Positions 1 through 48,702 of a stretch of DNA of 48,702 bases are shown here, in pieces. Position numbers and translations under genes: made by a program. The notes below the pieces were generated by a model. The model made no database searches and was not told the DNA's origin. It worked only from the letters and a program-made list of their open reading frames with translations. The stretch is from Candidatus Acidiferrum typicum. Its GTDB lineage: Bacteria; Acidobacteriota; Terriglobia; Acidiferrales; UBA7541. The first letter of the stretch is position 1; each line of letters starts with the position of its first letter. The stretch covers positions 1-48,702 of the forward strand of contig JAOAPV010000020.1 of the NCBI GenBank assembly GCA_025463055.1, written 5' to 3'.

Positions 1-882
1 CAACTCGATCTGGCAAAGGCAAATTTTGACTCTGCGAACGCGGCGTTAAACGGAGCCGTTGCGAACGTCACGCAGGCGGAAGCGCAAGTGACGCAGAAAG
101 CGGCCGCCGTGACCGTTGCCCAGACGAATCTCAACTACACCGTGATTCGCTCGCCGATTGATGGCACCGTGGTGGCGCGCAATGTAGATGTGGGGCAGAC
201 AGTTGCCGCATCTTTGCAAGCGCCGACCATTTTCACGATTGCTCAGGACCTCAAGAAAATGTGGGTGTACGCGAAAACCGACGAGTCCGACGTGGGCAAT
301 ATTAAAGTGGGGAAGCCGGTGTCGTTCAAAGTGGACGCTTTCCCGAAGGATACATTTCACGGAGTTGTCGCCCAGGTGCGCATGAACGCCACGATGGTAC
401 AAAGCGTGGTCACCTACGACACCATCATTGAATTCGCGAATCCGGACCTGAAGCTCTTTCCGGGCATGACCGCGTACGTCACGATTCCCGTGGCCACCGC
501 GCAAAACGTCGTAAAAGTGCCGAACACCGCTTTGCGCTACAAGCCTCCGATGCCGCCGGAACAGATTCTGGCGACTTATAAGCAATATGGGATCGAGGGA
601 GCCGAGCGAAAGGTCGCAGCGGGTGATGGAGGTGCTGCGAGCGCAACGCAAGCCACTCCGGTAAGTGCGGCTGCAGCTCGGGCGCCAAAAGCTGATTCGG
701 CGGTCGTGTGGAAACTTCACACTGACAACACCCTGGAGCCGGTTAAGGTGTCCATTGGAATCACGGACCATGCCTACACAGAAGTCGGCGCTGTTTTAAA
801 AGGCGAACTGAAACCTGGAGATGCAGTGGTGATCCGCTCCGTCGGGCCAAAAACGCAAGGCCCCAGCACGATACGGCGTTAA
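1..882 (+). CDS. MacA-like periplasmic adaptor protein, 3' part (5' end outside window)
   Basis: The reading frame is open from base 1, so this is the C-terminal 293 residues of a membrane-fusion (HlyD/MacA) protein. The first residues are alanine- and glutamine-rich heptad-like sequence (end of the coiled-coil hairpin). The lipoyl/barrel boundary follows (LNYTVIRSPIDGTVVARNVDVGQTV, split here as NYTVIRSPIDGTVV and NVDVGQTV), then the beta-barrel (MWVYAKTDESDVGNIKVG) and the membrane-proximal domain. These proteins bridge an inner-membrane ABC or RND pump and an outer-membrane channel. The ABC ATPase gene follows 27 bases downstream, which favours a MacAB-type partner. An alanine-rich insert (about residues 205-230) near the C-terminus is probably a linker. 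Family is certain; the transported substrate is unknown. Confidence 0.9.
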   Translation, partial: QLDLAKANFDSANAALNGAVANVTQAEAQVTQKAAAVTVAQTNLNYTVIRSPIDGTVVARNVDVGQTVAASLQAPTIFTIAQDLKKMWVYAKTDESDVGNIKVGKPVSFKVDAFPKDTFHGVVAQVRMNATMVQSVVTYDTIIEFANPDLKLFPGMTAYVTIPVATAQNVVKVPNTALRYKPPMPPEQILATYKQYGIEGAERKVAAGDGGAASATQATPVSAAAARAPKADSAVVWKLHTDNTLEPVKVSIGITDHAYTEVGAVLKGELKPGDAVVIRSVGPKTQGPSTIRR

Positions 883-909
883 CGACGTCGCGTGAGGCAC
901 AATCCGCCT

Positions 910-1734
910 ATGGACTCGACTCCCGCTGTGAAGCCAATTGACGCAATGCCAATCGAGGCAAGGGCGATCGAAGCCACGCCAACTGAACCTTCGGGTGCAA
1001 AGTGCGTCATTCAAATTGACGACGTCCATAAATATTACGAATTGGGTGAAACGCGCGTGCACGCGCTGCGCGGTGTGAGCCTTGAAATTGGACGCGGCGA
1101 ATTCGTAGCTATCATGGGCGCGAGCGGCAGCGGCAAGTCTACGTTCATGAATATTCTTGGCTGTTTGGACAAGCCCAGCTCCGGCCACTACTTGCTCGAG
1201 GGCACGGACGTTTCGCAGCACGATAAAAAGGCGCTGGCGCTGATTCGCAACCAGAAGATCGGATTTGTGTTTCAGGGATTTAATTTGCTGGCGCGCACGA
1301 CCGCGCTGGAAAACACGGAGCTGCCAACACTGTACACAAAAATCGATAACAGCGAACGTAGACGCCGCGCGTCCGAAGCGTTAGCGATGGTGGGGCTCGC
1401 CGACCGCGCGCATCATTTCCCTTCGCAAATGTCCGGAGGGCAGCAGCAGCGCGTGGCGGTGGCCCGCGCTCTGGTGAATCGCCCCTCGATTTTGCTGGCC
1501 GATGAACCGACAGGGAATCTCGACAGCCGCACGTCCGTAGAGATTATGGAGATATTGCAGAATTTAAACGACAAGGGATTGACCGTCGTGCTGGTGACGC
1601 ACGAACTTGACATTGCGCAATTCGCCAGACGCGTTCTAATTTTCCGCGACGGCAAGATCCGCAAAGACGACCCAGTAGCAAGCCGCCCGATCGCGTCCGA
1701 AGTGCTAAAGACGCTGCCCACTTTGGAAGACTAG
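910..1734 (+). CDS. ABC transporter ATP-binding protein (MacB/LolD type, ATPase only)
   Basis: A 274-residue ATPase that would power an export or lipoprotein-type ABC transporter. Walker A is GASGSGKST at residues 70-78, followed by the Q-loop (VFQGFNLL), signature MSGGQQQR, Walker B with catalytic Glu ([11 protein letters not shown]) and the H-loop (VTHE). These are the marks of the MacB/LolD/FtsE-like group. The GTG at 892 would add six residues, but the ATG at 910 has a GAGG element about 11 bases upstream, so I prefer it. The first 45 residues before the domain are a low-complexity extension. The gene ends without the permease domain of canonical MacB and no permease gene follows; one may lie upstream of the window or elsewhere. 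Confidence 0.9.
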
Positions 1735-2132
1735 GAGCCGCGGGGCGATACTTCCATTCAGCTTACTAAGGAAGGTGTTCACTTTCTTGGGTTCACCTCG
1801 ATTAAGTACGTCGTTAGCCCCCAGTCACCACCCGATCGACGACAAACAGGTCGTTCGGTCCCAAGACGTATTTTTGACAATTCTGGATTTGACATCCGCA
1901 CGAATAAGGCTTAAACCGTGCGAGCAGGGACAAGTTTGCTTTGGCTGTCCTTGATGTGAAGGAATCCCACCGTCCCCGCCCGGTCATGGCTCGATCGGGT
2001 TCACTCACGTCGTGAAAAGCGATCATTCGTCGCGGGTGCACGTCTAGGATTTGGTTTCATCGGGGTCCAAACCTTCTTTGCCTGCATCTCAACTATGCCG
2101 TTCAGGCTCGATTCCGCTCCGGGGAGGGAACC
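1735..2132. other. 398-base intergenic region
   Basis: No convincing gene. Two TTGACA elements sit in tandem at 1874-1879 and 1889-1894. The second has a weak TAAACC 17 bases downstream, so a promoter for the long exported protein is possible but not well supported. A GGGGAGGGA sequence at 2121-2129 is the ribosome-binding site of the next gene. Short ORFs here show no recognisable family. Confidence 0.4.
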
Positions 2133-5100
2133 TTGAAATCCCGTACACTCCTCTCAACCGATTTACCGCGAAAAGGATGCGCCAAGTCTTCCTTCCGCCT
2201 TCCCGCCATCTTGGCCGCCAGTCTGTTTGTTAGTTGGTGTTTCGCTCCTGCCGCTCAGGGTACTACTCCCTCTGCTCCCCTTTCATCAGAATACGCCGAG
2301 GTCAGTCCGCCCGAATCGATGGATGTTGCGATTCCGGGGCCTTTGCGCTCCTTTTTGCGTATGGCAGGAATTAGTCAGAAGGTCTCGCCGGAAGAAGTTA
2401 TGCCTTTGCTGGCCCGCAATGTATTCGCATTGGGTTATGAGGGGCCTTGGCCCAAAGGTCGACGCTCGGAATTCCTAATACTTTTGACCCGCTACGTGCA
2501 GCAGGCGCGAGAATTAACATCTCTGGCGGGCGCCGATGGTGTCCTTCATGTTTCTAGTTGTGGTGACGCAAAACCCTTACTGAAAATCCTGGGCTATCGA
2601 ACGCGGCCCGACTGCGGGCAGCGCGGCACCTTCTTGGAGACTGCCGATCCGCAAAGAGCGTTTCTCACCATCGACTCTGGATTTCCCTTAGTGGATCTTG
2701 AAAAAAGCCTTCAAGAGGGCCGGACGTTCACTTATCCCTTCTCGACGTCACACGTGCCTGGGCCGCCCGTGGAGATCGATTGGACCAGAAAGGACAAAAG
2801 AGCTGATGTGCTGGACATGCTCATAGACGATCCCGAACTGGCCCGCTTTTATTGGGCATTGGCGCGGATGGATGCCGAAACTCTATCCGCCTTGCGGCAA
2901 TTGCACGCGCTAAAAAGAATGGTTCCGCAAGCCGCGGTTTTGCACTTTTACGGCAGCCACATTTGCATTCGATCTGGGCGAGTGATTGTGCCAGGGGGAT
3001 CAGCCGCGGCCCCTGCGTGGAAAGACTTGGTCGGAGCATCTCCTGATTCCCCGGGAGAATTTATCCCTAAATTGGTCACGAAGGACGGCGGCTGGCTGGC
3101 AGCATATTTTGACGACTTGTCGAGTATTCCTCTGTCACAGCAAAGTCATTTCACCGAACCTGCCCGGTTGCGGCGGCTCTATGAGATGTTCCGCGGCAAA
3201 GACTCTTCCGATGCTGGAGTGGGGGTGTTCCGGCATGACGCCGGTCTGCTTCTTCTAGTGACCCGACTTCGGTGGGAGCCGAACGGCGATCCATACATTC
3301 CCGGAAATATCGAGGTATGGAAGAAAATATTTCGGCAAAAAACGGACTTCAAAGTCGTACGGGACTGGGGCCGCCGAGCCGAGCATTGGGATCGCCCAAG
3401 TCAATTGCTGGATGGCTTGTTCGCGCTTGCTCGAATATCCACGGACACCGGTCCTTTGCAAGCCTATCTTATGCTTAGTGAACTCGACGCCAGGCGCTCT
3501 CCGGAGCATCGTCTTAGCCCGCAGACGGTGGCGCTGCTGGCGGGCAAATTCCCCGAGTTCAGCGATCAGTATCTAGTGTTTTCCGAATTTTCGGATTTGA
3601 ACGATGCTTCCATCGCTGCCTTCCTGCAGGTGGTAACTGCCCTCAACGGTATTCCGAAGGAGCCTTTACGGGGCAATGCTCTCGGAACTTTTCAAGCCAG
3701 CGTCGGACTCTGGCAGATATTGGCGCGGCAGGGCGAAATTCCCGGCGAAGGCCTGAATGATTCGTGGCAAAAAATGATCAGGCCTTTTGGCAGGATCGGC
3801 TCACCTGCGCAGCTTTTCGACGCCGGCCGAGCGGCGGTAAATGGTCTGCTCTTAGCCGCAACGGGCAAACCTGATTCCTCTCAGGACAAGCTTATCAACT
3901 TGCTTGCAGGTCCCCGCCAGTCGACCCCGGAAGCCCAGCGCATGCATGAACTGATAGCCAACAGGATCCGGTCCATTTTGGACGAGCAGCGTTTGGTTTC
4001 TCTCGACACACTGTTGGCTTTGGGTGACGGCCTGCGCGAGGCTACGCAGGGAAACTTCTCAGGCGATACCTTGCTTCCTTTGGCCGGGGAGCTCAGGGAA
4101 TTTGAGATGCCCCAGCCAATTTTCCGAAATAGCGAGAGGGAGCAGTGGGCCGCTGGGATTTACAACAATCGTCATACAGAACTGCAGATGCGCACGAACC
4201 TGGCGAAGATAATTAAGTCGCCGGCTTCTCCCCAACAAGTTGCCGAAGCTCGCGGACAACTGGCTCCGTTTTTGAGGGACACCCTCGTTGGACTAAATTA
4301 CGCCTACTATGAGCCACCTGGCGCCCAGATTCTCCACCATAATCCACTTTTCGTGCGCTCGCATGATTTTGCCGGAGACACTGTCGTTGGCCTGGAACGA
4401 CTGTGGCAAGCGCCTCAGTTGTTCGGCGCGGGATCCCCGGCGGGCGGAGGCGCACACCTCGTGGGATCATTGGCCGATTTACCCTACGTCCTTGCCACGG
4501 CGGAGCAAGATTTCCTCGCGCCACGAAACGTGCAGGCTCTGATCTGGCGAGAGTTGGTGCCGGGGCTTCTGACCAACGCTGTCGTGCCGCGATGGTGGAA
4601 CGTGAGCCGAAATGAGCTTCATGCAGTTAGCTTGTGTCAACAAAGCGGCGAGGAGATTTTGGCCGCTTCCGCTCAGAATGAGGAATTGCGGAATAAGGTG
4701 ATGAACATCTTGTCGGATCGTATGCTTCCGCAGCGTTCGGCGAGAGTGGAGCAGGTTCTACGTTCGGGGCACTCGCCCGAGGTGCTTTCACAGTTGATGC
4801 CGGCGGACACTTTCTATCTGGCGGCTGAATATCAACAAAGATTCCCGCAAGAGCCCAATTCCTTCGGACCGGCCGGAAATGAACTTGCATCTCTCCGTCA
4901 GCAGTATCCCGAGGAGGTTAGCTGGGAACGTTTGTCGCGAGACTTTGGAGTGCCTCATCGCGTCTTGACACAGAGTTACACGCGAGAGCTGCTGAATCTT
5001 CCGCCTTTCCCCGTCTTCATGGGCTACGCTAACCGCTTGTTTGCCGAGACCTGGGATTCAAACAATCTGTACTGGGCGCGCCTCGCTGACGAGAAGGGTT

Positions 5101-5282
5101 ATTCACCGGTGATGCTAAATCGTTTGGTTCCTGAACTCACGCGTCGCATGGTCGAGAAGATTTTTGCCACTGATTTCGAGGATTGGCCGGCGCTGCTACG
5201 CGCCGCTCGAGAAACTGGTGAAGAGTTCCGGCAGGGGAAAATTGTTGCCTTGTCCAGAAATGACAGCTCTCCGCAGCCGTAG
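2133..5282 (+). CDS. large exported protein of unknown function (1049 aa)
   Basis: The TTG start at 2133 is placed by a strong purine-rich ribosome-binding site (2121-2129). The N-terminus has basic residues followed by a hydrophobic stretch (LPAILAASLFVSWCFAPAAQG), which reads as a signal peptide cut near residue 42, so the protein should be periplasmic or surface-associated. The rest is soluble and predominantly helical in appearance. I see no nucleotide-binding, protease or repeat motif I can name. A few cysteines (SSCGDAK, RPDCGQRG) could form a disulfide. The VWA protein follows 78 bases downstream in the same direction, so the two may be co-transcribed and act together in the envelope. 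I believe it belongs to a family found mainly in Acidobacteria, but that is from memory of similar proteins, not a search. Confidence 0.75.
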   Translation: MKSRTLLSTDLPRKGCAKSSFRLPAILAASLFVSWCFAPAAQGTTPSAPLSSEYAEVSPPESMDVAIPGPLRSFLRMAGISQKVSPEEVMPLLARNVFALGYEGPWPKGRRSEFLILLTRYVQQARELTSLAGADGVLHVSSCGDAKPLLKILGYRTRPDCGQRGTFLETADPQRAFLTIDSGFPLVDLEKSLQEGRTFTYPFSTSHVPGPPVEIDWTRKDKRADVLDMLIDDPELARFYWALARMDAETLSALRQLHALKRMVPQAAVLHFYGSHICIRSGRVIVPGGSAAAPAWKDLVGASPDSPGEFIPKLVTKDGGWLAAYFDDLSSIPLSQQSHFTEPARLRRLYEMFRGKDSSDAGVGVFRHDAGLLLLVTRLRWEPNGDPYIPGNIEVWKKIFRQKTDFKVVRDWGRRAEHWDRPSQLLDGLFALARISTDTGPLQAYLMLSELDARRSPEHRLSPQTVALLAGKFPEFSDQYLVFSEFSDLNDASIAAFLQVVTALNGIPKEPLRGNALGTFQASVGLWQILARQGEIPGEGLNDSWQKMIRPFGRIGSPAQLFDAGRAAVNGLLLAATGKPDSSQDKLINLLAGPRQSTPEAQRMHELIANRIRSILDEQRLVSLDTLLALGDGLREATQGNFSGDTLLPLAGELREFEMPQPIFRNSEREQWAAGIYNNRHTELQMRTNLAKIIKSPASPQQVAEARGQLAPFLRDTLVGLNYAYYEPPGAQILHHNPLFVRSHDFAGDTVVGLERLWQAPQLFGAGSPAGGGAHLVGSLADLPYVLATAEQDFLAPRNVQALIWRELVPGLLTNAVVPRWWNVSRNELHAVSLCQQSGEEILAASAQNEELRNKVMNILSDRMLPQRSARVEQVLRSGHSPEVLSQLMPADTFYLAAEYQQRFPQEPNSFGPAGNELASLRQQYPEEVSWERLSRDFGVPHRVLTQSYTRELLNLPPFPVFMGYANRLFAETWDSNNLYWARLADEKGYSPVMLNRLVPELTRRMVEKIFATDFEDWPALLRAARETGEEFRQGKIVALSRNDSSPQP

Positions 5283-5360
5283 ATCAGTCTTGGTTTGACT
5301 AATTTTTTCGCGGGACCGTTGTAGCTAGGGAAACAACACCGCGCATATGGACGCAAACCT

Positions 5361-6461
5361 ATGGAGAAACGACATTTCTTAATCGTCGCGCTTCTGTTAG
5401 GAATACTGCTTCTTTCCACTTTTCGGACACAGGGGCAGGAAGATCCGACGCGTCTTCGTGTCGTAGTCAATTTAGTGCAGTTGAATGTGGCCGTCACCGA
5501 TAACAAGGGAAATTACGTGACGGGTCTTCGCCCTTCGGATTTCGTGATCACTGAAGATGGCATTCCGGAAAATATTGCCAACTTTGAAGAGGGGAACGGC
5601 CCCACAACCAGATTGGTCGAGACCGCGGAAGCAGGAAAGACCGATGTGGACGGCTCTGCCACAGGGCAGGGGCATGCTCGTGTGCAAGATTTGGGGTCGG
5701 GATCTTCTTGGCAGGATTCCCTCGAAACGCTAGGTTCGGCTATTTCCGGCGCAAAGGTGTTCATCTTGTTCGATACCAGCAATTACATGTATCGGGGTTT
5801 CGTTTTCGCGCAGGATGCCATTGCCAATTTCGTGCGCTCCCTGGAAAGCGCGGACAAAGTGGCTTTCTATTCGTATAGCCGCGACCTTTATCGCGCCGCG
5901 GCTTTGACCTCCGATCGATCTGAGGTCGTGCGCGGCGTGCGCACGAGCGTCGCTGGAGACGATGCAGCCCTTTACAACTCGTTGTTGTTAACGGTCCAGG
6001 ATGCCGGCCAGCAGCCTGGAAGAAAAGTGATCGTAGTATTCTCGAATGGGCCCGACAATGCCAGCATGGTGCCGCCTGAGGATGTTGCCGAACTGGCCCA
6101 GTTGGCAGGGATACCCATCTACATGATCAGTACTCAGGATGCGCAACTTGAACCCGTTTCTACGGCTGTTTTTGAACGTATGAGTGCGGCCACCGGAGGC
6201 AAGGCTTATTTTGCGAAGAGTTGGCGGGATGAAAAGAAAGCGTTTGCCTCCATCCGGGACGATTTAGCCCATCTCTATTCGTTCAGCTATTATCCCAACC
6301 CAAATCCCAATCGTGGATGGCGCGCCATCAAAGTGCAGTTGGCAGGCGAGCGCTTGAAGAAGTACCACATCCGGACGCGGAACGGATATCGCCCCAAACC
6401 AAACCGTTTTTCGGTAGGCAATGAGGCGCCGTCTGCTGCTTTAGAGCTTGTTCCGAATTGA
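5361..6461 (+). CDS. exported VWA-domain protein (acidobacterial type)
   Basis: A 366-residue exported protein with a signal peptide (residues 1-26, ending near RTQGQ). After it comes a beta-rich module (VNLVQLNVAVTDNKG...LRPSDFVITEDG) that in Acidobacteria regularly precedes the VWA domain. The VWA domain starts near residue 132. Its metal-ion site motif is degenerate: D138-T-S-N-Y instead of DxSxS. The later VVFSNGPDN loop stands where VWA domains have the second metal-binding Asp/Thr loop. Such proteins are thought to mediate protein-protein contacts in the periplasm; no enzyme activity is implied. It probably pairs with the 1049-residue exported protein upstream. Confidence 0.88.
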   Translation: MEKRHFLIVALLLGILLLSTFRTQGQEDPTRLRVVVNLVQLNVAVTDNKGNYVTGLRPSDFVITEDGIPENIANFEEGNGPTTRLVETAEAGKTDVDGSATGQGHARVQDLGSGSSWQDSLETLGSAISGAKVFILFDTSNYMYRGFVFAQDAIANFVRSLESADKVAFYSYSRDLYRAAALTSDRSEVVRGVRTSVAGDDAALYNSLLLTVQDAGQQPGRKVIVVFSNGPDNASMVPPEDVAELAQLAGIPIYMISTQDAQLEPVSTAVFERMSAATGGKAYFAKSWRDEKKAFASIRDDLAHLYSFSYYPNPNPNRGWRAIKVQLAGERLKKYHIRTRNGYRPKPNRFSVGNEAPSAALELVPN

Positions 6462-6993
6462 TAAAACCGGATCACGAGGCGTTTCCAGAGCGCCAGAGAT
6501 CAATCCGGTCTCATTTCACATTTCAGCGCGGCTCTACCATGTTCCTGCAAGAGCCGCTCGGTGGTCTTCAACCCCGTTCGCATCCAATCTCCGCGTGCCC
6601 GGGACGCGGAACTGTATTGGTAATTCGAGTAGACGTAGTCGGCGCGGAATAGACGCAGCGCGACGTGCCTGGACAGATTGAGGTCGAGACCGCCGCCAAA
6701 CATTCGCCGGAACCATCATGGCTAAGGCATCTATAACTCTCGGTACGGGCGCGATTCTGAATGGCAATAACGTAAATGTACCTATATAATAGTTATTAAG
6801 ACTGTTTTTTACCGGACACAAGCAAATTAATTTTTTGTCGTGTTCCGAACAGTGCCGGCCGGGACTGTTTTGCTAGCGCGTAACCGAACCGAAATGGATT
6901 CCAGCTAAAAGATGAGAACGCTAAATTAGAAAAATCAAAGAAACACAATTTTGGTTAGAGAAAGGCGTGGACACAGCGTCCCGCTGCGCTGAA
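6462..6993. other. 532-base convergent intergenic region
   Basis: This lies between the converging VWA gene and prk. The first half holds a degraded gene remnant (separate entry). The second half, about 6760-6950, is clearly more AT-rich than its surroundings and contains no gene I can support. A short CAGCG-TCC-CGCTG inverted repeat at 6973-6985, just beyond the prk stop, could be a weak terminator but lacks a T-run. Confidence 0.4.
6500..6703 (-). pseudogene. remnant of an outer-membrane beta-barrel protein gene (C-terminal fragment)
   Basis: On the minus strand this stretch encodes GGGLDLNLSRHVALRLF followed by RADYVYSNYQY. That pattern is typical of the last strands of the small OmpA-like barrels that are abundant in Acidobacteria (a GGGLD...R-ADY type ending). 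After this the frame loses resemblance. There is no signal peptide and no upstream part of the barrel, and the surrounding sequence has no matching gene. I read it as a decayed fragment rather than a small functional gene. The family call rests on pattern memory only. Confidence 0.45.
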
Positions 6994-7875
6994 CTACGAT
7001 GCTCTCTTTTTGCGTTCCACTAGCTGAAGGATCAATGGAGTGAGAACAAGCTGCATGGCTAGATCGAGCTTGCCGCCGGGAATGACGATGGAGTTCGCGC
7101 GCGACATGAAACTGTTGTGGATCATGGAAAGCAGATAGCAGAAATCGAACCCACGCGGATTTCTAAATCGGATCACGACCATCGATTCCTCTGGTGTGGG
7201 TATCAATCGAGCTATGAACGGATTCGAGGTGTCGACAGTTGGTATGCGTTGAAAATTGATATCGGTCTGGCTGAACTGCGGGCACACGTATTTCACGTAG
7301 TCCGGCATGCGCCGCAAAATGGTGTCGGTTACCGCTTCGCTGGAGTACCCACGCGATGAACCGTCGCGGTGAATCTTCTGAATCCATTCCAGATTAATCA
7401 CGGGGACAACACCGATTTTCAAATCGGCGTGCTGGGCGATATTGACATCGCCTGTGATCACGGCGCCGTGAAGCCCCTCGTAAAAGAGCAGATCGGTCCC
7501 TTCAGGGAAGGGCCCCCATTCCGTAAACGTTCCGGCCGCCGCACCAAAACACTGAGATTCCGTGGAATCGTGAACGTAATGCCGGGTGCGACCCTGGCCG
7601 CACTGTCCATAACTTCGGAACACGGCTTCCAAGTCCTCAAAGAGATTGGCCTCGGGCCCGAAATGGCTGAAGTGGTGGTTACCCTTCGTAGCTTCCTCAG
7701 CCATCACCCGGCGCATTTCCTGACGGTCATAGCGATGGAAGGCGTCTCCTTCGATATACACGGCCATGACCTTCTCGCGCCGGAAGATCTGTTCGAACGT
7801 GTTCCTGACGGAAGTAGTGCCGGCACCCGACGATCCGGTCGCAGAGATAATCGGATGCTTAGTGGACACGGTCAC
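6994..7875 (-). CDS. prk: phosphoribulokinase
   Basis: Makes ribulose-1,5-bisphosphate from ribulose-5-phosphate and ATP, the step that feeds RuBisCO. The 293-residue length and sequence fit the proteobacterial (class I, octameric) type rather than the plant/cyanobacterial type. The P-loop variant GSSGAGTTS (residues 14-22) is present in place of a standard Walker A, and the protein has the IEGDAFHRYDR region and FYEGLHG (Walker B-like) segment expected of PRK. The GTG start at 7875 lies nine bases after the fbp stop, with no strong ribosome-binding site, so translation is probably coupled to fbp. It is the last gene of the Calvin-cycle operon. PRK and RuBisCO together are the diagnostic pair for a working Calvin cycle. 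Confidence 0.96.
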   Translation of the reverse strand: MTVSTKHPIISATGSSGAGTTSVRNTFEQIFRREKVMAVYIEGDAFHRYDRQEMRRVMAEEATKGNHHFSHFGPEANLFEDLEAVFRSYGQCGQGRTRHYVHDSTESQCFGAAAGTFTEWGPFPEGTDLLFYEGLHGAVITGDVNIAQHADLKIGVVPVINLEWIQKIHRDGSSRGYSSEAVTDTILRRMPDYVKYVCPQFSQTDINFQRIPTVDTSNPFIARLIPTPEESMVVIRFRNPRGFDFCYLLSMIHNSFMSRANSIVIPGGKLDLAMQLVLTPLILQLVERKKRAS

Positions 7876-7884
7876 ACATTGCGG

Positions 7885-9063
7885 TTAGCGCCTGATCAGA
7901 CCACGATAAAAGAATAGTGGGGCGTGCTCGGCCGAGAATTGCGGATCCGTGTGGTAGCGACTGATGCGCTGCACCGCTGCGCGTGACCCGAATACGATAG
8001 GAGTGCGCGTGTGGAGTTCCTTCGGCTTGATGTCGAGGATGCGCTGTACGGCGTTCGTCGCGCTGCCGCCAGCTTGCTCGACCAGGAATGAGATCGGGTT
8101 CGCCTCATACGTCAGCCGAAGTCTGCCATCGCGGTAACCGTGCCGCTGATCGCCCGGATAGAGGAAGACGCCTCCGCGCACCAGAATCCGATACGCGTCA
8201 GCGACAAGAGATGCGATCCAGCGCATGCTGTGATCTCGGCACAAGGGTCCATCCGCACCTTTAATGCAATCGTCGATGAAGGCGCGAACGGATTCATCCC
8301 AATGGCGGTAGTTGGAGGCGTTGACTGCGTACTCGGTACAGTCTGCGGGAACCGCCAGACTCGGAATCGCAAGCTTAAACACGCCGGCTCGACGATCCAG
8401 AGTGAAAACATGCACGCCGTCACCCAGCGTGAAAACGAAAGAGGTGTGCGGTCCATAGATGATGAACCCTGCGCCCACCTGCTCGTGACCCGGGCGCAGA
8501 AAATGATCCGCGGGTCGCAACGCATTTTTGACAGCAGGAAAGACCGCGAAGATCGTGCCGATGGATACGTTGGCATCTATGTTCGAAGAGCCGTCTAGAG
8601 GATCGATAGCAACAACCAGGGGAGCTTCCGGGTCAAGAAGGAGCGGATCGGACAACTCTTCGCACAATACCGCCGCCACCGGGGCGCTCCGAACAGCATT
8701 GACGAACGTTTCGTTGGCCATGATATCGAGCCGCCTTTGAACATCGCCATCAAAGTCAGGCGTGCCGACGGGGGCTCCCATGGTTCCAGCGAGATGACCA
8801 AGCGCTATGAGATCTGCGACTTGAATCGAAGCCGTTGCAATCAGGCGAAGCAAAACGGCCAGCGCCTGTTTGTCATTGTTCCCGCTCGCGGACTGAGCCA
8901 GGAAAGCGTCGAGCGACAAACCTCTTTCCAATGTCGAGGGCGATTCCTCGCCTGAACTCGCGCGAGCCTCCACACGTCTAGTTGTCGCGACGCGGGCGAA
9001 GTCGGCGGCAAGTTTGGAACGAGCGACGATAATCCGATCAGTCAAAGGTGCTCTCCGTTTCAT
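7885..9063 (-). CDS. fbp: class I fructose-1,6-bisphosphatase
   Basis: Hydrolyses fructose-1,6-bisphosphate to fructose-6-phosphate in the regenerative part of the Calvin cycle and in gluconeogenesis. The class I active-site signature [10 protein letters not shown] is present, as are the upstream CEELSDP (metal ligands) and the C-terminal GGVFLYPGD region. Start is uncertain. The ATG at 9063 has no visible ribosome-binding site. A TTG at 9045 has GGAGAG four bases upstream and overlaps the cbbX stop (TTGACTGA), which suggests translational coupling. Either choice gives a normal-length enzyme (392 or 386 residues). A longer frame starting at 9129 runs inside cbbX and is unlikely. Placement between cbbX and prk marks it as the Calvin-cycle isozyme (often called cbbF). 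Confidence 0.95.
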
Positions 9064-10087
9064 CGCTGAGCGGGGAATTGGCCGTTGCGTCCTGCCCGAA
9101 CACGCGGCTCGCCAACAGATCCGGAGCATCGATGGTCATGAGATCTTTTGCGGTGATCTTGAGATTGGCAGCGCTGCGCACGATGCGGTTTGCCTGCCGC
9201 AGGCGAGCGCGGTCCAATGCATTGCGGATGGAGCGGGCGTTGGAGAAGTGAGGCTGTTGCTTGCGGGCGGTGATGTAGTGCGCAAGAGCCTCCCGTCCAC
9301 TGTCGCTCAGCTTGTAGTTTTGTTTGGCAAGAATCAGTTCGCCGATTGCCAGCAACTCCCCATCCGCATAATCGGGGAAATCGATATGATGAGCGATGCG
9401 CGACCGAAAACCAGGATTGCTCCGAAAAAATTTCTCCATTGGGCCCGCATAGCCTGCGAGGATGACCACGAGGTCCTCGCGCTGGTTCTCCATGACCTGC
9501 AACAAGATCTCGATCGCCTCTTGGCCGTAGTCTCGCTCGTTCTCGGCACGGTAGAGATAGTAGGCCTCGTCAATGAACAGGACGCCGCCCATGGCCCGCT
9601 TCAAAATCTCCTTTGTCTTGGGCGCGGTGTGGCCGATGTATTGCCCGACGAGATCATCACGTGTGACGGAGATGAGATGGCCTTTGCGCACGAAGCCGAG
9701 GCGGTGGAGGATGTCCGCCATGCGCAACGCGACAGTCGTCTTGCCGGTGCCCGGATTGCCCGTGAAGGACATGTGCAGGGTGGGTGGCTCACTGGAGAGG
9801 CCAAGTTTGCGGCGCACGCGCTCCACAAGAAGAAGCGCAGCGATTTCTCGAATCCTGGTCTTGACGGGAGCGAGGCCGATGAGTTCGTCGTCGAGCTCCG
9901 TCAGCACTTCCTCTACGCCAGCTTCCGTCAGTTCCCTTGCTAGGTCGATGAACTCGGTTGGCAACCCTAAGGCAGGCTGGTTCGCAACAGCAGAGAGGGT
10001 AGCAGACGGTCCGCCGCCACCCGACCGTTCACAGGACAGCGGGTCGGTGATGCCCGGATGACCATAGGATCGTATCGTTTCCGCCAT
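9038..10087 (-). CDS. cbbX: CbbX, red-type RuBisCO activase
   Basis: An AAA+ ATPase that remodels inhibited red-type form I RuBisCO by pulling on the C-terminus of the large subunit. The 349-residue protein has Walker [10 protein letters not shown], Walker [12 protein letters not shown], a pore-loop-like YIGHTAPKT and the sensor/arginine-finger region ([17 protein letters not shown]). The ATG at 10087 is eight bases past the cbbS stop. A longer frame back to 10306 would overlap cbbS entirely and is rejected. About 35 residues precede the conserved domain and are glycine/serine-rich. CbbX genes accompany form IC/ID RuBisCO, which matches the upstream cbbL and cbbS. Confidence 0.96.
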
Positions 10088-10095
10088 AAAAACTC

Positions 10096-10515
10096 TCAGC
10101 CGTATCGTTTTCCTTCCGGCCGGTCGGTGACATAGGCCTGGGTTGTGTAGCGCACGTTTCGCCCTTCGGCCTCCTGGCGGACAAGCCGGAAACCTGGCTC
10201 TTCCGATGGGCGATTGACGAGGAAGGAGAGTTTCACGGACTCCCAGCCATGCGAAGAATCGAATCCTGAAAGACGAATATAACGGTCGCCGTAGGCCCTG
10301 CGGCACTCCGCGAGTTCCATCATCACCGCGGCCGCGTCCTTAATATCGAACATTGGCAGGCCCCACATCTCCCAATAGGTATTTCGGGGATGCGGGTCGT
10401 CGGTGAATTCGATGTTCACCGCCCATCCGTTATCGATGCAGTACTGCGCTTGGGCTCTGATCTGGGCGTCGGTCAGGTCAGGCAAGAACGAAAAACAGCC
10501 TTGTGTGAGTCGCAT
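10096..10515 (-). CDS. cbbS: RuBisCO small subunit (red type, form I)
   Basis: A 139-residue small subunit that caps the L8S8 holoenzyme. The start [16 protein letters not shown] is characteristic of the red-type (form IC/ID) small subunits, which also carry a C-terminal extension forming a beta-hairpin in the central channel. Here that is the segment after about residue 110 ([17 protein letters not shown]). The central [10 protein letters not shown] segment is the conserved core. The ATG at 10515 is preceded by a GGAGA element (minus strand) and lies 17 bases after the cbbL stop, so the subunits are co-translated from one message. Confidence 0.97.
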
Positions 10516-10532
10516 GATGAAATCTCTCCTTT

Positions 10533-12140
<1,608 letters not shown>

Positions 12141-12142
12141 GG

Positions 12143-12171
12143 TTGAGACTGACAATAAAACTGAATATAAT
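12143..12171 (+). promoter_or_regulatory. sigma-70 type promoter of cbbR
   Basis: TTGAGA (12143-12148, one mismatch to consensus) and TATAAT (12166-12171, perfect) are separated by 17 bases. Transcription would start near 12178, leaving a leader of about 27 bases before the cbbR ATG at 12205. Confidence 0.7.
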
Positions 12172-12204
12172 TTTTGATAGACTTAGAAAAATTGAAGGTT
12201 CTTC

Positions 12205-13131
12205 ATGATCAGTCTGACGTTCAAGCAATTGGAAGCGGTGCAAGAAGTGGCACGTACCGGAACGGTGGTCAAAGCTGCTGGAGTGCTCCACGTGACGCCG
12301 GCGGCGCTCACTTCTCGAATCAAGCTCCTCGAAGAAGACATGGGTCTCGCACTGTTTGACCGCACTGGAAACCGCTTACGTGCGACCGACGCCGGTCGTG
12401 AAGTAATTGCAACCGCCGTGCGCATTGATCGCGGCCTCGCGGATCTCGCCGACACGCTGGAGGCAATGAAGGGACTTCACGGCGGGCGGGTACGGTTTGG
12501 CGCTGTGTCGACAGCAAAATATTTTGCGGCTCAACTCATCGCAGGATTCCTGCGCCAGCATGCAGGGATCGACCTTAAGCTTGCCGTTGGAAATCGCGCC
12601 GAGATCATCGAATCCCTTCGCAACTACGACATCGACATGGCTTTGATGGGGCGCCCTCCGGGGGACTTTGGCGTGGAAAGCGAGGCGTTCGGGCCGAACC
12701 CCCATGTCATTATCGCTTCCGCCGACCACCCGTTGAGGCGCCGCAGGCGTGTGTCTAAGGCGGAATTGGCCAACCAGAAATTCCTGATCCGCGAGGAAGG
12801 TTCCGGCACCCGAAGCATATTCGAGTACCTGTTCAACGAAGCAGGAATACGGCATCCGAAAGACAGTATTGAAATGGGGTCAAACGAAACGATCAAACAG
12901 GCTGTGATGGCGGGGCTCGGTCTGTCCTTGATCTCGGCGCACACGATTGCGTCTGAAGTTGCCGCCGGACGGCTGGCCATCTTGAAGGTCGAGGGCTTGC
13001 CAATCGTGCGCCAATGGTTTGTAGTTCGGCGCTCCGACCGTGACCTTCCGCCCGCGGGCGGTGCTTTGTGGACGTTTATAGCGAGAAAAGGAAGTACATT
13101 TTTGCCGCAGGTGGTTCCGCCCACGAAATAG
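12205..13131 (+). CDS. cbbR: LysR-family regulator CbbR
   Basis: A 308-residue LysR-type regulator. The N-terminal winged helix-turn-helix (about residues 5-65, FKQLEAVQEVARTGTVVKAAGVLHVTPAALTSRIKLLEE, read here in part) leads into a linker helix and the two-lobed effector-binding domain (from about residue 90). CbbR proteins sense metabolites such as RuBP, NADPH or phosphoenolpyruvate and activate the Calvin operon. The divergent position immediately beside cbbL makes this assignment strong. The ATG at 12205 has a GAAGG element seven bases upstream. Confidence 0.92.
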   Translation: MISLTFKQLEAVQEVARTGTVVKAAGVLHVTPAALTSRIKLLEEDMGLALFDRTGNRLRATDAGREVIATAVRIDRGLADLADTLEAMKGLHGGRVRFGAVSTAKYFAAQLIAGFLRQHAGIDLKLAVGNRAEIIESLRNYDIDMALMGRPPGDFGVESEAFGPNPHVIIASADHPLRRRRRVSKAELANQKFLIREEGSGTRSIFEYLFNEAGIRHPKDSIEMGSNETIKQAVMAGLGLSLISAHTIASEVAAGRLAILKVEGLPIVRQWFVVRRSDRDLPPAGGALWTFIARKGSTFLPQVVPPTK

Positions 13132-13174
13132 CCCCGCCCCAAACCCCTAAACCTGAACTCTTGGGCATGGATCA

Positions 13175-13195
13175 GAGCCGGGAGACTTCCGGCTC
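13175..13195 (+). terminator. hairpin downstream of cbbR, possible terminator
   Basis: GAGCCGG (13175-13181) and CCGGCTC (13189-13195) are perfect 7-base arms around a 7-base loop, 44 bases after the cbbR stop. There is no real T-run behind it (AGTCTTACG), so it would be a weak or Rho-assisted terminator. Confidence 0.45.
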
Positions 13196-13472
13196 AGTCT
13201 TACGGGAATAGTTTTGATACCTCTGCCAACGTGTTGACAGACTGTCGGCTCGGTGACGGTAGGTCGTTCCGGGGCTCGACCGCGTAAACGCCGTTCCAAC
13301 TGCAAGCGACTGCACACACGGGACATAAGTCGTTAATGAGAGTATGGATCGATTGGAGTACCAGGTGCACCTGCACGAACGTAGGCGGCGAGCGCAATCG
13401 ACATTCTATCGTGTCGCCTCAGAGTCCTAGTCTTTCAAGGTTGCGATTATCAGCGCATAAGCTATCGGGGGA

Positions 13473-13493
13473 GCTTCTTGGCGGGTAAGAAGC
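13473..13493 (+). promoter_or_regulatory. hairpin just upstream of the oxidase operon start codon
   Basis: GCTTCTT (13473-13479) and AAGAAGC (13487-13493) form a perfect 7-base stem with a 7-base loop, ending ten bases before the ctaC ATG at 13504. No good Shine-Dalgarno sequence is visible in the ten bases between. The hairpin may influence translation initiation or be a protein-binding palindrome. Confidence 0.4.
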
Positions 13494-13503
13494 ATAGTGG
13501 GCA

Positions 13504-14574
13504 ATGGCGGAGAAGCACAAAACGGAGTGGCGAGTGGTCGTTGGCCGGGCCACGGGAATAGTCGTTCTCCTAGGTGGGATACTTCTGGCCGCTGGCTTGT
13601 GCAACGCGTCGGCGCCGCCAGATAACTCTGTTCCCAGCATCTTCGATCCGCGTTCAACCCCTGCGGAGTCGATCTCTCATCTGTCGCGCTTCGTCCTCGC
13701 AATCACTGGATTGATTTTCCTGGTGGTCTTCAGCTTATTGCTTTACGCGATTGTGAAATTCCGTAACAGCGATGCGAATAGCAACCGGGAGCCGGCGCAA
13801 GTGTATGGGAGCACGCAGATTGAGCTCGCTTGGACAATCATTCCGATTCTTATAGTGGTCGTCCTATTTCTGGCCACCGCTCGCGTGATTCACGCGATCC
13901 AGGACGCTCCGAAACCGGCGACGGCAGTGGAGGTCACCGCGATCGGGCACCAGTTCTGGTGGGAGTTTCGCTATCCGGCGCTCGGCATCGTCACAGCCAA
14001 CGAACTGCACGTTCCCGTTAGCGACTCTGCTCATCCAACGCCTACGTTTCTAAAGCTACTTTCCGCCGACACCGACCACAGCTTTTGGGTTCCTCAACTT
14101 GCGGGAAAGACGGACTTAATTCCCAATCGCGTCAACGGGATGTGGATAGACCCGAAACAGACAGGCATCTTTCTCGGCCAGTGCGCTCAGTATTGCGGCA
14201 CGCAGCACGCGAAGATGCTTTTGCGCGTTTCGGTGGACAGCCCTGAAGCCTTCGATGCGTGGATCCACGTACAAAAGCAGTCTGTCAATCGGGACGATAG
14301 AGAAGTCACTGGCAGGCAGGTTTTCGAAACAACGGCGTGCGTGAACTGTCACGCAGTGGGTGGCACGAATGCAACCGGCCGCTTCGGTCCTGATCTAACG
14401 CACCTCATGGGCCGCAGCACAATCGCAGCCGGCGCGGCCGAAAATACCAGCGAAAACCTTCGCTTGTGGGTGCAGAACCCTGGCGCAATCAAGCCCGGCT
14501 CGCTCATGCCAGCCATGAAGTTGAGCGATGCCGACCTGGACGCGCTCGTGCGCTATTTGGAGACCCTCCACTAA
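13504..14574 (+). CDS. ctaC: cytochrome c oxidase subunit II with fused cytochrome c (caa3 type)
   Basis: Takes electrons from the bc complex and passes them through CuA to subunit I. The 356-residue protein has an N-terminal hydrophobic segment (about 14-34) and two transmembrane helices (about 60-84 and 107-126). The cupredoxin domain follows, with the CuA motif GQCAQYCGTQHAKM (C227, C231). Its C-terminal extension is a class I cytochrome c with heme site C279-V-N-C282-H283 and a likely distal methionine in SLMPAMKL. The fusion defines a caa3 oxidase, which carries its own electron-donor heme. It is the first gene of the respiratory operon; ctaD follows 22 bases later. Confidence 0.96.
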   Translation: MAEKHKTEWRVVVGRATGIVVLLGGILLAAGLCNASAPPDNSVPSIFDPRSTPAESISHLSRFVLAITGLIFLVVFSLLLYAIVKFRNSDANSNREPAQVYGSTQIELAWTIIPILIVVVLFLATARVIHAIQDAPKPATAVEVTAIGHQFWWEFRYPALGIVTANELHVPVSDSAHPTPTFLKLLSADTDHSFWVPQLAGKTDLIPNRVNGMWIDPKQTGIFLGQCAQYCGTQHAKMLLRVSVDSPEAFDAWIHVQKQSVNRDDREVTGRQVFETTACVNCHAVGGTNATGRFGPDLTHLMGRSTIAAGAAENTSENLRLWVQNPGAIKPGSLMPAMKLSDADLDALVRYLETLH

Positions 14575-14596
14575 CTGAGAGCTTGGGAGACGAGAC

Positions 14597-16273
14597 ATGT
14601 CATCGGATGCGATGGCCATCCACGCAGCGGAAGTAGGCGCCGGGCGGCCCTGGGTTCAAACGCTGCACGAGTGGGTGACGACTGTCGATCACAAGCGTCT
14701 GGGGATCCTCTACGTTCTATTGGCGTTGATATTCCTCATCATCGGCGGAATCGAAGCCATCGTTATCCGGATCCAGTTGATGCGTCCGCACAACGACTTT
14801 GTTTCTCCGCAAGTTTTCAATCGCATGTTCACCATGCACGGCACGACCATGATTTTCTTCGTGATCATGCCTGTTATGTTCGGGTTCGCGAACTACTTGG
14901 TGCCGTTGATGATTGGCGCCCGCGACATGGCGTTCCCACGGCTAAATGCCTTTGGATTTTGGCTTACGGCCTTCGGTGGACTTCTTCTTTACTTCAGCTT
15001 CGTTGGGGGAAACGGCCTGTACGGTGCGGGAAACGCTCCAGACGTGGGATGGTTTGCCTACGCTCCCTTGACCTCGCGGGCGTTTTCGGTGGGACACAGC
15101 ACAGATTTTTGGACGATTGCCGTGCTGGTGTCGGGATTTGGCAGCATCGCGACGGCGATCAATATCATCACGACGGTCCTGTGCCTGCGCTGCCCCGGGA
15201 TGACTCTCAGCCGCATGCCGCTGCTCGCGTGGATGAATTTGGTGATGGCAGCGCTGGTGATTTTGGCCGTGTCGCCCCTTACGGCGGCTCAGATCATGCT
15301 TTCCATTGATCGTTATCTCGGCGGCCACTTCTTTGACACCCAGGCCGGAGGCTCCGCGGCCCTTTGGATGCACTTCTTCTGGATTTTCGGGCACCCGGAA
15401 GTCTACGTTCTGGTTATCCCCGCCTTTGCGTTTGCCTCCGAAATCATTCCGGTATTTTCGCGTAAACCGATTTTCGGATATCCGGCGATGGTGGCCGCGA
15501 CAGTCTGCATTGGGTTCATCAGCATGGCCGTCTGGGCCCATCATATGTTCACGATCGGAATGAACTCGATGGCCAACACGTTTTTCGTGTTGACGACGAT
15601 GATTATCGCCGTTCCGACTGGCATCAAGATCTTCAACTGGCTTGGCACGATGTGGGGCGGGAGGATTCAGTTCAAGACAGCGATGCTCTTCTGCGTGGGA
15701 TTCCTGTTTCAGTTTTTGATCGCCGGCCTTACCGGCGTCATGCTAGGCACCGCACCTTTCAACTGGCAGCTTGGCAACTCATACTTCGTTATTGCGCACT
15801 TCCACTACGTGATCGTGGGCGGAATCATGTTTTGTCTTTTTGGGGCGTTCTACTATTGGTTTCCCAAAGTCACCGGAAGGATGCTCAACGAAACTCTGGG
15901 CAAACTGCATTTCTGGTTGTTCTTCATTGGATTTCACCTGACATTTGACACGATGCACATTCCCGGCGTACTCGGCATGCCGCGGCGCATTTACACCTAC
16001 GAGCCCGGCCGCGGCTGGGACACCTGGAACCTGATTATCGGCATCGGCGCTTTCATCCAGGGCCTCGCCATATTGATATTTGTGGCGAACCTCGTTTTTT
16101 CTTATTTCAGAGGATCTAAAGCGGGAAACGATCCATGGGATGCCTGGACGCTCGAGTGGTCGGTGAGTTCACCTCCGCCCTCCTACAACTTTGCTTCCAT
16201 TCCGACGGTAAGCAGCCGTCGGCCGTTGTGGGATCGCAAGCATCCCGAAGATCCGGATAACCGGTATGAATAA
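14597..16273 (+). CDS. ctaD: cytochrome c oxidase subunit I (heme-copper oxidase, A1-like)
   Basis: The catalytic 558-residue subunit, about twelve transmembrane helices, carrying heme a and the heme a3-CuB centre where oxygen is reduced. Visible ligands are MHGTTM (heme a His), GHPEVY (CuB His, channel Glu and cross-linked Tyr), AHHMF (two CuB His) and AHFHYV (heme a3 and heme a His). The glutamate in GHPEVY marks the A1-like D-channel type, and the lysine in PTGIK belongs to the K-channel. A GGAGACGAGAC ribosome-binding region precedes the ATG. It assembles with subunits II and III encoded on either side. Confidence 0.97.
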   Translation: MSSDAMAIHAAEVGAGRPWVQTLHEWVTTVDHKRLGILYVLLALIFLIIGGIEAIVIRIQLMRPHNDFVSPQVFNRMFTMHGTTMIFFVIMPVMFGFANYLVPLMIGARDMAFPRLNAFGFWLTAFGGLLLYFSFVGGNGLYGAGNAPDVGWFAYAPLTSRAFSVGHSTDFWTIAVLVSGFGSIATAINIITTVLCLRCPGMTLSRMPLLAWMNLVMAALVILAVSPLTAAQIMLSIDRYLGGHFFDTQAGGSAALWMHFFWIFGHPEVYVLVIPAFAFASEIIPVFSRKPIFGYPAMVAATVCIGFISMAVWAHHMFTIGMNSMANTFFVLTTMIIAVPTGIKIFNWLGTMWGGRIQFKTAMLFCVGFLFQFLIAGLTGVMLGTAPFNWQLGNSYFVIAHFHYVIVGGIMFCLFGAFYYWFPKVTGRMLNETLGKLHFWLFFIGFHLTFDTMHIPGVLGMPRRIYTYEPGRGWDTWNLIIGIGAFIQGLAILIFVANLVFSYFRGSKAGNDPWDAWTLEWSVSSPPPSYNFASIPTVSSRRPLWDRKHPEDPDNRYE

Positions 16274-16285
16274 AGGAAGCGATCA

Positions 16286-16882
16286 ATGAGCGCAGTTACG
16301 ACTCTGATTATTCAGACGCAGAGCGCCTCGCGTCTTCCGTGTCGGGGCAAAGTCGGCATGGCCACCCTGATCATTGCCGAGTCGGCGATCTTTGCGATTT
16401 TCGTCGTGGCCTACCTCTTCTATGCAGGGAAGAGCCTTACCGGCCCGACTCCGCGTGAGGTGCTCAACCCGCCGATCTTCTTCAGCATTTGTCTCTTGTC
16501 CAGCAGTCTCACGATCCACTTCGCCACAAAATTCCTGGAACGCGGCCGGCGAGGCGCATTCCTTGGTTTGTTGTCTCTCACTATTCTTCTGGGCGGTCTC
16601 TTTCTCTACGGCACCGCACGGGAGTGGTACCGCCTCATCTACGAGCACGGGCTGACGATCTCCACGAACCTTTTTGGGACTACCTACTACTCGCTTGTCG
16701 GTCTGCACGCGTTTCACGTCACCGCTGGCCTGCTGATGCTTAGTATCGTGCTTCTCTTCGGCTTGGCCGGCCGTGTTGCTCCAGAGCAGGCCGGTCGCGT
16801 GGACGTGCTCTCTTTGTACTGGCATTTTGTGGACGCGGTATGGGTGGTTGTTTTCACCGTGGTTTATGTGGTCGCTCGCTGA
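16286..16882 (+). CDS. ctaE: cytochrome c oxidase subunit III
   Basis: A 198-residue integral membrane subunit with about five transmembrane helices, as in the shorter bacterial form that lacks the first two helices of the mitochondrial protein. The conserved ending (GLHAFHVTAGL and YWHFVDAVWVVVFTVVY) is clear. It stabilises subunit I and its proton-uptake path. The ATG is 13 bases after the ctaD stop, with an AAAGGAAG ribosome-binding site overlapping the gap. Confidence 0.95.
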   Translation: MSAVTTLIIQTQSASRLPCRGKVGMATLIIAESAIFAIFVVAYLFYAGKSLTGPTPREVLNPPIFFSICLLSSSLTIHFATKFLERGRRGAFLGLLSLTILLGGLFLYGTAREWYRLIYEHGLTISTNLFGTTYYSLVGLHAFHVTAGLLMLSIVLLFGLAGRVAPEQAGRVDVLSLYWHFVDAVWVVVFTVVYVVAR

Positions 16883-16903
16883 GAATGAAACTGAGGAGAA
16901 CTA

Positions 16904-17776
16904 ATGGCAGCTCCATTATCCGCTGAACAAAGCAAGCAAAGCACTCAGGCGCTCCACGAGATCGAATTGCCCGCTTCGTCGGCGTGGCCCCTGGTGCTTG
17001 CTTTTGGATTTGCGTTGCTATTCGCGGGACTCCTGACAAGCGCGTCCGTAAGCGTCCTAGGTGCTGTGCTGGCCCTGGCCGGTTGCGTGGGCTGGTTCCG
17101 CGAAGTCTTGCCTCACGAGCACGAGGAAGTTGTGCCGGTCGTCCCCGACGATGTGCCGGTTACCACGGAGCGTCACGTTGTCGAACGGATTCCGGTGGCG
17201 GAGGAACTCGTGCGCGCCTGGCTTCCCATCAAGACCTATCCCGTATCGGCAGGAATAAAAGGAGGCTTGGCGGGAAGTGTCGCGATGGCCGTCTTGGCCT
17301 GTGCCTATGGGCTGCTAAAAACAGGAAGCATCTGGTATCCCATCAAACTCCTGGCAGCAACTGTTTACGCACGCTCGTTCCACGTCTCGCCAGCAGAACT
17401 AAATTCGTTTCATGCCGTCAGTTTCGTCCTGGCCGTGATCCTTCATGGTATCGGATCGATCCTCGTGGGCCTCCTGTACGGAGCCATGCTGCCGATGGTT
17501 CCGCGGCATCCCATTTTGCTTGGCGGATTAATCGCACCGGTGCTGTGGTCGGGGTTGTTGTACTCGATTCTCGGCATTCTCAATCCCTTGCTCGCGAAGC
17601 ATATCGACTGGTTTTGGTTTACGGCTTCGCAGGTCGCCTTTGGCATTGTTGCCGGCATGGTCGTCATGCGGCAGTCGCAGGTGCCAACACATGAAAACCT
17701 GCCTTTCGCATTACGCGCAGGAATCGAAGCTCCAGGAATGGTTCCACCACGAGGTAGCGGGGACAAACCTTCGTGA
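16904..17776 (+). CDS. membrane protein with subunit-IV-like N-terminus, unknown function
   Basis: A 290-residue membrane protein inside the oxidase operon. The first part has two hydrophobic segments (about 25-45 and 48-63) ending in GCVGWFREVLPHEHEEV, which resembles the small subunit IV of bacterial aa3/caa3 oxidases. A charged linker (about 65-110) follows, then four further hydrophobic stretches (about 120-145, 165-195, 200-225, 232-250). I do not recognise the C-terminal half. The ATG at 16904 has a GAGGAG ribosome-binding site. The stop overlaps the GTG of the next gene by four bases, so the two are co-translated. It is likely a structural or assembly subunit of the oxidase or the oxidase-bc complex; this is inferred from position and the N-terminal resemblance. 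Confidence 0.75.
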   Translation: MAAPLSAEQSKQSTQALHEIELPASSAWPLVLAFGFALLFAGLLTSASVSVLGAVLALAGCVGWFREVLPHEHEEVVPVVPDDVPVTTERHVVERIPVAEELVRAWLPIKTYPVSAGIKGGLAGSVAMAVLACAYGLLKTGSIWYPIKLLAATVYARSFHVSPAELNSFHAVSFVLAVILHGIGSILVGLLYGAMLPMVPRHPILLGGLIAPVLWSGLLYSILGILNPLLAKHIDWFWFTASQVAFGIVAGMVVMRQSQVPTHENLPFALRAGIEAPGMVPPRGSGDKPS

Positions 17777-18501
17777 AGTCACTGCGATATCTATATGCAT
17801 CTGGAGCTCTCAGCGTGATGCTGCTCTCCGGCTGCGCTTCGCCGCACGGCCAGCCTCAGAAAGGTTCCGAGATTCTAGCGCCGAATGAGGTTTTGGAATT
17901 TGGCACTCTATACGCGGAAAACTGCGCAGGTTGCCATGGAGCGGAAGGGCGTGGAAGTGCGGCCATCGCGCTGTCCGATCCGGTGTATCTGGCAATCGCG
18001 GACGATACCGTAATGCGCAAGGTTATCGCCAACGGCGTGCGTGGAACCTCGATGCCAGCCTTCGCGCAAAGCGCCGGAGGAATGCTGACCGACAAGCAGA
18101 TTGATGTGATCACAAGTGGAATGCGATCGCGCTGGAGCCGGCAAGGAACTCTCGCGGCAGCCAATCCGCCGTCTTATGCGGCGACATCCGCAGGCAACAC
18201 TGGACGAGGTGAGCTCGCGTACAAGACATACTGCGAAGCGTGCCACGGCTCGGGCGGCCGCGGAAGCGCGAAGGGCAGCGCGATTACAGATGGTTCGTTT
18301 CTTGCGCTCGTCAGCGATCAAGGGCTACGCACGGTTGTGATCACAGGCCGTCCGGAACTGGGAGCGCCAGACTGGCGCGGTGACGTATCTGGCAAGCCGA
18401 TGTCCGACCAGGAAGTCACCGACGTAGTTGCCTGGCTTGCCTCGCGGCGGGTCCAGAATTCCGGGCAACCTTATGCAGCTTCGAATTACGCGCAGCACTA
18501 G
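17773..18501 (+). CDS. diheme cytochrome c lipoprotein
   Basis: A 242-residue electron carrier with two class I cytochrome c domains. The signal peptide ends in a lipobox (LLSGC, Cys near residue 22), so the protein should be anchored to the outer face of the cytoplasmic membrane. Heme sites are C51-A-G-C54-H55 and C154-E-A-C157-H158, with likely methionine ligands in TSMPAF and KPMSDQ. The GTG start overlaps the previous stop (GTGA). It lies directly before the Rieske and cytochrome b genes, so it is probably the cytochrome c subunit of the bc complex, handing electrons to the caa3 oxidase. Confidence 0.92.
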   Translation: MKSLRYLYASGALSVMLLSGCASPHGQPQKGSEILAPNEVLEFGTLYAENCAGCHGAEGRGSAAIALSDPVYLAIADDTVMRKVIANGVRGTSMPAFAQSAGGMLTDKQIDVITSGMRSRWSRQGTLAAANPPSYAATSAGNTGRGELAYKTYCEACHGSGGRGSAKGSAITDGSFLALVSDQGLRTVVITGRPELGAPDWRGDVSGKPMSDQEVTDVVAWLASRRVQNSGQPYAASNYAQH

Positions 18502-18511
18502 GAGTTTGACG

Positions 18512-19060
18512 ATGTCGAATGAAAATACGCTCTCCCGCCGCGGGCTATTCATGAAGATGGGAATTCTGTTCAACGGCGTGGTGGCGACCGCGCTCGCCGT
18601 GCCGGTTGTGCGATTTCTTCTGTCCTCGATTACGCGCGGGCGGGCGAACGCCTACCTTTCCTGGGTGTCTGTTGGATCTGTCAACGAATTTCCGGAAGGC
18701 GAGACGCGGCTGGCAACGTTTCGAAATCCCTACGAGACTCCAACGGACGGCAAAACAGTGGACACGGCGTGCTGGGTGCGGCGCGTCGCTGGCGATCAAT
18801 TCCAGGTTTTTGCGGTCAATTGCGCGCACCTGGGCTGCCCGGTTCGTTGGTTTCCTCAATCCGGTTTGTTCATGTGCCCGTGCCACGGCGGGGCGTATTA
18901 CCGCGACGGCTCGCGTGCCTCAGGTCCACCGGAGCGTGGGCTTTTCGAATATCCGTACAAAGTCGAAAACGGTCTCGTCACTATCCAGGCGGGTGAACTG
19001 CCTACGCCAGGGTCGCCGACCGCAACTCTTTTTGGAAAGAAGCCGCCGTGCGCCGCCTGA
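18512..19060 (+). CDS. Rieske iron-sulfur protein of the bc complex
   Basis: Carries the high-potential 2Fe-2S cluster that takes the first electron from quinol. The 182-residue protein has a Tat-type N-terminus (SRRGLFMKMG), one membrane anchor (about 17-38) and the two cluster motifs CAHLGC and CPCHGG. The ATG at 18512 is preceded by AGGAG overlapping the stop of the cytochrome c gene; the longer frame from 18428 is therefore rejected. Its 3' end overlaps the start of the cytochrome b gene by 13 bases. Confidence 0.95.
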   Translation: MSNENTLSRRGLFMKMGILFNGVVATALAVPVVRFLLSSITRGRANAYLSWVSVGSVNEFPEGETRLATFRNPYETPTDGKTVDTACWVRRVAGDQFQVFAVNCAHLGCPVRWFPQSGLFMCPCHGGAYYRDGSRASGPPERGLFEYPYKVENGLVTIQAGELPTPGSPTATLFGKKPPCAA

Positions 19061-20523
19061 TCACACAAGTAGGGGAATGGTTCGACCGGCGCTTGCAACT
19101 GGCCGCTCCCATTCGCGATGTGTCGGAGCACCCCGTACCACGCAGCACGGCGAGTTGGTGGTACGTCTTCGGGAGCGCTGCCCTGGTTGTATTTATTCTG
19201 CAGCTCGTCACCGGAATTCTGCTCGCGCTGGTCTATGTCCCCTCGGCCAGCGAGGCGTGGAGCAGTCTGCAAGCTTTGAACCACGATGTGACTCTGGGCT
19301 GGTTCATCCGTGCGTTGCACGGGTGGGGCTCGAACTTCATGGTGGCGATTGTTCTCATCCATATGGTGCAAGTCTTCCTCTTCGGAGCCTACAAGTTTCC
19401 GCGCGAACTCACCTGGATCGTGGGCGTCTTTCTTTTGCTGATGACTTTGGGCATGGCATTCACGGGGCAGGTCCTCCGCTTCGATCAAGATGCATATTGG
19501 GGATTGGGACTTGGTGCATCAATCGCGAGCAGAGTGCCCATTCTCGGCGCGGGTATCGTGAAGATGATGTTGGGTGGGCCGATCATTGCCGGCGCGACAC
19601 TTTCCCGATTCTTTGCGCTGCATGTCTTCGTCATACCTGGGATGCTGATCGGTTTCGTGTGCCTTCATCTCTTGATGGTGCTGAAGCTGGGAATCAATGA
19701 ATGGCCGATGCCGGGACGCCTGGTAAAGCGAGCGACCTATGCAAGCGAGTACCACGAATTGACGAAGAAGGATGGCGCTCCCTTCGTCCCATACGCAGTT
19801 TGGAAAGACTTGTTCTTCGCCGCGTTCATCCTCTTAGCAGTTGCCGTATGCGCTGCGTACTTTGGTCCGTTCGGTCCAACGGGCCAGCCAGACCCCACGA
19901 TCATCCAGGCGGTGCCGAAACCCGATTATTTTTTTCTGTGGCTCTATGCCTTACTCTCGCTCTTGCCTCCTTCGATGGAGACGCCCGCTCTTCTGATCGG
20001 CCCCGTAATCGCGATCGGCGCTCTGGTTCTTCTTCCGTTTCTATCGGGGGAAGGAGAAAAGAGCTGGCGGCGGCGGCCAATTGCAGTTTTGACAGTCCTG
20101 CTGATTGCGGTAACGCTGGGAACATTGACGCATCTCGCTGGATTCACTCCCTGGAGCCCGCACATGAATGCTTGGAGCGGTGATCCTGTGCCGGAAAAAG
20201 TTCTGCGCGGCACAACTGCGCTTCAGCGCCAAGGCGCGCTCGTGTTTCAGGCTAAGCAATGCCGTAACTGTCATTCCATTGCGGAGAGTGGCGGGCAGCG
20301 AGGTCCGGCTCTCGATAGCGTTGCTGTTCGGCTTACCCCGGACCAGCTCATCCGTCAGGTGATCCAGGGCGGTGGCAACATGCCGGCCTACGGCAACAAC
20401 TTGAGCCCCGCAGAGACGACGGCGCTGGTTTCCTTTCTGGAAACGTTGTATCCAGCTGGGCAGTCTCCCGCTCGCGACGCGGCTCTTGATGAAGCCCAAA
20501 AGAAAAGCGTCTCAGCGCAATAG
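19048..20523 (+). CDS. cytochrome b with fused C-terminal cytochrome c (bc complex)
   Basis: A 491-residue quinol-oxidising subunit. The N-terminal part holds four helices with the heme b ligands as two His pairs: HGWGSNFMVAIVLIH (13 residues between) and HVFVIPGMLIGFVCLH (14 between). The 14-residue spacing is that of cytochrome b6 rather than mitochondrial cytochrome b. A subunit-IV-like part follows; where the Qo-site PEWY motif is expected, it reads PDYF (PKPDYFFLW). The C-terminus is a cytochrome c domain with heme site C405-R-N-C408-H409 and a likely Met ligand in GNMPAY. GTG start overlapping the Rieske gene. With the diheme cytochrome and Rieske protein it forms a bc complex with three c-type hemes. 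Confidence 0.94.
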   Translation: MRRLITQVGEWFDRRLQLAAPIRDVSEHPVPRSTASWWYVFGSAALVVFILQLVTGILLALVYVPSASEAWSSLQALNHDVTLGWFIRALHGWGSNFMVAIVLIHMVQVFLFGAYKFPRELTWIVGVFLLLMTLGMAFTGQVLRFDQDAYWGLGLGASIASRVPILGAGIVKMMLGGPIIAGATLSRFFALHVFVIPGMLIGFVCLHLLMVLKLGINEWPMPGRLVKRATYASEYHELTKKDGAPFVPYAVWKDLFFAAFILLAVAVCAAYFGPFGPTGQPDPTIIQAVPKPDYFFLWLYALLSLLPPSMETPALLIGPVIAIGALVLLPFLSGEGEKSWRRRPIAVLTVLLIAVTLGTLTHLAGFTPWSPHMNAWSGDPVPEKVLRGTTALQRQGALVFQAKQCRNCHSIAESGGQRGPALDSVAVRLTPDQLIRQVIQGGGNMPAYGNNLSPAETTALVSFLETLYPAGQSPARDAALDEAQKKSVSAQ

Positions 20524-20531
20524 CGGCGTCA

Positions 20532-21410
20532 ATGCCAACTCCAATCCAGAACGCGTTGGAGAACTGGTCGTCTCCGGTTCCGCTTGCCTTGGCACTGATT
20601 CTCACGGCCATCGTTTACATGCGCGGATGGCTTTATCTTCGTTCACGCTCCGTGAACATCATTCCTGCTTGGCGCGCCGGCACCTTTTTTGGCGGACTGT
20701 TTTTGATCTGGATCGCGCTGGGCTCGCCTCTCGCCGCATTCGACGAGGAATTGCTGACAGTCCATATGGTTCAGCATCTGTTGCTCATGACCATTGGCCC
20801 TCCTTTGATCTTAGTGGGCGCGCCCGTAATGCCGATTTTGCATGGTCTGCCGCAGCAATTTGTGCAATCTATCCTTTCTCCACTACTTCGGTGGGCTCCA
20901 ATGCAGTTGATTGGACGTGTCCTTTCCCAACCGGTGGTTTGTTGGCTGGCTGCTGCGGCCGTATTGGTGGGATGGCATATTCCCGCGGCGTTTACGCTCG
21001 GATTGCAGTCGGAAGCGTGGCACGTCGCCGAACACGCGTGTTTCCTCGCGTCCGGATTCCTTTTCTGGTGGCCGGTTGTTCAGCCTTGGCCGAGCCTGGC
21101 GGCACGGCCACGTTGGTCGATTCTCTTGTACCTTTTTCTCGCCACGCTCCCCTGCGACATCCTTTCTGGTTTTCTTGCGTTCTGCGACCGAGTTGTTTAC
21201 CCCATTTATCTCTACGCGCCTCGGCATGTTAACCTTACCGCTCTCGAAGATCAGGAGTGCGCCGGTGCACTGATGTGGACTTGCGTCACAATCGCGTACT
21301 TGATAGCCGCAGCAATTCTCACCACCCAACTACTCGCGACACGCAGTTCCCATCGAGATGATTTGGCCCAATCCGATAGCTCTGCGGCAGGGGCATCGTT
21401 CCTTCGATGA
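20532..21410 (+). CDS. ctaG: CtaG/caa3-type oxidase assembly membrane protein
   Basis: A 292-residue membrane protein with about seven transmembrane helices. It shows the landmarks of the caa3_CtaG family: conserved HMVQHLLLM in an early helix and repeated histidines (VGWHIPAAF, AWHVAEHACFL) that may bind copper. In Bacillus the protein of this family is needed for a functional caa3 oxidase. The gene starts eight bases after the cytochrome b stop and closes the respiratory operon. It is unrelated to the CtaG/Cox11 copper chaperone of proteobacteria despite the shared name. Confidence 0.9.
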   Translation: MPTPIQNALENWSSPVPLALALILTAIVYMRGWLYLRSRSVNIIPAWRAGTFFGGLFLIWIALGSPLAAFDEELLTVHMVQHLLLMTIGPPLILVGAPVMPILHGLPQQFVQSILSPLLRWAPMQLIGRVLSQPVVCWLAAAAVLVGWHIPAAFTLGLQSEAWHVAEHACFLASGFLFWWPVVQPWPSLAARPRWSILLYLFLATLPCDILSGFLAFCDRVVYPIYLYAPRHVNLTALEDQECAGALMWTCVTIAYLIAAAILTTQLLATRSSHRDDLAQSDSSAAGASFLR

Positions 21411-21425
21411 TTAAGAGATTGGAAG

Positions 21426-21445
21426 CATCCGAAAGGAAACGGATG
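21426..21445 (+). terminator. hairpin after the respiratory operon, possible terminator
   Basis: CATCCG (21426-21431) and CGGATG (21440-21445) form a 6-base stem with an 8-base purine-rich loop, 15 bases past the ctaG stop. Only a short T-pair follows, so any termination would be weak. The rest of the gap up to 21685 shows nothing I recognise. Confidence 0.4.
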
Positions 21446-21685
21446 TTAGGCCTACCGAGGATGTTCCAAGTCAGGCTTCCGCAACCGACCGCAGCCAGCT
21501 CTCCAGTACGGAAACGAATTAACCGAAAAGTCGTTCCGTTCTCTTGAGCTGACCTTGACAAGGCCCGCATACAAGAGTGAGACGCGTATGCGATGGTAGA
21601 ACCCATTGAAAGGGTCTCTATCCCACGAGTAAATCTGATAAGCCGACCGCTGGCAGCCGATTCGTCTCCCCGGCATTTGCCAGGC

Positions 21686-22039
21686 CTACTGCAGTCGGTC
21701 GGAAGCGCGGAGCTTTTTTAAGGCCATGGCGGCCGAGTGAGACTTTCCCCATCGGCACATCGCATCCAGCAGGGGCCGCAGAGAGTCTCCGAGAGCAGTA
21801 GTGGCGTATACAACTCGGGGGGGAGTATCCGGGTATACCGTACGCTCGACGATTCCCGCGCGTTGTAGTTCGCGGAGTTGCTGGGAGAGCATTCGCTGCG
21901 TCATTCCGCTAATACCACGCTTTAGCTCCGAGAACCGCTTCGGGCCTTGGAAGAGTTGTTCGAGAACAGCGCCTTTCCAACGCCCGCCGACAATACGTGC
22001 GGTAGCTTCCACCGGACAGAGTTCTGGACGCTTCCGCAT
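21686..22039 (-). CDS. HxlR-family transcriptional regulator
   Basis: A 117-residue winged-helix regulator. The family pattern is complete: CPVEATARIVGGRWK at the start, FSELKRGISGMTQRMLSQQLRELQRAGIVER as the recognition region (read in part) and PPRVVYATTALG in the wing. HxlR proteins respond to electrophiles, drugs or redox stress, some through a cysteine; here Cys8 precedes the domain and Cys98 lies near the C-terminus. The ATG at 22039 gives the usual length; an in-frame extension back to 22543 crosses the divergent gene and is rejected. It faces the RND efflux operon across 189 bases, so it probably controls that operon. Confidence 0.9.
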   Translation of the reverse strand: MRKRPELCPVEATARIVGGRWKGAVLEQLFQGPKRFSELKRGISGMTQRMLSQQLRELQRAGIVERTVYPDTPPRVVYATTALGDSLRPLLDAMCRWGKSHSAAMALKKLRASDRLQ

Positions 22040-22059
22040 AATAGACCTAGTTCCTGATT

Positions 22060-22092
22060 GTATACCAGATATCATCGCGATGCCATATATAC
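22060..22092. promoter_or_regulatory. candidate HxlR operator
   Basis: A perfect 10-base palindrome CATCGCGATG (22073-22082) is flanked by GTATA (22060-22064) and TATAC (22088-22092), making an imperfect nested dyad. It begins 21 bases upstream of the HxlR start codon, in the gap shared with the efflux operon. Autoregulation and pump control are inferred from position. Confidence 0.4.
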
Positions 22093-22228
22093 GCGTGTAA
22101 CCACGGACCCTTCCCGCACATCTATTCGTCCACGCAGCTCGCAGAGCACCGATTCTGAGTGGGACGGGACTCCGAGCGCAAATCGTCAAAATCACAACAA
22201 TACTCTGGAAACGACCTGGGAGAGTTAC

Positions 22229-23497
22229 ATGCAACGGGAAATAGCGGAGCAATGGATGCCTAAGAATCTCGGCACGACGCGGCGGTCGATGCTGGTCATC
22301 GGCCTGGCGATTGTTGCCGTCCTGAACGGCGGTTGTTCCAGTTCGGCTCAACCTAAGGCGCCAGCGCCGGCTGAAGTGAGTGTAGCCGAAGTTATCTGTA
22401 AGCAAATCGGTGACAATGATGAGTTTACTGGCCGCCTTGAGGCCGTGCATGCAGTCGAGCTGCGCCCGCGCGTTTCCGGGTACTTGCAGAGTGTCCACTT
22501 CAAGGAAGGCGAGATCGTTCGGGCAGGCGACCTTCTGTTTCAAATCGATCCTCGGCCTTTTCAGGCGGAAGTGGATCGTCTAAAGGGCGAACTCTCGCAG
22601 GCGAAAGCGCAGCGTTCGCGAGCGCAAAGTGATTTTGAGCGGGCCGAACGCCTTCACAACAATGATGGGATGTCCGCGGAAGAGTACGACAGGCGTGCCG
22701 CTGTTCGCAGCGAGGCCGAAGCTCGTATCGCCTCGACAGAGGCGGCGCTCCGCGGGGCGGAACTGAATGTGGAGTTCACCCGCGTAACGGCTCCGATTAA
22801 TGGCCGAGTCGGCCGAGCAGAGATAACGGAAGGCAACTTGGTCGAGGGTGGTGCCGGGCAGATTAAGCCCTTAACCACTCTCGTTTCGCTCGATCCTATC
22901 TACGTCTACTTTGATGTCGATGAGCAGACGTACCTCAAGTACGCACGTGTCACGCAAACCCGCACAACTGGCTCGCACGAACTGCGGAGCGAAGCGCGGT
23001 TAGGTCTGGCCGACGAAGACGGGTTCCCTCACGTCGGTCAGGTGAGTTTTGTGGACAATCAGGTCAGCTCCTCGACAGGCACGATTCGCCTGCGGGCTAC
23101 CTTTGTGAACAAGAAGTTCACTCTGACACCTGGGCTCTTTGCGAGAATTCGGTTGCAAGGAGGCGGAGCACAGAGTGGCTGTCTGGCAAGGGACGAGGCG
23201 GTCATCACCGACTTGAATCAGAAATACGTTTATGTGCTTGGGAAAAATAACACGCTTACGTATCGGCCTGTGAAACTTGGCCCTATGACCGAGGGACTTC
23301 GCGTTGTGCGGGATGGTTTGCAGGAAGGCGACGTGATCGTCATCAGCGGCCTGCAGCGGGTGCGGCCCGGAGCCAGCGTCACACCAAAGATGGTCTCCAT
23401 GGCGGCGCGTCAACCCGGCCCATTGGGCGATACATCCACACAATCCACTCTTATCCATCACGAAGAGAAGTCCCGCAGCCAGAAAGTACGGGAATAA
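22229..23497 (+). CDS. RND efflux periplasmic adaptor (AcrA/MexA type)
   Basis: A 422-residue membrane-fusion protein linking the inner-membrane pump to the outer-membrane channel. The N-terminus has a hydrophobic segment ending in NGGC, a lipobox, so it is likely a lipoprotein. Domains in order: lipoyl half (RLEAVHAVELRPRVSGYLQ), helical hairpin (about 125-185), second lipoyl half (VTAPINGRVGRAEITEGN), beta-barrel and membrane-proximal domain (VLGKNNTLTYRPVKLG). The ATG at 22229 sits behind GGGAGAG; the longer frame from 22058 runs through the regulatory region and is rejected. It is the first gene of a three-gene efflux operon; the pump follows after 12 bases. Confidence 0.94.
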   Translation: MQREIAEQWMPKNLGTTRRSMLVIGLAIVAVLNGGCSSSAQPKAPAPAEVSVAEVICKQIGDNDEFTGRLEAVHAVELRPRVSGYLQSVHFKEGEIVRAGDLLFQIDPRPFQAEVDRLKGELSQAKAQRSRAQSDFERAERLHNNDGMSAEEYDRRAAVRSEAEARIASTEAALRGAELNVEFTRVTAPINGRVGRAEITEGNLVEGGAGQIKPLTTLVSLDPIYVYFDVDEQTYLKYARVTQTRTTGSHELRSEARLGLADEDGFPHVGQVSFVDNQVSSSTGTIRLRATFVNKKFTLTPGLFARIRLQGGGAQSGCLARDEAVITDLNQKYVYVLGKNNTLTYRPVKLGPMTEGLRVVRDGLQEGDVIVISGLQRVRPGASVTPKMVSMAARQPGPLGDTSTQSTLIHHEEKSRSQKVRE

Positions 23498-23509
23498 TCG
23501 AGGACTGCC

Positions 23510-26500
23510 GTGAATATCTCGAATTTCTTCATCAAGCGCCCTATTTTTGCCGCAGTGATTTCGATAATCATTTTTGTCATCGGGGCACTCGCATACTTTC
23601 GGCTTCCCTTGAGTGAGTATCCGGAGGTCGTACCGCCCACAGTGGTCGTTCGCACAAGCTACCCCGGCGCGAATCCCACGGTCATAGCGGACACCGTGGC
23701 CTCGCCTCTCGAACAGCAGATCAACGGCGTCGAAGGCATGCTCTACATGTTTTCGCAAGCCACTGCTGATGGCGTGATGACCCTGACAATCACGTTCGGA
23801 TTGGGGACGGACCTCGATAAGGCGCAGGTGCAGGTACAGAATCGTGTGTCGCAGGCTCTGCCGCGATTACCCCAAGAAGTCCAGCGTCTCGGTGTAACGA
23901 CCGAAAAGACCTCACCAGATTTGCTGATGGTTGTGCACCTGGAGTCTCCTGACAACCGCTACGACATGTTGTATCTGGCGAATCTGGCCATTCTGCAAGT
24001 GAAAGACGAATTGGGCAGACTTCCTGGGGTCGGCAACGTACAGGTCTTCGGCGCAGGCGATTTCAGCATGCGCGTGTGGCTTAACCCTAACAAACTGGCC
24101 TCGCACAACTTGACGGCCACGGACGTGGTCCAGGCCATTCGCGAACAAAACGTGCAGGTTGCGGCAGGGGTGCTCGGTGCTCCGCCGACAAATTCAGGAA
24201 GCACCGCATTTCAATTGCTCGTAAACACGCAAGGGCGCCTGACGACGGAGGAAGAATTCGGCAACATCATTGTGCGCGCGGCCAAAGACGGACAGATCAC
24301 GCGCATCCGCGATCTGGGCCGTGTCGAACTGGGTTCCAGCACATACGCACTGCGGAGTTTGTTGGACAACAAGCCGGCTGCAGCTCTTCCCATTTCGCAG
24401 CGGCCCGGTTCAAACGCACTGCAAACTTCACAACAGGTGCGCGAGACGATGGAACGTCTCAAGAAGTCGTTTCCGGAGGGCGTGGACTACAAGATCGTCT
24501 ACGACCCAACGGTATTCGTGCGTGAATCGATTCACGCAGTCGGGCATACCTTTGTGGAGGCTTTGATCCTGGTCGTGCTGGTCGTCCTTGTCTTTCTTCA
24601 GACTTGGCGCGCGTCCATCATTCCACTACTGGCGCTTCCGGTCTCGCTGATTGGAACATTTTCGATCATGCTGGCGCTGGGCTTTTCGCTTAACACGTTG
24701 TCCCTGTTCGGGTTGGTGCTGGCGATTGGGATCGTCGTCGACGATGCGATCGTGGTCGTCGAGAACGTAGAGCGAAATATCGAACTGGGCCACGAACCCC
24801 ACGAAGCTACGCGCCGCGCGATGGAAGAAGTCAGCGGACCGATCGTAGCCATCGCTCTGGTGTTGTGCGCGGTTTTTGTTCCTACGGCGTTCATCGTAGG
24901 ACTTTCTGGACAGTTCTATAAACAGTTCGCTCTAACCATCGCGATCTCCACGGTGATTTCCGCGTTTAATTCACTCACCTTGAGCCCGGCTTTGGCCGCG
25001 CTGCTCTTGAAGCCCCGTGGCGCAAAAAAGGACCGTCTTACGCGGGCGATTGATTTCGTGCTCGGCTGGTTTTTCAAGCTCTTTAACCGATTCTTTGGCC
25101 GGGCATCGGGAGGTTATGGAAAGCTTGTAACCCACACTCTACGATCTACTGGGATTGCCGTGGTGGTCTATGCCGGTCTGATCGGGCTTACCATCGTCGG
25201 CTTCTCGCGCGTGCCCACTGGATTTGTCCCGACTCAGGACAAGGGCTATCTCGTGTCGTTCGCTCAATTGCCGAATGGCGCGACGCTCGATCGTACCGAA
25301 GATGTGATTCGCAGGATGTCGGACATTGCGCTGAAACATCCGGGAGTGCAAAACGCCGTTGCATTTCCTGGGCTATCGATCAACGGGTTCACCAATAGTC
25401 CGAATTCCGGCATCGTCTTCGCTACATTGAAGCCTTCCGAGGAGCGAAGGTCACCAGAGCTTTCTGCGAACGCAATTGCAGCGGATCTGAATAAACAATA
25501 TGCCTCGATCCAGGAGGCATTTATCGCCATCTTTCCTCCGCCCCCGGTTCAAGGGCTCGGTACGGTAGCAGGCTTTAAGCTCTACATTGAAGACCGTTCT
25601 GGCATGGGCTTGGAGTCACTCTACAAAGAGACAAGTTCGACCTTGCAGAAGGGCAACCAAACACCGGGGCTGGCGGGAGTGTTTTCGAGCTTCGACATCA
25701 ACGTCCCACAAATCGATTCGCATGTCGACCGCGAAAAGGCGAAGACATACGGGATCCCGCTAGGCGACGTGTTTGACACCATGCAGGTGTACCTGGGTTC
25801 GCTGTACGTCAATGACTTCAACCGGTTTGGCAGAACCTACCAGGTGAATGTGCAGGCGGAATCGCCGTACCGGCTGGAGCCGGAAGACATTAATCACCTC
25901 AGGACAAGAAACCTTGCCGGCGAAATGATTCCTCTCGGGTCGGTTGTCACCGTTAAGCCGATTTATGGACCGGACCGCGTGATGCATTACAACGGATTTC
26001 CAGCGGCGGAAATCAATGGGGCGGCTGCGCCCGGATTTAGCACGGGCCAATCCGAAGCTGCGATCGCCAAGATTCTGGACGGGCAGTTGCCGAACGGAAT
26101 GAAATACGAATGGACCGAGCTTACCTACCAGAAGATTCTTGCCGGCAACACCATGGTTTACATTTTCCCACTCTCTGTTTTTCTCGTGTATCTGGTGCTT
26201 GCCGCGCAGTACGAAAGTTGGTCGTTACCTCTGGTAATCATCCTGATTGTTCCGATGACTTTGTTTTCCGCTATCGCCGGGGTCTGGCTGCTAAATGGCG
26301 ACAATAATGTCTTCACGCAGATCAGTTTGATCGTGCTTGTTGGGTTGGCCTGCAAGAACGCCATCCTGATCGTGGAGTTTGCCAGGGAGAAACAGCTCCA
26401 AGAGGGGATGAACAGAGTAGATGCGGTGTTGGAAGCATGCCGCTTGCGTTTGCGTCCCATCCTGATGACTTCTCTTGCCTTCACCATGGGCGTGATTCCT

Positions 26501-26704
26501 TTGGTGCTATCGACCGGAGCTGGATCCGAAATGCGCCGTGCGATTGGAGTTGCCGTATTTTTCGGGATGCTTGGCGTGACCGCATTTGGCTTGGTGCTGA
26601 CTCCGGTCTTCTATGTTTTGGTCCAGAGATTGGTTGAAGGGCGCGAGACAAAGAAGGCAACGGCTAGACCTGATCTGTCGCCTGCAACGTCGGTGGAGGC
26701 GTAA
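23510..26704 (+). CDS. RND multidrug efflux pump, AcrB/MexB type (HAE1)
   Basis: A 1064-residue proton-driven pump, full length for the family, with twelve transmembrane helices and two large periplasmic loops. The proton-relay residues are present: the aspartate pair D411-D412 in GIVVDDAIVVVEN (AcrB D407/D408) and the lysine in GLACKNAILIVEFA (AcrB K940). The N-terminus MNISNFFIKRPIFA is typical. GTG start with a GAGGA ribosome-binding site. Substrates would be hydrophobic or amphipathic compounds; the exact range cannot be read from sequence. Confidence 0.96.
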   Translation: MNISNFFIKRPIFAAVISIIIFVIGALAYFRLPLSEYPEVVPPTVVVRTSYPGANPTVIADTVASPLEQQINGVEGMLYMFSQATADGVMTLTITFGLGTDLDKAQVQVQNRVSQALPRLPQEVQRLGVTTEKTSPDLLMVVHLESPDNRYDMLYLANLAILQVKDELGRLPGVGNVQVFGAGDFSMRVWLNPNKLASHNLTATDVVQAIREQNVQVAAGVLGAPPTNSGSTAFQLLVNTQGRLTTEEEFGNIIVRAAKDGQITRIRDLGRVELGSSTYALRSLLDNKPAAALPISQRPGSNALQTSQQVRETMERLKKSFPEGVDYKIVYDPTVFVRESIHAVGHTFVEALILVVLVVLVFLQTWRASIIPLLALPVSLIGTFSIMLALGFSLNTLSLFGLVLAIGIVVDDAIVVVENVERNIELGHEPHEATRRAMEEVSGPIVAIALVLCAVFVPTAFIVGLSGQFYKQFALTIAISTVISAFNSLTLSPALAALLLKPRGAKKDRLTRAIDFVLGWFFKLFNRFFGRASGGYGKLVTHTLRSTGIAVVVYAGLIGLTIVGFSRVPTGFVPTQDKGYLVSFAQLPNGATLDRTEDVIRRMSDIALKHPGVQNAVAFPGLSINGFTNSPNSGIVFATLKPSEERRSPELSANAIAADLNKQYASIQEAFIAIFPPPPVQGLGTVAGFKLYIEDRSGMGLESLYKETSSTLQKGNQTPGLAGVFSSFDINVPQIDSHVDREKAKTYGIPLGDVFDTMQVYLGSLYVNDFNRFGRTYQVNVQAESPYRLEPEDINHLRTRNLAGEMIPLGSVVTVKPIYGPDRVMHYNGFPAAEINGAAAPGFSTGQSEAAIAKILDGQLPNGMKYEWTELTYQKILAGNTMVYIFPLSVFLVYLVLAAQYESWSLPLVIILIVPMTLFSAIAGVWLLNGDNNVFTQISLIVLVGLACKNAILIVEFAREKQLQEGMNRVDAVLEACRLRLRPILMTSLAFTMGVIPLVLSTGAGSEMRRAIGVAVFFGMLGVTAFGLVLTPVFYVLVQRLVEGRETKKATARPDLSPATSVEA

Positions 26705-26708
26705 CCCT

Positions 26709-28100
26709 GTGTTGACACGCTCACAAACGCTCTTGTCCATTAGTGTCGTGCTGCTAACAGCCGGGTGCGCGGTTGGTCCGCGTTACCGATCGCCGAAGCC
26801 AGACGGAGTCAAGTACCACTCAGCAGACACGAATCTGGAAACGCAAGCGCCTTTCGATTCGCGCTGGTGGAAGCAGTTCGAAGACCCGGTCCTCGATTCG
26901 CTCGTAGACCGGACGCTCACGTCAAACAATAGCATTCGCATCGCACGCGCCAGACTCGCCGAGTCCCGCGCCATCTTTGACGAAAGAAAGCTGGACCGCT
27001 ACCCGACCGTGCCTGTCCAGGCCTCCTACCAGCACAGCAAACAGCAGATTCCTGGCTTCGGCGACCAGCGTCGCACCATCAACAACTTTACATCCGGATT
27101 CGACGCATTTTGGGAGGCGGACCTATTCGGACGGGTGAGTCACGGAATCGCCGCAGCTCGAGCCGAGAACCAAGCGTTCGAGGCCGACCTTCACGATGCG
27201 CAGGTCAGCGTGGTTGCCGAACTCGCTCGCAACTACTTCGAGTTGCGGGGCGCGCAATGGCGCCTGGCAGTGGCTGAGCGCAGCCTCACGAACCAGCGCG
27301 AGACTCTGCGGCTTACGCAACTTCGACGTGACGCGGGTGTCGGTGAAGAACAGGATGTTGCCAGCGCCGCCGCGCGCGTAGCGGTTATTGAGTCCAGCAT
27401 TCCCTCCTTCGACTTTGACGTGTCCCGCGCCGGATACCGATTGGCGGTCCTCACTGGGACACGTCCGGGCGAACTCAATGCCGATCTTTCGCCGCACAAT
27501 TACCCGCCTATCGCAAAGGCTCTTCCCATTGGCAATCCGGGGGATCTGCTGCAGCGCCGACCCGATGTCCGTGCCGCGGAACGAAGATTGGCGGCAGCAA
27601 CGGAACGCCAAGGCGTTGCGGCGGCTAGTCTATTTCCTCAAGTTAGCGTTTCCGGATTTCTCGGATTTGTGGCTGGGCGAGGAAGCGTGTTTTTTACCGG
27701 AGACTCCCGAGCGTGGTCTATATCACCCGGATTGTCGTGGTCTGCATTCGACTTAGGCCGCGCACGCGCTCGCGTTCGTGGCTCGGGCGCCGCGACGGAA
27801 GAAACGTTGGCGTTCTATGAAGAAACCGTGCTCCGGGCGCTGGAAGAAACGGAAAATGCGCTGGCGAATTACCATGCACAGCAAGAGCGGCTCATCAAAT
27901 TGAACGACCAGGCTCGTGAAAGCAAGCGCGCCGCCGATATCGCCCGGTTGCGTTATCGCGAAGGAGTGATTGAATTTCTCTCGTTGTTGGATGCCGAGCG
28001 GACACAGTTGCAAGCCGAAGATGCAGTTGCCGAAAGCGAGCAAGATGTCTACGTCGCGGTAATTGCTCTTTACAAGGCTCTTGGGGGAGTACCAAGCTAA
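26709..28100 (+). CDS. outer-membrane channel lipoprotein (OprM/NodT family)
   Basis: A 463-residue outer-membrane factor that forms the exit duct of the tripartite pump. A signal peptide ends in the lipobox LLTAGC, followed by the family start AVGPRYRSPK. Two internally related halves each carry long helical stretches, and the second contains the conserved GNPGDLLQRRPDVRAAER segment. The GTG at 26709 lies four bases after the pump stop, with GGAGG nine bases upstream. The longer frame from 26613 lies within the pump gene and is rejected. Confidence 0.94.
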   Translation: MLTRSQTLLSISVVLLTAGCAVGPRYRSPKPDGVKYHSADTNLETQAPFDSRWWKQFEDPVLDSLVDRTLTSNNSIRIARARLAESRAIFDERKLDRYPTVPVQASYQHSKQQIPGFGDQRRTINNFTSGFDAFWEADLFGRVSHGIAAARAENQAFEADLHDAQVSVVAELARNYFELRGAQWRLAVAERSLTNQRETLRLTQLRRDAGVGEEQDVASAAARVAVIESSIPSFDFDVSRAGYRLAVLTGTRPGELNADLSPHNYPPIAKALPIGNPGDLLQRRPDVRAAERRLAAATERQGVAAASLFPQVSVSGFLGFVAGRGSVFFTGDSRAWSISPGLSWSAFDLGRARARVRGSGAATEETLAFYEETVLRALEETENALANYHAQQERLIKLNDQARESKRAADIARLRYREGVIEFLSLLDAERTQLQAEDAVAESEQDVYVAVIALYKALGGVPS

Positions 28101-28221
28101 CCTCGGTCCCATTCAATTTCTGGGCCGCACGAGAGCAATGGGCCGGAAAAGACGCCCAGGCCTACGGGGCCGTATCGCTCGGCGTTCAAGCAGTCGCTTA
28201 ACGTGTTGAGATGATTAAGGT

Positions 28222-28296
28222 TGGTAGGGGCGGTGGGGATCGAACCCACGACCTTCGGCTTAAAAGGCCGCTGCTCTACCACTGAGCTACGCCCCT
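28222..28296 (-). tRNA. tRNA-Lys (anticodon TTT)
   Basis: A complete cloverleaf on the minus strand: acceptor AGGGGCG pairing with CGCCCCT, D-arm GCTC...GAGC, anticodon loop CTTTTAA with anticodon TTT, T-arm GTGGG-TTCGATC-CCCAC. The CCA end is encoded in the DNA (28222-28224). The first base pair of the anticodon stem (position 27-43) is a G-A mismatch; the other four pairs are good. Confidence 0.95.
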
Positions 28297-28701
28297 GGTG
28301 ACTACAACATCTTACATTGAAAGAGTTTAGTGCGCACATTGCGCCGCAGGTAAATCGAGGCAAAAGTATGGCTTCTTTCATCCCTGCTCCTCGGTAGGGC
28401 AAGCGCTACTTCCTAAGCAGTTAAAAACGACGACCTTTATTACTGACATGCGCCGGTAAAGCTGATGCGTCGGCCTCTGCTTTACGCCTGAATTCCAAGT
28501 AATCGACAGCGTGTCTGCGATTCGACGGATGGGCCTGCGATTTAATGGGCACGTCGACCAGTTCGCGCTTGTATGCTCTTCGTTACCAACAATTTGCCAT
28601 AAGTTAGTCCTTGTCGAAATAGGTCCAGCGCGTGCTTCTCCATCTACAGGTGCCATTTTGCAAGAAACGCCAATTCGGCATGAGCTTGGTGTGGAGCGGC
28701 A
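28297..28701. other. 405-base intergenic region
   Basis: This lies between the tRNA (minus) and the iorA-like gene (plus), so it should hold both promoters. A TAAGAT -10-like box for the tRNA is visible on the minus strand at 28309-28314, without a good -35. Short ORFs here show no family resemblance. Confidence 0.35.
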
Positions 28702-29157
28702 ATGATTCAACTGAAGGTGAACGGAGCCGGGCTGTCGTTTGACGGTGATCCCGAGATGCCGCTGCTCTGGTATCTGCGCGACGTTTTAGGACTGACGGGG
28801 TCGAAATTTGGGTGCGGGATTGGGCTTTGCGGCGCATGTACCGTTCATGTGAACGGACAAGCTACGCGATCCTGCGTCACAGTAATGCGCGATGCGGCCG
28901 ATAAGGAAGTTATAACGATCGAAGGACTGGAGAAGAATGGATTGCATCCAGTGCAAAAGGCGTGGATGCAAATCAACGTGCCGCAATGCGGCTATTGCCA
29001 GGTAGGCCAGATCATGCAGGCCGCGGCTCTGTTGAATAGCAAAACGAGGCCGACCGATGACGAAATCCATGAGGCGATGTCCGGGAACATCTGCCGTTGC
29101 GGAACGTATCAGCGGATTCGCGCGGCGATTAAAGCAGCGGCCGGAGAAATGGCATGA
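28702..29157 (+). CDS. molybdenum hydroxylase small subunit, two 2Fe-2S clusters (IorA-like)
   Basis: The 151-residue iron-sulfur subunit of a xanthine-oxidase-family enzyme. The plant-type ferredoxin cluster is bound by CGIGLCGAC and a later RSC; the second cluster by CGYCQVGQ and CRCGTYQR. It relays electrons from the molybdenum centre in the partner subunit. There is no FAD subunit gene nearby, which together with the small cytochrome gene downstream suggests that electrons pass to cytochrome c rather than NAD or oxygen. The stop overlaps the next start by four bases (ATGA). Confidence 0.93.
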
Positions 29158-31415
29158 GCACGATTGAGAATGTCAGTCGGCGCCGATTCTTGACCGGAGG
29201 CATCATCGCGGCGGGAGCGCTTGTTTTGGGCGTGCATTACTACCCCAAGCTTTCGTCTGGCGACAAACTTCCGCACGATACAAACGCCGACCGCGCCAAA
29301 TTACATCCGAGCGTTTACCTCGGCATCGAACCAGACGGCACCGTGTGGATAGTTGCCTCTCGCTCTGAGATGGGCACGACCAGTCGAACTACGCTGCCGC
29401 TCGTTCTGGCGGATGAACTAGATGCAGATTGGAAGCGAGTGAAAATCGAGCAGGCGATTGGCGACAAGCGCTATGGCGACCAGAATACGGATGGATCGCA
29501 TTCGGTTCGGTCCTACTACGATGCGATGCGGGAAGCGGGGGCGACCGCACGATTCATGTTGATTCAAGCTGCTGCGAAGCAGTGGGGCGTTCCGGCGACC
29601 GAATGCGAAACCGAGTTGCACGCGGTTGTGCACCGCTCGTCAAATCGCAGAGCGGATTACGGTGAACTCGCGAGCGCTGCTGCGAAATTGCCTATCCCGA
29701 AGACGGAAGATCTTAAGTTCAAACCCAAAAGTGCTTGGCGGTATGTAGGTAAAGGGGAAGTGAGCTACGACCTCGAAGCACTCGTGACTGGGAAAGCCGT
29801 CTATGGCATGGATGCTCGCGTGGACGGCATGGTGTACGCGTCGGTCGAGCGCCCGCCCGTTCTCGGCGGCAAAGTGAAATCGTACGACGATAAGGAAGCG
29901 CTGAAAGTTGCAGGTGTGCGTCAGACTGTTCCGCTTGATCCTTTCCGGCCGCCGCCCGCGTTTCAACCCCTCGGCGGCGTCGCGGTGATTGCGGATAACA
30001 CATGGGCTGCGTTTCAAGGCCGCAAGAAACTGAACATCTCCTGGGACAACGGAGCGAACGAAGCGTACAACTCTGCTGACTACAAGAAGGAGCTGCAAGA
30101 GACCACTCACAAGTCATGCAAAGTGGCGCGCAGTGCCGGAGATGTGGACGCCGTGTTCACGAAGGGCGGTAAGACTCTCGAGGCTGACTACTACGTTCCG
30201 TTGCTTGCTCACGCGGCCATGGAACCGCTGGTCGCGCTGGCGGAATTCAAAGACGGCAAAGTGACAGTATGGGCTCCGACGCAGAACCCCCAAGCCGTGC
30301 AAGATATTGTCTCGAAAGAGCTTGGGATTTCACCCAACGATGTCATTTGTCACGTAACTCTGCTCGGAGGTGGATTTGGGCGCAAGTCGAAGCCAGATTA
30401 TGTAGCGGAGGCTGCGGTTCTCTCCAAGAAAGTAGGCCGGCCGGTGAAGGTAGTCTGGACGCGAGAGGACGATATCAAGTTTGATTACTACAACGCTGTG
30501 GCGGCCATGTATTTCAAAGCGTCGGTAGATGCGAAAGGGAAGCCGACTGCATGGCTTCAGAGGTCGGTCTTTCCTCCCATTACGTCAACCTTTGATGTGA
30601 ATGCGGTTTACGGCGATCCTCCCCATCTACAGCAAGGCTGGACCGACTTGCCGTACGATCTGCCCAACATCAGTATCGAGAACGGACCCGCCAAAGCTCA
30701 CGTTCGTATCGGTTGGCTGCGCTCCGTCGCGAATATTTATCATGGCTTTGGAATTCAGTGCTTCACGGACGAACTTGCAAACCGCGCTCATCGCGATCCG
30801 CTCGAGTATTTGCTCGATCTGATCGGCAAACCGCGCACGATCGATTTCAACGGTGTGAGTTATCCGAACTATGGTGCGTCCCTCGAAGCCTACCCGTGGG
30901 AGACCGGGCGTCTGCGTCGCGTCGCGGAGATGGTCGCGGAAAAATCCGGGTGGGGGAAGCGCAAGCATAGCAAGGGCTCTGGCGTCGGGATTGCGGCGCA
31001 CCGCAGTTTCTTGACGTATGTGGCCACCGTCGTTGAAGTCGAGGTCAATGACCAGGGCGAGGTCCGGATACCTCGCGTAGATACAGTTTTGGATGCGGGC
31101 TTAGTGGTCAATCCGGAAGCGACACGCGCGCAGTTCGAAGGTGCCGCGGTTTTTGGCACCAGCGTTGCGCGCAGCGGGCAGATTACGGCAACCAAGGGAG
31201 CGATCGACCAATCGAATTTTCAAGACTACACCGTAGCTCGAATCAACGAAGTTCCTTCTCAGACAAACGTGTACGTCGTTGATAGCGACGCTCCTCCAGC
31301 GGGAGTCGGTGAGCCAGGAGTGCCACCGTTTATTGCGGCGTTCTGCAACGCTATCTATGCCGCAACGGGCAAGAGAGTGCGGGATCTGCCGATCACCAAT
31401 TACGGTTTGAGCTGA
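29154..31415 (+). CDS. molybdenum hydroxylase large subunit (IorB-like aldehyde/N-heterocycle oxidoreductase)
   Basis: A 753-residue molybdopterin cytosine dinucleotide enzyme of the isoquinoline 1-oxidoreductase beta / membrane-bound aldehyde dehydrogenase group. The N-terminus has a Tat signal (SRRRFLTGG with a hydrophobic stretch), so the folded enzyme, probably with its small subunit, is exported. Cofactor contacts include [12 protein letters not shown] and the C-terminal [11 protein letters not shown], where the Glu is the expected catalytic base. The substrate could be an aldehyde or an N-heterocycle; sequence alone does not decide. Confidence 0.92.
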
Positions 31416-31477
31416 GCTTTGACACGAAGGCGCAGAGCCGGTTGAACCGAAAATTGTGTTGAAACGAGGATGAAGTC

Positions 31478-31846
31478 ATGTCTGTAAGGGAAAAGCGAGA
31501 TTCGATAGTCTGCACGTCGGCAATTGTGATCGTGATTGTCGCCGAACTAATATTGTTTTCGGCATCGACTGTGCGAGCGGGCGGTCAAGACGGTGCGTCC
31601 GCCAAGGCGACTTTCCAAGCGAAATGCGCCATGTGCCATGGTCCAGATGGGGCCGGCTCTGAAGTCGGAAAAAGCATGAAAGTTCCCGATCTTCGATCAG
31701 AAGCAATTCAGAAGATGCCCGATGCAGAACTCGCGAAGACAATTTCCGAAGGCAAGGGCGGAATGCCTCCGTTCAAGAGTTCGCTGAGTGAAGCGCAGAT
31801 TCATGCCTTGGTGAGGTACGTTCGCTCGCTGCGTCAGAAAAAGTAG
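31478..31846 (+). CDS. small exported cytochrome c (class I)
   Basis: A 122-residue periplasmic cytochrome with a signal peptide (about residues 1-37), one heme site C50-A-M-C53-H54 and a probable methionine ligand in GGMPPF. It lies 62 bases after the molybdenum hydroxylase large subunit in the same direction. The likely role is to carry electrons from that enzyme to the respiratory chain, for example to the caa3 oxidase encoded elsewhere in this window. Confidence 0.92.
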   Translation: MSVREKRDSIVCTSAIVIVIVAELILFSASTVRAGGQDGASAKATFQAKCAMCHGPDGAGSEVGKSMKVPDLRSEAIQKMPDAELAKTISEGKGGMPPFKSSLSEAQIHALVRYVRSLRQKK

Positions 31847-31928
31847 CTCGGACTTCGACGCTGCGTATCGTGAAAGCTTTTCAAAGGGAACGCGGGATAA
31901 CGTTAAGGAAGGATATTGGAGGTCCATC

Positions 31929-32807
31929 GTGAACAAGAAGAATCTTTCAGCAAGTGCGGCGGGAGACGTTTCGCTTGGGGGTGAAGTCTCGGTGCATCGT
32001 CTTGGTTACGGAGCGATGCGCCTCACAGGTGAAGGCATTTGGGGGCCGCCGAAGGATCGCAAAGGGGCAATAGCGGTGCTTCGTCGGGCTGTAGAGCTAG
32101 ATATCAATTTCATCGACACTGCAGATTCCTACGGCCCACACGTAAACGAGGAACTGATTGCCGAAGCATTGTTCCCCTACCCGGCTGACCTGGTGATCGC
32201 TACGAAGGGAGGCTGGAACCGACCCGGACCGAATCAGTGGACGCACGATTCATCTCCCTCGCATCTACGTGAGGCAGTCGAGGGGAGCCTCAAGCGACTG
32301 CGCGTCGACCGCATCGAACTTTATCAACTGCATACACCGGACCCTGTCGTTTCGTTTGAGGCATCTATGGAAACGCTGGCGCAACTGCGAAATGAGGGCA
32401 AAATACGCCTGATCGGATTGTCCAACGTCACGCGAGAGCACATCGAGCGGGCGCGCAGGATTGTGCCTATGGTTTCTGTACAGAACCGCTATAGCTTCGC
32501 CGACCGTGAGTGGGACTACGTGGTGGATTATTGCGAGCGCAACAGAATTGCCTTTATTCCGTGGTTCCCGCTGGGCGCCGGCAAAGTTGCCGGTGACGTC
32601 CTTGAGCGAATCGCACGGGCGCACCAAGCCACACCTATGCAGATAGCAATAGCGTGGTTGTTACGGCGATCTCCCCTAATGCTGCCGATCCCGGGAACTT
32701 CGTCGGTCGAACATCTGGAGGAGAATGTTGCGGCGGCTTCCCTGCGTTTAACTGAGGAGGAATACCAAAAGCTTTTTGCCGTTCCCGCGCTGGTGGCAAC
32801 GCGCTGA
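31929..32807 (+). CDS. aldo/keto reductase
   Basis: A 292-residue NADPH-dependent oxidoreductase with the TIM-barrel catalytic tetrad: Asp and Tyr in FIDTADSYG, Lys in VIATKGG and His in YQLHTPDP. The cofactor-binding end (PIPGTSSVEHLEENVAA) is also clear. GTG start behind GGAGG (about 31917). It may act on the same class of aldehydes as the neighbouring molybdenum enzyme, but the 82-base gap leaves the operon link open. Confidence 0.92.
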   Translation: MNKKNLSASAAGDVSLGGEVSVHRLGYGAMRLTGEGIWGPPKDRKGAIAVLRRAVELDINFIDTADSYGPHVNEELIAEALFPYPADLVIATKGGWNRPGPNQWTHDSSPSHLREAVEGSLKRLRVDRIELYQLHTPDPVVSFEASMETLAQLRNEGKIRLIGLSNVTREHIERARRIVPMVSVQNRYSFADREWDYVVDYCERNRIAFIPWFPLGAGKVAGDVLERIARAHQATPMQIAIAWLLRRSPLMLPIPGTSSVEHLEENVAAASLRLTEEEYQKLFAVPALVATR

Positions 32808-32816
32808 ACGGGCGTG

Positions 32817-33011
32817 CTAGGCGGCTCCGTCTTGCGGATCGTCAGGATCGGGTTGAGGACCTAATTGAATGTGTTCAATGCCGCTGTTCCCAGTCGGGTT
32901 CTCTTTTTCGGATTGCTTGTCGAGCTTTCTTTGGGCCCGGCGCGCGGCTTTTTCGCGCTGCTTATCGAGTCTTTTCATTTCCTTCTGCCGTTTTTGAAAT
33001 GTCGTGGTCAT
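32817..33011 (-). CDS. small highly basic protein, unknown function
   Basis: A 64-residue protein. The first half is lysine/arginine-rich and helical (QKRQKEMKRLDKQREKAARR), the second half acidic and proline-rich (PQPDPDDPQDG). An AAAAGGAGATTAGG ribosome-binding site before the ATG at 33011 supports it as a real gene. The basic half could bind RNA, in keeping with the RRM protein gene upstream in the same direction; this is inference. I think similar small proteins are common in Acidobacteria. Confidence 0.7.
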   Translation of the reverse strand: MTTTFQKRQKEMKRLDKQREKAARRAQRKLDKQSEKENPTGNSGIEHIQLGPQPDPDDPQDGAA

Positions 33012-33083
33012 CCTAATCTCCTTTTAACTGCGAGGCTGACTGCCCATTTCGGCGGGCTCACCGTGGCGAGGCTGCGCTTTCAA

Positions 33084-33452
33084 CTACCAGCGGGGCTCGC
33101 GGGGCTGGCGCGCGGATTCGCGATAATCTTCATTGGAGAATCGTTCGCGGCCGCCGCGGCCTCCACCTCCGCCGCCACCGGAACGAGGACCGCCGCCGCC
33201 CCCAGCTACTTTAGGACGCGCCTCGTTGATCTTAAGGTTGCGTCCTCCAAGTTCTTTTCCATCGAGGGCCGCGATAGCCTTGGCGGCTTCGTCGTCGTTG
33301 GGCATTTCGACGAAAGCAAAACCGCGGGCCCGGCCAGTCTCTCTGTCCATCACCAGGTGAACGCGGGTCACCTGCCCGTACGGCTTAAACAGTGCGCTCA
33401 ATTCTGCTTCCGTCGTCTGAAAGCTCATGTTGCCGACAAAAAGATTCTTCAT
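33084..33452 (-). CDS. RRM-type RNA-binding protein
   Basis: A 122-residue protein with one RNA-recognition motif (residues 2-80): RNP2 is LFVGNM and RNP1 is RGFAFVEM. The C-terminal tail is glycine-rich with arginines (GGGGGGGRGGRE), like the glycine-rich RNA-binding proteins of plants and cyanobacteria that accumulate in the cold. Probable role: RNA chaperone. The ATG follows a TTAAGGAGAAGG ribosome-binding site. A second RRM gene lies at 37031-37360. Confidence 0.92.
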   Translation of the reverse strand: MKNLFVGNMSFQTTEAELSALFKPYGQVTRVHLVMDRETGRARGFAFVEMPNDDEAAKAIAALDGKELGGRNLKINEARPKVAGGGGGPRSGGGGGGGRGGRERFSNEDYRESARQPREPRW

Positions 33453-33640
33453 TACCTTCTCCTTAATTCTACGCAGCCTTCCCGCAGGCTATCACGAGCG
33501 AATACCTGAACGTCATTTCTTGGGAAGGAAAAGACGATGCGGATTGCAGGCGTGACACCCGAATTCCACGGTGCCTGTACTTTAAATTCAGTTACCCCGA
33601 TCCCCTTGACCGCTAGGGTGCGGCTTGTCTCGGACGCAAC

Positions 33641-33680
33641 GGTATTGTAACAGCTTCGGGCCGAAGCTGTTACAAATACC
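33641..33680 (-). terminator. long near-perfect hairpin after the helicase gene
   Basis: Arms 33641-33658 and 33662-33680 pair over 18 base pairs with a single bulged base (33676) and a three-base tip. It begins six bases beyond the helicase stop codon. There is no T-run on either strand, so it is not a standard intrinsic terminator. It may protect the 3' end of the helicase message, mark an RNase III site or act before the RRM gene. Confidence 0.55.
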
Positions 33681-33686
33681 CAGCGG

Positions 33687-34913
33687 TTAGCCCTCCATTT
33701 GCGCTTGCAGGACTTCTCCCGGAAGAGTAACCATTTTTACTCTGTCCGCCGATGGCAGCGCCGAAATTCGCTCTCGAGGCTGCTCTTTGCGTTCAATCCT
33801 ATCGCCGCCCAGAGATAGCCGCTCTATTTTAGTTCCGAGCGTCCGCTCTAACTGGAACATGTCCGAGCGCTGCTCTCGCGTGAATAGAGTAGAAGCCACA
33901 CCGTGTTCGCCTGCGCGCCCGGTGCGACCAACCCGATGGATAAAATTTTCAGCCACTTCAGGCAAATCGTAGTTGATGACGTGTGCGATGTCCTGGACAT
34001 GAATGCCGCGCGAGGCAAGATCGGTCGCAACCAAAACGCGATAACGCCCTTGCTGAAATCCAGCCAAGGCTGTGGTGCGTTGGGATTGAGAGCGGTCACC
34101 ATGGATCATCGCGGCATGAATGCCCTCGCGATTGAGATTCTTGGTGATTCGCTCGGTGCCTCGCTTGGTGCGAGAGAATACGAGGCATCGGCCGCGCTCT
34201 TTGGTAAGAAGATGATGGAGCGCATCCTGCTTGCCGTCGGCGGTGACTTCAAAAGCCTGAAGCCGCACATTCTCCGAGGGCTTTAGCGTGGAACCGAACG
34301 CGAGGCGGACTGGGTTGCGCGTGTAATCCTTTACGAGGTTAGTCATGGCCCCTTCCATGGTCGCGGAAAAGCACATGGTCTGGCGTTCCTTGGGCAGAAT
34401 CGCCGCAATCCTGCGAATGGCGGGAAGGAATCCCATGTCCAGCATGCGATCGGCTTCATCGAGCACAAGAATTTGCAGCTCGCGGAAATGAATCAGCCTG
34501 CGATCAAGGAAATCCTCGAGGCGTCCAGGAGTGGCAACGACAAGCCCCGGCCCTTTGCGGATGACGTGTAACTGTTGCGCTTCGGATAAGCCGCCCACGA
34601 CCAGAGCCGCGGGGGAGAGTTGTTTGCCGCGCAGGGCGTTGTATTGATCCACGACTTGCATGGCAAGTTCGCGGGTAGGGACAAGGACTAGCGCGGCGAT
34701 TCCCGGTGAATTACGCCGGAGGAGTTTTTCCAGCACGGGAATCAGGAACGCGAGGGTCTTACCCGTGCCGGTTTGCGCGGTCGCGAGCACATCCTTGCCT
34801 TCCAGCGCGTGCGGGATCGCCGCGGCCTGGACCGGCGTCGGTATCGAGAAACGAGCACCCGATAGACGCTCCTTTATATAAGTAGAAATCGGAAGTTCTG
34901 AAAAACTTTGCAT
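33687..34913 (-). CDS. DEAD-box RNA helicase
   Basis: A 408-residue ATP-dependent RNA unwinding enzyme. Motifs run in order: Q motif region (FSELPISTYIKERL), I AQTGTGKT, Ia PTRELA, II DEAD, III SAT, then IV-VI with ATDLASRGIH and HRVGRTGRAG. It belongs to the RhlE/CsdA-like group that helps in ribosome assembly and in melting RNA in the cold. The first ATG of the frame lies at 34946, but the protein alignment starts naturally at 34913 (MQSFSEL), which I prefer; neither has a strong ribosome-binding site. The C-terminal tail beyond the core is short. Confidence 0.94.
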   Translation of the reverse strand: MQSFSELPISTYIKERLSGARFSIPTPVQAAAIPHALEGKDVLATAQTGTGKTLAFLIPVLEKLLRRNSPGIAALVLVPTRELAMQVVDQYNALRGKQLSPAALVVGGLSEAQQLHVIRKGPGLVVATPGRLEDFLDRRLIHFRELQILVLDEADRMLDMGFLPAIRRIAAILPKERQTMCFSATMEGAMTNLVKDYTRNPVRLAFGSTLKPSENVRLQAFEVTADGKQDALHHLLTKERGRCLVFSRTKRGTERITKNLNREGIHAAMIHGDRSQSQRTTALAGFQQGRYRVLVATDLASRGIHVQDIAHVINYDLPEVAENFIHRVGRTGRAGEHGVASTLFTREQRSDMFQLERTLGTKIERLSLGGDRIERKEQPRERISALPSADRVKMVTLPGEVLQAQMEG

Positions 34914-35189
34914 TTTGCTTTCTTGCTGGGGTAATCGCGCGCGCACACGGAATTCGGGCGAGCTGGGCGACTAAATAGCCAGTCTTATTTAAATTACGCT
35001 GAAAACGAACGGAGAAGACTGAGGGCGGGTTTCTCAGATCAGATAACGAACCAGAGGGGCCGCACAACACAACCGAGGTATTAAGCGCAAGAGAAGTATA
35101 TCACAGACTGAAGGAATCTGCTCCTCAAAAGGTTCAATACATTATGTTCAATAGGCCACGGGCCAGAACAACGAAAGCAGTTTCGCGGC

Positions 35190-36164
35190 TTACTTTTTCT
35201 TCTGTGCCGCCGTTTTGTTTTTTGCCCAGCGCTGGATCGCGATTTTTCTTGAATCAAGCTGCATCTCTTTTTGGACCTTGTCCGAGAGGCGGCGTTTGCG
35301 CGGCGAGCTGTCGGTACGCTCATGGAAATGGACCGGATCTCTCAGGTTCTGCAATTCTCGATAGTAGTAGAGCGGCGTGGGATGCTTTCCTTTAAAACGG
35401 AGCCTCCTAAGAAATTGTATTTCCTCTTCCGTTGCACCGCCGTTGACGGACTGCCTCAGGAAATCCGTTAGGCCAGGCTCTTCCTCAACTCCGGCAGGTT
35501 CTCTTTCGACAAATTCGAATGTCTTTGCATATCCAGGAATAAGCCTCCGATTCAAGGCAATTTCCATACTAAATGTCGCGAGATCGATGTCCCATGATTC
35601 GACCAATGGATCGATGAAGGAAACGCAGTTCTCAGTCGACACGCTGAAAATCTCCGTGTCCAGGAAATCAAGAATGCTGACGCGCATTGATTCGTAGCTG
35701 CGGCCGCTAAGCCGGGCTACGGAACGAAGCCAAGTTTCGCTTTCCAATTCGCCCTTAGCAACGGTTTTGACAACGTCCAACAGCTTTTGTGTGACGAGAC
35801 GCTCAAGTTCGCCAAAGGGCTGCTTCTCAAAGATGGCGCGTATCTGGTTTTCTTTGGCCGGTACGCATTTTCGAAGGACCAGCTCGCGAAGTTCCTTGAG
35901 CAAGGGCTTCGGCGGCTCGTCAAGGGTCCGCTTCAGGACGTCCCGTCGCTGCTGGTCAGCCAGTTTGGAGAGCTTGCCGCTGGGAAGCTTCAAGAACTTG
36001 CCAATTTTCTCGTAGATGTCAGTGCGGCCAGGCTCCGGAGGCAACTTCTTACCTGTCAATAGTTGAGAGATATAGGATTCGGTAACCTTGGCTGCCGCCG
36101 CCAAATCTCGCTGCTCCAATCCCAATTCTTCCAGCCGTTGCTTGATGACGAGACAGACGTCCAC
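35190..36164 (-). CDS. XRE-type helix-turn-helix regulator with long C-terminal domain
   Basis: A 324-residue protein with an N-terminal Cro/C1-type helix-turn-helix (residues about 5-63; LEQRDLAAAAKVTESYISQL is the core). The remaining 260 residues are helical and charged, ending in a lysine-rich tail; I do not recognise them. The GTG start has a GGAGAA ribosome-binding site eight bases upstream. It is divergent from an exported protein gene across a promoter region full of palindromes (separate entries), so autoregulation and control of that gene are likely. Confidence 0.82.
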   Translation of the reverse strand: MDVCLVIKQRLEELGLEQRDLAAAAKVTESYISQLLTGKKLPPEPGRTDIYEKIGKFLKLPSGKLSKLADQQRRDVLKRTLDEPPKPLLKELRELVLRKCVPAKENQIRAIFEKQPFGELERLVTQKLLDVVKTVAKGELESETWLRSVARLSGRSYESMRVSILDFLDTEIFSVSTENCVSFIDPLVESWDIDLATFSMEIALNRRLIPGYAKTFEFVEREPAGVEEEPGLTDFLRQSVNGGATEEEIQFLRRLRFKGKHPTPLYYYRELQNLRDPVHFHERTDSSPRKRRLSDKVQKEMQLDSRKIAIQRWAKNKTAAQKKK

Positions 36165-36181
36165 AGGCGTTCTCCGCGTAC

Positions 36182-36208
36182 TTAACTAGGGTCGTTAACT
36201 CTAGCTAA
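36182..36208. promoter_or_regulatory. candidate operator near the XRE regulator start
   Basis: TTAACTAG (36182-36189) and CTAGCTAA (36201-36208) form an inverted repeat with one mismatch around 11 bases; a GTTAAC palindrome (36194-36199) lies inside it. It starts 18 bases upstream of the regulator start codon. The TTAAC core recurs in the operator at 36242-36259. Confidence 0.45.
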
Positions 36209-36224
36209 TGCTCTCAGTTTGAGC

Positions 36225-36253
36225 TTGACAGGTCAAGGAAATTAACCTATTCT
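36225..36253 (+). promoter_or_regulatory. sigma-70 type promoter of the 36336-37010 gene
   Basis: TTGACA (36225-36230, perfect -35) and TATTCT (36248-36253, -10) are exactly 17 bases apart. The -35 is part of a TTGAC-AG-GTCAA palindrome (36225-36236). The start codon lies 83 bases downstream of the -10. Confidence 0.65.
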
Positions 36254-36259
36254 GGTTAA
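36242..36259. promoter_or_regulatory. operator-like inverted repeat enclosing the -10 box
   Basis: TTAACC (36242-36247) and GGTTAA (36254-36259) are perfect inverted arms whose six-base spacer is precisely the -10 hexamer TATTCT. A dimeric repressor bound here would exclude RNA polymerase. The divergent XRE regulator is the obvious candidate. Confidence 0.6.
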
Positions 36260-36335
36260 GTAGTTCCGCCGTACTTAGGGCGCGCGAGCACTGCGATACG
36301 GTCTGACCTCACGCTCTCGGGCTGGGAGATACAAA

Positions 36336-37010
36336 ATGAAAGCGACACGAAATCTGCTTTTCTGCCTAGTGGCGCTGTTCTTTACGGTGCCTACGCTTGG
36401 TGGTCAGGATTTGTCCCGGTATCGCACCCTGTCACTCGGAACCACTTTACCCGCCATCCTGAAATACACGGGGCAGAAAACGGTCGACGTAAAGGTGATC
36501 CATTCGCGACCGGCATTGATTCAGGAAGTAACTTGGTGGCCATCGAACACGTCCGGAACAACCGCTCAACCCGACGATGTGCGAGAGATCGTTTTCTCGC
36601 TGTACAACGGCGAGTTATACAAAATGTCTGTGACCTATGATCGGACCTCCACGCAGGGGCTGACGACGCCAGACATGATGAAGGCTGTTACGGCAAAATA
36701 CGGACCGGTTACAAATTTTGTTCTCGCGATCGACTCTCCGGCGAATGACCAATACGATTTGAAGGCGAAGACAATTGCCTCCTGGGGAGACGCGCAGTAT
36801 GCCGTTGATCTTGTGCGCTCACCTTTCACGGATGACTTCGGGTTGGTCATCTATTCGAAGCGTATGAATGCGGATGTCGAGTCGGCGATTGCGGAGAGTG
36901 TAAGACTGGAAGAGCAAGAGCGTCCGACGCGAGAAGCCCTGCGTCAGCAAAAGGCAACAGATGACCTCGAAGCCACACGCCAGAAAAACCGAAAAGTCTT
37001 CCAACCCTAA
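36336..37010 (+). CDS. exported protein of unknown function (224 aa)
   Basis: A signal peptide (residues 1-23, ending near TLGG) precedes a soluble domain of about 155 residues with alternating beta-strand-like stretches (VREIVFSLYNGELYKMSVTY is one). A long charged helix forms the C-terminus (residues about 180-224, rich in E, R, Q and K). No catalytic motif is visible. Start supported by GGGAGA. It is transcribed from the palindrome-covered promoter at 36225-36253; the RRM gene follows 20 bases later and may share the transcript. Confidence 0.75.
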   Translation: MKATRNLLFCLVALFFTVPTLGGQDLSRYRTLSLGTTLPAILKYTGQKTVDVKVIHSRPALIQEVTWWPSNTSGTTAQPDDVREIVFSLYNGELYKMSVTYDRTSTQGLTTPDMMKAVTAKYGPVTNFVLAIDSPANDQYDLKAKTIASWGDAQYAVDLVRSPFTDDFGLVIYSKRMNADVESAIAESVRLEEQERPTREALRQQKATDDLEATRQKNRKVFQP

Positions 37011-37030
37011 TGGAAGCAAAGGATTAGCGG

Positions 37031-37360
37031 ATGCCTAAGCTGTACATTGGAAACCTCTCTGGACAGTTAACGGACAACGGTCTCCAGGAGTTATTCGCCG
37101 GAAAAGGTTTTCAGGTGACCTCGGCTCGGGTGATTTGCGATCGCGAGGGAGGGCGTTCGCGCGGCTTCGGGTTTGTTGAACTCGGATCGAGCGATGATGT
37201 GACGCGGGCTATCGGGGAAATGAATGGGCTCAATGTAGAAGGCCGCACGTTGCAGGTGAACGAAGCGCGCCCAGAGGAGCCCCGCGGCGGAGGATGTCGT
37301 TCTCAAGCTCCGCGCGCCTATTCCGTAGGGCGAGCGGGCAGTAATCGCAGGAACAAGTAG
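37031..37360 (+). CDS. second RRM-type RNA-binding protein
   Basis: A 109-residue protein with one RNA-recognition motif: RNP2 LYIGNL and RNP1 RGFGFVEL. The C-terminal tail is shorter than in the RRM protein at 33084-33452 and carries arginines and glycines (RGGGCRSQ). It lies 20 bases after the exported protein gene, behind AAAGGA, so its expression is probably tied to the XRE-controlled promoter. Confidence 0.92.
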   Translation: MPKLYIGNLSGQLTDNGLQELFAGKGFQVTSARVICDREGGRSRGFGFVELGSSDDVTRAIGEMNGLNVEGRTLQVNEARPEEPRGGGCRSQAPRAYSVGRAGSNRRNK

Positions 37361-37401
37361 AGTTACGTAGCCCAATTTCAAATAGCTTCGACTGGAGATA
37401 A

Positions 37402-37713
37402 ATGAGCGGCGCAGTCATTGTTCAGTACAAGGGATTCGAGGCTAAACCGTTGACACGCGAATACACATTCAATGTCCGCGAAGCCGGCGAAGATCGCGAA
37501 TTCCGACTCAACATAGCAAACGACGCTTTTGTGTCACATCGCGCCAGCTATCAGGATGCGCCGGGTATTTGCGCGCTAAAACTCCAGATTGAGTTGGACA
37601 CTTATTCGAATCACCCTCCCAAAACGCAGTACGATATCAGCGGTGCGGAACTGGACAACTACAAGCAGGCTCGTTTGCCAAAATCTGGGCGGAAAGCGCA
37701 ACAGAATTTTTGA
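37402..37713 (+). CDS. small conserved protein, unknown function
   Basis: A 103-residue soluble protein without signal peptide (SGAVIVQYKGFEAKPLTREY start). It appears to be mainly beta-stranded and has a single cysteine (GICALKLQ). GGAGA precedes the ATG by three bases. It lies 41 bases after the second RRM gene. I believe similar short proteins occur across Acidobacteria, but I cannot name a function. Confidence 0.7.
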   Translation: MSGAVIVQYKGFEAKPLTREYTFNVREAGEDREFRLNIANDAFVSHRASYQDAPGICALKLQIELDTYSNHPPKTQYDISGAELDNYKQARLPKSGRKAQQNF

Positions 37714-37896
37714 GCCGGCATTGCCTTCATAACTGAGTGACGCTGCGTCCGCAGCCACTAAACCGCAATCAAAACTAAAATTAATTCGAGAATCGGTGCG
37801 ACTGCCTGATGCGGAGCGCGAGCGCTGCTGTTGACGTCCGCGCGTCGCGCCCATTTGCGCTTGGACGGCAAAGCGTTGGCATGCGAGACTCTGCGC

Positions 37897-38817
37897 GTGA
37901 ACAAGATCCTATTTTGGGGCGGAGTGATCCTCGCGGCGAGTGGATTGTTTTCGCCGGCGATTGCGCTGCTCGGCGGGCTCATCTATGGGCTGACGCTCGC
38001 GCACCCTTTTCAGGCGGAAAGCAGGGACCTCACAAAGTATCTACTGCAAGGTTCAGTGGTGGTGCTGGGCTTTGGGATGAATCTCCACGAGGTTCTTCAC
38101 GCTGGCCGCTCCGGTTTTGTCTACACGGCTGTGAGCATCACAGCGGCTCTGCTGTTGGGCCTCGCGCTCGGATACGTGATTCACGTGGCGCAGAAGCCTT
38201 CTTTTCTGATCAGCGCGGGAAGTGCGATTTGCGGCGGCAGCGCCATCGCGGCGGTTGGCCCGATTGTGGGGGCGAGCGAAGAAGAGATGGCGGTTTCGCT
38301 CGGAGCGGTGTTCATCTTAAATTCGGTTGCGCTATTCGTTTTTCCTGCCGTTGGCTACGCATTGCACATGAGCGAGAGCCAGTTTGGGTTGTGGTCGGCG
38401 CTGGCGATTCACGACACTAGCTCCGTGGTCGGCGCGACGGCGAAATACGGGCCGACTGCGCTGGCCATCGGCACAACAATCAAGCTTGCCCGGGCGCTCT
38501 GGATTGTTCCGTTATCCGTCGCGACTGCGGTAGCGTTCAAGAGCAAGGCGCGCATCCAGTGGCCCTGGTTTATCCTGTTTTTTTGCATCGGAGCCCTGCT
38601 GAATACTTTGCTGCCGCAGTTCCATCCGGTTTTCGGCGCGCTAAGTCATATGGGAAAGCTGGGGCTGACCGTGACGCTATTCCTGATCGGCGCGAGCTTG
38701 AACCGGGAGACGCTGCGGAAAGTCGGGATTAGGCCGCTGCTGCAGGGCCTGACGCTGTGGGTTATCGTTGGTTTGAGCACGCTGGCGCTAATTCTGTTTA
38801 ACTGGATCCGTTTGTAA
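37897..38817 (+). CDS. YeiH/UPF0324-family membrane protein (putative sulfate exporter family)
   Basis: A 306-residue integral membrane protein with about ten transmembrane helices. The family landmarks ISAGSAICGGSAIAAVGP and AIHDTSSVVGA are present. Members are placed in the putative sulfate exporter family, with some linked to sulfonate metabolism; transport by this protein is inferred. The GTG at 37897 starts right before the first helix and fits the family length. An in-frame TTG at 37831 would add 22 charged residues and is less likely. Confidence 0.9.
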   Translation: MNKILFWGGVILAASGLFSPAIALLGGLIYGLTLAHPFQAESRDLTKYLLQGSVVVLGFGMNLHEVLHAGRSGFVYTAVSITAALLLGLALGYVIHVAQKPSFLISAGSAICGGSAIAAVGPIVGASEEEMAVSLGAVFILNSVALFVFPAVGYALHMSESQFGLWSALAIHDTSSVVGATAKYGPTALAIGTTIKLARALWIVPLSVATAVAFKSKARIQWPWFILFFCIGALLNTLLPQFHPVFGALSHMGKLGLTVTLFLIGASLNRETLRKVGIRPLLQGLTLWVIVGLSTLALILFNWIRL

Positions 38818-38870
38818 AGCGGTGCGCGGGTTCGCGCATTCGAGCAATGGGCCAATAAACGGAGCACCAA

Positions 38871-39266
38871 ATGGATCAGGCGACGAACAACGGAATTATC
38901 GACACTCCCAGCCATCATTCGGTAGACGAAACAGTCGAGAAGCTAAAAGGAATTTTGCAGGGTAAGGGAGTGACGTTATTTGCGGTGATCGATCACGGCG
39001 GAGAGGCAGCAAAGGTAGGAATGAAAATGCAGCCTACCAAGCTGCTGATTTTTGGCAGTCCCAAGGCCGGTACGCCACTGATGCTGGCTGCGCCCAGCAG
39101 CGCGATCGACTTGCCTCTCAAGATTTTGGTTTGGGAGGATGGGCAGGGGCAAACCTGGGTTTCTTACAACAGTGCCGCGTATTTACAGGAACGGCACGGC
39201 TTTCCGGCGGATCTGGTGCAAAACATCGCTGTAGTCGAGACCTTGGCCGCCAAAGCGGCAGAGTGA
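38871..39266 (+). CDS. DUF302-domain protein
   Basis: A 131-residue cytoplasmic protein matching the DUF302 pattern: SVDETVEKLKGILQGKGVTLFAVIDHG at the start (read in part), the central MQPTKLLIFGSPKAGTPLM and a conserved IDLPLKILVWED. These small proteins often stand near thiol, sulfur or metal genes but have no agreed function. GGAG precedes the ATG. It follows the YeiH-type gene by 53 bases and may be co-transcribed with it. Confidence 0.9.
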   Translation: MDQATNNGIIDTPSHHSVDETVEKLKGILQGKGVTLFAVIDHGGEAAKVGMKMQPTKLLIFGSPKAGTPLMLAAPSSAIDLPLKILVWEDGQGQTWVSYNSAAYLQERHGFPADLVQNIAVVETLAAKAAE

Positions 39267-39269
39267 ATT

Positions 39270-40106
39270 CTAGCGTTGCACGCGAAGCAGCATGCCGCTG
39301 CCACTCCGAATCTTCACGGGGCCGTGTTCGGATACCAAGACGATCTCGCCGCGCGGATCGCTGCGCCCGAAGTGGCTAATTGTCAGATAGGGAAAGCCGT
39401 AGGCACCGCAAGCATCTGAAGAGAAAACCCAGAACGCTTGCGGCCGATCATTTCCTTCGACGGCGCCGCGGCACCTTGCATCCTCGCTAGCGTTTACTTG
39501 GGCGAGTACTCCATCGTAGGTGGACCGGCCGACGACGCGGTCGCCGTTGGTGACCTCACCGCCTTTTCCGTAAACAACCTCGCCGCCAACCTGGACGGTG
39601 GTCAACCAGTCGTAAACGTCGCCCTTTCCTGGGCCGATCGGGGGTGTTTGCGCGGACTCGACCTCGAGAGTCGAAGCCATCGCTCTGAGGTTCGTGAGCA
39701 CGGGTATGGTTTCCTTACCCTGCACGACAGTGTCGAATGTCAATCTGAGCGAGGCTGCACCCGAAGTGGCAGGAGTGACGTCGACTATGCGACCAATGAC
39801 TGTGGATCCGGCGCGCAGCTTCGCGCCATTCCCGAGTGGGACATCTTGCATGATTCGGGCCTTGATTGACTCTCCTGGTTTGCTCTTCTCCGACGAAAGT
39901 GATCCGAGGCGGATGGGGAGAATAGTTCCCGGCGGGATTGCTAGCTGATTTGCGTCTGCATCCGCTGAGGATAATTCGGGCGTTGCCACAGTGAGAGCTA
40001 CTTTGGTGGCGCCACTGACTCTAGGCACGAACGAAAGTGCGAAGGGAATTGCAAGAAACAGTGCAAGATGCCGGGCGAGAGAGTAAGCACCTCGACGGGA
40101 TTTCAC
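39270..40106 (-). CDS. exported protein of unknown function (278 aa)
   Basis: A signal peptide (LALFLAIPFALSFVPRVSGA) is followed by a soluble beta-rich domain with IPPGTILPIRLGSLSSEKS and AGSTVIGRIVDV segments. The style is seen in many acidobacterial exported proteins and recalls the beta-barrel part of TrbI/VirB10-like proteins, though this is only a resemblance. The GTG at 40106 has AGGAG six bases upstream; the 52-residue extension to 40262 is arginine-rich and rejected. A pair of cysteines lies in the last third. Confidence 0.72.
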   Translation of the reverse strand: MKSRRGAYSLARHLALFLAIPFALSFVPRVSGATKVALTVATPELSSADADANQLAIPPGTILPIRLGSLSSEKSKPGESIKARIMQDVPLGNGAKLRAGSTVIGRIVDVTPATSGAASLRLTFDTVVQGKETIPVLTNLRAMASTLEVESAQTPPIGPGKGDVYDWLTTVQVGGEVVYGKGGEVTNGDRVVGRSTYDGVLAQVNASEDARCRGAVEGNDRPQAFWVFSSDACGAYGFPYLTISHFGRSDPRGEIVLVSEHGPVKIRSGSGMLLRVQR

Positions 40107-40448
40107 TGGGACTCCTAACACTACGATTCGCGTCCGACTGACACTGCGCGCGCGAGCTAGAGAATTTAATTCTGCTCCGATTCTCTCGCGACAGCAAATT
40201 TGGTGCGTGTGCAGCACTCGCCTCCAGCGGCGATTCGTCCAGTTTGGTTTTCGTGCACGCATTCCGAGTGTTTTGTGGTGCTCCGGGGCTTCTCATCGTA
40301 ACGTGAAACGAATATCTTGCGAGGCGATAACCGAGGTCGTGTAACACGTCGCGCTCGCCCGCTGCAGCTCTGTGCAACTTTTTGATGGAGATGCAACGCT
40401 TTGCCACTTGGGCCCGTCAAAAAGCTATCGGTTTGTGTTAGGTGGGGG
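40107..40448. other. 342-base divergent intergenic region
   Basis: This separates two divergent exported-protein genes and should hold both promoters. I see no clear promoter boxes, repeats or small genes. Confidence 0.35.
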
Positions 40449-41255
40449 ATGATGCTTCGATGCGGAAGGGTTTTCGGTGTTGCCGGGCTGCTGCTCGCGT
40501 GCATGGTGGGCGCGGGAAGTGCTCTCGGTCAAGATAGGCCAGACGCTCCGACTCCGAAGAGCACGCCGGCCACGTCCGAATCGCGATCCACCACCGATCA
40601 GCATCCGCCGTCAGCGGTTCCTGACGCGGCGCAGGACGAAAATCCCAAGCGAATCCTGGGAATCATTCCCAATTTTCAGACTAAGAACGACCAGACCTCG
40701 GCGTACGAGCCGATGTCGGTGAAAGAAAAGTATGTGCTCGCCTGGCACCAGTCCGTGGATATCAGCGCGCACGTTGGCAACGCGTTTCAGGCGGCGCTGC
40801 AGCAGGCCAGCAATGGGCAGCCCCATTATGGGCAGGGCTGGGGCCCGTATGCGCAGCGCTTTGGCGCTGAGGAGGCAGACCAACTGACGTCTGCGTTCTT
40901 TATCTTTGGACTTCTTCCGCACGTCTTGCGCGATGATCCGCGCTACTTCCGGCAAGGCAGGGGCTCGGTCTGGTATCGCATTCACTATGCGGCTACGCGC
41001 ACAGTGATCACACGCAGGGATTCTGGCGATCCAACGTTCAATACGCCTCAGGTTTTAGGTCAACTCTTGCAGCAGAGTATCTCGACTTCCTACTATCCGC
41101 AGCAGGACCGTTCGGCAAGTGCCGTCTTCCAGAATTGGGGCGTCAACCTCGCTTATAACAGCGCGTACAACGTCCTGAAAGAGTTTTATCCGGACTTTCT
41201 GAGAATTGTGTTCCACCGCCATCGGCCAGAAGCCGGCGACGAACCTGCTCATTAG
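40449..41255 (+). CDS. exported protein of an acidobacterial family, unknown function
   Basis: A 268-residue protein with a signal peptide (VAGLLLACMVGAGSALGQ). A proline/threonine-rich spacer (about 33-65) leads to a domain that begins IPNFQTKND and contains SVKEKYVLAWHQSVD, GPYAQRFGAEEADQ, LRDDPRYFRQG and YYPQQDRSAS. This order of motifs recurs in exported proteins of Acidobacteria that I recall, without known function. The start is one of two adjacent ATGs (40449 or 40452) behind GGTGGGGG. Confidence 0.75.
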   Translation: MMLRCGRVFGVAGLLLACMVGAGSALGQDRPDAPTPKSTPATSESRSTTDQHPPSAVPDAAQDENPKRILGIIPNFQTKNDQTSAYEPMSVKEKYVLAWHQSVDISAHVGNAFQAALQQASNGQPHYGQGWGPYAQRFGAEEADQLTSAFFIFGLLPHVLRDDPRYFRQGRGSVWYRIHYAATRTVITRRDSGDPTFNTPQVLGQLLQQSISTSYYPQQDRSASAVFQNWGVNLAYNSAYNVLKEFYPDFLRIVFHRHRPEAGDEPAH

Positions 41256-41303
41256 CTTTGCTGTTGAGCGAGTCGGGGCGTTCGTCTCGGAAATTATGGA
41301 GGC

Positions 41304-41963
41304 TTAAACTGCGGCGCTCCGGCTGCGAGCCGTTCGTACAAAGTTGAGAAACCGGTGCGCCAGTTCGCGAATTCTGCCTTCCTGCCGCTTTTGCACCGCT
41401 TCGCTTGGAATAAGCTCTCGTCCGATGCCAAGTGCCGCGGCTCCCGCCAAAATGAAGCTGACTGCCGTTTGCTGATTTACGCCTCCGGCAGCGATTAACG
41501 GAATCCTGGGAAATGGACCTTTGAGGGCACGGATGTAACTGTCGCCGCCGACTTGCGCGCATGGGAAAACTTTCACGAAGTCAGATCCGGCCTTCCATGC
41601 GGTGACGATCTCGGTGGGCGTGAGAGCGCCAGCTATCATCGTCAAGTTTCTCTGCTTCGCAAATTCCACGATTTCGAGGTCGAGTCCTGGGCTGGTCAAA
41701 AAGCTCACGCCCGCGTCCACGCAAAGACGCGCAGTTTCAAGGTCCAGGACGGTTCCCGCGCCGACAATCACATGCGGAAGATTTTTGACCAAGTGGGAGA
41801 TCACCTCTAGCGCGCCGGGTACAGTCATGGTGATTTCCACGATGGGGATGCCGCCACGGGCGATCACTTCGGCGGCGAAAAGCGCGTCCCCGGGGGACGA
41901 GGTGCGAACGCCCGGAACGATTCCAATTTCCTGAATCTTGGCGCAGACCTCATTCTTGTCCAA
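41304..41963 (-). CDS. eda: KDPG/KHG aldolase (Eda-like)
   Basis: A 219-residue class I aldolase that splits 2-keto-3-deoxy-6-phosphogluconate into pyruvate and glyceraldehyde-3-phosphate (Entner-Doudoroff pathway), or related keto-deoxy acids. Key residues are the Glu in PIVEITMT and the Schiff-base Lys in DFVKVFPC. The phosphate-binding end IAAGGVN is present. The TTG start at 41963 is placed by GGAGG seven bases upstream. No edd or sugar-acid gene is adjacent, so the exact substrate is open; the C-terminal 20 residues are arginine-rich. Confidence 0.9.
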   Translation of the reverse strand: MDKNEVCAKIQEIGIVPGVRTSSPGDALFAAEVIARGGIPIVEITMTVPGALEVISHLVKNLPHVIVGAGTVLDLETARLCVDAGVSFLTSPGLDLEIVEFAKQRNLTMIAGALTPTEIVTAWKAGSDFVKVFPCAQVGGDSYIRALKGPFPRIPLIAAGGVNQQTAVSFILAGAAALGIGRELIPSEAVQKRQEGRIRELAHRFLNFVRTARSRSAAV

Positions 41964-42140
41964 GTGATTTCCTCCGGGACGCTGCCCCGCAAGCCTCTGA
42001 ACAGTGAATTCGTACGCATTGAGTCCGCGCGCAAGGCTGTGGGTTTCCGCGCTGCCGATGGTATCCTTTACAACGTACCAGTAAGCGGGTCAAGAGCACG
42101 CGTTGTACTGAATCGGTGCAAGTTTGCGAATTGGGATTTT

Positions 42141-42788
42141 ATGAGAGCGCGCGATCACATAAGGTTTCTTCGCCGGGCCGGTTTAATGGCCTTTGCAGCG
42201 TTTTGCTGGTTTGTGGCGCTCGCAGGGCAGAGGACTGCCGCACATCCCGCTTCCGCGAAGGCGTTTGCCCATTTTGCCATCGCTGATTTTGACGGAGATA
42301 GCCGCCCGGATCTCGCGACAGTGAACGTCGGTCAAACCAGTCCGCGCAATACGCGCTACTGGATCGCGTTTCACCTCAGCGGAAGCTCCAGCCAAACAGT
42401 TGGCATCACCGCGCCAACGGGTGGTCTTCAGATCGCGTCACGGGACGTCAACGGAGACACTTTTCCCGACGTGATTGTAACTACGGCCTGGACGAACAAG
42501 CCAGTCGCCATCCTGTTAAACGATGGCTTAGGGAACTTTACAAGTTCCAGCCCTGCCGAATTTCAAAGAGCCTTCACCACTTCCGAAACTTCTTGGACGT
42601 TCACCGCGGATGAAATCAGAGACGCCACAGTAATTCTACTTGCTGGCTATGATCCTGGTGACTGCCGAGCAGAATGCGGATCTTTGTCGCCCAGAGCGAT
42701 GCTCCGGCGAATTGTTCCAAGGCCTGGCTCCGAGCCACGTTTACCTTCCATCGCACCCTTCATTGGCCGAGCTCCACCGTATCGATAG
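42141..42788 (+). CDS. exported FG-GAP/VCBS repeat protein
   Basis: A 215-residue protein with an N-terminal hydrophobic segment (about 12-32). It has two calcium-binding-type repeats, IADFDGDSRPDLATVN and RDVNGDTFPDVIVTTAW, followed by VAILLNDGLGNF. Such repeats form blades of beta-propellers; two or three are too few for a complete propeller, and the last 50 residues lose the pattern. The ATG at 42141 is chosen because it places the signal segment at the N-terminus; no strong ribosome-binding site is seen. It lies upstream of the metal efflux operon in the same direction, separated by 166 bases. Confidence 0.7.
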   Translation: MRARDHIRFLRRAGLMAFAAFCWFVALAGQRTAAHPASAKAFAHFAIADFDGDSRPDLATVNVGQTSPRNTRYWIAFHLSGSSSQTVGITAPTGGLQIASRDVNGDTFPDVIVTTAWTNKPVAILLNDGLGNFTSSSPAEFQRAFTTSETSWTFTADEIRDATVILLAGYDPGDCRAECGSLSPRAMLRRIVPRPGSEPRLPSIAPFIGRAPPYR

Positions 42789-42954
42789 CGCCTTAACGCG
42801 CGATTAAGCAATTCAGACAATAGTGCGTCCGTCGAGACCGTGACTGTCCGGCGATAACAGACATCACAACGGCATGGAACAGTGTTATGCGTGCGGTGCA
42901 CTCACTGTAGGCAAAGCTGTCCGGTTCAGTGTACTCAAGCACTGGGAGGTTTCA

Positions 42955-44229
42955 ATGAAGCGGTTATCGGGGCGCCTGTGGTTTGGGCTCTTCCTGGCTG
43001 CAGTTTCCGCGAGCAGCGGTTGGGCGCAGAAGTCGCTGACTTGGCAGGAAGTTCGAGACAAGTTCCAGCAGGCGAATCCATCTCTGCGGGCGGGACAAGT
43101 TGGCATCGACGAATCGAGGGCCCAGGAGATTACGGCGTATCTTCGCCCTAATCCAAACCTCGCTGTGTCGGTCGACGGCATTCAGATCGCGCCCTCTCAG
43201 GGAGTGTGGAAGCCGCTCTCCGGTGCTACGGAATCACCGAACCTCAGCTATTTGCACGAACGGCGACATAAGAGGGAACTGCGATTGGAAAGCGCGCAGG
43301 ACGCAACCAAGATTGCGGTCTCCGGGCAGTCGGATCTAGAACGGACTCTTGTGTTTGAGTTGCGAAACGCCTTCATTCAGACGCTTCAGGAGAAGGCTGT
43401 TCTCAGCCTTGCCAGAGAGAACCTTTCGTATTACGACCACGTTCTGGACGTAAACCGTGAACGCTATAAGGCCGGTGCAATTGCCCAAGTTGATTTGGAC
43501 CGTCTCGAAATACAACGGGTTCAATATGAATCCGATTTGCAAACAGCGGAAGTCAATCTGCGCACCGCAAAGATCCAGCTCCTGGCCCTGTTAAACGATC
43601 GAACGCCGGTTGAGCAGTTTGATGTTACTGGCCCCTTTGAGTTTTCGGATCAGATCGTTGCTTTAGATGCCGTGCGGCAAATCGCTCTCGATACGCGGCC
43701 GGACTTGCGGGGAGCTCTCCAGACCGTCGAAAAAGCCAAAACGGATCATCGGCTCGCAATTGCAAACGGTTCGACGGATCCGACGTTCGCTGCGTGGTGG
43801 ACGCATAATCCTTCGTTCAACAACCCGTTTGACCACGAGAGTCTGGGCGCGAGCATCAGTGTTCCCCTGCGGATTTTTGATCGCAACCAAGGAGAAAAAT
43901 TGCGTACCCAGCTCGATATCGGGCGGAGCGAACAATTGATGGAAGTTGCGCGGGCACAGGTGTTCAGCGATGTTGATTCCGCTCACGCAACGGTGACGAG
44001 CACGGTGACTCTTCTCGAGCCTTACAAGGCGCGGTACCTTCAGCAGGCATCGCGAATCCGAGACACGATCTCGTTCTCTTACGAACACGGTGCCGCATCT
44101 CTCCTCGATTTTCTAAATGCGCAGTCGGACTACCGAAGCGTACAAGTCAGCTACCTCAATTTGGTTGGTTCCTATCTGAGTGCGGCGAATCAGTTGAATT
44201 TGGCGGCCGGACGAGAGGTCATTCAATGA
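42955..44229 (+). CDS. outer-membrane channel of a heavy-metal RND system (CzcC-like)
   Basis: A 424-residue TolC-superfamily protein with a signal peptide (residues 1-23). It contains the long alpha-helical repeats of outer-membrane factors, among them the conserved YKAGAIAQVDLDRLEIQR segment. CzcC-type proteins export Co, Zn, Cd, Ni or Cu/Ag with their CzcB and CzcA partners. GGGAGG precedes the ATG at 42955; the longer frame from 42874 is rejected. The stop overlaps the next start by four bases (ATGA). Confidence 0.92.
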   Translation: MKRLSGRLWFGLFLAAVSASSGWAQKSLTWQEVRDKFQQANPSLRAGQVGIDESRAQEITAYLRPNPNLAVSVDGIQIAPSQGVWKPLSGATESPNLSYLHERRHKRELRLESAQDATKIAVSGQSDLERTLVFELRNAFIQTLQEKAVLSLARENLSYYDHVLDVNRERYKAGAIAQVDLDRLEIQRVQYESDLQTAEVNLRTAKIQLLALLNDRTPVEQFDVTGPFEFSDQIVALDAVRQIALDTRPDLRGALQTVEKAKTDHRLAIANGSTDPTFAAWWTHNPSFNNPFDHESLGASISVPLRIFDRNQGEKLRTQLDIGRSEQLMEVARAQVFSDVDSAHATVTSTVTLLEPYKARYLQQASRIRDTISFSYEHGAASLLDFLNAQSDYRSVQVSYLNLVGSYLSAANQLNLAAGREVIQ

Positions 44230-45359
44230 GGCGCCCCAGCAGGGAGATTTGGGTGGTGTTTTGTAGTTTGGTTCTGCTCATGGCGGGCTGCGGGCAGAGC
44301 AAGGGCGATCCAAAAGCGGAGGCGCCGCCCCCCGCCAAAGTGGAGCGAGAAGAAGATGTAAACCTGGTGCAAGTGGACCATCCGGAGCAATTCCCGCTGG
44401 CAGTTGCAGTTCAACATATCTCGACTTCGCAGTTGATGGCGACCGGGGCGATTAGTCCCGATATTTCGCGAACTGTACCGGTGATTTCTCTAGCGGCGGG
44501 ACGCGTTATCGATATTTACGCCAAGTTCGGAGATACAGTGCAAAAGGGTCAACTCTTGCTACGCGTGCAGAGTGCGGACATGTCCGGGGCGTTCTCCGAT
44601 TATCGAAAAGCCCTAGCGGATGAGCAGCTCACGCACACACAGTTGGAGCGGGCAAAGCTGCTCTACGACAAGGGCGCAATCTCGTTAAACGACTTACAGG
44701 TCGCGCAGGACGCGGAAGACAAGGCCAAAGTAGACGTTGAGAACACGACGGAGCGTCTTCGGGTGCTGGGTGCGGACATCAGTCACCCCGCAGCGATCGT
44801 AGATATACGCGCGCCCGTTTCCGGTGTGATCACAGACCAACAGGTTACCGCTGCGGCCGGCACGCAGGGTCTCAGCTCGCCCAATCCGTTCACTATTTCG
44901 GACCTCTCTCACGTTTGGATTTTGTGCGACGTGTACGAGAACGATCTGGCTAACGTACACGTCGGCGAAACCGCGGAAATTCGACTCAACGCCTATCCCG
45001 ACAAGCAATTCACCGGGCGTATCGGAAACGTGGGTCCGGTGCTCGATCCCACCCTTCGCACGGCCAAGGTGCGCATTGAAGTGGTCAATCCTGGACTGAT
45101 GCGTATCGGAATGTTTGTCACTGCGACATTTCATGGGCAAGAAAAGGAAACGCACGCCGCAGTTCCCGCTGCGGCAATTGTGCGTTTGCACGATCGTGAT
45201 TGGGTGTACGTGCCGATTGGCGGAAACAAGTTTCGTCGAACAGAAGTTGTGGCTGGCCGCACTTTGCCAGGCAACATGCAGGAAATCATTTCAGGGATAA
45301 AGCCAGGACAGCAGGTCGTCGGCAATGCGCTGGCACTGCAGAACACGGTGGAGCAATAG
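44226..45359 (+). CDS. heavy-metal RND adaptor lipoprotein (CzcB-like)
   Basis: A 377-residue membrane-fusion protein. The signal peptide ends in the lipobox LLMAGC. Order: beta-barrel start, lipoyl half (SLAAGRVIDIYAKFGDTVQKGQ, read in part), helical hairpin (about 115-180), second lipoyl half (DIRAPVSGVITDQQV), barrel (VWILCDVYENDLANVHVG) and membrane-proximal end. This is the CzcB/CusB type, which delivers metal to the pump. No histidine-rich extension is present. The pump gene follows 38 bases later. Confidence 0.92.
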   Translation: MRRPSREIWVVFCSLVLLMAGCGQSKGDPKAEAPPPAKVEREEDVNLVQVDHPEQFPLAVAVQHISTSQLMATGAISPDISRTVPVISLAAGRVIDIYAKFGDTVQKGQLLLRVQSADMSGAFSDYRKALADEQLTHTQLERAKLLYDKGAISLNDLQVAQDAEDKAKVDVENTTERLRVLGADISHPAAIVDIRAPVSGVITDQQVTAAAGTQGLSSPNPFTISDLSHVWILCDVYENDLANVHVGETAEIRLNAYPDKQFTGRIGNVGPVLDPTLRTAKVRIEVVNPGLMRIGMFVTATFHGQEKETHAAVPAAAIVRLHDRDWVYVPIGGNKFRRTEVVAGRTLPGNMQEIISGIKPGQQVVGNALALQNTVEQ

Positions 45360-45397
45360 GTGAGCGCGCGTAGGGTCCATCGGAGGGCGGCACAGCA

Positions 45398-47944
45398 ATG
45401 CGCGGGCTGATCGACTTTGCTCTAAACAATCGGTTCATGGTGCTTGCCCTGGCGATACTCTTGCTGGTCTGGGGCGCCATATCCTTTCACAACCTTCCCG
45501 TGGAAGCGTACCCCGACGTCGCAAATAATTACGTCCAGATCATCACGCAATGGCCCGGACGTGCCGCGGAAGAAGTCGAGCAGCAACTCACGATCCCTAT
45601 TGAAATCCAGATGAACGGAACGCCGCACCTGGAGCACCTGCGCTCGGCTTCGCTCTTTGGGCTATCCAGCGTCATGCTCATCTTTGACGACAATTCGGTC
45701 AACGACGTGAATCGGGAGAAGGTGCTGGAAAGGCTTTCACAGCTAACACTGCCTAATGGTTTACAGCCGCAGATGGGCGCGGACTGGAGTCCCGTGGGCC
45801 AGATTTTTTGGTACACGCTGAAGAGTACGAATCCGAAGTATGACCTGATGGAATTGAAGTCTATTGAGGATTGGACGCTCGAAAAGCAGTTCAAATCCGT
45901 GCTGAATGTCGTCGACGTTTCAAGCTTCGGCGGACCCACACGCGAGTACCAGGTTCGGCTCGACCCCGCCAAGCTGGTCGCTTACGGTCTCAGCCTCAGC
46001 CAAGTGGAACAACAGCTCGCCAATAACAACACCAATGCCGGCGGGAGTTTCGTCGAAGCCGGATTGCAGCAAATCAATGTCCGCTCGCTGGGGCTATTTT
46101 CTAATGTGGGGGACATCGAACAGACACTGATCAAATCGCAGAACGGGACTGCGATTCGGGCGAAAGACCTTGGAATCGTCACGCAAGGGCCGAAGATCCG
46201 TCTCGGGCAAATCGGCAAAGCCATTCGGCGAGTGGACGGAACCGTACTGGACAGCGACGATGTCGTCGAGGGAATCGTCCTTTTACGTAAGGGCGCCAAC
46301 GCGGACGAGACGCTTGTAGCCATACACAAAAAGGTGAAGGAGCTGAACGAAAGTATTCTTCCACCCGGCGTGAAAATTGTCCCATTCCTGGATCGTAGTG
46401 ACCTCTTGCATCTGACAACTCACACCGTACTTCACAACTTGACCGAGGGCGTGTTGCTCGTCTCTATAATTCTTTTTTTCTTCCTCGGCAATTTTCGTGG
46501 CGCAATCATTGTGGCGCTGACGATTCCGTTTTCACTGCTCTTCGCTTCCATTTGCTTGGACCTAAATAAAATTCCCGCCAATCTTCTCTCCCTCGGCGCG
46601 TTGGATTTCGGCATGGTGGTCGATGGAACGGTGGTGATCATCGAGAACATCGTGCGGCACTTCAGCCTGCCCAGCAGCGCTCATAAGACGCCTCTTGAGC
46701 GAATTCGCGACGCCGTGCAAGAAGTCTTGCGGCCCGTCTTTTATGCGCGTGCCATCATAATCGCTGCGTACTTGCCCATTTTTACTTTGCAGAGCGTGGA
46801 AGGCCGGCTCTTCAAACCAATGGCCTGGACCGTTTCGTTCGCCCTGATCGGCGCGTTGGCTTTTTCCATAGTCATCGCGCCCGTGCTGGCCCTTATGCAG
46901 TTCCGCCACGGAATACGAGAATGGCACAACCCGGTCATGAATTTTCTCCGTGAGAGATATCGAGTGGCGCTAAAGTGGGCCATCGAACATCGCCTCATCA
47001 CAGTGGGAGTGGGCGCTGCGGCTTTCGCGACCGCCGTGTTTCTAATGGTCAGTGGAGTGATCGGTTCGGAATTCCTCCCGCATCTGGACGAGGGCGCCAT
47101 CTGGGTCCGAGGAACACTCGCGCCGAGCACCGGTCCGACCGAGGGCGTGCGCGTCGCAAACCAGGCGCGCGTTTTGCTGGCGTCATTCCCCGAAGTCAAG
47201 GTGGTCACCAGCCAGGTGGGAAGGCCGGATGACGGCACGGATACCACCGGCTTCTTCAACACCGAATATTTCGTCGATCTCAAACCCAAGGAACAGTGGC
47301 GACCCGTATTTCACGAGGACAAAGAGGATCTCATCGCGGCCATGGACCGCGAGCTCAGCAAGATGCCGGGAATCCTGTGGAATTTCTCCCAACCGATCGC
47401 GGACAACATGGAAGAAGCTGTCAGCGGCGTGAAGGGCGAGCTGGCCATTAAGCTCTATGGTGAAGATCTACACGTGCTCGAGGAGAAGGGCGATGAAGTG
47501 GTCAATGTGATGCGTCACGTTTCTGGTGTACAGGATCTGGGATTGTTTCGCGTGCTGGGACAGCCGAACCTGAACATCGCAGTTGACCGGCAACAAGCGG
47601 CGCGTCACGGCATCAATGCTTCGGACGTGCAGGACGCCGTGGAAACCGCTGTCGGCGGCAAAGCCGTAAGCCAAGTGTTGCAAGGCGAGCAGCGATATGA
47701 CCTGGTTGTGCGCTATCAGGTCGCGTATCGCAGCACCAAAGAAGCAATCGAAAATATCCGGCTTATGTCTCCCACCGGAGAGCGCGTCGCACTCGCACAG
47801 CTTGCGAACGTGAGAATACGTGACGGCGCCTCTGAAATATATCGCGAAGAAAATTCCCGCTATGTAGCCATCAAGTACAGCGTCCGTGGTCGCGATCTTG
47901 GCAGCGCTGTGGAAGAAGCGATGAAGCTCGTTAGGCCCAAGTAA
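45398..47944 (+). CDS. heavy-metal RND pump CzcA/CusA-like, N-terminal part before a frameshift
   Basis: The first 848 residues of a proton-driven metal efflux pump (HME-RND). The proton-relay motif of helix IV matches CzcA almost residue for residue: D403, D409 and E416 in DFGMVVDGTVVIIEN (CzcA D402, D408, E415). The N-terminus MRGLIDFALNNRFMVL is typical. The frame ends at TAA 47942-47944 in the second periplasmic loop, about 200 residues short. The missing part continues in another frame (next entry), so one base has been lost. If the truncated product alone is made, it lacks the last transmembrane helices and would not work. The metal cannot be named with certainty. Confidence 0.92.
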   Translation: MRGLIDFALNNRFMVLALAILLLVWGAISFHNLPVEAYPDVANNYVQIITQWPGRAAEEVEQQLTIPIEIQMNGTPHLEHLRSASLFGLSSVMLIFDDNSVNDVNREKVLERLSQLTLPNGLQPQMGADWSPVGQIFWYTLKSTNPKYDLMELKSIEDWTLEKQFKSVLNVVDVSSFGGPTREYQVRLDPAKLVAYGLSLSQVEQQLANNNTNAGGSFVEAGLQQINVRSLGLFSNVGDIEQTLIKSQNGTAIRAKDLGIVTQGPKIRLGQIGKAIRRVDGTVLDSDDVVEGIVLLRKGANADETLVAIHKKVKELNESILPPGVKIVPFLDRSDLLHLTTHTVLHNLTEGVLLVSIILFFFLGNFRGAIIVALTIPFSLLFASICLDLNKIPANLLSLGALDFGMVVDGTVVIIENIVRHFSLPSSAHKTPLERIRDAVQEVLRPVFYARAIIIAAYLPIFTLQSVEGRLFKPMAWTVSFALIGALAFSIVIAPVLALMQFRHGIREWHNPVMNFLRERYRVALKWAIEHRLITVGVGAAAFATAVFLMVSGVIGSEFLPHLDEGAIWVRGTLAPSTGPTEGVRVANQARVLLASFPEVKVVTSQVGRPDDGTDTTGFFNTEYFVDLKPKEQWRPVFHEDKEDLIAAMDRELSKMPGILWNFSQPIADNMEEAVSGVKGELAIKLYGEDLHVLEEKGDEVVNVMRHVSGVQDLGLFRVLGQPNLNIAVDRQQAARHGINASDVQDAVETAVGGKAVSQVLQGEQRYDLVVRYQVAYRSTKEAIENIRLMSPTGERVALAQLANVRIRDGASEIYREENSRYVAIKYSVRGRDLGSAVEEAMKLVRPK

Positions 47945-48537
47945 ATCTTCCGGTTGGCTATCACATTGACTGGGCGGGCGAGTATGAAAGCCAAAAGCGT
48001 TCTCAGCGACGGCTGATGATCGTTGTGCCCCTGACGATCCTCGTCATTTTCATCGTTCTGTACACAATGTTCGCTTCCGCCAAGTGGGCCGGGTTGATTC
48101 TCGCCAATGTTGCCATCGCGCCGATTGGTGGCCTCCTGGCGCTGCTGATCACAGGCACGCACCTCAGCGTATCTTCCGGTGTCGGCTTTCTGGCGCTATT
48201 TGGCGTCTCGGTGGAAACCGGTGTGATCATGCTGGAGTACATCAACCAGCTTCGCGCCGCGGGTCACACCATCGAGTCCGCGGCCATCGAAGGCGCTGTT
48301 CTTCGCTTGCGTCCCATCATGATGACCATGCTGGTAGCTACTTTGGGCCTATTGCCCGCGGCACTCTCTCGCGGCATCGGTTCAGATTCGCAGCGCCCTT
48401 TTGCCATCGTAATCGTGGGCGGGTTAATCGGCGCGCTGCTCCTAAGCATATTCTTGCTACCAACCTTATATGTGTGGCTCGCGCGCGATGGCGACCGCTT
48501 ACCGGAGCCGGAGGCCGAGTTTGGCGAAGGCGCCTAG
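47941..48537 (+). CDS. heavy-metal RND pump, C-terminal part after the frameshift
   Basis: From GTA at 47941 this frame reads VNLPVGYHIDWAGEYESQ, the conserved loop expected directly after the end of the preceding frame. It continues through the final transmembrane helices (RRLMIVVPLTILVIF, GVSVETGVIMLEY, LRLRPIMMTMLVATLGLLP). The first possible start codon in this frame that a gene caller would use is ATG 48016, which would lose the loop. Joined with the preceding part the protein would be about 1046 residues, the normal CzcA/CusA length. This is one gene broken by a single-base deletion, not two genes. Confidence 0.9.
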   Translation, partial: VNLPVGYHIDWAGEYESQKRSQRRLMIVVPLTILVIFIVLYTMFASAKWAGLILANVAIAPIGGLLALLITGTHLSVSSGVGFLALFGVSVETGVIMLEYINQLRAAGHTIESAAIEGAVLRLRPIMMTMLVATLGLLPAALSRGIGSDSQRPFAIVIVGGLIGALLLSIFLLPTLYVWLARDGDRLPEPEAEFGEGA

Positions 48538-48555
48538 GAAAACTAACGGACTTGC

Positions 48556-48702
48556 TTAACCGGCGGAAAGATAGCGATGCGCGAGCGTAACAGCCATGGC
48601 TCCTTCTCCAACTGCGGAAGCGCAACGCTTCACCGAACCATGGCGCACGTCACCCGCGGCGAAGAGTCCGGGAACATTCGTCTCGAGATAATACGGACTT
48701 CG
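48556..48702 (-). CDS. thioredoxin-reductase-like flavoprotein, C-terminal fragment (runs off window)
   Basis: The minus-strand frame is open from the window end to TAA at 48556-48558 and encodes the last 48 residues of a pyridine-nucleotide-disulfide oxidoreductase. The segment TNVPGLFAAGDVRHGSVKRC with ASAVGEGAMAV is the second FAD-contact motif (GLFAAGD) and final helix of the thioredoxin-reductase family. The R-x-GSVKR pattern resembles family members in which the reductase is fused to a cyclic-nucleotide-like or other sensor domain. The redox cysteines and the NADPH domain lie outside the window. It converges with the czcA gene across 18 bases. Confidence 0.85.
   Translation of the reverse strand, partial: RSPYYLETNVPGLFAAGDVRHGSVKRCASAVGEGAMAVTLAHRYLSAG

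Follow-up and report, generated by a model that had tools for sequence, protein, structure and literature searches.

A co-inherited quinol-to-oxygen gene module: a further acidobacterial bc-A1 caa3 superoperon and the supercomplex it may encode

Does a single run of genes for a caa3 oxidase and a bc complex encode one physically joined chain from quinol to oxygen, and must that chain be obligate? The question arises at positions 13504-21410 (+ strand) of a 48,702 nt stretch of DNA from Candidatus Acidiferrum typicum, which we refer to in full as the window, and where the first-pass annotation had described eight same-strand genes with overlaps or short gaps. All eight open-reading frames are present as described, in the order ctaC, ctaD, ctaE, orf4, diheme cytochrome c, Rieske, cytochrome b-c fusion and ctaG, with successive spacings of 22, 12, 21, -4, 10, -13 and 8 nt (minus denotes overlap), so that every junction is a gap of at most 22 nt or a small overlap. 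Internal terminators would have split the operon; terminator-like matches numbered 16, against 11.5 (sd 3.5) in shuffled sequences, and none lay inside any of its intergenic gaps. The 372 nt intergenic region upstream (13132..13503, + strand) is the presumed promoter region by position only, and the promoter scan, uninformative at 2 matches found against 4.2 expected, returned no sigma-70-like match within it.

The oxidase half opens with ctaC (13504..14574, 356 aa), an oxidase subunit II in which a CuA site (C227-x3-C-x3-H-x2-M) is followed by a fused C-terminal monohaem cytochrome c (PF00116, PF02790 and PF00034; TIGR02866 over cut-off), the combination that defines the caa3 type. Its best PDB relative is 2yev_B (E 1.3e-68), which we take to be the Thermus caa3 enzyme. 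Haem-copper oxidase subunit I is encoded by ctaD (14597..16273, 558 aa; TIGR02891 at 703.8 bits, over cut-off) and carries GHPEVY at position 265, glutamate included, a motif found in all 60 of the relatives' CtaD proteins that were read; assuming that this glutamate marks the A1 type of haem-copper oxidase, CtaD is assigned to A1. Subunit III (COX3, PF00510) is encoded by ctaE (16286..16882, 198 aa), and the caa3 assembly factor by ctaG at the far end of the operon (20532..21410, 292 aa; PF09678 at 181 bits, over cut-off).

In the bc half, a diheme cytochrome c (17773..18501, 242 aa) contains two PF13442 stretches with CXXCH at 51 and 154, and is a predicted lipoprotein in which Cys21, at the lipobox position, is invariant (44 of 44 aligned). 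It is followed by a Rieske iron-sulphur protein (18512..19060, 182 aa; PF00355, with CAHLGC and CPCHG), which starts at the ATG at 18512, preceded by AGGAG, and not with the long TTG open-reading frame at 18428, and by a cytochrome b with a fused C-terminal monohaem cytochrome c (19048..20523, 491 aa; PF00033 and PF13442, with PF00032 weak and just below cut-off). The latter has its CXXCH at 405, PDYF at the position of the Qo motif, and H91, H105, H192 and H207 invariant in 11 of 11 aligned sequences; with these four histidines, presumably the haem-b ligands, and the Rieske cluster motifs, the pair has what characterises a Rieske/cytochrome b complex. Pfam and NCBIfam models therefore uphold the earlier assignments of the caa3 genes, the Rieske protein, cytochrome b-c, the diheme cytochrome and CtaG; orf4 was left without an identification and the start of the Rieske gene had to be corrected. 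The expectation of at least four c-type haems also stands, as the operon proteins contain four CXXCH motifs (one in CtaC, two in the diheme protein and one in cytochrome b-c).

Structural searches with the diheme model gave a mixed picture. The best Foldseek match was 7rh6_O from the mycobacterial III-IV supercomplex (E 7.5e-5, TM 0.36 and 0.40), and seven of the top 10 rows were chains of actinobacterial supercomplex entries, which we take to be QcrC, at TM 0.33-0.36 by query length, 0.36-0.45 by target length and rmsd 8.8-10.2; other multi-haem proteins scored alike. A PDB comparison by VIA-align placed single cytochrome c domains on top (Z up to 11.6), and the lack of any actinobacterial supercomplex entry among its best 50 matches excludes nothing.

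Between the two halves lies orf4 (16904..17776, 290 aa), with a membrane domain behind an N-terminal segment that weakly resembles CtaF, the subunit IV of the actinobacterial bcc-aa3 supercomplex. The CtaF-like family PF12270 falls below cut-off in the window protein and matches 46 of 54 members of the orf4 family at E<=0.1. An AF2 model of the whole protein (pLDDT 76) found no PDB match at E<=0.001, and its top rows include COX3-type chains only at E 0.49 and above. Across 297 genomes of the phylum, 19 carry the bc gene and 18 of those a full-length orf4, each accompanied by the bc gene; full-length orf4 occurred in none of the 297 genomes without it. Both genes are likewise found together in the same 14 of 81 relatives, and the plasmid sequence collection contained no match to orf4. 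We propose that the orf4 product resembles oxidase subunit IV and has gained an additional domain in the membrane. No description of orf4 or of the diheme lipoprotein was noticed in a literature search aimed at neither by name.

A survey of this gene order in other genomes, which had been suggested at the outset, was made on the best 80 of 274 matches, all named, of which 51 had enough flanking sequence and 29 were truncated by contig ends. The eight genes are complete and in order in 48 of the 51 flanked loci, and a contiguous part of the operon is kept in all 29 truncated ones; because it is kept in those 48 relatives, the order is beyond chance. In the other three flanked loci ctaG was not found beside the operon. 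The cofactor motifs are equally stable wherever the gene could be read: CtaC has one CXXCH plus the CuA motif (55/55), cytochrome b-c has one CXXCH (79/79), and the diheme protein has two in 71 of 72 relatives and three in the remaining one. Pairwise distances of ctaD and cytochrome b-c correlate at 0.88 over 47 loci, a value for which plain vertical descent may account, and cytochrome b-c correlates less with ctaE (0.74) and ctaG (0.72); Rieske proteins entered this co-evolution comparison by motif. The ctaD and cytochrome b-c trees have 21 of 44 splits in common, with 3 of 23 supported ctaD splits in conflict. No cytochrome b-c relative was found in the viral contig collection, and in the plasmid collection 99 records matched, three of them, all Deinococcus, covering >=80% of the query; a Mesorhizobium plasmid relative shows Rieske and cytochrome b with no oxidase genes in the stretch viewed.

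There is good support for the inheritance of these genes together as a quinol-to-oxygen module, and it is plausible that their products form a III-IV supercomplex; synteny and co-inheritance are no proof of contact between complexes. With moderate confidence, we favour the reading that the locus belongs to the acidobacterial bc-A1 caa3 superoperons, that its products make up one quinol-to-O2 branch, and that the two complexes most likely associate as a facultative supercomplex. In such a branch menaquinol, the probable substrate, would be oxidised by the Rieske/cytochrome b unit. From the Rieske cluster, electrons would reach the c haem on cytochrome b, the diheme lipoprotein or both, and from there the c haem on CtaC, followed by CuA, haem a and finally the binuclear centre. 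CtaG would act in copper assembly, and the two complexes would associate in the membrane beside other branches of the same cell. In the alternative complex III (ACIII) of F. johnsoniae, electrons still reached aa3 when a haem subunit was missing (PMC8552683), so haem counts do not fix the path.

The first-pass annotation had gone further, holding that no soluble carrier would be needed and that the layout was that of an obligate supercomplex as in Actinobacteria. The actinobacterial supercomplex is called obligate on the ground that small c-cytochromes are missing (PMC8361435), a reason that fails in this genome and so weakens the obligate reading: at least three monohaem cytochromes c of 113-124 aa (L202 1305-1679; window 31478-31846; L198 7008-7349) have signal-like N-terminal segments and, by eye, no lipobox, so that they look secreted, a prediction made by eye only. 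Beyond this operon the genome holds three haem-copper oxidase genes. It also has a second pair of genes for Rieske and cytochrome b-c, with one for a small cytochrome c upstream of it, and on C49 an NrfD (ACIII-type) gene lies close to those of another caa3 oxidase. The argument from absence of a soluble cytochrome c was accordingly rejected, and neither earlier claim finds support. The conserved superoperon, the diheme cytochrome and its best Foldseek match speak for an obligate assembly; against it stand the low TM-scores shared with other multi-haem proteins and a CtaC with its own c domain, and we regard it as very unlikely. The same small cytochromes and second pair favour instead two separate complexes, co-transcribed for matched dosage only and linked by a small soluble cytochrome c. 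This is possible yet somewhat unlikely, as the diheme lipoprotein and the c domains on CtaC and cytochrome b, retained in 72/72, 55/55 and 79/79 readable relatives, offer a possible membrane-bound route.

The genes directly upstream raise another option: the bc half might work partly in the reverse direction, or supply a dedicated branch such as uphill electron transport tied to the Calvin cycle. These genes encode both RuBisCO chains (large and small), a CbbX-like AAA protein, FBPase, phosphoribulokinase and a divergent CbbR-like LysR regulator. However, tblastn searches of both strands (E<=1e-3) found cbbL, cbbS, cbbR and phosphoribulokinase in none of the loci of the best 80 of 274 relatives, although all four match the window itself, the positive control; and of the 36 genus genomes searched the RuBisCO family matched only this one, whereas 11 have the superoperon bc gene. 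We consider this option extremely improbable.

The gene cluster is already in print for related soil bacteria. Trojan et al. 2021 describe an acidobacterial "bc1-A1 caa3 superoperon", in which the caa3 genes likewise precede those for the bc complex within a single operon, and suggest a supercomplex (PMC8407424). The present locus has that arrangement, judged from its genes, and is a further member; nothing tested sets it apart. Its Calvin-cycle neighbours were found at none of the best 80 of 274 relatives' loci. Two strains of that study, identified by their labels as KBS 83 (L117) and TAA 166 (L122), are among the relatives surveyed, and their loci match the present one in all eight genes and in gene order. 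According to the same source, superoperon expression data exist for KBS 83, which has more than one such superoperon, so the data may concern a copy other than L117; ctaC transcripts exceed the rest of the superoperon, single caa3 homologues occur outside superoperons, and low-affinity caa3 oxidases of Acidobacteria, abundant soil bacteria, are reported to function at nanomolar O2 (PMC8407424). The present analysis adds the composition of orf4 and its co-occurrence with the bc gene, together with the RuBisCO unmatched in the other 35 genus genomes searched.

Among more distant systems, the Bacillus PS3 supercomplex contains a caa3 oxidase. It too joins cytochrome oxidase to a bc complex, and acts as a quinol oxidase (PMC8361435). 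The ACIII-A2 caa3 superoperon (PMC8407424) and the C49 cluster also set a complex III-type enzyme beside caa3 genes, but with an NrfD-based ACIII in place of the Rieske/cytochrome b complex. In the Deinococcus gobiensis plasmid P1 cluster (L133) and the G046 locus (L049), oxidase subunits II, I and III, ctaG, a short protein, Rieske and cytochrome b-c are likewise clustered, the last ~42% identical to that of the window, but ctaG precedes Rieske and neither a diheme cytochrome nor the orf4 C-terminal domain was found. The orf4 membrane domain and the diheme lipoprotein could be a dedicated III-IV docking pair that separates the acidobacterial superoperon from this simpler cluster, a wired supercomplex having evolved from parts unlike those of Actinobacteria; we think this unlikely. 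Should the superoperon make a wired supercomplex at all, its architecture would join the actinobacterial and ACIII-caa3 ones, with orf4 as a testable new subunit. The obligate actinobacterial bcc-aa3 supercomplex (6hwh, 6adq, 7rh6, 7qhm) resembles the present system in its diheme cytochrome c, Rieske/cytochrome b complex, aa3-type oxidase and subunit IV (CtaF), whose counterpart here would be orf4. It differs in that the present system has c domains fused to CtaC as well as to cytochrome b, a diheme protein predicted to be a lipoprotein, and small c-cytochromes encoded in the genome.

The region at 13504-21410 is filled by eight ORFs on the + strand, in the order ctaC (a CuA domain with a C-terminal cytochrome c), ctaD, ctaE, orf4, a two-domain cytochrome c (the diheme protein), Rieske, cytochrome b with a C-terminal cytochrome c (the bc gene) and ctaG, with families assigned by profile searches and successive intergenic distances of 22, 12, 21, -4, 10, -13 and 8 nt. 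Rieske starts at the ATG at 18512, which is preceded by AGGAG; a longer TTG ORF is not used. The operon proteins carry four CXXCH motifs: the diheme protein has two, and ctaC and the cytochrome b fusion have one each. Motifs for CuA, haem-copper (GHPEVY, HH), haem-b and Rieske centres are also present. As ORFs, families and motifs are all present, the gene list of the first-pass annotation and its count of at least four c-type haems are correct and the eight-gene cluster is confirmed; its interpretation is partly supported. The window is contig C52 of a 5.33 Mb genome with completeness 98.9% and contamination 2.45%.

Relatives were the best 80 of 274 cytochrome b-c matches in a contig scan, a sample skewed to close relatives. 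Among named records the closest come from acidobacterial MAGs and from isolates such as Edaphobacter, Granulicella and Acidipila. Two of the 80 loci have other titles, L059 ("Betaproteobacteria") and L106 ("Myxococcaceae"), the latter a 6.2 kb contig bearing the end of the superoperon, which may reflect transfer or misbinning. Of the loci, 51 have more than 6.5 kb of upstream and 1.2 kb of downstream flank; 48 of these hold all eight genes in the same order, and a detectable ctaG is the sole missing piece in the other three (L077, L100, L114). The remaining 29 loci are ended by contig edges and each keeps a contiguous part of the order. Motifs also hold in readable relatives: CtaC has a single CXXCH and the CuA motif in 55/55, CtaD has GHPEVY in 60/60, cytochrome b-c has one CXXCH in 79/79, and diheme proteins have two CXXCH in 71/72, the remaining one having three. 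All 44 aligned diheme proteins have the cysteine at the lipobox position (length-selected from the 72; L131 passed the length filter yet was omitted). Rieske motif ORFs occur at 74 of 79 loci (not at L055, L069, L095, L108 or L127), and tblastn matched Rieske at 78 of 80. Tblastn also gave a split or additional ctaD piece in L080 and L083 and a second ctaC match in L036 and L054, possible frameshifts or duplications.

Across the 47 loci holding all eight proteins, pairwise distances of cytochrome b-c correlate with those of ctaD (0.88), ctaE (0.74) and ctaG (0.72), and of the 23 ctaD splits with support, 3 contradict supported splits of the cytochrome b-c tree. The correlations show co-inheritance of the two halves, which plain vertical descent might explain, and not contact. 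The bc gene occurs at ≥77% identity in 11 of the 36 genomes of the genus and at ≥70% in 14 of 81 relatives, the same 14 encoding full-length orf4. Among 297 genomes of the phylum (requested completeness ≥90%), where searches scored the best first-look candidates per genome (at most 8 in one, 5 in the other), 19 hold the bc gene (E ≤ 1e-130) and 18 of these full-length orf4; in the exception, G225, a mere 966 bases separate the bc gene from the start of its contig, which would place orf4 beyond the contig's edge. Each of the 19 listed copies of orf4 lies 1.3-1.6 kb from the bc gene, and two (the one in G160 and one of the G293 pair) have one in-frame TGA each in the matched frame. Three genomes (G046, G240, G257) have short matches to the orf4 N-terminal segment alone.

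The annotation had also stated that no soluble carrier would be needed. A review (PMC8361435) terms the actinobacterial complex obligate because small c-cytochromes are absent there. The window's genome encodes at least three short monohaem proteins (113-124 aa) whose N-termini look like signal sequences, which speaks against both "obligate" and a dispensable carrier. Genome-wide there are 29 PF13442 and 30 PF00034 cytochrome c stretches, mostly in the same proteins and including the operon's own and these short ones. A second Rieske/cytochrome b-c pair (L198; Rieske motifs CPHLGC and CPCHG) has a small cytochrome c gene upstream, contig C49 carries an NrfD gene ~5 kb from another caa3-type oxidase, C138 a third oxidase, and C53 (L201, 6437-9175) a single 912-aa cbb3-like ORF in which COX1, FixO and a pair of cytochrome c domains are fused. 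With small cytochromes, a second bc pair and further oxidases encoded, the bc-caa3 branch is one among several, and the cell seems to have a soluble carrier at its disposal. Elsewhere in the window, adjacent genes at 28702-31846 encode a 2Fe-2S protein, a molybdopterin-binding oxidase subunit and a cytochrome c of 122 aa, likely a dehydrogenase of the periplasm together with a dedicated small electron carrier.

The Qo position of the window's cytochrome b reads PDYF. Aspartate as second residue goes with menaquinone, so menaquinol would be the substrate. Among relatives PDFF and PDYF are common and 15 of 79 fall outside the search pattern; the second residue correlates with quinone species and cofactor potential, according to a review (PMC9162462). 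A ~42% identical cytochrome b-c and Rieske cluster with NarG/NarH-like genes in L050 (1339-9899; Pfam run on this locus only), L051 and L052, so nitrate reductase may be another partner of this bc family.

Calvin-cycle genes lie beside the superoperon on the - strand (6994-13131: phosphoribulokinase, FBPase, an AAA/CbbX-like protein and both RuBisCO chains, small and large). A LysR regulator is encoded divergently from them and is similar to CbbR, though its NF045990 score is under the cut-off. The RuBisCO family occurs in 1 of the 36 genus genomes, the window's own, with several of the others incomplete. This distribution suggests that the genes were acquired by transfer; a binning error is a possible alternative.

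The diheme protein model (pLDDT 87) has as top Foldseek match 7rh6_O, a chain from a mycobacterial III-IV supercomplex (E 7.5e-5, with low TM-scores of 0.36 and 0.40). Among the ten best rows, seven are actinobacterial supercomplex chains, presumably QcrC; second place goes to a Kuenenia protein, and thiosulphate dehydrogenase fills the remaining two. In a VIA-align comparison with the PDB, the leading rows are single cytochrome c domains (Z up to 11.6), and the 50 rows shown include no actinobacterial supercomplex entry. Resemblance to QcrC may be limited to the tandem c domains. The N-terminus of orf4 (290 aa) weakly resembles Cyt_c_ox_IV (PF12270; E ≤ 0.1 in 46 of 54 members, the window's match being below the Pfam cut-off), and the remainder forms a largely helical domain that hydropathy places in the membrane; the orf4 model (pLDDT 76, pTM 0.69) matched nothing in the PDB at E ≤ 0.001.

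A Deinococcus gobiensis plasmid P1 cluster (L133, 5329-11365), a simpler version of the layout, and the G046 locus L049 both combine an oxidase and ctaG with Rieske, cytochrome b-c and a short protein, which is labelled hypothetical in the former and matches the orf4 N-terminus in the latter; unlike the window, in neither was a diheme cytochrome or an orf4 C-terminal domain found. These two parts thus accompany the acidobacterial form and may serve in docking; within the superoperon it is orf4's membrane domain that invites experiment. The superoperon type itself is already known and the window's copy is a further member, since Trojan et al. 2021 (PMC8407424) describe A1 caa3 genes always upstream of bc1 in one operon, a "superoperon", in five acidobacterial strains, note further A1 or A2 homologs that stand singly and suggest supercomplexes bypassing soluble carriers. 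They also report one superoperon of KBS 83 expressed across O2 levels, ctaC being transcribed above the other genes; going by strain labels, KBS 83 is our L117 and TAA 166 our L122. The C49 cluster, with its caa3-type oxidase, resembles the ACIII-A2 superoperon of the same paper (PMC8407424).
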